A stretch of DNA of 54,326 bases from Arachnia propionica (GTDB lineage Bacteria > Actinomycetota > Actinomycetes > Propionibacteriales > Propionibacteriaceae), in the NCBI GenBank assembly GCA_002748325.1, contig PDSD01000017.1:1-54326 (forward strand), in the 5' to 3' direction. Below the pieces are notes generated by a model. It saw only the letters and a program-made list of their open reading frames with translations, made no database searches and was not told the DNA's origin. Of this stretch, positions 1 to 54,326 are shown piece after piece. The position numbers and the translations under genes were made by a program. Positions within the stretch are counted from its first letter, which is position 1. Each line of letters begins with the position of its first letter.

Positions 1-96
1 GCCAGAGCAGAGCTTACTGAACACCTGGCGGCCATGACCGGCGGCAGCGTACAACTCAGCGACGAGGGGCAGCGCTGGACCGATTCACCTAACTAG
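1..96 (+). CDS. C-terminal fragment of an unidentified CDS (...ARAELTEHLAAMTGGSVQLSDEGQRWTDSPN*)
   Basis: Open frame from window start to TAG at 94-96; product not identifiable from 31 residues. Confidence 0.5.
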   Translation, partial: ARAELTEHLAAMTGGSVQLSDEGQRWTDSPN

Positions 97-169
97 CGGC
101 CACGAATCCTGGTTAGCTGGGCGCGGCAGGCTCATCGCGAAAACGAGGGAACCTGCGAACGCCAGCCGG

Positions 170-251
170 TACCGAAGAAGGGACTCGAACCCTCACGCCC
201 GAAAGCACAGGAACCTAAATCCTGCGTGTCTACCAATTCCACCACTTCGGC
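170..251 (-). tRNA. tRNA-Leu (anticodon TAG), CCA not encoded
   Basis: Reverse complement GCCGAAGTGGTGGAATTGGTAGACACGCAGGATTTAGGTTCCTG...GGTTCGAGTCCCTTCTTCGGTA: 7-bp acceptor stem, CAGGA-TTTAGGT-TCCTG anticodon arm, long variable arm, GGTTCGAGTCC T-arm. Confidence 0.95.
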
Positions 252-265
252 TGGGACACCCCATT

Positions 266-1567
266 CTAGGGCAAGTCCAGCAGATCGCTAATCAGCTGCA
301 GCGCCGGATCGTCGATGGCGAAAGTTCTGATCGGCCCCGGCGGCGTTAGCCGGGTCTCAAACCGGACGGTGACTAGGCCGTGGCCGCTACCCCATACCCA
401 GCCGCGGCCGAACTCGTCGTGCACCACATCCTTGCCCGTGGCGAAACCGCGCCCCACCGGCTCCACTGTCGCGGGCTCGACGTTGACCTGCGTCGCCCCG
501 GCCGTCGGCTCTTCCACGAACAACTGCTCTTGGGCCACCTCGCTCAGCCCGGCGACGCCGACGCCCGCGAGCCGGATGCCGCGCCCGGTCTCGATGCCGC
601 TCGCCAGTTCTAGCGCGATGGCTCGGATGACCTCCTCGCGGTCGGTGGCCCCGCTTAGCGACCGCGACTTGGTGAGGGTGGTGAAGTCGGCGAACCGGAT
701 CTTGATGGTGATGGTGCGCGCGAACAGGCCCGCCTTAGCCAGCCGCTTGGCCACTTGGGCTGCGTCGCGCACCAACACGCTAACCAGTTCCTGCTGGGTG
801 GTGAGGTCGGTGGCGAAGGTGTCCTCGGTCGAGATCGACTTGGTTTCGCGTTCCGCGCTGACCGGACGATCGTCGCGGGCCCACACCAGGTCGTGCAGCA
901 GCGCCCCGGTCGAGCCGCCTAGCTCCCGCACCAGCTCCGCCCGCGACAGCTTGCGGGCATCGGTAACCGTGGCCACACCGAGAACGGCAAGCCGCTGTTC
1001 GGTAACCGGCCCAACCCCAGGCACGGCCCGAATCGGCAGCGGTGTCATGAAGTCGACCTCTTCTTCGGGCTCGATGAGGCGAAAACCGTCGGGCTTAGCT
1101 GCCTCGGAGGCCAGCTTGGCGATCAGCTTGCTGCCACCCACCCCGACTGAGGCGGTGAGCCCGGCGGTGCGCCGGGTCAGCTCGGCACGCAGCCAGCTGA
1201 CCCGTTCCGGCAGGCTGCCCGGCGGCCAGTCGGCGGCCGCGAGATCCACGTAAGCCTCATCAAAACCCATCGGCTCCACCACTGGCGAGATTTCCCGCAA
1301 CAGCGACATGACGATCCGCGAGGACTGCCGGTAGGCCTCGAACCGCCCACTCAGGAAGGCGGCCTGCGGGCAGCGTCGCCGCGCTTCCGAGGCCGACATG
1401 GCTGACCGAACCCCGAACCGCCGCGCCTCATAGCTGGCGGTGGCCACCACGCCGCGCTGCCTGGTGCCACCGACCACGACCGGCTTGCCGCGCAGGCTGG
1501 GCTTGTCTCGTTGCTCCACCGCGGCGAAAAACGCGTCCAGATCCAGATGCAGGATCGAAGCGGCCAT
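266..1567 (-). CDS. dinB: DNA polymerase IV (Y-family)
   Basis: MAASILHLDLDAFFAAVEQRDKPSLRGKPVVVGG...; ORF extends upstream to 1654 but the conserved start is the ATG at 1567. Confidence 0.93.
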   Translation of the reverse strand: MAASILHLDLDAFFAAVEQRDKPSLRGKPVVVGGTRQRGVVATASYEARRFGVRSAMSASEARRRCPQAAFLSGRFEAYRQSSRIVMSLLREISPVVEPMGFDEAYVDLAAADWPPGSLPERVSWLRAELTRRTAGLTASVGVGGSKLIAKLASEAAKPDGFRLIEPEEEVDFMTPLPIRAVPGVGPVTEQRLAVLGVATVTDARKLSRAELVRELGGSTGALLHDLVWARDDRPVSAERETKSISTEDTFATDLTTQQELVSVLVRDAAQVAKRLAKAGLFARTITIKIRFADFTTLTKSRSLSGATDREEVIRAIALELASGIETGRGIRLAGVGVAGLSEVAQEQLFVEEPTAGATQVNVEPATVEPVGRGFATGKDVVHDEFGRGWVWGSGHGLVTVRFETRLTPPGPIRTFAIDDPALQLISDLLDLP

Positions 1568-1595
1568 ACCCAGCACCGTAACGCCCCAACCGGGG

Positions 1596-2189
1596 CTAGC
1601 GCCCCTCGACATCCCGCGACGCGGCAGCCGCCGCGATTCTGGCCAGCTCCGCATTGGCGTTGCGTTCGCTCAACTCGATAGGTTCGCCAGCGGCGACGGC
1701 GAGGCTAGCCGTATAGCCCGGCCTTGGTGTGGCCAACTGCAACATCTCCACCGGACTATTCGCCGCGTCGTCACCGAGCTTGGTTTTGGCCTCCTTCGCG
1801 GTCCAGTCCGCGGCGGTCTTCCCGGTCGGCACATCGGCGTCTCGTTCGACGTCCACGCCGACGGGCAGCCGGGCGGCGGCCACTACGGTCAACACCCCGG
1901 CATGGCTGAGGCTTAGCTCTACCCCTGCCACCCGCGGGCGGCCATGCTCGCCGCCACATTCCTCGCAGCAGCGCGCCACCTCGACATCGCCGGGCTCGAT
2001 CCCTAGTTCGGTTGCCGCCGCCAGCCGCAGCAGTGCCGCACCAAGCAGGCTTCGGCCCCGATCCGCAGCCGAGACGTAGTTGTCGGCCCGGGCAAGCTCG
2101 CTCGCTGAAACCACGTCACGCAGCCGCCGGTCGACGGCGGTGAGGTCGGCCCACCAAACCTGTACTGGGAGTCGTGGCATGTAGCACAC
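1596..2189 (-). CDS. 4'-phosphopantetheinyl transferase superfamily protein (Sfp-like)
   Basis: GVELSLSHAG...VGVDVERD...DWTAKEAKTKL motifs; GTG start at 2189 or ATG at 2180. Confidence 0.85.
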   Translation of the reverse strand: MCYMPRLPVQVWWADLTAVDRRLRDVVSASELARADNYVSAADRGRSLLGAALLRLAAATELGIEPGDVEVARCCEECGGEHGRPRVAGVELSLSHAGVLTVVAAARLPVGVDVERDADVPTGKTAADWTAKEAKTKLGDDAANSPVEMLQLATPRPGYTASLAVAAGEPIELSERNANAELARIAAAAASRDVEGR

Positions 2190-2194
2190 TTTAG

Positions 2195-2213
2195 CGAGGT
2201 TAGGCTAACCTGC
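2195..2213. promoter_or_regulatory. DtxR/IdeR-like iron box in the divergent PPTase / A-T-AT promoter
   Basis: CGAGGTTAGGCTAACCTGC; perfect 15-bp core AGGTTAGGCTAACCT; 15/19 vs consensus TTAGGTTAGSCTAACCTAA. Confidence 0.8.
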
Positions 2214-2217
2214 CTGG

Positions 2218-4808
2218 GTGGCAGTTTTCGACAGTGTTAGCACACTTATTTCGAGACCCCACCTATTGACTGACCGCCATCGCACCGAATGGGCCGACCA
2301 CCCGGCACTTATCACCACCGACCGCTGCCTGTCCTACGGCGAGCTGAGCGAACTAGTGGCCGAGGCGGGTAGCAAGCTCCGCCACGATCAGCGGCAACTA
2401 GTCCACCTGCCCATGACGACCTCCGTCGAGGCCATCGTGGCGCTGCTGGCAACGATCGAATCCGGCAACGTGGCACTGATCACCACCGACGACCCGGATC
2501 AAGCCGAACCGATAGTGACGCGCTACCGGCCAGACGCGACCTGGAGCAGCAACGGCCTCACCTCGCATCGCGAACCGCAGCATCTGCTTCACCCAGAGCT
2601 GGCTGCCCTGCTGTCAACCTCGGGCAGCACCGGGTCGGCCAAGCTGGTTCGGCTTTCGGCAACCAACCTGGTCAGCAACGCCGACGCGATCGCGCGCAGC
2701 CTCGGCCTTGGCCCCGACGACCGGGCCATCACCAGTCTGCCGCTGCACTACTCCTACGGGCTGAGCGTGCTCACCTCCCATCTGCGGGTGGGCGCCAGCC
2801 TGGTCGTCTCGGATACCTCGTTCATCGAATCGGAGTTCTGGGACGAGATCCAACAGCACCAGGTCACCAACATGGCCGTCGTGCCACTCATGGCGCAGCT
2901 GATAGCCGCCCACGGCGGCGTCCCCGACGACGTCACTTCGCTGCGCTTCATCACCCAGGCGGGCGGCAAGCTGGAGCCGCACGAGGCAACCCAATGGGCA
3001 GAAGCGTCGCGCCGCGCGGGCCGCAAGTTCTACGTCATGTACGGCCAGACCGAGGCGACCGCCCGGATGACCCCGACACCGTGGGACGCCCCATCGCCGA
3101 CTCGCGCATCGACCTTGCGCCGGTGGATGACGTGGCCGACCTGCCCAAGGGTGCGGGCGAGCTGGTGTTTAGCGGCCCCGGGGTCATGCTTGGCTACGCC
3201 GAACACAGCGACGATCTGGCGCTAGGGCGCATGATCGACGAGCTTCACACCGGCGACCTGGCCACCATCGACGACGACGGGCTGGTGCGAATCGTCGGCC
3301 GCCGCAGCGACTTTTGCAAGATAGCTGGCCTGCGCGTCGACCTGGCCGCGGTGCAGGCCAGGCTCGCCCGAGACGACTTGGCCGCCATCGTGGTAGGCGA
3401 CGACGACGGGCTAGCGGTAGCCCTCGATGGTGCCCGCGAGCCAACCGCTACCACGGCCGAAATCCGCGATGCTGCTGCGGCGGCTGGCGGGCTGGACCTA
3501 GCCCTGGTGTCGGTAGCCGTGCTGCCCAAGCTGCCCACGCTGCCCAGTGGCAAGGTGGATCGGGCCGCCTGCCTGCGCGAAGTGCGGGCCGCCCACGAAA
3601 CCCCGCGCAAGCCGAAGCTGTGGCGGCGCGGCAACCGCGAGAGCGCCGAGGATGCACTGGCCCGCATCTTGGGCAAGGAAGAGCTAGCTACCAGCAAGTC
3701 GTTCGTAGCCAACGGCGGTAACTCCCTCAATCATTCGGCGGCGGCCGTCGCGCTGGCCCGCGAGTGCGGTTCGCTGCCCCGGGACTGGCATCATCGCCCC
3801 TTGGCCGAGTTCCTGGAAAGCGAAGGCCCAAAGCGACGGCGCTGGCTGATCAGCGTCGAAACCTCCGTGGTGCTACGAGCGTTGGCCGTGTTGACCATCG
3901 CGGGCAACCACACCGGAGCCATCGAGATGCTCGGCGGCGCGCACGCCCTGCTGGCCATCGCTGGCTACAACTACGCCCGCTTCATCCTGAGCCAGCAAAA
4001 CACCTGGCAGCGCTGGCGCGCCAGCCTGCGAACCATGTCGGCGGTCGCGATCCCGACAATGCTGGTGGCCTTGTTCGGCGTGCTGGTGACCGGCTACTAC
4101 CTGTGGCCCAACGTATTCATGCTCGACTGGGTATTCGGCCCCGACACCGCAGGCGGCCGCCACCGGGTGCTGTGGTTCATCGAAACCTACCTGCTGGCGA
4201 TGCTGCTGGCCGCAGCGGTGATCTCGATTCCCGCGGTGACGCGATGCTACCGGAGCAGGCCGTGGCTGACCGGCGTGGGGTTGACGCTGGTCACCCTGAT
4301 CGCCAAACCCATTGCATTCGGCTTCGGCATGGAACGAGCCCACTACCTGCCGTGGGTCTGTGTTTGGTTCTTCATGCTCGGCATCGCCATCGCCAACAGC
4401 ACGACCTGGCCGAAGCGGCTGGTGACGCTGGCATTAATGGCGGCGGGCACCTACCAGTTCTTCTTCCACCCGTTCCACCAGGTGAACCGGGAAATCTACG
4501 TGGCGGTCGCGATCGCGCTGCTGATCTTGCTCGCCAACGTGCGGCTGCCGATCCTGCTGGCCCGCGTGGTTCAGCTGCTGGCATCGGCTTCGCTTTACGT
4601 CTACATCCTGCAATTCGACCTGTTCCACGTGATGACCTGGATCCGGCTTGGCACTCCGTGGGGCAAATTCATCGGCGCGGTGGTGGTTGCCACCGCGATC
4701 TGGTGGCTGGTTGACCAGGCGCTAAAGCGGATCTCGGCGGCCTGGGCAGCCAGGCAGCAGCCAGTCCTAACGTGGCCGCCAGTGCTGCGTAGGGCCGAGG
4801 CGAGCTAG
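2218..4808 (+). pseudogene. AMP-binding (adenylation) domain - carrier protein - membrane acyltransferase (AT3-like) fusion, frame-disrupted near 3070-3075
   Basis: ORF 2218..3225 (ALLSTSGSTGSAKLVRLS, YVMYGQTEATARM) continues in another frame as ORF 2994..4808 (DTVGRPIADSRIDLAP...GELVFSGPGVMLGYAE...HTGDLATIDDDG...; carrier motif GGNSL at 3714-3728; then about 8-10 TM segments with RALAVLTIAGNH). Confidence 0.8.
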
Positions 4809-4860
4809 CGGCCACGCCTGTCCTAGCCGCCCGTACTGCGTAGGGCCGAAGCGAGCTAGC
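4764..4860. repeat. Imperfect tandem duplication of a 41-46 bp unit spanning the 3' end of the acyltransferase gene
   Basis: 4764-4809 GTCCTAACGTGGCCGCCAGTGCTGCGTAGGGCCGAGGCGAGCTAGC vs 4820-4860 GTCCTAGCCGCCCGTACTGCGTAGGGCCGAAGCGAGCTAGC. Confidence 0.75.
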
Positions 4861-4875
4861 AGCGCCTCCGTTCAA

Positions 4876-4903
4876 GGTCTCTCGCAGCAGGTCTCCCGCA
4901 GCA
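4876..4903. repeat. Tandem 14-bp repeat x2
   Basis: GGTCTCTCGCAGCA / GGTCTCCCGCAGCA, 13/14 identical. Confidence 0.7.
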
Positions 4904-4982
4904 CCGCCGCTGTAACCGGGTCGAAGCATAGCCGGCCGCGCAGCCAACCCTCGGCGCTGGCCTAGGCCGCCCCAAAACGAAG

Positions 4983-5024
4983 CCCGTCACCTGGTCGGTG
5001 GCGTGTGCTCGGGCAGGTGACGGG
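4983..5024. terminator. Hairpin between convergent genes (candidate bidirectional terminator)
   Basis: Perfect 11-bp arms CCCGTCACCTG (4983-4993) / CAGGTGACGGG (5014-5024), flanked by CGAAGC/GCTTCG. Confidence 0.65.
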
Positions 5025-5028
5025 AAAG

Positions 5029-5068
5029 CTTCGGGGCGCGGCCCGCCGTAGCAGACCGCGCCCCGAAG
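5029..5068. terminator. Second hairpin, sharing GCTTCGGGG with the outer stem of the first
   Basis: Perfect 13-bp arms CTTCGGGGCGCGG (5029-5041) / CCGCGCCCCGAAG (5056-5068). Confidence 0.65.
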
Positions 5069-5130
5069 GCTAGTGGGTGAGTTCAATCAGCCAACCAGCT
5101 TGGTCCAATCCTCGGGGGAAAGCTTGGCGA

Positions 5131-5883
5131 TCAGCTCAAACTTGTCGCCCTGGGGAACCACGACGTAGGAAATGCCCTGCGGCGCGGGGTAGCGTCATCA
5201 TGGCCGACGACGATGTTGTTCATGCCCGCAGCAGGCTTGGTGGTCAGGTACGGCGTGATGCCGTCAGCCATCTGCTTGACCTGCTCTTCGGTGTATTCCT
5301 CGGCCTTAGCGAAGTTCAGCGCGGCGTCCTTCTTGTAGGTGCCAAACGCCAGATCAGCGGTCTGCCAGGCACGGCAGTATTCGCTGGAGGTCACGTCGCC
5401 GACCGGAATGTTCGCCTTGGCGAACGCAGCACCGATCTCGCGAGCCTGCTTCCAGCCCTTCTCGCTCAGCGAGCGCTGGGTGGCGCAGTTTTCCATGTCG
5501 ATGTCCGGGCTGGCCTGGTCGGCCCAGTCCTTGTTGGTCTGGCCGTGGCGAACGAACACGACGTAGCCGCCAGCCTGCAGGCCCTTCAGCAACTCTTCGT
5601 CGCTGACCTTGTTCTGGAACTCTTCGTTGCGCTTTTCACCCTCGGTCATTTCTCCTTCTTCGCCGTAGCCGCTGGCCGACTCTTCGGCAGTGGCCTCGGG
5701 CTTGGCCGACTCTTCGGCGGTAGCCTCAGTATTGGCCGATTCTTCGACCGTGGCCTCCGGCTTGGCAGACGCGTCGTCTGCTGGCTTCGTCTCGCCGCCG
5801 CTGCAGGCGCTGAGGCCCAACAGCACAGCGAGCATGGCGCTGGCGCCAGTGATCCAGGGTTTGCGGATGGAGGTGTGAAGCAT
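5131..5883 (-). CDS. Secreted/lipoprotein histidine phosphatase family protein; apparent C-terminal frameshift (original stop probably at 5087)
   Basis: Lipobox LLGLSAC; VVFVRHGQTNKDW, NCATQRSLSEKGWKQAREIGAAF, TSSEYCRAWQTADLAFG, NIVVGHDD; SD AAGGAGAG before ATG. Confidence 0.85.
   Translation of the reverse strand: MLHTSIRKPWITGASAMLAVLLGLSACSGGETKPADDASAKPEATVEESANTEATAEESAKPEATAEESASGYGEEGEMTEGEKRNEEFQNKVSDEELLKGLQAGGYVVFVRHGQTNKDWADQASPDIDMENCATQRSLSEKGWKQAREIGAAFAKANIPVGDVTSSEYCRAWQTADLAFGTYKKDAALNFAKAEEYTEEQVKQMADGITPYLTTKPAAGMNNIVVGHDDATPRRRAFPTSWFPRATSLS
5674..5763 (-). repeat. In-frame 30-bp tandem repeats x3 encoding a 10-aa acidic linker unit
   Basis: KPEATVEESA-NTEATAEESA-KPEATAEESA just after the lipobox. 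Confidence 0.85.
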
Positions 5884-5895
5884 TGCTCTCCTTAT

Positions 5896-5914
5896 TTAGC
5901 TTAGCCTTACCTAA
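5896..5914. promoter_or_regulatory. DtxR/IdeR-like iron box upstream of the histidine phosphatase
   Basis: TTAGCTTAGCCTTACCTAA, 17/19 vs TTAGGTTAGCCTAACCTAA. Confidence 0.85.
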
Positions 5915-5972
5915 CGGTTAAACGCTACAGAAAGCTGGGGCTAAAAGCACTACCGAGAAGGCCGGTTTGGGG

Positions 5973-6608
5973 TCACAATTTGGTCACAGAATCCGCCAGG
6001 GCGGCCGCATCAGCCTGATCGTGGGTGACCAGGATCGAGGTCATCTGGCAGCTTTCCAGCACAGTACGCACCTCGTCGCGGATGCGAGCACGAAGGTCCA
6101 CGTCCAGGTTCGAGAAAGGCTCATCGAGCAGCAGCAACGCCGGTTGCGGGGCCAGCGCCCGCACCAGCGCCACCCGCTGTTGCTGGCCCCCACTTAACTG
6201 GTAGGGGTACTTGTCGTGATGCTCGCTCATGCCGACCAGTCCAAGGAACTCCGCCGCCTGCTTGCGCCGTTCTTGCCGCCCCATGCCGCGCAGCCCGTAG
6301 CCGACGTTGTCGATCACGCTCAGATGTGGGAACAGCCCGTAGTCCTGGAATACCAGCCCAATGTTGCGTTTCTCGGGGGGCGTGATCTTGGCACCGTCGC
6401 AGAGCACCTTGCCGTCCAGGGTGATCGTGCCCGCGGCCGGGGTCTCCAACCCGGCGATCAGCCGCAGCACCGTTGTCTTGGCCGAACCGCTCGGGCCGAG
6501 CAGCGCCGTGCACTGGCCGCGGTCGGCGGTCATCCCGAATCCGCGCAACTGCCAGGTCTGGGAACCGCGATAGCGGAAATCAAGGTTGGCCACTTCTAGG
6601 TAGCTCAT
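5973..6608 (-). CDS. Iron(III)-type ABC transporter ATP-binding protein (FbpC-like, short, altered Walker A)
   Basis: GPSGSAKTT, VFQDYGLFPHL, QLSGGQQQRVALVRALA, LLLLDEPFSNLD, VTHDQ; 211 aa, no C-terminal TOBE region. Confidence 0.85.
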   Translation of the reverse strand: MSYLEVANLDFRYRGSQTWQLRGFGMTADRGQCTALLGPSGSAKTTVLRLIAGLETPAAGTITLDGKVLCDGAKITPPEKRNIGLVFQDYGLFPHLSVIDNVGYGLRGMGRQERRKQAAEFLGLVGMSEHHDKYPYQLSGGQQQRVALVRALAPQPALLLLDEPFSNLDVDLRARIRDEVRTVLESCQMTSILVTHDQADAAALADSVTKL

Positions 6609-8257
6609 TGTTGGCCCCCTTCTGCCGGGCTTGCCGCATCGGAGCGCACCCGTCGCCCCATGATGATCGCGGTCGGAATGATGGTGAGGACGATGATCAG
6701 CAACGAGGCCAGCGACGATTCGGGGATCATCTCATCGTGGGCATATTGAAAAACCGTCGTGGATAGCGTTGTGAAGTTGAACGGCCGCAGGATCAGCACG
6801 ATCGGCAGCTCCTTGACGATATCTATGAAGGACAGCAGGAACGCACCCAGCAGGGCCGCGCGCAGCAGCGGGGCGTCGACGCGCAGCAGCGCGCGCCACG
6901 GCCCGTTGCCCAGCATCCGCGCCGATTCGGTATAGCGTTTGCCGATCCGCTCGAACCCGCTCTCCACACTCTGCAGACTGACCGCCAGGTAGCGCACCAG
7001 GTAGGCCAGCACCACGACGACGGGGCTGAGCACCAGCGTCTTGCCGGTGACTGCTTCGATGCCAACAAAGATAGACAGGATCGACAACGCGATCACCGTG
7101 CTGGGGATGGAATATCCCAGGGCGGCGATGCGGGAAAACATCGCCGATGCCCAATCGGGCCACAGCCGCCGATGATTGGTCACGATCACCGCGAACACGG
7201 TCGTCAGCGCGGCCCCGACCAACCCGAGCCACAGACTCGTCCACCAGGCTCCGGCTAGGGGTTTAAGGTCGATGGAGTGCCAGCTAACGACGGCCCAGTA
7301 GATCATCTGGGCGACCGGGATGATGATGGCTGACCAGAAGACACCGTGCGTGATGACCACGATCAGCACGCGCCGCAGCCCAGTCGCGGGAACGACGGCC
7401 AATGGCCGGATCCGGGGCGAGGCGTAGCTGTAGCGCCCGGATCCGCGCAGCGTTCGCTCCCCCACAAGCACCAGCGTCACCACCACCAGCAGCAACGCAG
7501 ACAGCTTCATGGCCGAACTGATGTCATGCAGCCCCTGCCAGCTCTTGAAGATCGCGGTGCTGAACACGTGCAGGCCGTAGTAGGACACCACGCCGTAGTC
7601 GCTCAGCACCTCGAAGGCCACCAGTGTCCCCCCGGCGACTACGGCCGGGCGGGTCAACGGCAGCACGATGCGCCAATACAGTTCCGCGCGACTGCTGCCC
7701 AGCATCGCCGCTGCCTCAACCAGCTGGCCAGCCTGCAGGTGCAGAAAACCGCGCACCACCAGATAGACATACGGGTATAGGAAGAGCGTGAAGATCGCGA
7801 TGGCCCCGGGGGTGTTCATGATGTCGAGCGAGCCCGGCGGCACCTCGATGCTTAAGCGCCGCAGCCACACCTGGATCGGCCCGGTGTAGCCGACGATGCT
7901 GGCATATGTGCTAGCCCCGATGTAGGGCGGGATCGCGATCGGTAGCACCAGGCCGACTGTCAGCCAGCGTCGTCCCGGGAAGTCGTAGGCGGTCACGAAC
8001 CAGGCCAATGCGGAACCGACCGCTACCGCCCCAGCCAGGGAGCCGAGCAACAGCCACAACGTGTTGCCGATGTAGCGCAGCAACAGGGTGTCTTGGATGT
8101 GACGCCAAGCGTCCGTCGCGGGCGCGAGCAGCCCCCACAGCACGGCACCCAGTGGCAACGCCACCACGGCAGCGATCAGTAGGCTGCCGAGAAACCATGA
8201 CGACCGGGTAAGCGATTGCCGACCCGGTCGTCGATGTTTCGGTGAGATCAGTTCCAC
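6605..8257 (-). CDS. Iron(III)-type ABC transporter permease (FbpB-like, duplicated permease halves)
   Basis: 550 aa, about 12 TM segments; overlaps the ATPase start and the SBP stop. Confidence 0.88.
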   Translation of the reverse strand: MELISPKHRRPGRQSLTRSSWFLGSLLIAAVVALPLGAVLWGLLAPATDAWRHIQDTLLLRYIGNTLWLLLGSLAGAVAVGSALAWFVTAYDFPGRRWLTVGLVLPIAIPPYIGASTYASIVGYTGPIQVWLRRLSIEVPPGSLDIMNTPGAIAIFTLFLYPYVYLVVRGFLHLQAGQLVEAAAMLGSSRAELYWRIVLPLTRPAVVAGGTLVAFEVLSDYGVVSYYGLHVFSTAIFKSWQGLHDISSAMKLSALLLVVVTLVLVGERTLRGSGRYSYASPRIRPLAVVPATGLRRVLIVVITHGVFWSAIIIPVAQMIYWAVVSWHSIDLKPLAGAWWTSLWLGLVGAALTTVFAVIVTNHRRLWPDWASAMFSRIAALGYSIPSTVIALSILSIFVGIEAVTGKTLVLSPVVVVLAYLVRYLAVSLQSVESGFERIGKRYTESARMLGNGPWRALLRVDAPLLRAALLGAFLLSFIDIVKELPIVLILRPFNFTTLSTTVFQYAHDEMIPESSLASLLIIVLTIIPTAIIMGRRVRSDAASPAEGGQQ

Positions 8258-9285
8258 CCGACCTCGTCGAAGATCTTGGTCGCGGCGGGCACCTGCTCGC
8301 CGAAGGTTTCAAAGTCGAGCTGCTGGGTGCTGAACTCGCCCCAGCTGGCCTGCATTTCGGGCAGCGCCACAGCCGGATTCAGCGGGAACTCACCATTCTT
8401 TTCCGCATACAGTTGCTGCACTTCGGGACCGGACAGGAACTCCAACAGCTTCTGCGCGTTTTCTGGATGCTTGGCACCGTTCAATACTGCGGCATAGCTG
8501 ATGTTCAGGTGCGTGTCCTTGGGGAAGATCAGGCCGACCTGCTCGATCAGCTTGGCCTTCTCCGGGTCAGTCGAGTTGGCCATACGGGCGTAGTAGTACG
8601 AGTTCATGATCGCCAGGTCACCCACGCCAGCGGCGACGGCCTCGGCCTGGTTGATGTCGTTGCCCTTGGGATCGCGGGCGAAGTTGGCGGTTACTCCCGC
8701 TGCCCACTGCTTAGCCTCTTCCTCGCCATACAGGTCGACGAAGGAGGCCAGCAGCGCCTGGTTGTAGGAGGAGCCGGAGCTACGAACCAGGATCTTGCCC
8801 TTGAACTCGGGCTTCAGCAGATCTTGATAGGTCTCGATGCTCGCGGGATCAACCCGGTCCTTGGCGTAGGCGATGACGCGGGCCCTTGAGGTCATGCCCA
8901 TCCAACCCTTGCCCCGGAACTGCGCCGGGATGTTGCTCTCGACGACATCCGAGTTGATGTCGGCCAACACACCGTCCTGGTTGAGCAGGTAGATCGACTC
9001 CGCCCCGACGGTCAAGAACACGTCGGCCTGCGGCGATGACTGCTCGCGCAGGATCCGCTCGACTAGTTCCCCAGACTTGCCCTCAACGAAGTTGAGCTTG
9101 ATGCCGGTCTGTTCCTCGAACAGCGCGTAGACCTCCTTGTCCACGTCGTAATGACGCGACGAATAGACGTTTACGACCTCGCCTGATACTTCAGCGAATC
9201 CAGGCTCATCCGAGCCACCACTACACGCAGTCGCCAGCAGCGCCGAGGCGCCAACTAGGACCGCAACCAACTTCGTAGTTTTCAC
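8248..9285 (-). CDS. Fe(III) ABC transporter substrate-binding lipoprotein (FbpA/FutA-like)
   Basis: Lipobox ALLATAC; VNVYSSRHYDVDKEVYALFEEQTGIKLNFVEGKSGELVERI...GDLAIMNSYYYARM; GTG start with upstream AAGGGA. Confidence 0.9.
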   Translation of the reverse strand: MKTTKLVAVLVGASALLATACSGGSDEPGFAEVSGEVVNVYSSRHYDVDKEVYALFEEQTGIKLNFVEGKSGELVERILREQSSPQADVFLTVGAESIYLLNQDGVLADINSDVVESNIPAQFRGKGWMGMTSRARVIAYAKDRVDPASIETYQDLLKPEFKGKILVRSSGSSYNQALLASFVDLYGEEEAKQWAAGVTANFARDPKGNDINQAEAVAAGVGDLAIMNSYYYARMANSTDPEKAKLIEQVGLIFPKDTHLNISYAAVLNGAKHPENAQKLLEFLSGPEVQQLYAEKNGEFPLNPAVALPEMQASWGEFSTQQLDFETFGEQVPAATKIFDEVGWN

Positions 9286-9310
9286 GAGCTATCCCTTTCA
9301 TCAGGCCAGA

Positions 9311-9329
9311 TAAGGTCAGCCTAACTTGT
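9311..9329. promoter_or_regulatory. DtxR/IdeR-like iron box upstream of the Fe(III) ABC operon
   Basis: TAAGGTCAGCCTAACTTGT, 14/19 vs TTAGGTTAGCCTAACCTAA. Confidence 0.65.
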
Positions 9330-9445
9330 TGGGCAGGGTTGGGCCAAGGCCGCCGACGGCGGAACCAACCCTTGTCACCGGGTTTTTCGCGACGTAGCAG
9401 CCGCAGCTGGGCCGCGCGCACCGGATTCGGCGTTAGGGTGAGGTC

Positions 9446-10861
9446 ATGTTTAACCCTACTGATAACCAAACCGATCTGGACGCGCTTTCGGCGCTGGAAC
9501 TCGGCCAAGCAATCGCTGCTGGCCGGTTGAGCCCAAGCGAGGCGGTGCAGCACTTCGCCGCCAAGCCAGATCGCTTCGGCGCTTACATCACTCCCACCCC
9601 CGAACAGGCCGCTGAGCATGCTCAGGCGCTCGACTCCCGCCCCGATGACGCCGGTCCCCTATTCGGAGTTCCCACGGCCATCAAGGATCTCACCCGCACC
9701 GCCGGGGTGCGCACCACTTTCGGCTCGGCGGTCTACCGCGACTTTGTCCCCACCGAATCGGATCGGGTGGCGCAGGCGCTCATCGACGCCGGGCTGCCGA
9801 GCCTCGGTAAGACCAACACGCCCGAGTTCGGGGCAGTCGGCTACAGCGAACCCGATGTGGCTGCCCCGGCCGTCAGCCCGTGGGATCCCACTCGCACGGC
9901 AGGTGGCTCGTCTGGTGGCAGCGCGGCTGCGGTCGCGGCAGGGCTGGTGCCGGTGGCCACCGCATCCGATGGCGGCGGCTCGGCCCGGATTCCGGCGGCC
10001 TGCTGCGGCGTCGTCGGCTACAAGCCCTCGCGGGGGCTCATGAGTGGCGCCCCCGATTTCGGCGACATCACCGGCTTCACTACCCCGGGCACGCTGGCCC
10101 GTACCGTCGCCGATGCTGCCGCGCTCGCGGACGTGATGACCGGCGATCACCTGGGCGACCCGTTCTGGAACGCCCCAGAGCCCGCTCCGCTGCTCGCGGC
10201 CTGCCAAGAAGACCCTGGCCCGCTGCGCATCGCTCGGATCAGTCGAGCCATGATGGCAGACACCGCAGTAGCCCCCGAGTCGACCGCTGCGCTAGACGAT
10301 GCCTGCGGCCAGCTGAGCGCGTTGGGCCACGAGGTCGTCGACATCGAACCGCCGCTGACCCCGGAGACGCTTGCTATCTTCGGCGGTGTCTGGCCGGCGA
10401 TCATCGCAACCATGCCGGTGCCGGATGAGGCGATGCACTTGCTGCGGCCCATCACCCGGTGGCTCATCGAATCCGGCCGCGCCACCTCGGCCCCGCAGTA
10501 TGCCCAACTGATTTCGCAGGTCCGCCAGCATTCCGCCCGGGCGTTGGCTACGCTGCACGGCTTCGACGCGGTGATCAGCCCCACCATCGCGACGCTGCCG
10601 CCGTTGGTTGGCGCGCTGCGCAACGACGACGACCCGATGGCTGACTTCATGAGCCAGTCCGACTTCAGCCCCTGGGCCTCGGGTTGGAACGCCACCGGGA
10701 TGGCCTCAATCTCGCTGCCGACCTACTGGGAGGGCGACTTCCCGATGAGCGTCATGCTCGGCACCGCTCCCGGGCGCGACGACCTGCTGTTCTCGCTGGC
10801 CGCCCAGCTTGAGCGCGCCAAGCCGTGGCGGGAGCACTACCGCCGCTTCCAGCAGCAGTAA
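9446..10861 (+). CDS. Amidase (amidase signature family)
   Basis: [45 protein letters not shown]. Confidence 0.92.
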
Positions 10862-10882
10862 CCCTGGCATGCCCGCCGGGGC

Positions 10883-11629
10883 CTACTCGTCGGTACTGGC
10901 GAAGCCCTGGCGGCGCATAGCTTCGGCCACCTTCGGCATGTAGACCTTGGCGTAAATCTCCGCCATCGTGGCCTTGTAGGAGTTGGAATCGAAGCCGATC
11001 AGGTCCCAGTAGTCGCGCAGTTCCCGGTCGTGTATCTCGACCCCGGCACGGACCCGGTCGTCGTCGTAGGTTCCATCGAAGGCGAAGCTGTCGAATGGTA
11101 CGCGGGGCTTGAGCGGGACGGCCTTGGCGGCCGCGGTCGGTACCCCGATCGTGGAGCCGACGACGGGGAAGGTGTTTTTCGGCAGCCCAAGTAGCTTGAT
11201 GAAGCCTTCCGGGTCGCGGCGCATCCCGCCGATGGCGGTGCTGGCATACCCCAGGCTCTCGGCGGCGGTCTGCAGGGTGGCCAGCATGATGCCCGCGTCG
11301 ATCGCGCCCACCAGGACTCCCTCGGTGCTGGCCGGAATGACCTGCTGGTCGGCCGAGTCGAAGGCGTGGCTGGTGCGGTTGAAGTCGATCACGAATACGA
11401 CGAACGCGCCCGCCTTCGCGATGTGTTCCCTCCCGCCGCACAGCTCAGAGATCGCCGCTAGCCGTTGCTTGTCGCGAGTGTAGACCAGTGAAATCTGTTG
11501 GCCGCCCATCGAGTTGGGGCTGCGCTGGGCAGCCCGCAGGATCACTTCCAGATCTTCCAAGCGAACCTCTTCACCGGTGAAGTCCCGGACAGATCGCCGA
11601 TTCAGTAACTGCGTCAATACTTGGTTCAT
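10883..11629 (-). CDS. Nitroreductase family protein (NADPH-dependent oxidoreductase)
   Basis: MNQVLTQLLNRRSVRDFTGEEVRLEDLEVILRAAQRSPNSMGGQQ; SD-like AAGGTGAC before ATG. Confidence 0.87.
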   Translation of the reverse strand: MNQVLTQLLNRRSVRDFTGEEVRLEDLEVILRAAQRSPNSMGGQQISLVYTRDKQRLAAISELCGGREHIAKAGAFVVFVIDFNRTSHAFDSADQQVIPASTEGVLVGAIDAGIMLATLQTAAESLGYASTAIGGMRRDPEGFIKLLGLPKNTFPVVGSTIGVPTAAAKAVPLKPRVPFDSFAFDGTYDDDRVRAGVEIHDRELRDYWDLIGFDSNSYKATMAEIYAKVYMPKVAEAMRRQGFASTDE

Positions 11630-11679
11630 GTCACCTTCCCACTCTGGGCGATTTTGCATGGGCGCCTACCAGACCAATC

Positions 11680-12774
11680 CTAGGCGCCTCGCGCCAGCAG
11701 CCAGTCTCCCGCCTCGGCGGCGGTATCCACCAGCACGATTGCCTGCGCCATTTCGCGGCCTTCGGCCAGCGACGCCAATAGCGGCCACGCTGGCAGTGCC
11801 TTGGTCCAATACTGAACCCCAACCAGCACCAGCGGCACCAGTTCGGCGGAATCGGCTGCGTAGTAGTTGCCGGTGACGGCCTGGAACAGCTCCTGAACGG
11901 TACCCGCCGCGCCCGGCAGATAGATCAGCCCGCCGCCGCACAGCCGCAGCAGCATGTCTTCGCGGATCGCGTTCGAGCAGTACTTGGCGATGTGCGAGGC
12001 GAACACGTTGGGCGGCTCGTGGCCGTAGAACCAGGTGGGGATGCCGAGGCTGTCGGCGCCGCCAGCGAAGCGCTCCAACACCGCGAACGCCTGGGCGGCC
12101 CAGGCGTCGATGCTGGGGCGAAAGCTCGGGGTGCTCGCCACCATTTCCAGCGCCTGTTGCAGCGCGGCTGTGCCGTGGCCCGACAGCCTGGCCCCCAGGT
12201 TCGCGGCCTCCATCGCGCCCGGCCCGCCGCCCGAGGCGACCAGTTTGCCCGCGGTAGCTAGCCGGAATGCCAGCTGTGCGGTCTCCTCGTAATCCTCGCT
12301 GCCGCGTTGCATCGCGTGCCCGCCCATGATGCCCACCACACTGTGGCCGTTCGCGGCGAAACCGTCGGTCAGCGCATCGGTGACGGCGTGGTCGTGCAAC
12401 CCCTGGGCAAGCTGGTGGTGCAGCGTCTCACGCTGTGGCCCCTGCAGCCAGCGGTAGACCCGGGCGTCGTAGGAGTCGGCGTAGCTACCTCCCGGATAGG
12501 TGTCGTACAGGTCGATCGAGTGGTAGAGGCTGCCCCGATGGGGCCGCAGCGGCCCAAAATCCAGGTCCGGCAACACGATGGCGCCGCGGCGGGCCAACCC
12601 GTCGGCCACGTCGTGGGCCAGCGAGCAGCCCAGGAACAGCGCCCCGTCGACCTGGCAGTGGGCTAGCTGCGAGCCGCGCTGCGAGAGATCCACTCCCTGT
12701 ACCGCGCACCGCCGCAGGTCACCGGTGGCGACGACGTGGTCGAACTCGGCTAGGGTCTCGATTTCGCGGCCCAT
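11680..12774 (-). CDS. LOG/TIGR00730-like Rossmann-fold nucleotide-binding protein
   Basis: GIMGGHAMQRGS, SGGGPGAMEAANLGA, YLPGAAGTVQELFQ. Confidence 0.8.
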   Translation of the reverse strand: MGREIETLAEFDHVVATGDLRRCAVQGVDLSQRGSQLAHCQVDGALFLGCSLAHDVADGLARRGAIVLPDLDFGPLRPHRGSLYHSIDLYDTYPGGSYADSYDARVYRWLQGPQRETLHHQLAQGLHDHAVTDALTDGFAANGHSVVGIMGGHAMQRGSEDYEETAQLAFRLATAGKLVASGGGPGAMEAANLGARLSGHGTAALQQALEMVASTPSFRPSIDAWAAQAFAVLERFAGGADSLGIPTWFYGHEPPNVFASHIAKYCSNAIREDMLLRLCGGGLIYLPGAAGTVQELFQAVTGNYYAADSAELVPLVLVGVQYWTKALPAWPLLASLAEGREMAQAIVLVDTAAEAGDWLLARGA

Positions 12775-12777
12775 CGG

Positions 12778-13257
12778 TTAGGCCTGCGGGGTGGGCCGGA
12801 ACTGAACGAAGTCGAACCCTTCGTGCGGCTCCCGGGAGATCTCGGTCCATTCGCGTGGCGAGACGAAGGGGAACCGGGCCGCACCGTCTGGGGACTGGTG
12901 CACCAAGGTGATGTCCAGCTCGGTGAGGTAGGGCCAGGCGGCTTCATAGATCTGGCTGCCGCCGCCGACGTAGCAGACCCGATCGGGGGTCTGCGCGGCC
13001 AGCTGCAGCGCTTCTTCGATGGAGTGGGCCACTTCTACGCCAGCTTCGGCCCAGTCGGGGTCACGGGTAACCACGATGAGGCGTCTATCTGGTAGCTGCC
13101 GCCCGATCTGCTCGTGGGTACGTCGCCCAAAGATCAGCGTGTTGCCGGTGGTCACCCGCTTGAACCGGGCGAAGTCGGCAGGGAGGTGCCACAGCATGTC
13201 GTCCCCGGAGCCGATCACGCCGTTCTCGGCGACGGCGGCGATGGCAACGATCCGCAT
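12778..13257 (-). CDS. folA: Dihydrofolate reductase
   Basis: [47 protein letters not shown]...VCYVGGGSQIY; ATGA overlap with thyA. Confidence 0.93.
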   Translation of the reverse strand: MRIVAIAAVAENGVIGSGDDMLWHLPADFARFKRVTTGNTLIFGRRTHEQIGRQLPDRRLIVVTRDPDWAEAGVEVAHSIEEALQLAAQTPDRVCYVGGGSQIYEAAWPYLTELDITLVHQSPDGAARFPFVSPREWTEISREPHEGFDFVQFRPTPQA

Positions 13258-14069
13258 CAGACCGCCACCGGGGCCTTGATCGCTGGCGCCGGGTCGTAGC
13301 CAATCAGCTCGATGTCGGTCAGGGTGAACGCGTCGATCTCGGTGATATCCGGGTTGAGCCGCAGGCTCGGCAGCGCCCTGGGCTCGCGAGCCAGCTGCGT
13401 GGCCACCTGCTCGACGTGGTTGGAGTAAATGTGGACGTCGCCGAAGGTGTGCACGAACTCGGCGGCGCGCAGCCCGGTCACCTGGGCGACCAGGTGGGTT
13501 AGCAGTGCGTAGCTGGCGATGTTGAACGGCACGCCCAGGAACACGTCGGCCGAACGCTGGTAGAGCTGGCAGCTGAGCCAAGCTGGGCCACCGTCATCGG
13601 CGGGGGCAACGTAGAACTGGAACAGGGTGTGGCAGGGCGGCAACGCCATCTGCCCGACATCGGCCACGTTCCAGGCGCTGACGATGTGGCGGCGCGAATC
13701 CGGCTTGGTCTTGATCCGCTCAATGACCTCGGCCAGCTGGTCGATGGTGCGCCCGTCCGGGGTGGGCCAGGAGCGCCACTGGTGGCCATAGATCGGGCCG
13801 AGATCGCCGTTGGCGTCGGCCCACTCGTCCCAGATGGTGATGTTGTTCTCGTGCAGCCAGCCGATGTTGGTGTCGCCGCGCAGGAACCACAGCAACTCGC
13901 CGAACACGCTGCGAGTGTGCACCTTCTTGGTGGTCAGTAGCGGGAAGCCCGCCCGCAGGTCGAAGCGCATCTGGTAGCCAAATACGCTGCGGGTGCCGGT
14001 GCCGGTGCGGTCGGTTTTCTCGACCCCATTGGCTGAAATGTGGCGCAGCAGCTCTAGGTATTGCTTCAT
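13257..14069 (-). CDS. thyA: Thymidylate synthase
   Basis: [26 protein letters not shown]...[12 protein letters not shown]...[24 protein letters not shown]. Confidence 0.96.
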
Positions 14070-14070
14070 G

Positions 14071-14673
14071 TCAGTCCTCCTTGAGCCAGGCTAGGAAACT
14101 ACGGACGGCTTGCCCGCGATGGCTGATGGCGTCTTTCGCCGACGCACTCAGCTGGGCTGAGGTCACCTCGTAGCCTTCGGGCACGAAGATCGGGTCGTAG
14201 CCAAACCCGTTTTCACCTACCGGCGCGGTGTTGATGTGGCCAGGCATGGCCCCGTGCCAGGTGCGGGTATGGCCGTCGGGGGTGGCCAAGACCAGTGCGC
14301 AGACGAACCGGGCGCCTCGCCGGGTGGCGGGCACCCCGTCGAGTTGGCGCAGTAGCAGCTCCAGGTTGGCCAGGTCGTCTCGCTGCGGCCCTGCCCAGCG
14401 GGCCGACCGCACGCCAGGCATGTCGTTTAGTTCGTCGACTGCAAGACCGGAGTCGTCGGCGATGGCTGGCAGGCCGGTGTGGGCCGCAGCGGCCTGCGCC
14501 TTGAGCCGGGCGTTGCCCTCGAAGGTGCGCTCGGTTTCGGCAGGCTCCGCATACGGCTCGAAGTCGCCCAGCCCCAGCACCTCAAGCCCGAGCCCCGCTT
14601 CGGCGACCAGACGGCGCAACTCGGCCAACTTGCCTGGGTTGCCGCTGGCCAGCACCACCTGCCGGGGCTTCAT
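14071..14673 (-). CDS. rdgB: RdgB/HAM1 family non-canonical purine NTP pyrophosphatase
   Basis: [17 protein letters not shown]...[24 protein letters not shown]...[12 protein letters not shown]. Confidence 0.94.
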
Positions 14674-15392
14674 GCCGACAATGCCTGCCGCTGCAGCTCA
14701 GTCAGCTCGGCGCAGCCGGCTGCCCCCAGGTCAAGTAGTTGATTCAGCGCATCGCGATCAAATGGCTCGCCCTCGGCGGTGCCCTGCACCTCGATGTAGC
14801 GCCCGGAGCCGGTCATGACGATGTTCATGTCTACTTCGGCTGAGGAATCTTCTTCGTAGTCCAAATCGAGCACCGGCTGGCCGTCGACAAAGCCGACCGA
14901 GATCGCCGCGACGGAATCGGTCAGCGGCTCGCCCGCCAGCTCGCCCCGTTCGGCCAGCCAGGCCACGGCGTCGGCCAGTGCGACATATGCGCCGGTGATG
15001 GCGGCGGTGCGGGTGCCACCGTCGGCCTGCAGCACGTCGCAGTCCAACACGATGGTGTTCTCGCCCAGGGCTTTATAGTCAACTACAGCCCGTAGTGCCC
15101 TGCCGATGAGCCGCGAGATCTCGTGGGTGCGGCCGCCCACCTTGCCGCGCCGCGATTCCCGATCAGAGCGGGTGTGCGTGGAGCGCGGCAGCATCTCGTA
15201 TTCGGCGGTGACCCAGCCAAGGCCAGAATCCTTGCGCCAGCGCGGCACCCCGACGGTGACGCTGGCGGCGACCAGCACCCGGGTCTTGCCGAACTCGACC
15301 AGCACCGATCCTTCCGCGTGATCTAGCCAGCCGCGAGTGATGCGGATGGAACGTAGCTGATCGGGGCGGCGCTGGTCGTGGCGAGTAGTCAT
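14670..15392 (-). CDS. rph: Ribonuclease PH
   Basis: [18 protein letters not shown]...[35 protein letters not shown]. Confidence 0.95.
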
Positions 15393-16192
15393 GGGGCCAA
15401 ACTTACCGGTTCCACGTCTGCAACAAAGTTACCTAGCAGGCGTTCCGCAATACCTTGAAAATCAGCGGGATCGCCAGTGGTCAGGAATCGGCGGCTGGCC
15501 TGGCGGCGGCGCGAATGCACCAGCCCGCGACCGGTCAGATCCGAGTAGACGTCCCGAGCGCAGGCCTCGGAGCTGGAAACCAGGTTGACCTCATCACCCA
15601 GCACGTGGCTGATCACGCCGGTCAGCAGCGGATAGTGGGTGCAGCCCAGAATCAGCGTGTCCACCTGCGCTCGCTGGATCGGCGCTAGGTATTCCCGGGC
15701 GACGCGCATCAGTTCCTCGCCGCCGGTGATCCCCGCCTCCACAAATTCCACGAATCGGGGGCAGGCCTGAGTGGTGAGCCGCACCCCGGCGGCCACTGCC
15801 ATGGCATCGCCATATGAGCCCGACGTGGCTGTGGCCTCGGTGCAAACCACACCCACCCGGCCACTCTTCGTCGTGGCCGCCGCCCGGCGAGCCGCAGGCA
15901 AGATCACCTCGAAGATGGGGACGTTGTAGCGCTCCCGGGCGTCGTGCAATACCGCCGCCGACGCTGAGTTGCAGGCAATCACTAGGGCCTTGACCTGCAG
16001 CGAGGCCAAATAGTCCAGCCCCTGTAGCGCGAACTCACGCACCTGCGCGATCGGGCGCGACCCGTAGGGCGCGCGGGCGGTGTCACCGAGGTAGATGAAG
16101 TCCTCGTGCGGCAGCTGATCTGTGAGCGACCGCAGCACGGTGAGGCCACCAAAGCCGGAGTCGAAGATGCCAATAGGCCGGTCGAGAGTCAC
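15389..16192 (-). CDS. murI: Glutamate racemase
   Basis: [18 protein letters not shown]...[13 protein letters not shown]...[11 protein letters not shown]. Confidence 0.95.
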
Positions 16193-16202
16193 GCAGCCAA
16201 CC

Positions 16203-16715
16203 CTACTGCTCGTCGAGCAGGTCTTCGATCAGGTAGCCAAGCCAGCCGCAGATGGCGGCGGTCATCGGATCGGCCTCAGCATCGGCTTGGCTGGGCTCGG
16301 CCAACCGGTCATCGGATTGGGTCAGCCGCACGTGCCAGCTTGCCCGCAGCCCAGCCAGGGTGGTGGCCCATGCCGACAGCGATTCGGGCGCTATCTCGAT
16401 CGCCTCCTCGTTCTCGGCAACTGCCAAGTCGGCCAGCACGTGCTGGGCAGCTTCGAGCCGACTGCGCGCCTGCTCGATGACGGCGGCTCGGCGAAACTGT
16501 TCTGCCTCTTCCCGGTCGTCGAGCGCTATGGGGAATAGCCTGGCCAGCGCGGGATCCTGCGCCAGCAGTTCGATGGCCTCGTCGTCTAGGCCTGCGGCGA
16601 GAATGGCCAGCGGGTCGTCTGAATCGGGCACCAACTGCTCAATCTCAGTGACGTGGCGCATCACTAGCTTGGCTAATAAATCGGCTCTACCACCGCCGCC
16701 GTCGAAGTACCTCAT
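16203..16715 (-). CDS. DUF2017 family protein
   Basis: [30 protein letters not shown]...; position next to clpS; ATGA overlap. Confidence 0.75.
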
Positions 16716-16999
16716 GCTGGTTCCATCGTGGCCCAGAGCGAATAATTCTGCATGGCCATCACGTCTCGCTCCATCGCCTCCCGATTGCCCGTGCTGACGA
16801 CGGCCTTGCCTTGGTGGTGGACCTGCAGCATCAACTTCTCGGCCTTGGCTTGCGGGTAGTTGAAGTACTCCCGAAAGACGTAAGTGACATAGCTCATCAA
16901 ATTGACCGGATCGTCCCACACCACCGTCACCCAGGCAGCGGCATGCTGGGTTTCTTCCTGCGGTACCGACTTGGTCGCCGTAGCTGCCTGTCCACTCAT
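16712..16999 (-). CDS. clpS: ATP-dependent Clp protease adaptor ClpS
   Basis: [46 protein letters not shown]. Confidence 0.93.
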
Positions 17000-17049
17000 G
17001 GTCTCTATTGTGGCAAAGGCTGCCGACATTTCCGACTAATGTTGCCCGT

Positions 17050-18378
17050 ATGAGCAGCGCATTGTTGACAGATCACTACGAATTGACAATGGTGCAGGCC
17101 GCCATGGACGCTGGCACGGCCGACCGCCACTCGTTATTCGACTTGTTCGCCCGCCGGCTACCGTCTGGCCGCCGCTACGGTGTCGTCGCTGGCCTCGGCC
17201 GGGCCATAGCCGCTGTTCAGGACTTCCGCTTCACCGACGAAGAGATCAGCTTCCTGCAAGAACAGGGCATCATCCAGGCCAACTTGGCCGACTGGCTCGC
17301 TGACTATCGGTTCACCGGCGACATGTGGGGCTACGAAGAGGGCGAAATGTACTTCCCCGGCTCCCCCGTGCTCTCCGTCGAGGGCACCTTCGCCGAATGC
17401 TGCGTGCTGGAGACGGTGCTGCTAAGCATTTACAACCACGACTCAGCGATCGCCTCGGCCGCTTCCCGCATGACCGGCATGAGCGAAAACCGTCCCTGCC
17501 TAGAGATGGGATCACGACGCACCCACGAGCAGGCTGCGGTCGCGGCTGCCCGGGCCGCCTACATCGCAGGTTTCACCGCGACGTCCAACCTGGAGGCGGG
17601 CCGCACCTGGGGCATCCCCACGATGGGCACCGCCGCGCACTCGTTCACCTTGCTGCATGACACGGAGGAAGCCGCGTTCAAGGCCCAGCTGGCCTCGCTG
17701 GGCGAAGACACCACGCTGCTCGTGGACACCTACTCTGAGGAAGCGGCCATCCGCAAGGCCGTGGAATTGACGCAGGGCAGGCTGGGTGCGATCCGGTTGG
17801 ATTCCGGAGATCTGGCGATCATGGCCCGCCGGGCCCGGGACCTGCTCGACGACCTCGGCGCCACCGAAACCAAGATCGTAGTCACCAGCGATCTGGACGA
17901 ATGGCAGATCGCGGCCCTAAGCGGGGCACCCGTCGACGCGTTCGGGGTGGGCACCAAGCTGGTGACCGGCTCCGGGCACCCGACCTCGGGCTTCGTCTAC
18001 AAGCTCGTCGCCAGGGCCGAATCCAGCGACCCGACCGCGCCGATGAAGCCAGTAGGCAAGAAGTCCAAGGGCAAGGGCACCTTGGGTGGCCGAAAGTTCG
18101 CGCTGCGGCGCCGCGGCGAGGACGGCCTAGCCGAGGCCGAGGTGATCGGTCTGGGCACCCCGCCCGAAAACGATGGCAATGATCGCGACCTACTGGTGCC
18201 GATCATGTCTGCTGGCGAGGTCGTCTATCAACCGAGCTTGCAGCGCTGCCGGGATCGGCATCACCAGTCACGCAACGAGTTGCCGCTGGCCGCCCGCCGG
18301 ATCAGCAACGGCGACCCCGTCATCGAGACCGTCATTCTTGACCGCCGGGGCGACGAGACCGGGAATCCCTACCAGTAG
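17050..18378 (+). CDS. pncB: Nicotinate phosphoribosyltransferase
   Basis: MSSALLTDHYELTMVQAAMDAG...RRTHEQAAVAAARAAYIAGFTATSN...GTAAHSF. Confidence 0.94.
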   Translation: MSSALLTDHYELTMVQAAMDAGTADRHSLFDLFARRLPSGRRYGVVAGLGRAIAAVQDFRFTDEEISFLQEQGIIQANLADWLADYRFTGDMWGYEEGEMYFPGSPVLSVEGTFAECCVLETVLLSIYNHDSAIASAASRMTGMSENRPCLEMGSRRTHEQAAVAAARAAYIAGFTATSNLEAGRTWGIPTMGTAAHSFTLLHDTEEAAFKAQLASLGEDTTLLVDTYSEEAAIRKAVELTQGRLGAIRLDSGDLAIMARRARDLLDDLGATETKIVVTSDLDEWQIAALSGAPVDAFGVGTKLVTGSGHPTSGFVYKLVARAESSDPTAPMKPVGKKSKGKGTLGGRKFALRRRGEDGLAEAEVIGLGTPPENDGNDRDLLVPIMSAGEVVYQPSLQRCRDRHHQSRNELPLAARRISNGDPVIETVILDRRGDETGNPYQ

Positions 18379-18390
18379 CCGGCCGCCTAG

Positions 18391-20367
18391 TTACTGAATC
18401 CGGCCGCCCATCGCCGCCGCCAGCCGTCTCGGCAACTCGGCGGCGAAGATCTGCTCTAGCGAGAGCACCTGCCCCTGCGAGTCGGCCAGTGGCACCCGCC
18501 AGTTGGGGTACTCGTCGATGGTGCCGGGCTGGTTTTGCGCCCGGATGCTGCCGACGGCATCGGCCAGGCTGGCCACCCGCAGCTTGGCCGAACTCGCAGC
18601 TAGCCTGCGATGCAGCGCCAGCATGATCTCGGTTACATCTTCGGCCTCCGCCTCGGCCAGATACCCCTCGGCCAACAACGTCGCTACCCATTGGGAACGC
18701 TCTGCGGCGGCCGCCAGCAGCTCCTGCTCGACCGGCTCGCTGAGCACCCCCAACTCAGCGCGCAACCGGATGTGTTCCCCCGCCAGGTAGCCCAGCGTCG
18801 GCGGCAGGTCGTGGGTGGTCACCGAGCCCAGGCAAGCCTCACGCCACTGCTGCGGCGGTATCGGCTGGCCCGCCCAGTCTTTCTCCCACCACATGACCGA
18901 GGTGCCCAGGATGCCCCGGCTCAGCAGATATTCTCGCACCCACGGCTCGACGGTACCGAGGTCTTCGCCGACCACGACGGCCCCCGCGCGCTGCGCTTCC
19001 AGGGCGATGATCCCCACCATCGCCTCATGGTCGTAGCGCACATAGGTGCCCTCACTGGCGGCCTGCCCGTCGGGCACCCACCACAGCCTAAACAGCCCCA
19101 TCACGTGATCGATCCTGACGCCACCCACCCCACTCAGCGTGGCCCGCACCAGCTCTCGTAACGGCTGGTAGGCCAGCTTTTCCAGGCGGTCGGGCCGCCA
19201 CGGCGGCTGCTGCCAGTTCTGGCCAGCTTGGTTGTATTGATCAGCGGGTGCGCCGACACTAACCCCGGCCGCAAACAGTTCTGGGGAAAGCCAGGTCTCC
19301 GCCCCCCTGGGATTGACCCCGACTGCCAGATCGGCAATCACGCCGACGGCCATGCCAGCCCGGTCGGCGGCGAACTGGGCGAGCGCCAGTTGTTCGGCGG
19401 TGATCCATTGCAGCCACTGATAGAAGTCGATTCGCTCGGCAGCTGACTCGGCGAACGCGGCGACCTCGGCCGAGTCGACGTCCCGGTAAGCGGGCGGCCA
19501 ATCGTGCCAGTCATTGCCGAAGTGCTCGCATAGCGCGTTCCAGCAGGCGAACCGCCGCAGCCCCTCACCTTGCTCGCGCACGAACTGCGTCAATGCAAGC
19601 TGCCGGATCGGCGGGCGGCCAGTCTGATAAATCAGTTCCAACGCCGCCAGCTTGGCCGCCCAGGTGACGTCCCGGTCGATGCCCTCGGCATTTCGGCTGC
19701 GCTTGCGCAGCTTGCGTATCTGGTGTCGCTCGTCCTTGGTCAGCCGCGAGAACTCCGCGATCCGCTCCGGGCGCACGTACAGCGGATTCCAAAACCGGCG
19801 GCTGGTGGGCAGATACGGCGACGGTTCCATCGGCGGGATGGGTTCTGCCGCATGAAGTGGATTAATCAGCACGAACCCGGCGCCCAGCTGCGCGCCCGAC
19901 CAGGTCAGCAGATCGGCCAGGTCGGCCAGGTCGCCGATCCCCCACGCCTTTTCCGCGGCGACGCTGTACAACTGGGTGGCCCACCCCCAGGCAGGCTGTT
20001 CGGCCAGCCGATTCGGCAACTCCACCCGGCTCGGCGTCACGATGAGCGCGCCCCGCAGCTCGAAGCGCCGGCCAGCCTCGGTGACGCCGTAAACCCTCAC
20101 CTGCGAACCCGCTGGCACGTGCACCTCAACCTGGATGGGTTGCCCGGCCTCCCGGACGGTGCAAGTCGGCAACGTGGTTAGCCACCGCCGGTGCTGCGCC
20201 TGTTGCAACGAAACAGCCCGTTGCTGCGAGGTTACAGCGGCGACATCCATCGCGGCCAACACCGCCACCACTGTCTCCGCTTTGACGAGCCGATGTCGGC
20301 CTTTCCAGTCGTAAAACTCGACTGCTACGCCATAGTGCTCGGCGAGTTGGCGAAGTTCGGTGTCCAC
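18391..20367 (-). CDS. malQ: 4-alpha-glucanotransferase
   Basis: VDTELRQLAEHYGVAVEFYDWKG...GAGFVLINPLHAAEPIPPMEPSPYLPTSRRFWNPLY...VRIDHVMGLFRLWWVP; GTG start likely. Confidence 0.92.
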   Translation of the reverse strand: MDTELRQLAEHYGVAVEFYDWKGRHRLVKAETVVAVLAAMDVAAVTSQQRAVSLQQAQHRRWLTTLPTCTVREAGQPIQVEVHVPAGSQVRVYGVTEAGRRFELRGALIVTPSRVELPNRLAEQPAWGWATQLYSVAAEKAWGIGDLADLADLLTWSGAQLGAGFVLINPLHAAEPIPPMEPSPYLPTSRRFWNPLYVRPERIAEFSRLTKDERHQIRKLRKRSRNAEGIDRDVTWAAKLAALELIYQTGRPPIRQLALTQFVREQGEGLRRFACWNALCEHFGNDWHDWPPAYRDVDSAEVAAFAESAAERIDFYQWLQWITAEQLALAQFAADRAGMAVGVIADLAVGVNPRGAETWLSPELFAAGVSVGAPADQYNQAGQNWQQPPWRPDRLEKLAYQPLRELVRATLSGVGGVRIDHVMGLFRLWWVPDGQAASEGTYVRYDHEAMVGIIALEAQRAGAVVVGEDLGTVEPWVREYLLSRGILGTSVMWWEKDWAGQPIPPQQWREACLGSVTTHDLPPTLGYLAGEHIRLRAELGVLSEPVEQELLAAAAERSQWVATLLAEGYLAEAEAEDVTEIMLALHRRLAASSAKLRVASLADAVGSIRAQNQPGTIDEYPNWRVPLADSQGQVLSLEQIFAAELPRRLAAAMGGRIQ

Positions 20368-20371
20368 GAGG

Positions 20372-21034
20372 CTACTTCTTGATGACGACGGTGCCAGCAA
20401 TCATGTCGTGCAGCGTCTGGCGCTTGGGCGTAAACAGGGGAACCAGCGCGTTGATCAGCCCCACCAAGGTGATGTTATACATCACCACCGAGGTGACCGC
20501 TCGCAAAATGGAACGCCCCCAGCCAAGCTTGGCTAGGCTGTGATCGCCCGCCCGGACCACCCGCAGCTGGAGGATGAGCTGCCCCACGGTGCCACCGAAG
20601 AGCGCGACCATCACAGCCCGGTAGAGCATCCACAACCCCATGGTGGCCAACGTCGACAGCAGCAGCGAGATAGTCACCGATGCGGGTGGGTTCAGCAGTT
20701 GGGTCATGTTGCCATTGACTAGGTCTTCACTTACTTGCAGCAGCCAGTTGTTGAACTCCTGTTCGCTGCCGCCGAGAATTAACGTCTGGAGCAGGCTGAC
20801 CGGGAAAAACCACAACAGACCATCGAGCAAGAAGGCGAGAGCACGCGCCCACCATCCGGCGAGGGTGGCCGGGCCATAGCTGTCGGGGCCGCCGTGGGCG
20901 ACGGGAAGAGTCGGCGTAGCGCTTGGCTGCGGGGCTTCTCTGGTCACCTGCGACCAAGCATTGCCGTCCCAGTAGCGTTCATCGGGGGTGCCTGCGGGGT
21001 CTGGATACCATCCTGGCGGCGGAAGCTGTGTCAT
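20372..21034 (-). CDS. RDD family membrane protein with N-terminal DUF2510-like motif
   Basis: PPGWYPDPAGTPDERYWDGNAWS; GWWARALAFLLDGLLW. Confidence 0.85.
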   Translation of the reverse strand: MTQLPPPGWYPDPAGTPDERYWDGNAWSQVTREAPQPSATPTLPVAHGGPDSYGPATLAGWWARALAFLLDGLLWFFPVSLLQTLILGGSEQEFNNWLLQVSEDLVNGNMTQLLNPPASVTISLLLSTLATMGLWMLYRAVMVALFGGTVGQLILQLRVVRAGDHSLAKLGWGRSILRAVTSVVMYNITLVGLINALVPLFTPKRQTLHDMIAGTVVIKK

Positions 21035-21083
21035 TGCTCCAGCATGCCACGAACCAAGATACGGAAGCGAAGTTGTCCGGGCG

Positions 21084-22421
21084 CTAGCCCTTGCTGAGTA
21101 GTGATTCGTTGGCTACCGGGCCGATCCGTCGTCCCAGCGGCACCACCAGCAGCGAGGCGATCAGCAAGACCGCGAACAGTTCCCAAAACGAGGTGCCCGC
21201 GGTCAGGGCGTAGATCGCCCCAGCCAGCGAGGTGAGGCTGGCATTGCCGATGTTCTCGACCAGCTGCAGGGCCCCGGCGTGACGGCCCTGCTCGCTCGGC
21301 TGCGACAAGCTCATCGTGGCGACGGCGGTGCTGGCCATCCCAATACCCATGCCGAAGCCAGCGATCACCCACCCGACCACGCCGAGCCACAGCGGGAACC
21401 ACGGCCAGATCACCAGCGCGGCGATGACGGAAATCCCGAAACCTGACGAGGCGGCCCCCAATCGGATCAGTTGGTCTCGTCGCAGCCGCAGCCACGACCT
21501 GGCCTGCAGCCAGGAGCCGCTGGCCCAGCCGACGCTGCCAATGGTCAGCGCCACCCCGGATTCCAGCGGCGTCAGCCCACGCACTTCCTGCATCGCGAGC
21601 ACCACGAATGGCTCGGCGGCTAGGAAGGCACCGGCATGCAGCGCCCGGGAGGCTACCACGGTGCCTAACCCTCGGCGCGTCGGCCAGGCCGTTTTCGGCA
21701 GCACCCGCGGCAGGCCGAGCAACAGCGCAACCACGCCAGCGACTGCGATCAGCGCCCCCGTCCAATCTTCGCGTTCACCAGCCAGCTGAATCAGGATCGG
21801 GCCGAATGCCAGTAACGCAATCGGCAGCCACCCCGGCCGCTTTGCGGTGGGCTCTAGGGTCAGGCCAGCCTGCACCGCCTGCAACGGTCGCCACATCAAT
21901 CCGGCGGCAATGAGGATCAGCGGCACCACGCCGACGAACACCAGTCGCCAGGTCAGCGCTTCGCTGATCCAAGCCGACAGCGGCGGCCCCAGGAAGGCGG
22001 GCAACAGCCAGGTGAAACTGAAGACGCCGATGATCGACGCCCGCTCTGGCCCCTGGAAGGCGTGCGCTATCACCACGAACAGGCCGACGTTCAACGCGCC
22101 GCCGCCGAAGCCCTGCACCAACCGGGCAAGCAGCAACACCCAGACGTTCGGAGCGAGCGAGCCTAGGGTCAGCCCAAGGCAGAAGATGATCATGCCCAGC
22201 AGCAGTGGCAGCAGTGGCCCGCGCCGATCCGCCATTGGGCCCGCCACCACGGTCGCCAGCAGTAGCCCGATGGTGATGGTGGAAAACGCCCAGCCATAAA
22301 GCTCAATTGCGTCGAGGTCCCGCATCACCGTAGGCAGCGCGGCGGCGATCCCCATGACCTCAAAGGCGAAACCGAACACGGCCATGACCATGCCAACGAC
22401 TAACCGACGACGGCCTCGCAT
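21084..22421 (-). CDS. MFS transporter
   Basis: 12+ TM pattern; GPMADRRGPLLPLLLGMIIF; SD AGGAGGA before ATG 22421. Confidence 0.88.
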   Translation of the reverse strand: MRGRRRLVVGMVMAVFGFAFEVMGIAAALPTVMRDLDAIELYGWAFSTITIGLLLATVVAGPMADRRGPLLPLLLGMIIFCLGLTLGSLAPNVWVLLLARLVQGFGGGALNVGLFVVIAHAFQGPERASIIGVFSFTWLLPAFLGPPLSAWISEALTWRLVFVGVVPLILIAAGLMWRPLQAVQAGLTLEPTAKRPGWLPIALLAFGPILIQLAGEREDWTGALIAVAGVVALLLGLPRVLPKTAWPTRRGLGTVVASRALHAGAFLAAEPFVVLAMQEVRGLTPLESGVALTIGSVGWASGSWLQARSWLRLRRDQLIRLGAASSGFGISVIAALVIWPWFPLWLGVVGWVIAGFGMGIGMASTAVATMSLSQPSEQGRHAGALQLVENIGNASLTSLAGAIYALTAGTSFWELFAVLLIASLLVVPLGRRIGPVANESLLSKG

Positions 22422-22449
22422 CCGAATTCCTCCTCTACAATCTAGTGAT

Positions 22450-22700
22450 ATGAGCGAACTTGCCCCTGGCGCCCAAACCGTCCTGGATGAACGCACCGAG
22501 CAACTCGAAGACGACGCCCACGAGCGATTCTCTCACTACGTGTCCAAGCGCAAGCTCACCAAGGCGATGGTGTTGGGCACCCCCGTGGTCGCGCTGTGCG
22601 GCAAGGTTTGGGTGCCGTCACGCAACCCCGACAAGTATCCGGTGTGCCCAGAGTGCAAAGAGATCTGGGCCAGCATGAAACCAGGCGATTCTAGCCCAGA

Positions 22701-22707
<7 letters not shown>
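22450..22707 (+). CDS. DUF3039 family protein
   Basis: [38 protein letters not shown]. Confidence 0.85.
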
Positions 22708-24122
<1,415 letters not shown>

Positions 24123-24132
24123 GCGGGCGATT

Positions 24133-24561
24133 CTACTCCCCCGCCGCCAGATGCCTTAACGCCGATTCATAGCCGCCGATACCCAATCCGGTGATGACTG
24201 CGGTGGCATACGGGCTGACGACCAGGTGTTGCCGGAATTGTTCCCGGGCATGCACGTTGCTCAGGTGCACCTCGATGACCACGGACACTTGGGCCACCGC
24301 GTCCGCGACCGCGATGGAATAGTGCGACCAGGCCCCCGGATTCAACACGACTGGCAGCCCAAGATCGGCGGCCTCACCGAGCCAGCCGACCATCTCGCCC
24401 TCGTGATCGGTTTGCCGCACCTCCACGGCCAGCCCCAGTTCGGCGCCGAGGTCGATTAGCCGTTGTTCAAGCTGCGCATAGGTGGTGTGGCCATAGATCT
24501 CGGGCTGGCGCATGCCCAGCCGACCAAGATTGGGACCGTTTAGCACCAGTACTTTCTTCAT
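24133..24561 (-). CDS. aroQ: Type II 3-dehydroquinate dehydratase
   Basis: [19 protein letters not shown]...[19 protein letters not shown]...[14 protein letters not shown]. Confidence 0.95.
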
Positions 24562-24570
24562 TGCTCTCTC

Positions 24571-25524
24571 CTAGGGCTTTTCACGGCTGGGATCGTAAAC
24601 GTCGGGCTCCAAATAGCTGAACTGCACCTCGGGCACCGCCTGGCGTATCCGGTCTTCGGCCGCGTTGATCGTGGCCGCAACCTCGGCTAACGAGCTTGCC
24701 GCGCCCAGCGAAATCTTGGCCGTCAGCAGAATCTTTTCGGGGCCCAGATGCATGGTCTTGGCCTCGATCAGCCGCTCGATTCCGGGCGTGCCAAGGATCG
24801 CCGCCTCGATGAGCTGTTGATGCTCGGGCAATGCGGCCTCGCCGAGCAGCAGCGAGCGGGTCTCCCAGCCCAAGAATATCGCCACCAGCACCAGCAGCAC
24901 CCCGATTAGGGCGGTGCCGATGACGTCATAGATCAGGTCGTGGGTGACCAGCGACAAGGTGACGCCCGCCAAGGCGAACACCAGGCCCAGCTGAGCAGCG
25001 ATATCTTCCAGCAACACCACCGGCAGCTCCGGCGACTTGGCCCGCCGCACATAGCTCACCAGCGAAAGGCTGCCGCGAGACTGGTTGGCCTCAACCAGCG
25101 CGGTGCGCAGGCTGAATCCCTCGGCAATGATCGACAGGCTGAGCACCACCACCGGCACCCACCACCACGGCGAGGTCAGCAGGCTTTCACCGACGTGGCC
25201 GCTGCCGAGTTCTTGATACTTGTGCCACGCCTCATACAGCGCGAACAGGCCGCCCAGCGAGAACAAAATGATCGACACCAGGAACGCGGCCAGGTAACGC
25301 GAGCGGCCGTAGCCGAACGGATGCTCCGGAGTGGCCTCGCGTTTCGCCTGCTTGCCCCCAATCAACAGCAGCACCTGATTGCCGGTATCCGCGACGGAGT
25401 GGATCGCCTCGGCCAACAGTGACGAGGCGCCGGTGAGTAGCCAAGCGCCGAACTTGGTTACCGCGATGAACGAGTTGGCGGCTGCCGCCGCCAGCACAGC
25501 TTTGGTGCCGCCTTCAGTGCTCAT
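24571..25524 (-). CDS. Cation diffusion facilitator family transporter
   Basis: ASSLLAEAIHSVADTGNQVLLLIGG; HPFGYGRSRY; 317 aa. Confidence 0.88.
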   Translation of the reverse strand: MSTEGGTKAVLAAAAANSFIAVTKFGAWLLTGASSLLAEAIHSVADTGNQVLLLIGGKQAKREATPEHPFGYGRSRYLAAFLVSIILFSLGGLFALYEAWHKYQELGSGHVGESLLTSPWWWVPVVVLSLSIIAEGFSLRTALVEANQSRGSLSLVSYVRRAKSPELPVVLLEDIAAQLGLVFALAGVTLSLVTHDLIYDVIGTALIGVLLVLVAIFLGWETRSLLLGEAALPEHQQLIEAAILGTPGIERLIEAKTMHLGPEKILLTAKISLGAASSLAEVAATINAAEDRIRQAVPEVQFSYLEPDVYDPSREKP

Positions 25525-26555
25525 AGTGTAGGAGTCTGCCTGATGTGTTCGTCAGCCTCGCCCATACCGGCCCGCAGGTAGGCGGCGGCATAGCGGCCAT
25601 ATTGCAGCAGCATCACGTAGCGTTGGCTCGCACTAATGGCGGGCTCTGCTGCTCCCGAGGAGATGCGGCAACTGGGCACTCCAAAGTTGGCCGCCAGCTC
25701 GGCTAGCCACTCGCCGTCCGCGCCGCGTTGCTCGTCGGCTACCTGGTCGTCGAGCAGCACCAGCACTGGCGCTGCTGCAGTCTGATCCTCGACAGGATCG
25801 CTGAACAGGTCTCGGCGGCGGCTCTGCCGCACCAACACCGCGAGTTGGGCAGCGTCGGCAGCCAACGCTGGTTGTCCGCTTGAGCTACGGAACTTGGTTG
25901 CCAGCTTTCTGGCCGCTACGGCCGCCAGCCTGGTACCGCCCCACAGCAGCGGTAGCTCGTCGCCGATTCCCAGGGCCAGGTTCTTGGCCGGATTCTGCGA
26001 AGAATCGAGCCGGGGGGAGCATTCGGCCGCGACTAGGTCGGCGGCGTCAGCCAGATGCTCGATCAGAATGTGGGGGCCCAAGCCAACTTCGCCGAGCCGA
26101 GCCAGCACCGTCATGGTTTGGATCAGCGCATCGTCCGCGACCGGAAACCACATGCTCCTAGTCGACTGCGCCGTCACCGCTAGCTGACTGTCAGTCGGCG
26201 CGGCCACCAGCAGCCCAGCACCCCGCCGGGCCGCGTCCTGCACGGCTTGCAACTCGGCTTTTCCGGCCGTCTCGCCGCCCAGCACGACCACGAAATCCAG
26301 GGCGCTCACCCAGCCGGGCAGCCCCGGCCGTGACCAGCGCACGACGGGAACCGGGCACACCGATTCCAGGGCGGCTCGTAGCACCCCAGCGCCCCGGCCC
26401 ACCAGCACCATGGCCCGTGGCCGCTCCAATCGATCAAGCCGTACCGCCTCGGTTGCCGAGGCAGCCTCGCGCAGCCTGGCCCCCGTCATGGCTAGCCAAC
26501 GCAATTGTTGATCGGCAACTAGCTGCGGGGATTCAACTAAGGCGTCGTCAAACAT
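25521..26555 (-). CDS. SIS-domain protein (phosphosugar isomerase-like)
   Basis: GDELPLLWGGTRLAAVAARKLATKFR...; neighbours Trm112 and manB. Confidence 0.65.
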   Translation of the reverse strand: MFDDALVESPQLVADQQLRWLAMTGARLREAASATEAVRLDRLERPRAMVLVGRGAGVLRAALESVCPVPVVRWSRPGLPGWVSALDFVVVLGGETAGKAELQAVQDAARRGAGLLVAAPTDSQLAVTAQSTRSMWFPVADDALIQTMTVLARLGEVGLGPHILIEHLADAADLVAAECSPRLDSSQNPAKNLALGIGDELPLLWGGTRLAAVAARKLATKFRSSSGQPALAADAAQLAVLVRQSRRRDLFSDPVEDQTAAAPVLVLLDDQVADEQRGADGEWLAELAANFGVPSCRISSGAAEPAISASQRYVMLLQYGRYAAAYLRAGMGEADEHIRQTPTL

Positions 26556-26559
26556 GGGC

Positions 26560-26748
26560 TTAGGTGCTCCGTGCCTGATCGAGCAGCAACGCTGGGATCT
26601 GGTTCTTCACCGGGAACGCGAGCCCACATCCGGCACCGGTACAAACCACCTCGTGTCGGTCATAATCGACGGCGAACTTGGCGTTACATGCCGGGCAAAC
26701 GATTACCGCCAGCAGTTTTTCGGAAAGCTCCATCTCTGACTCACTCAC
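26560..26748 (-). CDS. Trm112 family protein
   Basis: KLLAVIVCPACNAKFAVDYDRHEVVCTGAGCGLAFPVKNQIPALL. Confidence 0.88.
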   Translation of the reverse strand: MSESEMELSEKLLAVIVCPACNAKFAVDYDRHEVVCTGAGCGLAFPVKNQIPALLLDQARST

Positions 26749-26776
26749 GGCGTTCCTTTCGACGATGTATTGGAGA

Positions 26777-28138
26777 TCAATTTAGCGCGAAGGTCGATGC
26801 TGCCGCGAGGATCTCGTCGCGTAGCCGAACCAGTTGCGCCTGGCTTGTTGTCTCCACGTTGAGTCGCAGTAACGGTTCGGTGTTGCTGGCACGCACGTTA
26901 AACCACCAGTCCTGGGCGCGGCTGGTCATCGTCAGGCCGTCAACATAGTCAGCAACCGCGCGGTCGGCGAATTCCGCTGCCAGCCGCTGCTGGCAGGCCG
27001 CAATATCGGCTACCTGCAGGTTGATCTCGCCGGAGCGGAAGAATCCGTCGAATTCGGCGGCGAGGGCGGACAACGTGGCACCGGATCGCCGCACTAGCTC
27101 CATCACATGCAACGCGGCAAGCATTCCGGTGTCGGCTGACCAGAAATCACGGAAATAGTAGTGGGCGGAGTGCTCGCCACCGAAGATCGCCTGCTGCTCG
27201 GCCATCGCTGCCTTGATGTAGGTGTGGCCTACTTTGGCAGACACCAGTTTTCCCCGGTCTCCGACTGCGGCCGCTACCGCCCAGGAGGTGATGGAGTTGA
27301 TGACGATGGTGGCTCCGGGCTCTTGCTCCAGCTCAGCCAGCGCGATCATCGCCGTGATCACGGACGGATCAACCACCTCGCCGCGCTCGTCGATTAGGAA
27401 GCAGCGGTCGGCGTCGCCGTCGAACACCAGCGCCAGGTCGGCGTGATGTTCCCGAACCGCTTGCTGCGCGGCCACCAGGTTCTCGGGGATCAGCGGATTG
27501 GGCGGATGGTTAGGAAACGTGCCGTCTAGCTCCAGGTAAAGCCCGATGATTTCGAGGCCGCGACCGGCCAGGACACTGCGGGCGGTATGGCCAGCCATGC
27601 CATTGCCGGCATCAACGACAATCTTTAGCCCGCCGGGCCCAGCCACCGGCACCAGCTCGTTGAGCTTTGCCGCGTAGGCCGCCAGGGTGTCCAGTTCGCG
27701 GTAGCCGCCAGGAACCGGACTACCGCTGGCGGCGGATGAAGCGATGTCTCGCAACCTGACCATGAAATCTGCGGGTACGGGTTTGGCGTCTCGCAAGCAG
27801 AACTTGATGCCGTTGTCGTGGGATGGGTTGTGGCTGGCGGTGAACTGCACCCCCGGCAGCCCAAGCCAGCCGGAGGCGAACCACAGCTGGTCGGTTGCCG
27901 ACAAGCCGATGTCAATAACACTCGCACCAGCACCACGGGCCCCCGATATGAAGGCCTGGCTCAGCTCGCGACCCAGCCCACGCATGTCGCGGCCCAACAC
28001 AAATTCCTGCCCCGCTAACTGCAGTAGTTCGACGTAGGCGCGACCTAGCTCCCGCGCCCCAGCCAGATCCCAGTCGACCGTAGTGCCGCTGACGCGGCCA
28101 CGAATGTCGTTGGCTTTGAAGATCGACGGGTGCAGCAC
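26777..28138 (-). CDS. manB: Phosphomannomutase/phosphoglucomutase
   Basis: FKANDIRGRV...GVQFTASHNPSHDNGIK...LVFDGDADRCFLID...RASNTEPLLRLNVE. Confidence 0.93.
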   Translation of the reverse strand: MLHPSIFKANDIRGRVSGTTVDWDLAGARELGRAYVELLQLAGQEFVLGRDMRGLGRELSQAFISGARGAGASVIDIGLSATDQLWFASGWLGLPGVQFTASHNPSHDNGIKFCLRDAKPVPADFMVRLRDIASSAASGSPVPGGYRELDTLAAYAAKLNELVPVAGPGGLKIVVDAGNGMAGHTARSVLAGRGLEIIGLYLELDGTFPNHPPNPLIPENLVAAQQAVREHHADLALVFDGDADRCFLIDERGEVVDPSVITAMIALAELEQEPGATIVINSITSWAVAAAVGDRGKLVSAKVGHTYIKAAMAEQQAIFGGEHSAHYYFRDFWSADTGMLAALHVMELVRRSGATLSALAAEFDGFFRSGEINLQVADIAACQQRLAAEFADRAVADYVDGLTMTSRAQDWWFNVRASNTEPLLRLNVETTSQAQLVRLRDEILAAASTFALN

Positions 28139-28141
28139 GGC

Positions 28142-28492
28142 TCAACCCTGGTTAGCTGCCCCCGGCAGCAGCGTTAGATGCCCCACCCGGCGTCCTTGCG
28201 ACACGACGGGTCGCTCCTCAGGCTCATCAGGTTGCTGCCCGACCTCGCGGATCGCTTCGGCAAGCGCAAGCAGATCGTCGTCGGCACCGGTTGGCAGCTC
28301 GTCGATTGGCAGCTTCAGCAGTTCCCAGCCGACGGGCACGCTGGTGCGCTGCCCGTGATAGTCACACAGGTCAAAGCCGCCTGGCTCGGGAGAACTCGAC
28401 AGCGGCCCCAACACCGCCTGCTGATCGGCGTAAGCATAAGTCAAGGTGACTTTGGCTGGGAGGGCGCACCCCGTCCGGCTACACAATCGCAC
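28142..28492 (-). CDS. DUF3499 family protein
   Basis: MRLCSRTGCALPAKVTLTYAYADQQAVLGPLSSSPEPGGFDLCDYHGQR. Confidence 0.85.
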   Translation of the reverse strand: MRLCSRTGCALPAKVTLTYAYADQQAVLGPLSSSPEPGGFDLCDYHGQRTSVPVGWELLKLPIDELPTGADDDLLALAEAIREVGQQPDEPEERPVVSQGRRVGHLTLLPGAANQG

Positions 28493-28529
28493 GCTGCGAC
28501 GATACCTGAGCGACGGCTAGAATTGCCGC

Positions 28530-28949
28530 ATGCCACGCACACGGGACCGACACGGCCGAGGCATTCGTGGGCCGCTGGCGATTCCGTCTGCGGCACTGCC
28601 AAGCGGGCTACAGCGACCTAGCCGTGCTGAGTTCTTTACCAGTTGCGTCGAGGACGCCGTACAACGCATCGAGGAGAAGCGCCCAGGAGCCTTCGCCAGC
28701 GTCCGTATTGGTATCGAAGAGGTGCCGCTGCTACGTAACAACTGGACGGGCGACCGGGTACCCATGTCGGCGGGACTGGAGGCCAGCCGTAACCGGAAGG
28801 CCACTTTAGTGCTTTACCAGCGGCCGTTGGAACTGCGAGCCCGGACGCGCAGCGAGCTACACCAACTCGTCCACCGAACCATCGTGGAACAGTTAAGCGC
28901 CATCCTGGCCATGCCCCCGGAAGACTTGAGCGACGACTGGGCGGGCTAG
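28530..28949 (+). CDS. Metallopeptidase family protein
   Basis: RDRHGRGIRGPLAIPSAALPSGLQRPSRAEFFTSCVEDAVQRIEEK...ELHQLVHRTIVEQLSAIL; syntenic with DUF3499. Confidence 0.75.
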   Translation: MPRTRDRHGRGIRGPLAIPSAALPSGLQRPSRAEFFTSCVEDAVQRIEEKRPGAFASVRIGIEEVPLLRNNWTGDRVPMSAGLEASRNRKATLVLYQRPLELRARTRSELHQLVHRTIVEQLSAILAMPPEDLSDDWAG

Positions 28950-28980
28950 CTGCACCACAGGCCCCTAACCAGCCTCCCGA

Positions 28981-30237
28981 TCAGCGAAGGCTGAGATCCA
29001 GCCTGGCTGGCACCGCGCTAGTTTCGGGATCACCGTAGGGCTGCATCGGCGCGACCGCGACGCCTGGGCCCGCAAGAGCTACTGCTCCCACTATCTTCCC
29101 CGTGGTTTCGGCAACCACAAAGGTGGGCTGATCACCAGGCAGCTCAAACTGGCTGGTCTTTCCGGCCGGAATCACAAGCCGAGAGATTTCTTCCTGCCCG
29201 CCGAGCGGAGTGTGACTCAACCGCACACTGACGTCGGCTTCACCAGGGTTGCCCAACAACACCCGGGCTTTGGCTGGAACCACCGCAGCCAAGTCACGGT
29301 AGCTCGTGGCCGGTGCGATGCGGGCCTGATCACTGCCGTCAGCCGCGACTACCAGGTCGGCGATGATGTCGCGGTCTGCGTCAACGATTAGGGTGCTTGC
29401 ATCTTCGTTCAACGCTCCACTCAGTTCGATTGCCAAGCTGGAACGGGCCGGGATGCTGATGTCCGCACCGCCGTTGGGGATGTATCGCGGCGTGCTACCC
29501 AAAGCGGTAATGGTGACTGCTGCCCGCTCGTTGTCGGGATTGGCCAGCAGCACCCGAACGGTCTTGGCACCTGCGTCGACGCCTGGCAAGTACAGCTGTT
29601 GCGAAGGTGAGGCAGCAGACAATCCCGCCAAGGTCTGCCCGGACTTGGTGATTGCATGCAGGCTCACCCGACCGGTTCGTGCCGTGTAGAGCACCGCGAC
29701 CGGGTCTTCACCTGAGACCAGCGCATTCAGCCCAATCCGACGTTGCTGCCCCACGCCGACCAAGATGTCGCGCGCCCCAACCGGGGATACCTCGCCGTCT
29801 TTGGTCAACAAGGTCAGATCCACGGAGGCGGCTACCTTGTCGGAGTTTGTTAGCACCAACTCCGTGGCCGCTGGGCTTGGCAGCACCAGCGCGCCACTGG
29901 CGAGCGCGGGGGTGCACGGCAGCCACTCAGTCAACGAATCTCCTGCTGCCAGCAGTGAGCCACCAACCAGTAACTGGTCGCCGCTTAGCAGCGTTGGTTG
30001 CTCACTGGCGGGCAATACCTGAGCGGTGGCTAGCTGTTTTCCCGAAGCATCGATTGCGCCAACATGTTCACTCGGCCCGACGTGCGGCGTACCAGCCGGG
30101 CACACGGCCTTTGCTAGCCGAACGGGTTGCAGCGGCTCAGTGATCGGCAGATCGGCGGGCTTGATTAGCGTGATGGAGATTGCCGCCAACGCCACGCAAA
30201 CCAGCAAAGCGAAAGTTTCCAACGTGCGTAGCAACAT
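28981..30237 (-). CDS. DUF5719 family secreted protein
   Basis: N-terminal signal anchor MLLRTLETFALLVCVALAAISITLI; repeated beta-domain pattern; ATGA overlap with the upstream GT2 gene. Confidence 0.7.
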   Translation of the reverse strand: MLLRTLETFALLVCVALAAISITLIKPADLPITEPLQPVRLAKAVCPAGTPHVGPSEHVGAIDASGKQLATAQVLPASEQPTLLSGDQLLVGGSLLAAGDSLTEWLPCTPALASGALVLPSPAATELVLTNSDKVAASVDLTLLTKDGEVSPVGARDILVGVGQQRRIGLNALVSGEDPVAVLYTARTGRVSLHAITKSGQTLAGLSAASPSQQLYLPGVDAGAKTVRVLLANPDNERAAVTITALGSTPRYIPNGGADISIPARSSLAIELSGALNEDASTLIVDADRDIIADLVVAADGSDQARIAPATSYRDLAAVVPAKARVLLGNPGEADVSVRLSHTPLGGQEEISRLVIPAGKTSQFELPGDQPTFVVAETTGKIVGAVALAGPGVAVAPMQPYGDPETSAVPARLDLSLR

Positions 30238-33188
30238 CACATCCCCCTTCTCGCCCGACGCCTGGTACCTGCGGTCGGCAACCGCAGAATCAACAGCAGC
30301 GCCAGCAGGACCCCGTGCCAGAACGGCAGCCAACCGGTGGAGTGCCGCGACACGTCCAACTCACCGCCCAGCTCCGCTGGCAGCACGAGGGTGGCCGCGG
30401 GCTGCCCGGAAGCATGCTCCAGCAGTTTCCCATCGACCCGCACCTGCCAATTCGCGTCGGCTTTCCCGACGACCTGCAACAGCCGCTCGTGATCCGCAGC
30501 GGTCACCTGGCCGTCGACCACAGCGCTCACCTCGTCGCCATCAATGATGTGGTAGCGGGAGACCAGCCCGACGACCGACCATACGACGGCGTCATCCCCA
30601 GCCTCGGCGCCAACAAGGTCAGCGGCATTGCCTAGGGCAGCGATGCGTTCGGGATCAAAGCCTCGGGCATATACATGGCTGATGGCCAGGTCCGAGAGCC
30701 GCTTGCTCAGGTCCTCGGGGGCGTCGCCGCCCACGAACAGCTGCACTAGCTCGGCATAGGCCGACTGATCGCCGCCAAACAGTGGGCGTTCTGCGCTGCC
30801 CCAGACCGGATGCTCAGCCGAGACCAGATTCCAGGTGAGTTCATCGTTGTCGCGGGTGATCAAGAGCGCCTTGGTTGCCCGCTCGGAGGTGATCACGTCA
30901 GTCACATAGCTCGGCAACGCCTGGGCAGCCGGGCCGACCGGACCATGGAAACCAATGAAGCCCCACAGCACCATTGCGCCCAAGCCCAACAGCCCAAATA
31001 GCCCGGAAAGGAGCCGGTTCGCCTCGCCCCGCATGTGCGGCCAGAGGAATGCCGCGATCGCGAGCAGCGCCCAGCCAGACAGCAACGGCCGAGTGACATC
31101 ATCCCCAATCGGCATGCCGAGCCGGGATACCACGAGGCCAGCCAGGACCGTCACGGCAATGACGGCGATCCAGATGATTCGTTTAACCCGGCTTGACTCG
31201 GCGACAATGGCCGCACCGGACAGGATGATCAACCCGGCGAAGAAAGCTAGGGTGCCCCACCACGGCAGCCCCGAAGATCCAAGTCGCTCCACCAGCTGAT
31301 CGACCGAGATGGCTGGCACCTCTGGCCAAGCTATCGGGTCGATCCCGGTCATCAGCCGACCGGGCGAAGCCGCCAATTCAGGCAGCCAAGGCAGCAAGAA
31401 CAGCAACGGGATGCCCAACACCACGCCAACCTCGACGACGCGGCGGGGACGGTTGATGATCACCACCACGGCGATCGCTAGCGCCAATAGCCACAGCACC
31501 GGCCAAATCGCAACCGCAACTAGCAGCCACCAGGCGAGCCCGGCCGGGGAGCGTAACCGTTCAGCCAGATCGTTATCGACGCTGCCGATGCCAGCCAGGC
31601 TGCGCACCATCATCGGTAGACAGATGGCCAACACGAGGCCAGAAATGTCACCACCGGTGACGGTTCCGAACATGATAGTGGCCCCACCCCACACCAGTGA
31701 TAGCCCGGCTGCGGCAACCGAGTCCACCTCAAGGCGTCGCAGCATGGCGCCGGCAGCCGCCACTGCGGCCGCTGGCCCGAGTACCAAGGTGATCAACCCG
31801 AACCAGCCAGGTTGTCCCAGCGTCAGCAGCGAACCCAGCGCTGCAAATCCCAGCCACGGCGGGGCGGAGCCGACAGCTGACGGGAGCGGGGTCAAGTAAC
31901 TGCGCCAAGCATCAGCAAACGTTTGGGGTGCGGGCAATAGGCCGCCGCCAGCAATCGGCCCCCCGACCAGGGTGCGAAGTGCCGCCAGCCCAGCCAGCAC
32001 GGCCAGCGCGACGGCGAACAATTGCGGTGAGAACCAGCGCCGACGCCGCACGCCCCGATCGGCGAAATCGTCGCCGGTTAGTTCATCCAGGCTGGTAGTA
32101 GAGCCCACGTCTTCAGCGCGCCCACCAATGTCGGCCAGCACACTGCCCAAGACTTTGTCGAACCACCAGCGGCGCTTGGGCAGCAGGTCGCGGGCATCAA
32201 CCGGCTCGTCCACTAACCGAGCTTGTAGCGATTCAACTGCCTCGGGGCTTCGGTTATGACGGCGCAGCGCTGCCAACTCGGAGCGGGCCTGGCTTGGCGA
32301 TTTGGCTAGGAAGAACCCGATTGCCCGTAGCCACGACCAGCGCCCCAGCTTGGTTGAGCCACGGGCGGCCATGAGGCGCAACGCTGCCAACCGGTCAACC
32401 AAATGGTAGGGACCAAGTTCCGAGTGGCGTTCACCGAACCTGCCAGCCTGATGGTGAACCACGACCGCCTGCGGGCAGGTCATCGCCGAATACCCAGCGT
32501 CCAGTGCCCGCCAGCAAAACTCTAGCCCCTCCCGGTGCAACTGCGTTTCTGGCGCTAGCCCAGCGAGTTCTTGAAAAACCTCGCCCCGGATCAGCATGCC
32601 AGCAGTAGACCCGCCGAGCACTTGGGTGGCAGGCAATTGGCCCTGGTGAATTTCATCCTCTTCAACGAAGCCGACGCGAACCCCGTTTTCCGAAATGGTC
32701 TGCCCGGCCTCCACCACGATGTCGGGATAGTTGCGCCGAGTCGGCGCCAACAAGGTGGGCAGCAAGATGGCGGTCTCGCTGGCCTCCGATTCGCGCACCA
32801 GCATCCCTAGCGCATCTGGCCAGGGGGCGCAGTCATCGTGTAGCAGCCACACATACTCGGGACGGGAGCTACCAAGGGCCTGGTTCACGCATTCGGCGAA
32901 GCTGTCCGTGGCCTCGGCGGTGACGATTGAGTCGATGATCCCGCTGCCCAGCGCGACTTCGAGCAACTCGCTGCTGTCGTCAGTTGAGCCCGCTTCGACC
33001 GCAATGATCGCCCCGGGTTTTGGGTCCAGTTTTTCTAGGCTGCTCAGGTGTCGAGGCAACCAATCCGAGCCGTTGTGGACCACCACAACGGCTAAAACTC
33101 CTGAGGTATCCGGAAAAACTACCTCGGTTGCTGCGTCGGGATCGTCAAGCCACGACCACAGTTCCTGGCCGGAAGTAGTCGAAGTCAC
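30237..33188 (-). CDS. Large membrane GT2-family glycosyltransferase
   Basis: VVVHNGSDWLPRHLSSLEKLDPKPGAIIAVEAGSTDDS...YVWLLHDDCAPWPDAL plus multiple TM segments; 983 aa. Confidence 0.85.
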   Translation of the reverse strand: MTSTTSGQELWSWLDDPDAATEVVFPDTSGVLAVVVVHNGSDWLPRHLSSLEKLDPKPGAIIAVEAGSTDDSSELLEVALGSGIIDSIVTAEATDSFAECVNQALGSSRPEYVWLLHDDCAPWPDALGMLVRESEASETAILLPTLLAPTRRNYPDIVVEAGQTISENGVRVGFVEEDEIHQGQLPATQVLGGSTAGMLIRGEVFQELAGLAPETQLHREGLEFCWRALDAGYSAMTCPQAVVVHHQAGRFGERHSELGPYHLVDRLAALRLMAARGSTKLGRWSWLRAIGFFLAKSPSQARSELAALRRHNRSPEAVESLQARLVDEPVDARDLLPKRRWWFDKVLGSVLADIGGRAEDVGSTTSLDELTGDDFADRGVRRRRWFSPQLFAVALAVLAGLAALRTLVGGPIAGGGLLPAPQTFADAWRSYLTPLPSAVGSAPPWLGFAALGSLLTLGQPGWFGLITLVLGPAAAVAAAGAMLRRLEVDSVAAAGLSLVWGGATIMFGTVTGGDISGLVLAICLPMMVRSLAGIGSVDNDLAERLRSPAGLAWWLLVAVAIWPVLWLLALAIAVVVIINRPRRVVEVGVVLGIPLLFLLPWLPELAASPGRLMTGIDPIAWPEVPAISVDQLVERLGSSGLPWWGTLAFFAGLIILSGAAIVAESSRVKRIIWIAVIAVTVLAGLVVSRLGMPIGDDVTRPLLSGWALLAIAAFLWPHMRGEANRLLSGLFGLLGLGAMVLWGFIGFHGPVGPAAQALPSYVTDVITSERATKALLITRDNDELTWNLVSAEHPVWGSAERPLFGGDQSAYAELVQLFVGGDAPEDLSKRLSDLAISHVYARGFDPERIAALGNAADLVGAEAGDDAVVWSVVGLVSRYHIIDGDEVSAVVDGQVTAADHERLLQVVGKADANWQVRVDGKLLEHASGQPAATLVLPAELGGELDVSRHSTGWLPFWHGVLLALLLILRLPTAGTRRRARRGM

Positions 33189-33442
33189 ATCGCCGCACGT
33201 CGTAGTCGGCGGCGTTCCCGCTCAGACAGCCCGCCCCAGATACCGAAGCGCTCGTCATTCGCCAATGCGTACTCGAGACACTCAGTTCGCACCGCACACT
33301 CCTGACATACCCGCTTAGCCTCTCTGGTCGAGCCGCCTTTTTCAGGGAAAAATGCCTCAGGGTCGGTCTGCGCACACAGGGCTTCCTCTTGCCACGCATA
33401 CACACCCTCGGGCTGCGTGATCCAGGCCCATACATCGCTCAT
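33185..33442 (-). CDS. whiB: WhiB family transcriptional regulator (probably WhiB2/WhmD-type by synteny)
   Basis: ALCAQTDPEAFFPEKGGSTREAKRVCQECAVRTECLEYALANDERFGIWGGLSERERRRLRR: four Cys and GIWGG turn. Confidence 0.95.
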   Translation of the reverse strand: MSDVWAWITQPEGVYAWQEEALCAQTDPEAFFPEKGGSTREAKRVCQECAVRTECLEYALANDERFGIWGGLSERERRRLRRAAM

Positions 33443-33590
33443 TGTGCCTCCTGGGCAAATTACATACGTGCAATTCGAGTTTAGTCAACCTTTGTCGGCG
33501 TGTCGAACTGGTAAATACCATGCTATAAGCGCTAGGCAACCCCTGAGAGGAGCATGCTACCCCGCGCAGCTAGCCTCGCTTGGCGTGGGA

Positions 33591-34667
33591 TCAGCAGAGG
33601 TCCGGGCCGACGCGCTCCCGAACCAGATCGACCAGTTGTTTCACTCGCTGCGCATCAGTGATGTCGGCGACCAGCGTCGCTTGGTCGGTGTGCACGATCA
33701 GCGTGTCCACGATGGCCAAGCCAGCCACGACGTGATCGGGCTGCGTGTTGATGATGATGCAGCCGCTGGTATCAAGGTTGACGCTACGGCCGAGAATCCG
33801 GTTGCCGTCGTCGTCAACGCTGAATTGCTCAGCCAGGCTGACATAGCCGCCTACGTCGCGCCAGTCCAGGTCCAGCGGGACCGCGACCACCCAGGCGGTG
33901 GTCGCGCCAGCGCTGACCGGCTCCATGATGGCGAAGTCGACGGAGTTGGGCTCGAGGCTTGCAAATACCGCTGGGACACAGGCGGGGTCGGCCGCCATGC
34001 GAGCCACCTTGGCGGCCTCGGCCGGCAGTAGCGCCGTCAGCTGGGCCAGCAACGTGCGGGCCTGCCAGCAAAACATTCCCGAATTCCACCAGTAGTTCCC
34101 ACTCGCCAAGTACTGCTGCGCCACCTCGGCGTTCGGCTTCTCCTTGAATCGCCGCACGTGATACACCCCGGGAAAGCCAGCCAGCTCTTCGCCACGCTCC
34201 AAATAGCCGTAGCCGGTATGCGCGTAGCTCGGCACCACCCCCATCGTCACTAGCGCGTCGTCGGACTGCTCGGCGACCTCGAAGGCCAGCCGCAGGGCGG
34301 CTTGAAACTTGGCTTTCGGCTCCATGATGTGATCCGCCGCCAGCATGGCCACAACTGCGGCCGGGTCACGTTCGGCCAACACCGCAGCCGACCAGGCGAC
34401 GGCCCCCAGCGAGTCCCGGCCGACCGGCTCACCCAATAGGTTTTCCGGCAACAGCTCGGGTAGTTGTTCGGCCACCGCAGCCGCATAGGACGCCCCGGTG
34501 CACACCAGAATTCGCTCCGGCGGCAGTAACCCGGCCAGCCGGTCGTATGCCAGCTGCAGCAGGCTCTTGCCGTCGAAGAGCTGCAGCAGTTGTTTTGGGG
34601 TTCCTTGCCGGGACAGGGGCCACAGTCTGGTCCCCGATCCGCCTGCCATGATCACCGCGTAACGCAT
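33591..34667 (-). CDS. manC: Mannose-1-phosphate guanylyltransferase
   Basis: YAVIMAGGSGTRLWPLSRQGTPKQLLQLFDGKSLLQ...RFKEKPNAEVAQQYLASGNYWWNSGMF. Confidence 0.95.
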   Translation of the reverse strand: MRYAVIMAGGSGTRLWPLSRQGTPKQLLQLFDGKSLLQLAYDRLAGLLPPERILVCTGASYAAAVAEQLPELLPENLLGEPVGRDSLGAVAWSAAVLAERDPAAVVAMLAADHIMEPKAKFQAALRLAFEVAEQSDDALVTMGVVPSYAHTGYGYLERGEELAGFPGVYHVRRFKEKPNAEVAQQYLASGNYWWNSGMFCWQARTLLAQLTALLPAEAAKVARMAADPACVPAVFASLEPNSVDFAIMEPVSAGATTAWVVAVPLDLDWRDVGGYVSLAEQFSVDDDGNRILGRSVNLDTSGCIIINTQPDHVVAGLAIVDTLIVHTDQATLVADITDAQRVKQLVDLVRERVGPDLC

Positions 34668-34697
34668 AACCTCAGCCTAGCCACCTAGACTTGCCTC

Positions 34698-35354
34698 ATG
34701 CTTGTTGCAGCAATGCGCCAACAGCTGCGGCGATCCGCAGGCAAACCGCTGCTCACCCACTACGACGGCGCGAGTCGGGTGGAGCTTTCGTATGCGACTT
34801 TCGCAAATTGGGTGGACAAGACCTGCAACCTACTGGACACGCTGCTGGTGGAGCCCGGCGATCCGGTAGATCTTCGCCTCCTAGACAGTAATCCCGGCCA
34901 CTGGGTCACCTTGGTTTGGCTGTTGGCGTGCTGGCAGTACGGCTGCCCCGTGAAGCAGGAAAATCGGCCAGCCGCCCTGTGGGTAGGCGGCCCAGAGATC
35001 GCGGCAGCCGAAACACCAGGTGTCGCTTGCAGCTTGGATCCGCTGGGCCGCGGCCTAGCGGGTTCCGCGCCGCCCGGCTGCATCGACTACGTAGAAGTGC
35101 TCGCCGAACCCGACGACTATCTCGCTGCACCACAACCGGCGACCGAGACCGCCTGGGGCACCCTCACTCACGCCGACGTGGCCGCCACACTGCCGCGAGA
35201 CAACCGGGCCCTATTCATTGACCCAACTGCTGGCTGGCCCACAACCCAACAACTAATCGTTTCGCCGTTGTTGGGCGGTGGCTCCAGCGTCATTGCCACA
35301 AACTGTTCCGCGACCACACTGGCTCAGCTTCGGCGTGACGAACGAATCAGTTAG
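34698..35354 (+). CDS. TIGR03089 family protein
   Basis: KPLLTHYDGASRVELSYATFANWVDKTCNLLDTLLVEPGDPVDLRLLDSNPGHWVTLVWLLACW. Confidence 0.8.
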   Translation: MLVAAMRQQLRRSAGKPLLTHYDGASRVELSYATFANWVDKTCNLLDTLLVEPGDPVDLRLLDSNPGHWVTLVWLLACWQYGCPVKQENRPAALWVGGPEIAAAETPGVACSLDPLGRGLAGSAPPGCIDYVEVLAEPDDYLAAPQPATETAWGTLTHADVAATLPRDNRALFIDPTAGWPTTQQLIVSPLLGGGSSVIATNCSATTLAQLRRDERIS

Positions 35355-36334
35355 TCCTCTTCGGGCTCGCCCTCAGCTTCGGGCTTTTCCGCAGGCTGCT
35401 CTTGCTCCGGGTTGGCTTCTTCGGCCAACATCGCGGCGCCACCGCCAAGGGTGCCGAGCATCTGGCGAACATTTGCCAACTGCGCCGAGATCGCATCGCG
35501 ACGCGACCCCAGGGCCGCCAACTCACGCTCGGAGTCGCGGCGCAGGCGATCCCGGGTCTCTTTGGCTTCTGTCACCATAGTTTCGGCCTCGTACCGCGCC
35601 TTCGCCAGGGTGTCATCGGCTTGAGTCCGCGCATCAGCCAGCACGCGGCGGGCCTCGTTCTGGGACACCTCAAGTTCGCTCTCGATAGCGGCCAGTCGCT
35701 GCTCGCGTTCGCTGGCCTGCCGCTCGAACTCCGCTTCGGCTTGATCACGGCGAACTGCCAGGGTGCGCTCAAAATCAGTTGCTGCCTGCGCCGCCCGCGC
35801 CTGCTGCGATTCGTAGTAGGCCTCGCCCTCGTTACGCCTAGCCATCGCGTCATGGTCAGCTTGATCGATAATCTCGTCTGCCCGCTTCTTTGCCGCCGAG
35901 ACCACTGCCGCAGCTTCTGCTTTTGCGCGGCTAACCATGTCAGCTGCCTTATTCTCAGCCTCGCTGAGCATATCCGCTGACTGGCTCTTTGCCTTGCTGA
36001 GGGTGTCCTCGGCAGCCACATTTGCCTGCTGCCGAATGTCTCCGGCCTCTTCTTCGGCGAGAGTCAGCATAGAACCGATACGTTCACCCAAGTCCGAATA
36101 GGAGGTGCGGGTGACGTTCTCGGCCGCAGCGTTAGCCTGCTGCAGCTGTACCTGTAACTGCTCCGCCCGCCGCTCCAGCTCGCCGTTACGTTCTTCCGCC
36201 TTGCTGAGCTGCATGGTTACCTGAGCCGCCTCCACCCGGGCACGTTCGACGGAACGACTCAAATTGCGTAGCTCGTTGTCGACCTCTGTCGGTTCGTAGC
36301 CCCGCAATACGGTTCGGAACATCGGCTGGTTCAT
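35351..36334 (-). CDS. DivIVA/Wag31-like coiled-coil protein
   Basis: N-terminal FRTVLRGYEPTEVDNELRNLSRSVERARVE followed by continuous Ala/Glu-rich coiled coil and acidic tail. Confidence 0.75.
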   Translation of the reverse strand: MNQPMFRTVLRGYEPTEVDNELRNLSRSVERARVEAAQVTMQLSKAEERNGELERRAEQLQVQLQQANAAAENVTRTSYSDLGERIGSMLTLAEEEAGDIRQQANVAAEDTLSKAKSQSADMLSEAENKAADMVSRAKAEAAAVVSAAKKRADEIIDQADHDAMARRNEGEAYYESQQARAAQAATDFERTLAVRRDQAEAEFERQASEREQRLAAIESELEVSQNEARRVLADARTQADDTLAKARYEAETMVTEAKETRDRLRRDSERELAALGSRRDAISAQLANVRQMLGTLGGGAAMLAEEANPEQEQPAEKPEAEGEPEED

Positions 36335-37701
36335 ACTTCCCCTTTTCCTGCTTCTTGTTCGCCCGGTACAGCCAACGCATCAATGACGCCTGACAGCTGA
36401 CTCAGGTGTTTAACGATATTTTCTCGCCGTTGGGTCAATTCTTTCACTTCTTGGCGAGCCGCACTGAGCATCTCATTGGCTTGCTGCCGCATGTCATCGG
36501 CTTCGGCACGTGCTTGTTCTAGCGCGGCCACCGCCTCTTCCCTGATGCCCCGTGAACGTTCAAATGATTCTTGCTGGGATTGCTTGAGTTCTGCCTGGAT
36601 CTGTTGCCGCAGCAACTCGGTGCGTTGATGGACTTCCGCAGCCTGTTTCTTCGCCTGCTCGAGGGTGCTAGCCACCTCAGCTTTGCCCTGCTCCAGCAGT
36701 TGCGTAGCCTCGGCTTCAGCGGCGTCCCGACGCTGCTGGGCTTCCTCGGTGGCGGCAGCCAGCACCGCCTTGGCCCGCTCGCGTATATCGGCAGCCTCGG
36801 CCTGAGCCCCCGCAAGTTCTTCCTGGCTGCGCTTTTCCACATCTACCCGGATCTGGTTCAGCTCGATCCGGGTCTGCTTGGCCTGTTCGGCGGTTTCCGC
36901 CCGGGCTTTGTTGCGCTCCGCCTGAACTTCAGCTTCGGCAGCCGTTAGCAGGTCTTGCACCGTGGCTCGAGCCCACACCAACTGCGCATCAGCCTCGTCA
37001 ATGCGTTCGCGAACCAGTTGGTCTGCTTCTTGGTTTTTCGCCTCAGCCTGCTGCTCCGCGTCGCTGACAGCTTTAGCCGCCGCAGCTAGCGATTCGTTGT
37101 AGTGGACGCGGCCAGCTTCGCGTTCTTCGGCGGCTTCAGCCTCGGCTTGGTTGATGATCTGATCAGCCGCTACCTGGGCCGCAGCCCGAATTTGGGCTGC
37201 AGCTTCTTGCGCTTGCTGGGCTAGCTCATCAAGTTCGGCCTCGTGCTGTTTCCGCGTTTCGGTAAGCAACTGCTCTTGATCCAGCGCTCTAGCTTCGGCT
37301 AATTCCTCAAGCTGGGCTGCCTGCTGTTTCGCTTGGTTGATCCGCACATCGGCGAGCGCTCTGGCCTGCGCCACGATTTCATCCGCTTCTTGCCTTGCGG
37401 CGGCTACCAGTTCGTCAGCGTTTTCCTGGGCGGCCGCAGAAATCGCCGCCACCTCATGACTGGTATCGGCAAGCATCCGATCAATGTCTGCTCGCACCTC
37501 GGCAAGCCGTCGGTCGGCGGCAGCGTTCTCGGCCATGAGCCGATCTCGTTCGGCCTTTTCGTGCAGCGCCTGAGCCCTGATGTTTTCGGCCTCGGTTTCT
37601 GCTTCGGTTCGCAGTGCACGCGCGAATTCCTGAGCTTGGGTTAGCAGCCTGGTTGCCTGCCCATCCTCGGGGGGATCGAACGTCATCGAACTCACAGACA
37701 T
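36331..37701 (-). CDS. Long coiled-coil protein (FilP/Scy-like polarity/cytoskeletal candidate)
   Basis: 456 aa, nearly entirely heptad-like A/E/Q-rich coil; ATGA overlap with downstream DivIVA-like gene. Confidence 0.6.
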   Translation of the reverse strand: MSVSSMTFDPPEDGQATRLLTQAQEFARALRTEAETEAENIRAQALHEKAERDRLMAENAAADRRLAEVRADIDRMLADTSHEVAAISAAAQENADELVAAARQEADEIVAQARALADVRINQAKQQAAQLEELAEARALDQEQLLTETRKQHEAELDELAQQAQEAAAQIRAAAQVAADQIINQAEAEAAEEREAGRVHYNESLAAAAKAVSDAEQQAEAKNQEADQLVRERIDEADAQLVWARATVQDLLTAAEAEVQAERNKARAETAEQAKQTRIELNQIRVDVEKRSQEELAGAQAEAADIRERAKAVLAAATEEAQQRRDAAEAEATQLLEQGKAEVASTLEQAKKQAAEVHQRTELLRQQIQAELKQSQQESFERSRGIREEAVAALEQARAEADDMRQQANEMLSAARQEVKELTQRRENIVKHLSQLSGVIDALAVPGEQEAGKGEV

Positions 37702-37746
37702 ATCATTGTGTAAAGCTGACTGGGTAGCAAGATAAGGCCATAGCCT

Positions 37747-38739
37747 TCACTGCCGATCCCTGCCCGCTAGGAAACCCAGCCCCCAGGCCCCGTGCATAAT
37801 CGCCAGCACAACCGGGAACCACGCCCGGGCCCGGCCGGGTAGATCGCGCACCACCGTGGTAGCGGCTGTTAAGAAACTTAGATAAAGCAGTGGCAACACC
37901 AACCAGGCAGGCCACCAGCGGAGCCGCGCCATCGCACTAACCAAGGCGGCGAGAATGCCGAATCCGGATGCGGCCACGGTGATCGGCGGCGCTAGGTAGC
38001 GCAGGCTCAACGTGTCAGGGTGACGTCGCACCACTTCCCGCCGCCACTGGCCGGTTCGGTAGAACTGCCGAGCCAACGCCCGCCAGCCTGGCCGCGGCCG
38101 ATAAACCACCCGCAACTCCGGCGAGAAATAGACCTGACACCCGGCCTTGCGCAACCGATAGTTCAATTCCCAGTCCTGGGCTCGTTGCAGGGTTTCGTCG
38201 AAACCACCAACCGCAGCTAGTGCCTCCTTGCGGAACACCCCCAAGAAGACGGTGTCGGCTGGCCCAGCCGGAGTCTGCGCGAGGTGGAAGCCACCACCAC
38301 CCAAACCCAGCCGCGAGTTGTAGGCAGCCGCTACCGCTTGCTCGAAGGGGGTGGTGCCTTGCGCGTCCATCAAGCCACCGACGTTTGCGGCACCAGTCTC
38401 GGCGAGCAGCCGAACCGCGGTCGCAATGTAGCCGGCGCTAAGCTCGCCGTGGCCATCCACGCGCACGATGATGCTGTGTTTAGCCGCTGCGATCGCCAAA
38501 TTAAGCGCTACCGGAGTGATACCTTGAGGGTTTTCGATGACCCGAATCCGCGGATCCGCTGCCGCAAGCTCAGCGGCGATGGCCTCGGTACGATCCTCGC
38601 TGGGACCGACGCTGAGCAGTATCTCCATTGGCCCGGCATATTGCTGAGCCAGCACCCGCCGCACCGCGGCGCGAAGATGGCGCTCTTCGTTGCGCACTGG
38701 CATTACGACGCTGACCGCTGCCGGTAGATACTGCTCCAC
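37747..38739 (-). CDS. GT2-family glycosyltransferase (ExoA-like)
   Basis: AAVSVVMPVRNEERHLRAAVRRVLAQQYAGPMEILLSVGPSEDRTEAIA...GVFRKEALAAVGGFDETLQRAQDWELNYRL. Confidence 0.88.
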   Translation of the reverse strand: MEQYLPAAVSVVMPVRNEERHLRAAVRRVLAQQYAGPMEILLSVGPSEDRTEAIAAELAAADPRIRVIENPQGITPVALNLAIAAAKHSIIVRVDGHGELSAGYIATAVRLLAETGAANVGGLMDAQGTTPFEQAVAAAYNSRLGLGGGGFHLAQTPAGPADTVFLGVFRKEALAAVGGFDETLQRAQDWELNYRLRKAGCQVYFSPELRVVYRPRPGWRALARQFYRTGQWRREVVRRHPDTLSLRYLAPPITVAASGFGILAALVSAMARLRWWPAWLVLPLLYLSFLTAATTVVRDLPGRARAWFPVVLAIMHGAWGLGFLAGRDRQ

Positions 38740-40155
38740 CTAGCCCACACTACAGATGCTGGCCGGGTCTACGGCCTCACTTGTTGAAGCTTCGTCTTGC
38801 GTTGCCTGGCTCGTGGCCGTGGCCACGGTCTGGGTCGGGGCTGCTGACTGCGACTGGCTCGCGGTTGGGGCTGGCTGATCCGCCTGCTCTGCCTGCGCAA
38901 TCTTTTGTTCGACCACGACTCGAATCTTGCTGTAGTCGGGATCGCCTGGGGTGATCAGCGGCGGGCTGAAGTTCACGGTGGTGATGGGCAACTGTTTCGC
39001 CTTGATTGCCAACTGAGTTAGGTCGGCGACCTTACTGTGACTGACATCAGTGCGCACAAGGTCGCTGCCCGCCTCGGAGAGTTCCACGAATCGGCTGGCC
39101 AGCGTAGGCGGATCCAGCTGCTTGGCCATGGCCGACAACAGGCACTTTTGCCGAATCATGCGCTCGTAATCACTCGACTCAGCCCGCGAGCGGCCAAACC
39201 ACAGCGCGTGATAGCCATCCAGCAGCACATCATCGCCTTCTTCGATGTAGCCACTGATCGGGGAGCTTCCCCCGCCGATCGGAATGGGCTTGCCGACATT
39301 GACCCGAACGCCTCCCATCGCGTCAATCAACTTGGCGAAGCCTTGCATGTCGACCATCGCGTAATAGTTGATGCTCAACCCCAGGGTCTCCTCGACTGCT
39401 TCAGTGGTCGCCGTGAGCCCGGGCTCAGCGACATCCGGGTATAGGTGCGGTCGATCGGAGGCGTAGGTGTAAATCGCGTTGATCATGCAGGTGGAATCGG
39501 GGCAGCGGAAACCATCCGGGAACTCATCGGCCAGTGGCGATCCCGCCGGGAAGGGCGCACCAACCAGGTTCCGAGGCAAGCCAAAGATCACCGTCCGACC
39601 AGTTTCGGCGTCGATGGAGGCAACATTGATCGAGTCGGGACGTACCCCCTGCCGCTCGGCAGACGCGTCGACTCCCAGTAACAGCACGTTGTAGCGGCCG
39701 GCCTGGGCCTCATCGTTGCCGCCACCGCGAAAGATATCGGCCGCGTTGGTTGCGGCGGTAAACAAGCTGGCCGCGAAAGCAGTAGCGATTCCCATCACCA
39801 GGATCAGTACCGCCACGATCACCGTCAGCACGATTCGTTGTTGCTGAACTAAGCTCAGCGGCCTACCCAGTCGCCATGCGTCAAGTAGCAGCAGCACCCA
39901 GCCCGCGAACAGCAGCCAGCAAAGGATTTTCCCGATCGGTGCGAAACCGAGCAACCCGGCCACGAATGGCCCGGGGAAAAGCCACAATCCCAGCCCGACC
40001 AAGACCGCAGCGACGACCAGCGAGAGGAACCCGGTGAGAACGTACTTGCCGAGACGCCGGTTGCCTGCCACATACTGCGCTGAGCCTGGCAGAACCGCTG
40101 ACATGATGAGCAACGCGATGGCTCTGCGGCCCCGCACTGCCTCAGCACTGTTCAT
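38740..40155 (-). CDS. LytR-CpsA-Psr (LCP) family protein
   Basis: NVLLLGVDASAERQGVRPDSINVASIDAETGRTVIFGLPRNLVG...YYAMVDMQGFAKLIDAMGGVRVNV...LLDGYHALWFGRSR. Confidence 0.9.
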   Translation of the reverse strand: MNSAEAVRGRRAIALLIMSAVLPGSAQYVAGNRRLGKYVLTGFLSLVVAAVLVGLGLWLFPGPFVAGLLGFAPIGKILCWLLFAGWVLLLLDAWRLGRPLSLVQQQRIVLTVIVAVLILVMGIATAFAASLFTAATNAADIFRGGGNDEAQAGRYNVLLLGVDASAERQGVRPDSINVASIDAETGRTVIFGLPRNLVGAPFPAGSPLADEFPDGFRCPDSTCMINAIYTYASDRPHLYPDVAEPGLTATTEAVEETLGLSINYYAMVDMQGFAKLIDAMGGVRVNVGKPIPIGGGSSPISGYIEEGDDVLLDGYHALWFGRSRAESSDYERMIRQKCLLSAMAKQLDPPTLASRFVELSEAGSDLVRTDVSHSKVADLTQLAIKAKQLPITTVNFSPPLITPGDPDYSKIRVVVEQKIAQAEQADQPAPTASQSQSAAPTQTVATATSQATQDEASTSEAVDPASICSVG

Positions 40156-40228
40156 TGCTTGCTCCTAGGGATGATGTCGTTACCCAGGCTGCCCGGAGTT
40201 TGCTACTGGTTCACGTAGGCGCGCCGAC

Positions 40229-40234
40229 TACAAT
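40229..40234 (+). promoter_or_regulatory. -10-like TACAAT upstream of the LCP gene
   Basis: TACAAT-N6-ATG(40241). Confidence 0.55.
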
Positions 40235-40251
40235 GGCGCTATGAGGTCACG

Positions 40252-41475
40252 ATGAGCACCAACCACAACTCAGACGACTTGGACTGGCTATATCGGCGTG
40301 ACGAAGAGGCCACCCGGGTAATGCCTACGCAGCCGGCCGCCCCACCACAGCCGAGCAGCACGCTGGCAGCTTGGCCCAGCCCGCAGGGCACCCAGCCCCC
40401 GGTTCCACCGCAACCTCCCATGCCACCGCGCCCGCCCGTACCGCCGGTGCCGCCGCCACGCCCCATGCCAGTGATGCCCCAACCCATGCCGCAGACACCT
40501 CCACCGGGGCGACCACGCCGCCCTGGCAGGAGCGTGCTTCGAGTAATCGGAACATTGCTGATCGCCTGGATCGTGTTCTTGGTCGGGGTGCCGATCTACG
40601 CCTGGCTGACTAGCAATGCGGTTGACACCACTCCTGCCAGTCGAGAATTGGCCGATCAACCGGGGCGGGTCACTTTGCTGGTCGGGTCCGATTCGCGCGA
40701 AAACCTGAGCGCTGAGGATCAATCCAGGCTGGGCACCGGATCAATTGAGGGACGGCGCACGGACACCATGCTGCTGCTCTACCAGCCACCGACCGGGCCG
40801 GTAACGCTGATCTCGCTACCCCGAGACTCCTACCTGGAGATTCCAGGCCACGGCAAGAGCAAGTTGAATGCGGCCTACGCATGGGGCGGCGCACCATTGC
40901 TCATTGAGACGATCGAACTAAACACTGGCGTGAAGATCGACGACTATCTTGAGGTCGGTTTCTTAGGCGTCGTCGATCTCGTTGACGCGGTCGGCGGGGT
41001 CGAAGTCTGTCCCGAAAAGCCGATGCAGGATCGAGATTCTCACCTCGATATTCCCGCTGGCTGCCAGCAACTCGACGGCGTGACCGCGCTGGCCTACGTG
41101 CGCATGCGCAAGGCAGACCCGCGCGGTGATCTGGGACGAATGGAGCGGCAGCGGGAGATCATCCACAAGGTCGCGACCGCAACCCTGAGCCCGCTGACTT
41201 TCATCAATCCCCTGCGCTATTGGAGCATCAATGGTGCCGCCAGCAAGTCGCTGACGCATAGCACCGAAACCGGGCCGATAGAGGCAGCACAGACCGCGCT
41301 TGGCTTCGTGAAATTCGCGACCGGCGGCGGGATTTCGGTCACCGTGCCAGTAGCTGACGCCAACGCCCGCACCCCGGCTGGCTCCAGCATGATTTGGGAC
41401 AAGGAAGAGGCGCAACGCCTGTTCACGGCCGTCGCCACCGGCGACACCGAGACCTTGGCAACCTTCAGTAACTAG
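40252..41475 (+). CDS. LytR-CpsA-Psr (LCP) family protein with Pro-rich N-terminal cytoplasmic region
   Basis: VTLLVGSDSRENL...RRTDTMLLLYQPPTGPVTLISLPRDSYLEIPGHGKSKLNAAYAWGGAPLLIETIE...ALAYVRMRKADPRGDLGRMERQREII. Confidence 0.93.
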   Translation: MSTNHNSDDLDWLYRRDEEATRVMPTQPAAPPQPSSTLAAWPSPQGTQPPVPPQPPMPPRPPVPPVPPPRPMPVMPQPMPQTPPPGRPRRPGRSVLRVIGTLLIAWIVFLVGVPIYAWLTSNAVDTTPASRELADQPGRVTLLVGSDSRENLSAEDQSRLGTGSIEGRRTDTMLLLYQPPTGPVTLISLPRDSYLEIPGHGKSKLNAAYAWGGAPLLIETIELNTGVKIDDYLEVGFLGVVDLVDAVGGVEVCPEKPMQDRDSHLDIPAGCQQLDGVTALAYVRMRKADPRGDLGRMERQREIIHKVATATLSPLTFINPLRYWSINGAASKSLTHSTETGPIEAAQTALGFVKFATGGGISVTVPVADANARTPAGSSMIWDKEEAQRLFTAVATGDTETLATFSN

Positions 41476-41489
41476 CCAGGCGCCCTATC

Positions 41490-41518
41490 ACGGGGGTGGC
41501 AAACGGCCACCAGATCGT
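41490..41518. terminator. Hairpin between convergent LCP and birA genes
   Basis: GGTGGC (41495-41500) / GCCACC (41506-41511), flanked by CACG/CGTG. Confidence 0.5.
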
Positions 41519-41524
41519 GTGGGG

Positions 41525-42322
41525 TTACTCGCCACTAGGGGACTGCTTGGCAACTATCGAGGCGTGAACCACGTCGCCGACGCTGAATGCTTTGCTGCCA
41601 ACTGCGGTCTGCACCAGCAGGCGGCCGGCCTCGTCGACGCCTAGCCCCTTCCCGGCTAGCGCCTCGCCCTCGGCGGTGATCGTCAGCTGTCTGCCGACTG
41701 AGGCGCAGGCAGCCAGATAACGCTGGCGTAGCAGCGCCAGCGGCAGCTGCTGCAATTGGGCAATACCCGCGAGCACGCTGGCCACGAGCGCGGCTGGCTC
41801 GACGCTGATTCCGGCCAGGTTCAGCGCGGTAGCGGTGGCGACCGGCAGCTGTTCGACCGTCAGCTGCAGGTTGATGCCGATGCCAATAACGGCTTTTGCG
41901 CCTGCGGGCGTCTCGACTCGCTCCGCCAGGATCCCGCAGACCTTGCCGCCGTCAACCAGCACGTCATTTGGCCACTTGAGTTCTACCCGGCCAGGTTCTT
42001 CCGTGGCAGCGGCGATGGCGTCTCGCACCGCCACCCCAGCCAGTAACGACAGCCACCCCCACTGTTCGGGTGCCAGCTCCGGCTCCACCAGCACTGACAT
42101 ACTGATCGATCCGCCAGGCGGGCTTGCCCAGCTGCGCTCTCGCCGGCCGCGGCCGCGCGTCTGTTCTAGGGCGACCAGCACCTCTCCTGCCGCCGCCCCA
42201 GACCGGGCCTGGGCAGCAAGATCGGCGTTGGTGGAACCGGTGACCGCCACCACCCGGATTGGCCCCCAGTTGGTCGTTGCGGGGAGCCGGTCGGCAATCA
42301 TATGAGAAGTTAGTTCGGGCAT
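41525..42322 (-). CDS. birA: Biotin--[acetyl-CoA-carboxylase] ligase
   Basis: VAVTGSTNADLAAQARSGAAAGEVLVALEQTRGRGRRERSWASPPGGSISMSVLVEP...LKWPNDVLVDGGKVCGILAE. Confidence 0.94.
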   Translation of the reverse strand: MPELTSHMIADRLPATTNWGPIRVVAVTGSTNADLAAQARSGAAAGEVLVALEQTRGRGRRERSWASPPGGSISMSVLVEPELAPEQWGWLSLLAGVAVRDAIAAATEEPGRVELKWPNDVLVDGGKVCGILAERVETPAGAKAVIGIGINLQLTVEQLPVATATALNLAGISVEPAALVASVLAGIAQLQQLPLALLRQRYLAACASVGRQLTITAEGEALAGKGLGVDEAGRLLVQTAVGSKAFSVGDVVHASIVAKQSPSGE

Positions 42323-42347
42323 CACACCTCCACGATAGAGTGACGAA

Positions 42348-43922
42348 ATGGATATCGACATCCACACCACCGCTGGGAAACTGGCCGACCTGGAACGCCG
42401 CATCAATCAGGCGATCCACGCCGGTTCCGAGGCTGCCGTCGAGAAGCAACACGCCCGCGGCAAGCTGACCGCCAGGGAGCGCATTGAGGCCCTGCTGGAC
42501 GAGGACACCTTCGCCGAGTTCGACGAGTTCTCCAGACACCGCGCCCACGGTTTCGGCATGCAAGAAAAACGGCCCTACGGCGACGGCGTGGTCACGGGCA
42601 CCGGCGCCATCCATGGCCGCCCCGTCTGCGTCTTTAGCCAGGACGTCACCGTCTTTGGCGGCGCCCTGGGCCAGGTGTACGGCGAGAAGATCGTCAAGAT
42701 CATCGACTTCGCCATGAAGACCGGCGTGCCGCTCATCGGCATCAATGAGGGCGGCGGCGCCCGGATCCAAGAGGGCGTGGTGGCCCTGGATTTGTACGGC
42801 GAAATCTTCCGCAGCAACACCCGGGCCTCCGGGGTTATCCCGCAGATCTCGCTGATCATGGGAGCCGCAGCCGGCGGACACGTCTACTCCCCGGCGCTGA
42901 CCGACTTCACCGTCATGGTCGACCAAACCTCGCAGATGTTCATCACCGGCCCCGAGGTCATCAAGGCCGTCACTGGCGAAGACGTCACCATGGAAGAGTT
43001 GGGCGGCGGCCGCACCCACAACACCAAGTCCGGCAATTCGCACTATCTAGCCACCGACGAACACGACGCGTTGGGCTACGTCCGGGAGCTGCTGAGCTAT
43101 CTGCCGCAGAACAATCTGGAGGATCCGCCAGTCTACGACGAGGCCGAGGTTGATCTGACCATCACTGACCACGACCGGGCCCTCGACACGCTGATCCCCG
43201 ACTCTCCGAACCAGCCTTACGACATGCATGAGGTCATCCGCAACGTGCTGGATGAGTCGGAGTTCCTGGAGATCATGCCGATGTTCGCCAAGAACGTCGT
43301 CGTCGGTTTCGGCCGGATCGAAGGCCGCAGCATCGGCATCGTGGCCAACCAACCCATGTTCTATGCGGGCGCCCTCGACATCGACGCCTCGGAAAAGGCT
43401 GCCCGGTTCGTGCGCACCTGTGATGCCTTCAACATTCCGGTGCTCACCTTGGTGGACGTGCCGGGGTTCATGCCTGGGGTGGAACAGGAACATCGGGGCA
43501 TCATTCGCCGCGGCGCCAAGCTGCTGTATGCCTACGCCGAGGCCACCGTGCCGCTGCTGACGGTCATCACCCGCAAGGCCTACGGCGGGGCTTACCTGGT
43601 GATGGGTGCCAAGTCGATGGGGGCCGACATCAATCTGGCCTGGCCGACCGCCCAGATCGCGGTCATGGGTTCGCAAGGAGCGGTCAACGTGCTCTATCGC
43701 AAGGCGCTGGCCGAGGCCGATGATCCGGAGGCATTGCGCAGCCGGCTGATGACCGAGTACGACGACGAGTTGGCCAACCCGTATGTCGCGGCTGAGCGGG
43801 GCTACATCGACCAGGTGATCTACCCGCACCAGACCAGATCCTTCATCATCAAGGCGCTGCGGCTGCTGCGCACCAAGCGTGAGGTGCTGCCGCCGAAGAA
43901 GCATGGGAACATCCCGCTATGA
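42348..43922 (+). CDS. accD: Acyl-CoA (propionyl-CoA) carboxylase beta subunit
   Basis: [62 protein letters not shown]...[21 protein letters not shown]. Confidence 0.96.
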
Positions 43923-44128
43923 CCGGCTATCGCATCAAGTCAGGCAACGCCTCCCCGGCAGAGCTGGCGGCGGTGTTGGCCGCGCTGGAAACCATCCGGT
44001 TGGCCACGCCACCGCTGCATTCGGCGAAGGATCGGCCGATCGCTGGTGGCTGGAACTCCTACTACCGAACCGTCCGGGTGGCCCATGCACCGGGCCGGGA
44101 CGCCTGGCGCACCACGATGAGGTTCTAA
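43919..44128 (+). CDS. accE: Acyl-CoA carboxylase epsilon subunit
   Basis: Small [21 protein letters not shown]...; between accD and maf; ATGA overlap. Confidence 0.85.
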
Positions 44129-44734
44129 GTGCGGCTCATCCTTGCTTCTAGATCACCGGGGCGGCTGCGGATCCTGCGGCACGCCGGTCTCGACCCCGAG
44201 GTAATGGTGTCGGGCTTCGATGAGCACCAGATCCAGGATCCGGTGGCCACCTCGCTGGCGCAACGGCTAGCGGTCGCCAAGGGCGAGGCCGTGTTGCCGC
44301 GCATCGACGGCGACGCCATCGTGGTGGCCGGGGATTCGGTACTGGAGTTTGAGGGCAAGGCCTGGGGTAAACCGCGAGACGCCGAGGCCGTGGTGCAGCA
44401 ATGGCGGCGGCTTCGCGGCCGCCAAGGCGTGCTGCATTCCGGGCATTACGTGTGGGTTCGCGACGCCAAGGGGGCGCGCTCAATGCATCGCCTCGCCAGC
44501 ACCGAGCTAGGCTTCGCCGATCTGCCAGACGACGAGATCCGCGCCTACGCAGCCACCGGTGAGCCGTTGGGGGTAGCGGGTTCCTTCACCATTGATGGGT
44601 TTGGTTCGGCCTTCGTGACGCACATCGTCGGCGATCCCCACAACGTCGTCGGCATTTCCCCTTCGCTGCTGCGCCAAATGCTCACCGATCTGGGAATCAG
44701 ATGGCACCAACTGTGGCAACTGCCGCGGCAGTGA
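44129..44734 (+). CDS. maf: Maf family nucleotide pyrophosphatase
   Basis: RLILASRSPGRLRILRHAGLDPEVMVSGFDE...VVAGDSVLEFEGKAWGKPRDA. Confidence 0.93.
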   Translation: MRLILASRSPGRLRILRHAGLDPEVMVSGFDEHQIQDPVATSLAQRLAVAKGEAVLPRIDGDAIVVAGDSVLEFEGKAWGKPRDAEAVVQQWRRLRGRQGVLHSGHYVWVRDAKGARSMHRLASTELGFADLPDDEIRAYAATGEPLGVAGSFTIDGFGSAFVTHIVGDPHNVVGISPSLLRQMLTDLGIRWHQLWQLPRQ

Positions 44735-44738
44735 TGCG

Positions 44739-45152
44739 CTAGGAGCGTGCGTCGTAACGCAACGAGATCGCCGAATTGGAGCCACTGACCGTGAACGCGC
44801 CAGCGATTCCGGGCCGCTCAAACAATAGGGACAGGTTCTCGTCTGCGGTGATCGTGAAGCCCTGCCGGGGCAGTTCCCGGCGCAGATAGGCCGCTACCTC
44901 TTGCCCCGGTGGCGAGTCGAGCACGACCGTCACGGTATTGACCTGATCCACCTGTTCGACGATGTTGGCGGCAACCGGAATCGAAAAACCGGGCGGGGCG
45001 TTACTGAAGCCCAGTTCCTGCAGTTCCACTCCGTCGGCCGGAACCGTGATGTTGTAGCTCGCCTGCGCGGTCGGGGTTGACCGGCCGGGGTCGGTGGCGC
45101 AGCCGGTAAGGGCCGCCACCGCAACCAGCAGGGCTATCACTCGACGAATCAC
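44739..45152 (-). CDS. Hypothetical lipoprotein
   Basis: [23 protein letters not shown] lipobox; 137 aa. Confidence 0.75.
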
Positions 45153-45289
45153 CTGCCCAGGATACGCGGTCGCCGCGTAGGTCGCTGCCTGCCAGTGAGC
45201 AAGGTTGCGGACTTGTCCCTTATAGGCTGCACTTGCCCGCTAGGATCGCGACAAGTGTTTTCCTAGGGCACCAGCGAAGGAGGGTTACT

Positions 45290-47059
45290 GTGGCCACAGC
45301 AATCAACAAGGTACTCATCGCCAATCGCGGTGAAATCGCCGTCCGCGTAATCCGGGCCGCCCGCGACGAGGCTATTTCTTCGGTGGCCGTCTACGCCGAC
45401 CCAGACCGGGATAGCTTGTTCGTCAAGCTGGCCGACGAAGCCTTCAGCCTGGTTGGTCAAACCGCGGCCGAAACCTACCTGGATGCCGACAAGATTCTGG
45501 ATATCGCCAGGCAGTCTGGCGCCGACGCCATCCATCCTGGCTACGGTTTCCTTGCCGAAAATGCCGACTTCGCCCGCGCCGTGATCGATGCTGGGCTGAT
45601 CTGGATTGGGCCGCCGCCCGAGGCGATCGAAAAGCTGGGCGACAAGGTGCAGGCCCGCCACATTGCGGCCAAGGTTGGGGCGCCGCAGGTGCCGGGCACC
45701 CCGGATCCGGTCGCCGACGCCGCGGAGGTGTTAGCGTTCGGCCAGCAATATGGCTATCCGGTTGCCATCAAGGCTGCCTTCGGTGGCGGCGGGCGTGGCC
45801 TGAAGATCGCCCACAGCGCCGACGAGGTGACCGAACAGTTCGAGTCGGCGACCCGCGAGGCGATCACGGCCTTCGGCCGGGGCGAATGCTTCGTGGAGCG
45901 CTATCTGGAACGCCCCCGTCACGTCGAGACGCAATGCCTAGCGGATGCACATGGCAACGTCGTCGTCATTTCCACCCGCGATTGCTCGCTGCAGCGGCGC
46001 CACCAGAAGCTGGTCGAGGAGGCCCCGGCACCGTTCCTGACCGCCGAGCAGCAGCAGCGGTTGTACGACAGCTCCAAGGCAATTCTGGCCGAGGCTGGCT
46101 ACGTGGGGGCCGGTACCTGCGAGTTCCTGGTCGGCATCGACGGCACCATTTCTTTCCTGGAGGTCAACACCAGGCTGCAGGTCGAGCATCCGGTCTCCGA
46201 GGAGGTCACCGATATCGACCTGGTGCGTGAGATGTTCCGTATTGCCCGCGGCGAAGTGATCGGCTACGACGATCCCAAGGTGAGCGGCCATGCCATCGAG
46301 TTCCGCATCAACGCCGAGGATCCGGGCAGCAGTTTCCTACCAGCCCCCGGCACTCTGTCTACCTGGCAGGCCCCCGGTGGCCCCGGGGTGCGCGTGGACC
46401 ACGGCTATCTGGCGGGTATGAACGTGCCCGGCAACTTCGATTCGTTGGTGGCCAAGATCATCGTGCGCGGCAAGACCAGAGAGCAAGCGCTGGAGCGTTC
46501 TCGCCGGGCAATGGCGGAATTGGTGGTTGAAGGCATGCCGACGGTGGTGCCATTCCATCGGGCTGTGCTGGAAGATCCAGCGTTCACCGCTGCCGACGGC
46601 AGCTTCCGAGTCCACACCAGGTGGATCGAGACGGAGTTTGACGGCGACATCTCCCCGTTCAGCGGCGCGCGCGGCGAGGAACTGGCGGACGAGGGGCAGC
46701 GAACGATCACCGTCGAGGTGGACGGGCGGCGCATGGAGGTGCGGCTACCTGCCGCATTTGCCGCGCATCCGACCTCGACTCAGTCGCCCCGCCCACGGAC
46801 TAGGCGGCACAAGACGCCGCAGGCCACTGCGGCTACGGCTAACGCCTTGCTGTGCCCGATGCAGGGCACGGTGGTCAAGGTCGCGGTCGCCGACGGCGAT
46901 ACCGTCACCGAAGGCCAGACCGTGATCGTGCTGGAGGCCATGAAGATGGAACAGCCACTCACGGCCCACAAAGATGGGGTGGTCACCGGGCTTGCTGCCA
47001 CGGTGGGCGAGAGCCTGTCCTCGGATGCCAAGGTCTGCGACATTATCGACCCGAGCTAG
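45290..47059 (+). CDS. accA: Acetyl/propionyl-CoA carboxylase alpha subunit (biotin carboxylase + BCCP)
   Basis: [35 protein letters not shown]...EAMKMEQPL biotinylation motif; AAGGAGG SD and GTG start. Confidence 0.96.
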
Positions 47060-47122
47060 TCGTTAGCAGCTGTTTCCGGAAACCGGGTATGCCACCGACC
47101 GGTGGCCAACTACGATGTCGGT

Positions 47123-47917
47123 ATGACAGACCTTGAATTGGCTCGGCGCGCCGCCGAAGAACTGCGGCAGCGCACCGGCATCCCCGCTATCGATCTGGCG
47201 CTCGTGCTTGGTTCTGGCTGGTCTGCTGGCGCGGACGAGTTGGGCGAGAATCTCGCGACGCTAGAGCTTAGCGAGGTGGCCGGTTTCACCAGTCCCGTCG
47301 TCGCTGGCCATGGCGGTCAGCTACGCGTCTTGCGCACCGCCAGCGGCAAGATCGCGGCGGTGTTCACCGGCCGAACCCATTACTACGAGGGCCGCGGCGT
47401 CGCTGCTGTCGTGCACGGGGTACGAACCGCCGCCGCTTGGGGCGCGAGCCAGCTCATCTTGACCAACGGTTGCGGCGGGCTCAAGCCCGAATGGCTGCCT
47501 GGCACCGTCGTGGTCATCAACGATCACATCAACCTGACCGGTGACACGCCACTGGCCGGGGCCACTTTCGTCGATCTCACCCAGGCTTACAGCAAGCGGT
47601 TGCGCGACATCGCTCATGCGGCCGAGCCGAACCTGCCCGAGGGAATCTACGTCCAGTTCCGCGGTCCACAGTACGAAACCCCGGCGGAGGTGCGCATGGC
47701 TGGCATCTTGGGCGGCGACCTGGTTGGCATGTCGACGACGCTTGAGACTATCGCCGCTCGCGAGGCTGGGATGGAGGTGCTCGGGCTGTCGCTAGTCACC
47801 AATCAGGCGGCTGGGTTGAGCCCAACCGATCTCGACCACGCAGAGGTGCTGCAGGCGGGCCGGGACGCTGGCCCGCGACTCGCGGCACTGTTGCAGACGA
47901 TTGTGGGCCAGCTGTGA
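47123..47917 (+). CDS. Purine-nucleoside phosphorylase
   Basis: LVLGSGWSAGADEL...GRTHYYEGRG...LILTNGCGGLKPEWLPGTVVVINDHINLTGDTPL...GPQYETPAEVRM. Confidence 0.94.
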   Translation: MTDLELARRAAEELRQRTGIPAIDLALVLGSGWSAGADELGENLATLELSEVAGFTSPVVAGHGGQLRVLRTASGKIAAVFTGRTHYYEGRGVAAVVHGVRTAAAWGASQLILTNGCGGLKPEWLPGTVVVINDHINLTGDTPLAGATFVDLTQAYSKRLRDIAHAAEPNLPEGIYVQFRGPQYETPAEVRMAGILGGDLVGMSTTLETIAAREAGMEVLGLSLVTNQAAGLSPTDLDHAEVLQAGRDAGPRLAALLQTIVGQL

Positions 47918-49581
47918 TGAGCGTCGAAGCAATCCGCAGGCTGATCACCAAAGCCAACGAGTGGCGGGAGGTGGATCCAGATCCTGATACCCGAACCGAA
48001 TTGGCCGAACTGATCGCTGCCTGCGAGAACGATCCCGAGGCCGACGCCGCAGCCACGTTACGCGACATGTTTTCCGGCACGCTGCAATTCGGTACCGCCG
48101 GGCTACGCGGCGAACTGGGCCCTGGCCCCAACCGCATGAACCGCGTGGTGGTCGGGCGCGCGGCCGTTGGTATCGGCAGCTGGTTGACGGCCCGCGGCAA
48201 GCGCGGCGGCACCATCATCGTCGGCTACGATGCCCGCTTCAAGTCCCATGATTTTGCCGTCGAAACTGCCCGGCTGTTGCGCGGCGCGGGGTTCGAGGTG
48301 TTGCTCACCGAGGGCCATACCGCTACCCCCATCGTCGCCTTCGGCATCAAGGAATATGGCTGCGTCGCTGGCATCGTCGTAACAGCCTCGCATAACCCGC
48401 CGCGGGACAACGGCTACAAGGTTTACCTGGGCGACGGCTCGCAGATCGTGGCCCCGGTGGATAAGGAGATCTCCGAGCACATCGCCAAGGTCTCACCACG
48501 CGATTTGGTCACGATGACGCGCGACGATGACTACGACGTGCTCGACAACGAGCTGTTGGATGCCTACGTCGAGCACAACGTGAGCCTCGTGCCGAAGGGC
48601 GCCCCGAGGGAGCTGACTTGGGTGCATACGGCCATGCATGGCGTCGGCAGCGCCCCGTTGCGAGCGTTGGTTGCCGCCGCCGGGTTCCCGGCAGCCCACG
48701 AAGTCGCCAGCCAGGCCGAGCCCGACCCGAACTTCCCCACCGTCGCGTTCCCGAACCCGGAGGAAGCTGGCGCCATTGATCAAGCGCTCGACCTGGCCAA
48801 CCAAGTCAACGCCGATGTCGTGATAGCCAACGATCCCGACGCGGATCGCTGCGCGGTCGCGGCCGTGGTGGCTGGGCAGTGGCGGATGCTGACCGGCGAC
48901 GAGCTGGGCGCCATTTTGGGCCATGACGCGATTGCTCGCGGCGGTTCCGGGGTGCTGGCCAATTCGGTAGTGTCTTCGACGCTGCTTAGCCGGATGGCCC
49001 ATGTCGCCAAGCGCGAGCACGTAACGACCCTGACCGGCTTCAAGTGGATCGGCAGGGTACCGGGCCTAGCCTTCGGCTACGAGGAGGCCATCGGCTACTG
49101 CGTGGACCCGAAGAAGGTGCCCGACAAGGACGGCCTATCGGCCGCGTTGGCGGTGCTGCGGATCGTCGCCCAGTTGAAGTCCGAGGGCAAGACCCTTTCG
49201 GATCAGTTGGACGCCATCATGGCTCGCTATGGTCTGCATGCCACCGATCAGTTGGCGGTGCGGGTCAGCGACCTCAGCATCATCAGTGCCGCGATGGCCA
49301 AAATTCGTGCCACGCCGCCGAAGCGGCTGCTGGGCGAGTCGGTGGTGATCTCGGATCTTTCCGACGATCAGCGCAGCGACCTGCCGCCGACCGACGCGGT
49401 GGAGTTCACCGGCCAGCATGTGCACGTCGTAGTTCGGCCTTCCGGGACCGAGCCGAAGCTAAAGTGCTATCTGGAGGTGCGGATGCGCCCCAGCAAAGAC
49501 TTGGCAGCGGATCGAAAACTGGCAAGCGAACAGCTACAGCAGTTGCGAGACGAAATGTCGGAAGCCTTGGGGCTGACGTAA
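47914..49581 (+). CDS. Phospho-sugar mutase
   Basis: LQFGTAGLRGELGPGPNRMN...GIVVTASHNPPRDNGYKVYLGDGSQI...ANDPDADRCAVA...VRPSGTEPKLKCYLEV. Confidence 0.94.
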   Translation: MMSVEAIRRLITKANEWREVDPDPDTRTELAELIAACENDPEADAAATLRDMFSGTLQFGTAGLRGELGPGPNRMNRVVVGRAAVGIGSWLTARGKRGGTIIVGYDARFKSHDFAVETARLLRGAGFEVLLTEGHTATPIVAFGIKEYGCVAGIVVTASHNPPRDNGYKVYLGDGSQIVAPVDKEISEHIAKVSPRDLVTMTRDDDYDVLDNELLDAYVEHNVSLVPKGAPRELTWVHTAMHGVGSAPLRALVAAAGFPAAHEVASQAEPDPNFPTVAFPNPEEAGAIDQALDLANQVNADVVIANDPDADRCAVAAVVAGQWRMLTGDELGAILGHDAIARGGSGVLANSVVSSTLLSRMAHVAKREHVTTLTGFKWIGRVPGLAFGYEEAIGYCVDPKKVPDKDGLSAALAVLRIVAQLKSEGKTLSDQLDAIMARYGLHATDQLAVRVSDLSIISAAMAKIRATPPKRLLGESVVISDLSDDQRSDLPPTDAVEFTGQHVHVVVRPSGTEPKLKCYLEVRMRPSKDLAADRKLASEQLQQLRDEMSEALGLT

Positions 49582-49614
49582 CAAAGTGCCAAAACAGCTG
49601 AAGACACTGTTGCT

Positions 49615-51399
49615 ATGAAATCGATGCGCTGGGTGGTCGCCACCTCAGTTTTGGTTGTGCTGCTGGCCTGGTCGGCCGTCCCGGCCCACGCCGATGGCGC
49701 CCCTATCGCCAGCTATGAAGTCACGGTCACGCTGACCGAAGATGGGGCAGCCCGGGTCGTGATCGACATGACCATGGACTTTTCGGCTGAACGTGGGCGT
49801 GGGCCATACCTGACGCTGCCGAAACGCCAGGCCGATGCGGCCAACCCCGACGAGTGGTATGTGTTCGACTACGACGCCATCTCGATCTCCTCCCCAAGCG
49901 GAGCCGAGGACGCGGCAGACATCAGCGAAACCGAAAGTACCCTGACGATCCGCATTGGCGACGAAAACGTGTTCTATGAGTCTGCTCAGCGCTACCGGAT
50001 CAGCTATGTGGTTCGAGGCTTGATCGTGCCAAATCACCCGGAAAGCGGTCTCGATGAGTTCAACTGGAACGTGATCGGCGACGCCTGGGAATCCAGTATT
50101 GACAGCGTGGAGGTACGCGTTACTGGGCCGGTCGAAGTGGCCAAAACAGCCTGCTTCTACGGCCCGGACTTTCAGCAGCCGTGTGCCTCTCGCAGCGACG
50201 GCGCCACCGCCACTTACCAGGTCGCGTCGTTGCGGGCACATGAGCCAATGCAAGTAGTGGCTGGGTTCCCTGCGGGGACGTTTCCCGAGGTCAAGCCGAT
50301 GAAGGCAGAGCGCCACCCACCTTTCTCCCTGGAGCCGGTGCCGTTGGGCATCGTCGGGGCCCTGAGCGCGGGAGCAGTCGGGCTGGTTTACGGGCTGAAT
50401 CGACGCCATGCTCGTGACAAGCGTTACCTGGAGATGAGCCCGGGCATGGTGCCGTCCGCGTGGCAGCGTCCCCGCATCGGGACTGCTACCAGCAACCAGC
50501 CGCCGCCTATGCGGTTCGAGCCGCCGATAGGGGTTTCACCCGGCGAGATCGGGCTGCTCACCGACACCCGGGCAGACAATATCGACATCTCGGCTACCAT
50601 CATCGATCTGGCGGTGCGCGGTTATCTGCGCATAGATTCCGCCCCAGCAGGCGACACCCTAGTTTCGCTGCGCCAGCCACAAGCCGGGCTGAAACCGTTC
50701 GAGGCCGAGTTGCTGCAAGGGCTGTTTGCTCACGGCGACCGGGTCACGACGGCCCAACTACGCGACGAGAAATATGCCGGAACAATAGCCAAGGTGCGCG
50801 AGGCACTTACCGAGGCCGGGGTACAGCGCGGCTGGTTCAGTGCAAGACCCAATAAGCGGCACGCCACGGCATTCTGGTCGGGCACATTTAGCACTGCTGG
50901 CGGTTTCGCCGCGAGCAGCGTGGGCGCTGGCTCTGGCTGGGGGCTAATCGGGGTTCCCCTGATCCTCTTTGGGGTCGGAATGATGGCCACGGCCCATCGG
51001 TTCCGCAGCAGGACCGCGCTCGGGTCGGCGTATCTGGAACAGTCTCGCGGCTTCGAGCAGTACCTTCGTACTATTCAGGCTGACCACATCAGTTATTCCG
51101 CTGACGATGACCTTTTCAGCAGGTATCTGCCCTATGCCATGGTTTTCGGGCTGACCAAGCGTTGGGCCGAGGTGTTCGCGCACTCTCACTCACAAGGCCA
51201 GTTACCCAACGGCGACCTGAATTGGTTTCCTGGCCAAAGCTATGACCAGCCGCTCTTGTTTGCAGCTGCATTGTGGCGGGTGCATGAAAATTTCGATACC
51301 TCCATGAAAGCCGCAGATCAGGCGGCCTCGGCCAGCAGTGGCTCTTCCGGGTTCAGCGGCGGGGGTGGCCTCGGTGGCGGCGGGGGCGGTTCCTGGTGA
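49615..51399 (+). CDS. DUF2207 domain-containing membrane protein
   Basis: Signal peptide, beta-rich ectodomain, TM pair, C-terminal GFSGGGGLGGGGGGSW. Confidence 0.85.
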   Translation: MKSMRWVVATSVLVVLLAWSAVPAHADGAPIASYEVTVTLTEDGAARVVIDMTMDFSAERGRGPYLTLPKRQADAANPDEWYVFDYDAISISSPSGAEDAADISETESTLTIRIGDENVFYESAQRYRISYVVRGLIVPNHPESGLDEFNWNVIGDAWESSIDSVEVRVTGPVEVAKTACFYGPDFQQPCASRSDGATATYQVASLRAHEPMQVVAGFPAGTFPEVKPMKAERHPPFSLEPVPLGIVGALSAGAVGLVYGLNRRHARDKRYLEMSPGMVPSAWQRPRIGTATSNQPPPMRFEPPIGVSPGEIGLLTDTRADNIDISATIIDLAVRGYLRIDSAPAGDTLVSLRQPQAGLKPFEAELLQGLFAHGDRVTTAQLRDEKYAGTIAKVREALTEAGVQRGWFSARPNKRHATAFWSGTFSTAGGFAASSVGAGSGWGLIGVPLILFGVGMMATAHRFRSRTALGSAYLEQSRGFEQYLRTIQADHISYSADDDLFSRYLPYAMVFGLTKRWAEVFAHSHSQGQLPNGDLNWFPGQSYDQPLLFAAALWRVHENFDTSMKAADQAASASSGSSGFSGGGGLGGGGGGSW

Positions 51400-51405
51400 T
51401 TCCTC

Positions 51406-51431
51406 GGCAGGGCAATACTTTAGTTGCTGCC
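51406..51431. terminator. Hairpin between convergent DUF2207 and metG genes
   Basis: GGCAG(GG)CAA-tactttag-TTGCTGCC. Confidence 0.5.
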
Positions 51432-51440
51432 CGTACCGAA

Positions 51441-53231
51441 TCAGTCCGTGGCGATGGGCGCCCAGGCCGGGCCGGTCTCGGCTAGCTTCTCGTCCAGCTT
51501 GGCGAACAGCGGACTCGGCTTGCACAGCTGCGTACCGGGCACAATCGGGCGAGACTCCCAAACGGCCTGCGCGGCGGCGTAGTCGCCGGTCAGGATCGGG
51601 TAGGCGAAGTCGCCCTCGCTAACCTCCTGCAACTCCGGCTGCCCGGACCAGACACCCTGGCCGCCGAGCTGCTCGAAAATGCGCTGCGCGGCGTGCGGCA
51701 GGTAGGGCGTGAGCAGCGTGTTGCAGTCGCTAACCACCTGCAGCGCGACGTGCAGGATGGTGTCGCGACGAACCGGGTCGTCCTTTTTCTTCCACGGTTC
51801 CTGGTCGCTGAGGTACTTGTTGGCCAGGCCGACGATGCGCATGGCCTCAGTGATGCCAGCCTTGAACTTGCGGGCCGCGATCTGGTCGCCCACGGTCTCG
51901 AAGGCGCGCCGGGATTCGGCCAGCAGCGCCTCGTCCGCCGCCGTCAACTCCCCCGCTTCGGGGATCGCGCCGACGTTCTTGAAGGCCATCGAGATCGAGC
52001 GGTTCACCAGGTTGCCCCACTCGTTGGCCAGCTCGAAGTTGTTGCGGCGCACGAACTCTTCCCAGGTGAAGTCGGTGTCTTGGTTTTCCGGCCCGGCCAC
52101 CGCGATGTAGTAGCGCAGCGTGTCGGGCCCGAACTCCGCCAAGAAGTCGCCCACGAAGATGCTGGCCCCGCGAGACGAGGCCACCTTGGAGCCCTTCATG
52201 GTCAAGAACTCGCTGGAGACCACTTCGGTGGGCAGTTGCAGTTCGCCGAGGGCTTCGCTGGCCTGGCCGCCGACCGCGCCTTGGCCGTTGGCGCCCAGCA
52301 GCATGCCTGGCCAGATGACGGAGTGGAAGACGATGTTGTCTTTGCCCATGAAGTAGTAGGACTGCGCGCTCTCGGCGTTCCAGAACTTTCGCCAGGCCTC
52401 GGGGTCGCCGCTGCGGCGCGCCCATTCGATGGACGACGACAGGTAGCCGATGACCGCGTCGAACCAGACGTAGATGCGCTTCATCTTCGCGTCGCGCCAG
52501 CCGTCCAGCGGCACCGGGACGCCCCAGTCGAGGTCGCGGGTGATGGCCCTGGGCCGCAGGTCTTCGAGCAGGTTGTGGCTGAACTTCAGCACGTTGGGTC
52601 GCCATTCGGTGCGCCCGTCCAGCCATTCCCCCAGGGCGTCGGCCAGCTTGGGCAGGTCGAGGAAGAAGTGCTCGGTCTCGATGAACTTCGGCGTCTCGCC
52701 GTTGATCCGGGAGCGCGGGTTCTTCAAATCGGCGGGGTCGAGTTGGTTGCCGCAGTCGTCGCACTGGTCGCCGCGGGCCCCGTCGTAGCCGCAGATCGGG
52801 CAGGTGCCCTCGATGAAGCGGTCGGGCAGGGTGCGGCCGGTCGACGGCGAGATCGCGCCGAGCTGGGTCTGGGCGGTGATGTAGCCGTTGTCGTGCAGCG
52901 CGGTGAACATCTCTTGGACGACCCGGTAGTGGTTGGGGGTCGTGGTGCGGGTGTACAGGTCGTAGGTCAGGCCCAGGCCCTGCAGGTCGGTGGCGATCAC
53001 CCGGTGGTACTTGTCGGCGGTCTCGCGGGCGGTGAGGCCCTCTTGCTCGGCTTTCACCTGGATCGCGGTGCCGTGCTCGTCGGTGCCCGAGACCATCAGC
53101 ACGTTGTGGCCGCGCATTCGCATGAACCGCGCGAACACGTCCGAGGGCACGCCGAATCCGGAGACGTGACCGATGTGTCGGGGTCCATTTGCGTACGGCC
53201 AGGCTACGGCCGCCAATACGTCAGCACACAT
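51441..53231 (-). CDS. metG: Methionyl-tRNA synthetase
   Basis: [50 protein letters not shown]; zinc motif [21 protein letters not shown] extends to 53240 but M4 at 53231 is the more likely start. Confidence 0.95.
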
Positions 53232-53274
53232 GGCTGCCATCTTAGCGGTGCAGGCAGCTGGCTGACGCTTCGGT

Positions 53275-53787
53275 TCACTCGAACAGCGAGGGCTGTCCTG
53301 GCGCCTCCGGCAGCGGGTCTGGTCGCGCTGGTTCGGTGCCGAAGCCTGGGCCGACGGCGACCGGCAGATTGTTGGCGTAGGCGGTGGCGGCGGCGCGGGC
53401 GCGTTCGTCGGCGGCTTCGTTGAGCGGATGCCCGGCGTGGCCCTTGACCCATTCGAACTGCACTTGGCGGCCCTGCAGCGCCTGGTCGAGCTGCTGCATG
53501 AGGTCCTGGTTGAGCACGGGCTTGTTATCGGCTTTCTTCCAGCCGCGGCGTTTCCAGCCGGGCAGCCATTTGGTGAGCGAGTCGATGACGTACTTGGAGT
53601 CGCAGAGAATCCGAATCGGCTCGCTGCCGGTGGCGCGCAGCAGGTCGAGTACGGCCATCAGCTCACCCCGGTTGTTGGTGGCCAGTTCCCAGCCGCCCGC
53701 GGCCCAGTGCTCGTCGTCGATGTACCAGGCCCAGCCGGCCGGGCCGGGGTTGCCCAGCGCGGAGCCGTCGGCTGCCGCGATGATCAC
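53275..53787 (-). CDS. rnhA: Ribonuclease HI
   Basis: [24 protein letters not shown]...[15 protein letters not shown]...[15 protein letters not shown]...[19 protein letters not shown]. Confidence 0.94.
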
Positions 53788-54326
53788 CGGAGCTCCAGCC
53801 GGGCTGCGGCATAGGCGGGCTTGATGATGCCCTCGATCAGGGCGACGCGCTGATCGTAGGGCAGGAACGCCGCCGTCATGGCGTCGACGGTGATGCGCTC
53901 TACGTCGTCGATGCCCCAGCCGAAGGCCTCGCTGAGCAGCGCGAATTCGCGGCTTAGGCTGGTGCGGCTCATCAGTCGGTTGTCGCAGCTGACGGTGATC
54001 TTGAAGCCTTGGCGGTAGAGCACGCCGATGGGGTGATCGGCGATCTGTTCGGCGATGCCGGTTTGCAGGTTGGAGGTGGGGCAGACTTCCAGCGGAATCC
54101 GGTGGTCGCGGATGAAGCCCGCCAGGCCTCCCAGCCGGTAGCTGCCGTCGTCGGCTGGGGTGAGGTCCTCGATGATGCGTACGCCGTGGCCGAGCCGCCG
54201 GGCGCCGCAGAGGTGTACGGCCTCGCGGATGGAGTCCAGCCCGTCGGCCTCCCCGGCATGGATGGTCAGGTTGATGTCGTTCAGCCGCAAGTATTCGAAC
54301 TCCGCGGCGAACCGGCTGGGCCGAAA
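53784..54326 (-). CDS. add: Adenosine deaminase (N-terminus beyond window end)
   Basis: FEYLRLNDINLTIHAGEADGLDSIREAVHLCGARRLGHGVRIIED...LEVCPTSNLQTG...VSCDNRLMSRTSLSREFAL. Confidence 0.93.
   Translation of the reverse strand, partial: FRPSRFAAEFEYLRLNDINLTIHAGEADGLDSIREAVHLCGARRLGHGVRIIEDLTPADDGSYRLGGLAGFIRDHRIPLEVCPTSNLQTGIAEQIADHPIGVLYRQGFKITVSCDNRLMSRTSLSREFALLSEAFGWGIDDVERITVDAMTAAFLPYDQRVALIEGIIKPAYAAARLELR

Follow-up and report, generated by a model that had tools for sequence, protein, structure and literature searches.

In the stretch of Arachnia propionica DNA analysed here (54,326 nucleotides, hereafter the window), positions 2218–4808 of the forward strand encode an adenylation (A) domain, a carrier domain and an AT3 membrane domain, split over two reading frames. 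Intact orthologues carry all three domains in a single polypeptide, as had been proposed for the window gene, and we consider it reasonably likely (a probability of about 0.6) that this family, here termed A-T-AT3, is best explained as an iron-starvation enzyme that would activate, carry and transfer an acyl group within one chain in the service of Fe3+ collection. The A domain would activate a carboxylic acid at the expense of ATP and attach it to the phosphopantetheine of the fused carrier, its swinging arm. The AT3 domain would take the acyl group from this arm, not from CoA, and deliver it to an acceptor on the outer side of the membrane, an outward direction suggested by membership of the AT3 family. 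The acylated product would help to collect or present Fe3+ for a neighbouring ferric-ion ABC transporter; for this last role, the collection of Fe3+, we regard the chances as evenly balanced.

A three-domain family and its broken copy

The window gene begins with a GTG codon in frame 1, which encodes the N-terminal part of the A domain (2218–3069; Pfam AMP-binding, 7.4e-36, and alignment with intact orthologues). On the same strand follow the C-terminal part of the A domain, with GDL, GRR and SGKVD motifs (3072–3635; NCBIfam, for example AA-adenyl-dom at 8.4e-11, and the same alignment), the carrier (thiolation) domain (3636–3830, with GGNSL and its Ser codon at 3723–3725, assigned by alignment with orthologues positive for PP-binding) and the AT3 domain (3846–4808). 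The motifs quoted in a first-pass annotation, including this Ser codon, all lie where it had placed them, in two frames. Separating the two parts of the A domain is an out-of-frame break (3070–3071) that leaves the gene about 31 nucleotides short of every intact orthologue: in all 17 orthologues of our alignment, 11 residues separate 'ARM' from the 'PDTVG' position, where the window has 2 nucleotides. The coding frame changes at about 3090, with a strong coding signal on either side of the change, so the break is either recent or an assembly error; the source assembly is a 1.09-Mb genome bin that is 61% complete. If the break is no assembly error, the frameshift probably leaves the window copy without activity, and the earlier idea of a protein that is functional once its frame is restored gives way to a gene that is broken as sequenced.

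We consider it reasonably likely that the window locus is a decaying, functionless remnant, a reading that concerns this copy and is compatible with our explanation for the family. In addition to the frameshift, the ATPase of the adjoining transporter is truncated. The next gene (5131–5883, reverse strand), which encodes a histidine-phosphatase-superfamily lipoprotein with a repeated Glu/Ala-rich linker (Pfam PF00300, 3.3e-8), also seems, by eye, to have a broken frame near 5190, and decay may extend to the entire iron locus. Set against this, the coding signal that remains intact on either side of the break points to recent decay or to misassembly in the incomplete bin, and the family is unaffected.

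Intact A-T-AT3 orthologues of about 830–940 amino acids occur in Actinobacteria and Alphaproteobacteria. We recovered 17 from 98 genomes of relatives; 3 of 39 genomes of the same genus have one, so the gene is patchy. A scan of named genomes returned full-length actinobacterial homologues in Streptomyces, Arthrobacter, Mycobacterium, Nocardioides, Pedococcus, Lentzea, Phytohabitans, Janibacter, Agromyces and others, and alphaproteobacterial ones, at 33–39%, in Rhizobium, Sinorhizobium, Phyllobacterium, Mesorhizobium and Leisingera. Intact members match AMP-binding, PP-binding and Acyl_transf_3 in Pfam, and the C-terminal region of the orthologues, whose kinship with acyltransferases had been the point to check, contains the AT3 domain; the architecture of A domain, carrier and AT3 in one polypeptide is, on these sequences, almost certain.

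Copies also occur on plasmid records of Rhodococcus fascians, R. opacus, Mycolicibacterium chubuense and Rhizobium etli (p42e). Cadmium/arsenic-type resistance genes adjoin the unit of ferric transporter and A-T-AT3 on the R. fascians and M. chubuense plasmids. Its plasmid location and these neighbours suggest that the unit moves between bacteria. Although A-T-AT3 is found, partly plasmid-borne, in Rhizobium, Sinorhizobium, Streptomyces, Mycolicibacterium and Rhodococcus, databases annotate it only as 'AMP-binding protein', and our literature searches, which were not exhaustive and left most subscription journals outside, found no paper describing the fusion or an iron-regulated version of it. 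A paper on kineochelin met in these searches proved to be unrelated. A defence-system search of the window gave no match.

Substrate and acyl donor

The A domain has the ATP motifs STSGSTG, GDL and SGK and fold matches to known A domains, and its catalytic Lys (A10) is present in 68 of 68 family members. The attachment Ser of the carrier is equally invariant (68/68). The first-pass annotation had singled out GGNSL as unusual: Asn before the Ser is indeed a minority state (5 of 51 actinobacterial members, with Asp in the rest), but it is not unique to the window. The Pfam PP-binding model gives no match in the window copy but does match intact orthologues whose alignment with this copy runs through the carrier. 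Divergently adjacent to the gene is one for a predicted Sfp-like phosphopantetheinyl transferase (PPTase; 1596–2189, reverse strand), with GVDVE and WTAKEAKTK motifs and matches to AASDHPPT_N and HetI that are both below cut-off; its product is 43–47% identical to those of the PPTase genes that adjoin the orthologues in two same-genus loci. In the window and the same-genus loci the PPTase gene diverges from A-T-AT3 and shares with it the intergenic space that holds the iron box, and in one further locus a PPTase gene lies near A-T-AT3. The invariant Ser and the adjacent PPTase gene are consistent with the predicted role of this Ser as the phosphopantetheine site.

In amino-acid A domains, Asp235 is the residue that contacts the α-amino group. 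By hand alignment to PheA numbering, this Asp is absent from 68 family members and from the window; position 235 is Cys or Ser in all members, and position 331 is an invariant Arg. A D-Ala-like substrate is therefore unlikely, and of the two classes proposed at first, a carboxylic acid fits this pocket and an amino acid is disfavoured. The substrate is probably a non-amino acid, to judge from these residues; we would guess that Arg331 suits an acid with a second negative group. Sequence matches in the Protein Data Bank (PDB) include oxalate-CoA ligase and, lower in the list, malonyl-CoA synthetase, which as a hint to the substrate are suggestive only.

The nearest stand-alone relatives of the A domain were found in seven loci that appear by eye to be surface-sugar clusters. 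These have recurrent neighbours of 360 and 400 amino acids (LuxE/LuxC-like by eye) along with SDR and transketolase-like genes. Family HMMs found no separate AT3 or carrier genes near these A domains; small ACP-like open reading frames are nonetheless visible nearby.

The membrane domain of the window matches Acyl_transf_3 (PF01757) above its cut-off (4.1e-10; 39.7 bits against 31), as do some of the orthologues, whose scores range from 22.6 to 57.8 bits with one below detection. Modelled alone with AlphaFold, it forms about ten helices (pTM 0.89); the model of an intact orthologue has a mean pLDDT of 88.7 and a pTM of 0.56, which makes the placement of its domains uncertain. The R and H of the R-X10-H motif in helix 1 (codons 3876–3878 and 3909–3911) are present in all 68 members and the window. 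These features are shared with AT3 proteins of the OafB, OatA, TmaT and ExoH type. A fold search with the window model and a profile search with the AT3 alignment gave no significant match in the PDB; one predicted viral protein of 637 amino acids was matched in fold (probability 1.00, TMq 0.57).

The family departs from other AT3 proteins at RXXR, a motif that is highly conserved in AT3s, though not absolute, and essential in OafB. When its position at the cytoplasmic start of helix 3 was aligned through a shared Pro anchor, RXXR was present in all 22 canonical AT3s from related genomes and in none of the 69 family members, and the window copy lacks it; some basic-x-x-basic sequence lies near the position in 19 of the 69. 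The missing RXXR marks the family as a divergent branch of AT3 rather than a typical member. In AT3, RXXR (Arg74) and R14 have been proposed to bind the 3′-phosphate of CoA (eLife 2023, PMC9833829). A carrier arm has no such phosphate, and from the loss of RXXR together with the fused carrier we infer that the acyl donor is, with good probability, the carrier arm instead of CoA. One caveat is that the family keeps R14, the Arg of R-X10-H, to which binding of the CoA phosphate is likewise assigned. A 2022 review favours acyl-CoA over ACP as the donor of AT3s and, in its accessible part, mentions AT3 fusions to SGNH and alanine-racemase domains only (PMC9558356). If the carrier arm is the donor, the family would add a type of donor new to AT3 enzymes, an acyl group bound to a carrier and not to CoA, and the loss of RXXR would be a clear sequence signature of it.

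Iron boxes and ferric transporters

Scanning the 54-kb window with what we take to be the DtxR consensus gave only three sites at up to five mismatches. One, with four mismatches and an intact 15-bp core (AGGTTAGGCTAACCT), lies in the divergent intergenic space between the PPTase and A-T-AT3 genes (2195–2213), a location in which such boxes are enriched among orthologues. The best, with two mismatches (5896–5914), precedes the gene for the histidine-phosphatase lipoprotein, which from this box is likely to be iron-regulated, and a weak one with five mismatches (9311–9329) is upstream of a gene for a ferric-binding lipoprotein. Across 54 actinobacterial loci, boxes with up to four mismatches number 26 in the 15.8 kb upstream of A-T-AT3 against 13 in 1.04 Mb elsewhere. 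Several of the latter are upstream of the ferric-binding gene in operons that end with A-T-AT3, and many loci with no box at A-T-AT3 have one before the binding-protein gene of the same operon.

The alphaproteobacterial loci have a different box. TTGA-N9-TCA occurs in 9 of 18 regions upstream of A-T-AT3, with 0–1 occurrences at nine other spacings; elsewhere in these loci there are 36 in 354 kb. Part of TTGA overlaps a possible −35 element, an overlap that leaves the fixed TCA unexplained. TGA-N9-TCA is, we presume, a form of the IRO box, the operator of RirA, and a box of this type is also upstream of A-T-AT3 in Sinorhizobium meliloti Ak57 and R. etli CFN42. Repression by RirA acts through IRO boxes (PMC5863699). 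The boxes make it very likely that A-T-AT3 is under iron-starvation control in two phyla through two unrelated regulators, one DtxR-type and one RirA-type. With ferric transporter genes as neighbours as well, the connection to iron is stronger than the first-pass annotation had claimed.

In S. meliloti, where the regulator would be RirA and not DtxR, transcript data may bear on this control. In Ak57 A-T-AT3 bears the tag LZK74_22455, and the gene order is A-T-AT3, DinB, glutathione S-transferase and ndk; ndk is SMc00595 (PMC2912261), and A-T-AT3 would thus be SMc00592 if the tags are consecutive. In a swarming transcriptome, SMc00592 ('hypothetical transmembrane protein'; A-T-AT3 by gene order only) has M values of −0.44/1.47/1.30/−0.23, near those of hmuT (−0.34/1.49/1.39/0.09), and rises together with hmuT and fhuF (PMC2848241).

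The search for intact orthologues and their neighbours, which had been suggested as a check, found at least two of the three genes of a ferric ABC transporter (FbpABC/SfuABC/FutABC type) within 6 kb of A-T-AT3 in 40 of 55 actinobacterial loci, window included, and all three in 38; these counts are approximate because some flanks are short, and the loci are not phylogenetically independent. The relative order of transporter and A-T-AT3 varies, with four arrangements or more (divergent, transporter first, A-T-AT3 first and convergent). The link is not obligatory, since no ferric transporter gene lies within 6 kb in any of 18 alphaproteobacterial loci and 15 of the 55 actinobacterial loci, among them most Arthrobacter and some Pedococcus members, lack an adjacent transporter. 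Binding-protein or permease matches were absent from 25 control loci with related A domains that lack AT3, a weak control set because it comes largely from other phyla. For the transporters beside A-T-AT3 on the R. fascians and M. chubuense plasmids, the annotation reads iron ABC transporter. The flanks of A-T-AT3 showed no further biosynthetic gene that recurs between loci; two recurrent clusters of open reading frames (clusters 4 and 5) were set aside as apparent antisense frames over the transporter genes.

The linked binding proteins fall in two ferric-ion classes, FutA and SfuA/HitA. The window protein is a lipoprotein of the FutA class (8248–9285, reverse strand; PDB 6g7n at 1.6e-81; FutA structures 2pt1 at 1.3e-80 and 2voz at 1.5e-72) with Tyr residues Y41, Y140, Y230 and Y231, which are conserved in 29–30 of 30; the one orthologue-linked binding protein tested is of the SfuA/HitA class (E value of 1e-119). 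The remaining transporter genes of the window, also on the reverse strand, encode a fused two-part permease (6605–8257) and an ATPase of 211 amino acids (5973–6608) that lacks the C-terminal TOBE part, its linked orthologues having about 333–358 amino acids. The permease clusters with permeases that adjoin orthologues; among curated names, its top matches are to other SBP-dependent permeases, with scores far short of the cut-off in every case. Sequence identity of the permease and the binding protein to the orthologue-linked ones is only 25–36%, and the binding protein has a single match in the relatives' genomes (E ≤ 1e-40), at 38% and unlinked, so the window transporter is a different orthologue or subclass from most of the linked ones.

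Alternative roles and known systems

The boxes and the transporter linkage would also be expected if the enzyme made a small diffusible siderophore-like molecule, transferring its acyl group to a soluble acceptor, with uptake of the intact iron complex through the neighbouring transporter. Single-enzyme siderophores made from primary metabolites exist (NIS type) and offer a precedent. We consider this route unlikely, as the linked binding proteins have a Tyr ferric-ion site and match FutA, SfuA and HitA, not siderophore-binding families, and the flanks hold no further recurrent biosynthetic gene.

AT3 proteins commonly acylate surface glycans, according to the 2022 review (PMC9558356), and when iron is short the enzyme could instead serve other ends, such as a barrier, energy sparing or signalling, by decorating a glycan or lipid of the envelope. 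This has been proposed for AimS, an AT3 of Acinetobacter baumannii that is induced by iron and zinc starvation and whose action leaves metal content unchanged (PMC13345540). AimS demonstrates that a part in iron starvation is open to an AT3; it differs from A-T-AT3 in standing alone, in having RXXR and in lacking A and carrier domains. The apparent surface-sugar clusters around the closest stand-alone A domains also lean towards decoration. Iron capture agrees better with a linkage to ferric transporters that recurs in four or more gene orders and with two subclasses of transporter, and we give decoration for other ends a low chance.

Transfer of D-alanine or another amino acid to teichoic-acid-like polymers, as by DltA–DltC–DltB–DltD, is very improbable: A-T-AT3 has the same overall logic of activation, carrier and transfer over the membrane and a weak similarity to DltA in its C part (1.3e-6), but Asp235 is missing, DltA ranks with the weaker matches by structure, the membrane domain is AT3 and not MBOAT, everything is in one iron-regulated polypeptide, and neither a DltB (MBOAT) or DltD-like partner nor another recurrent extra neighbour emerged from clustering of the flanks. 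The Dlt likeness of the first-pass annotation, with no DltC or DltD here, is a loose analogy only.

Our preferred reading, an enzyme serving Fe3+ collection, can be stated in a more specific form that we advance tentatively: an iron-acquisition module in which a self-loading transmembrane acyltransferase, using its own carrier arm and not CoA, would build an extracytoplasmic iron-collecting group for an importer of naked ferric ions, under DtxR-type control in Actinobacteria and RirA-type control in rhizobia. The linked binding proteins match those of the FbpABC, SfuABC and FutABC importers (E values as low as 1e-119), and their Tyr ligands are conserved; what differs is the pairing with an acyl-activating enzyme, of which we found no case in the literature searched. 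A-T-AT3 is a testable candidate for the supply of Fe3+ to FbpABC/FutABC importers, which obtain it without a dedicated chelator, and, if the reading is right, would add a so far unstudied step to bacterial iron acquisition.

Other proteins combine some of these parts. The ε-poly-lysine synthetase Pls and PosA, which are membrane single-module NRPSs, likewise join A and carrier domains to a membrane part in one chain; in A-T-AT3 that part is AT3, and the pocket is not of the amino-acid type. Aas/PRK08633, a bifunctional acyl-ACP ligase and phospholipid O-acyltransferase, resembles A-T-AT3 in its A domain and in uniting ligase and acyltransferase in one protein, but has, as far as we know, neither an AT3 domain nor an internal carrier. 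In two loci from some sphingomonad-type Alphaproteobacteria, which have no iron box, a gene of about 360–370 codons lies directly 3′ of A-T-AT3 and, judged by eye, possibly encodes a second AT3.
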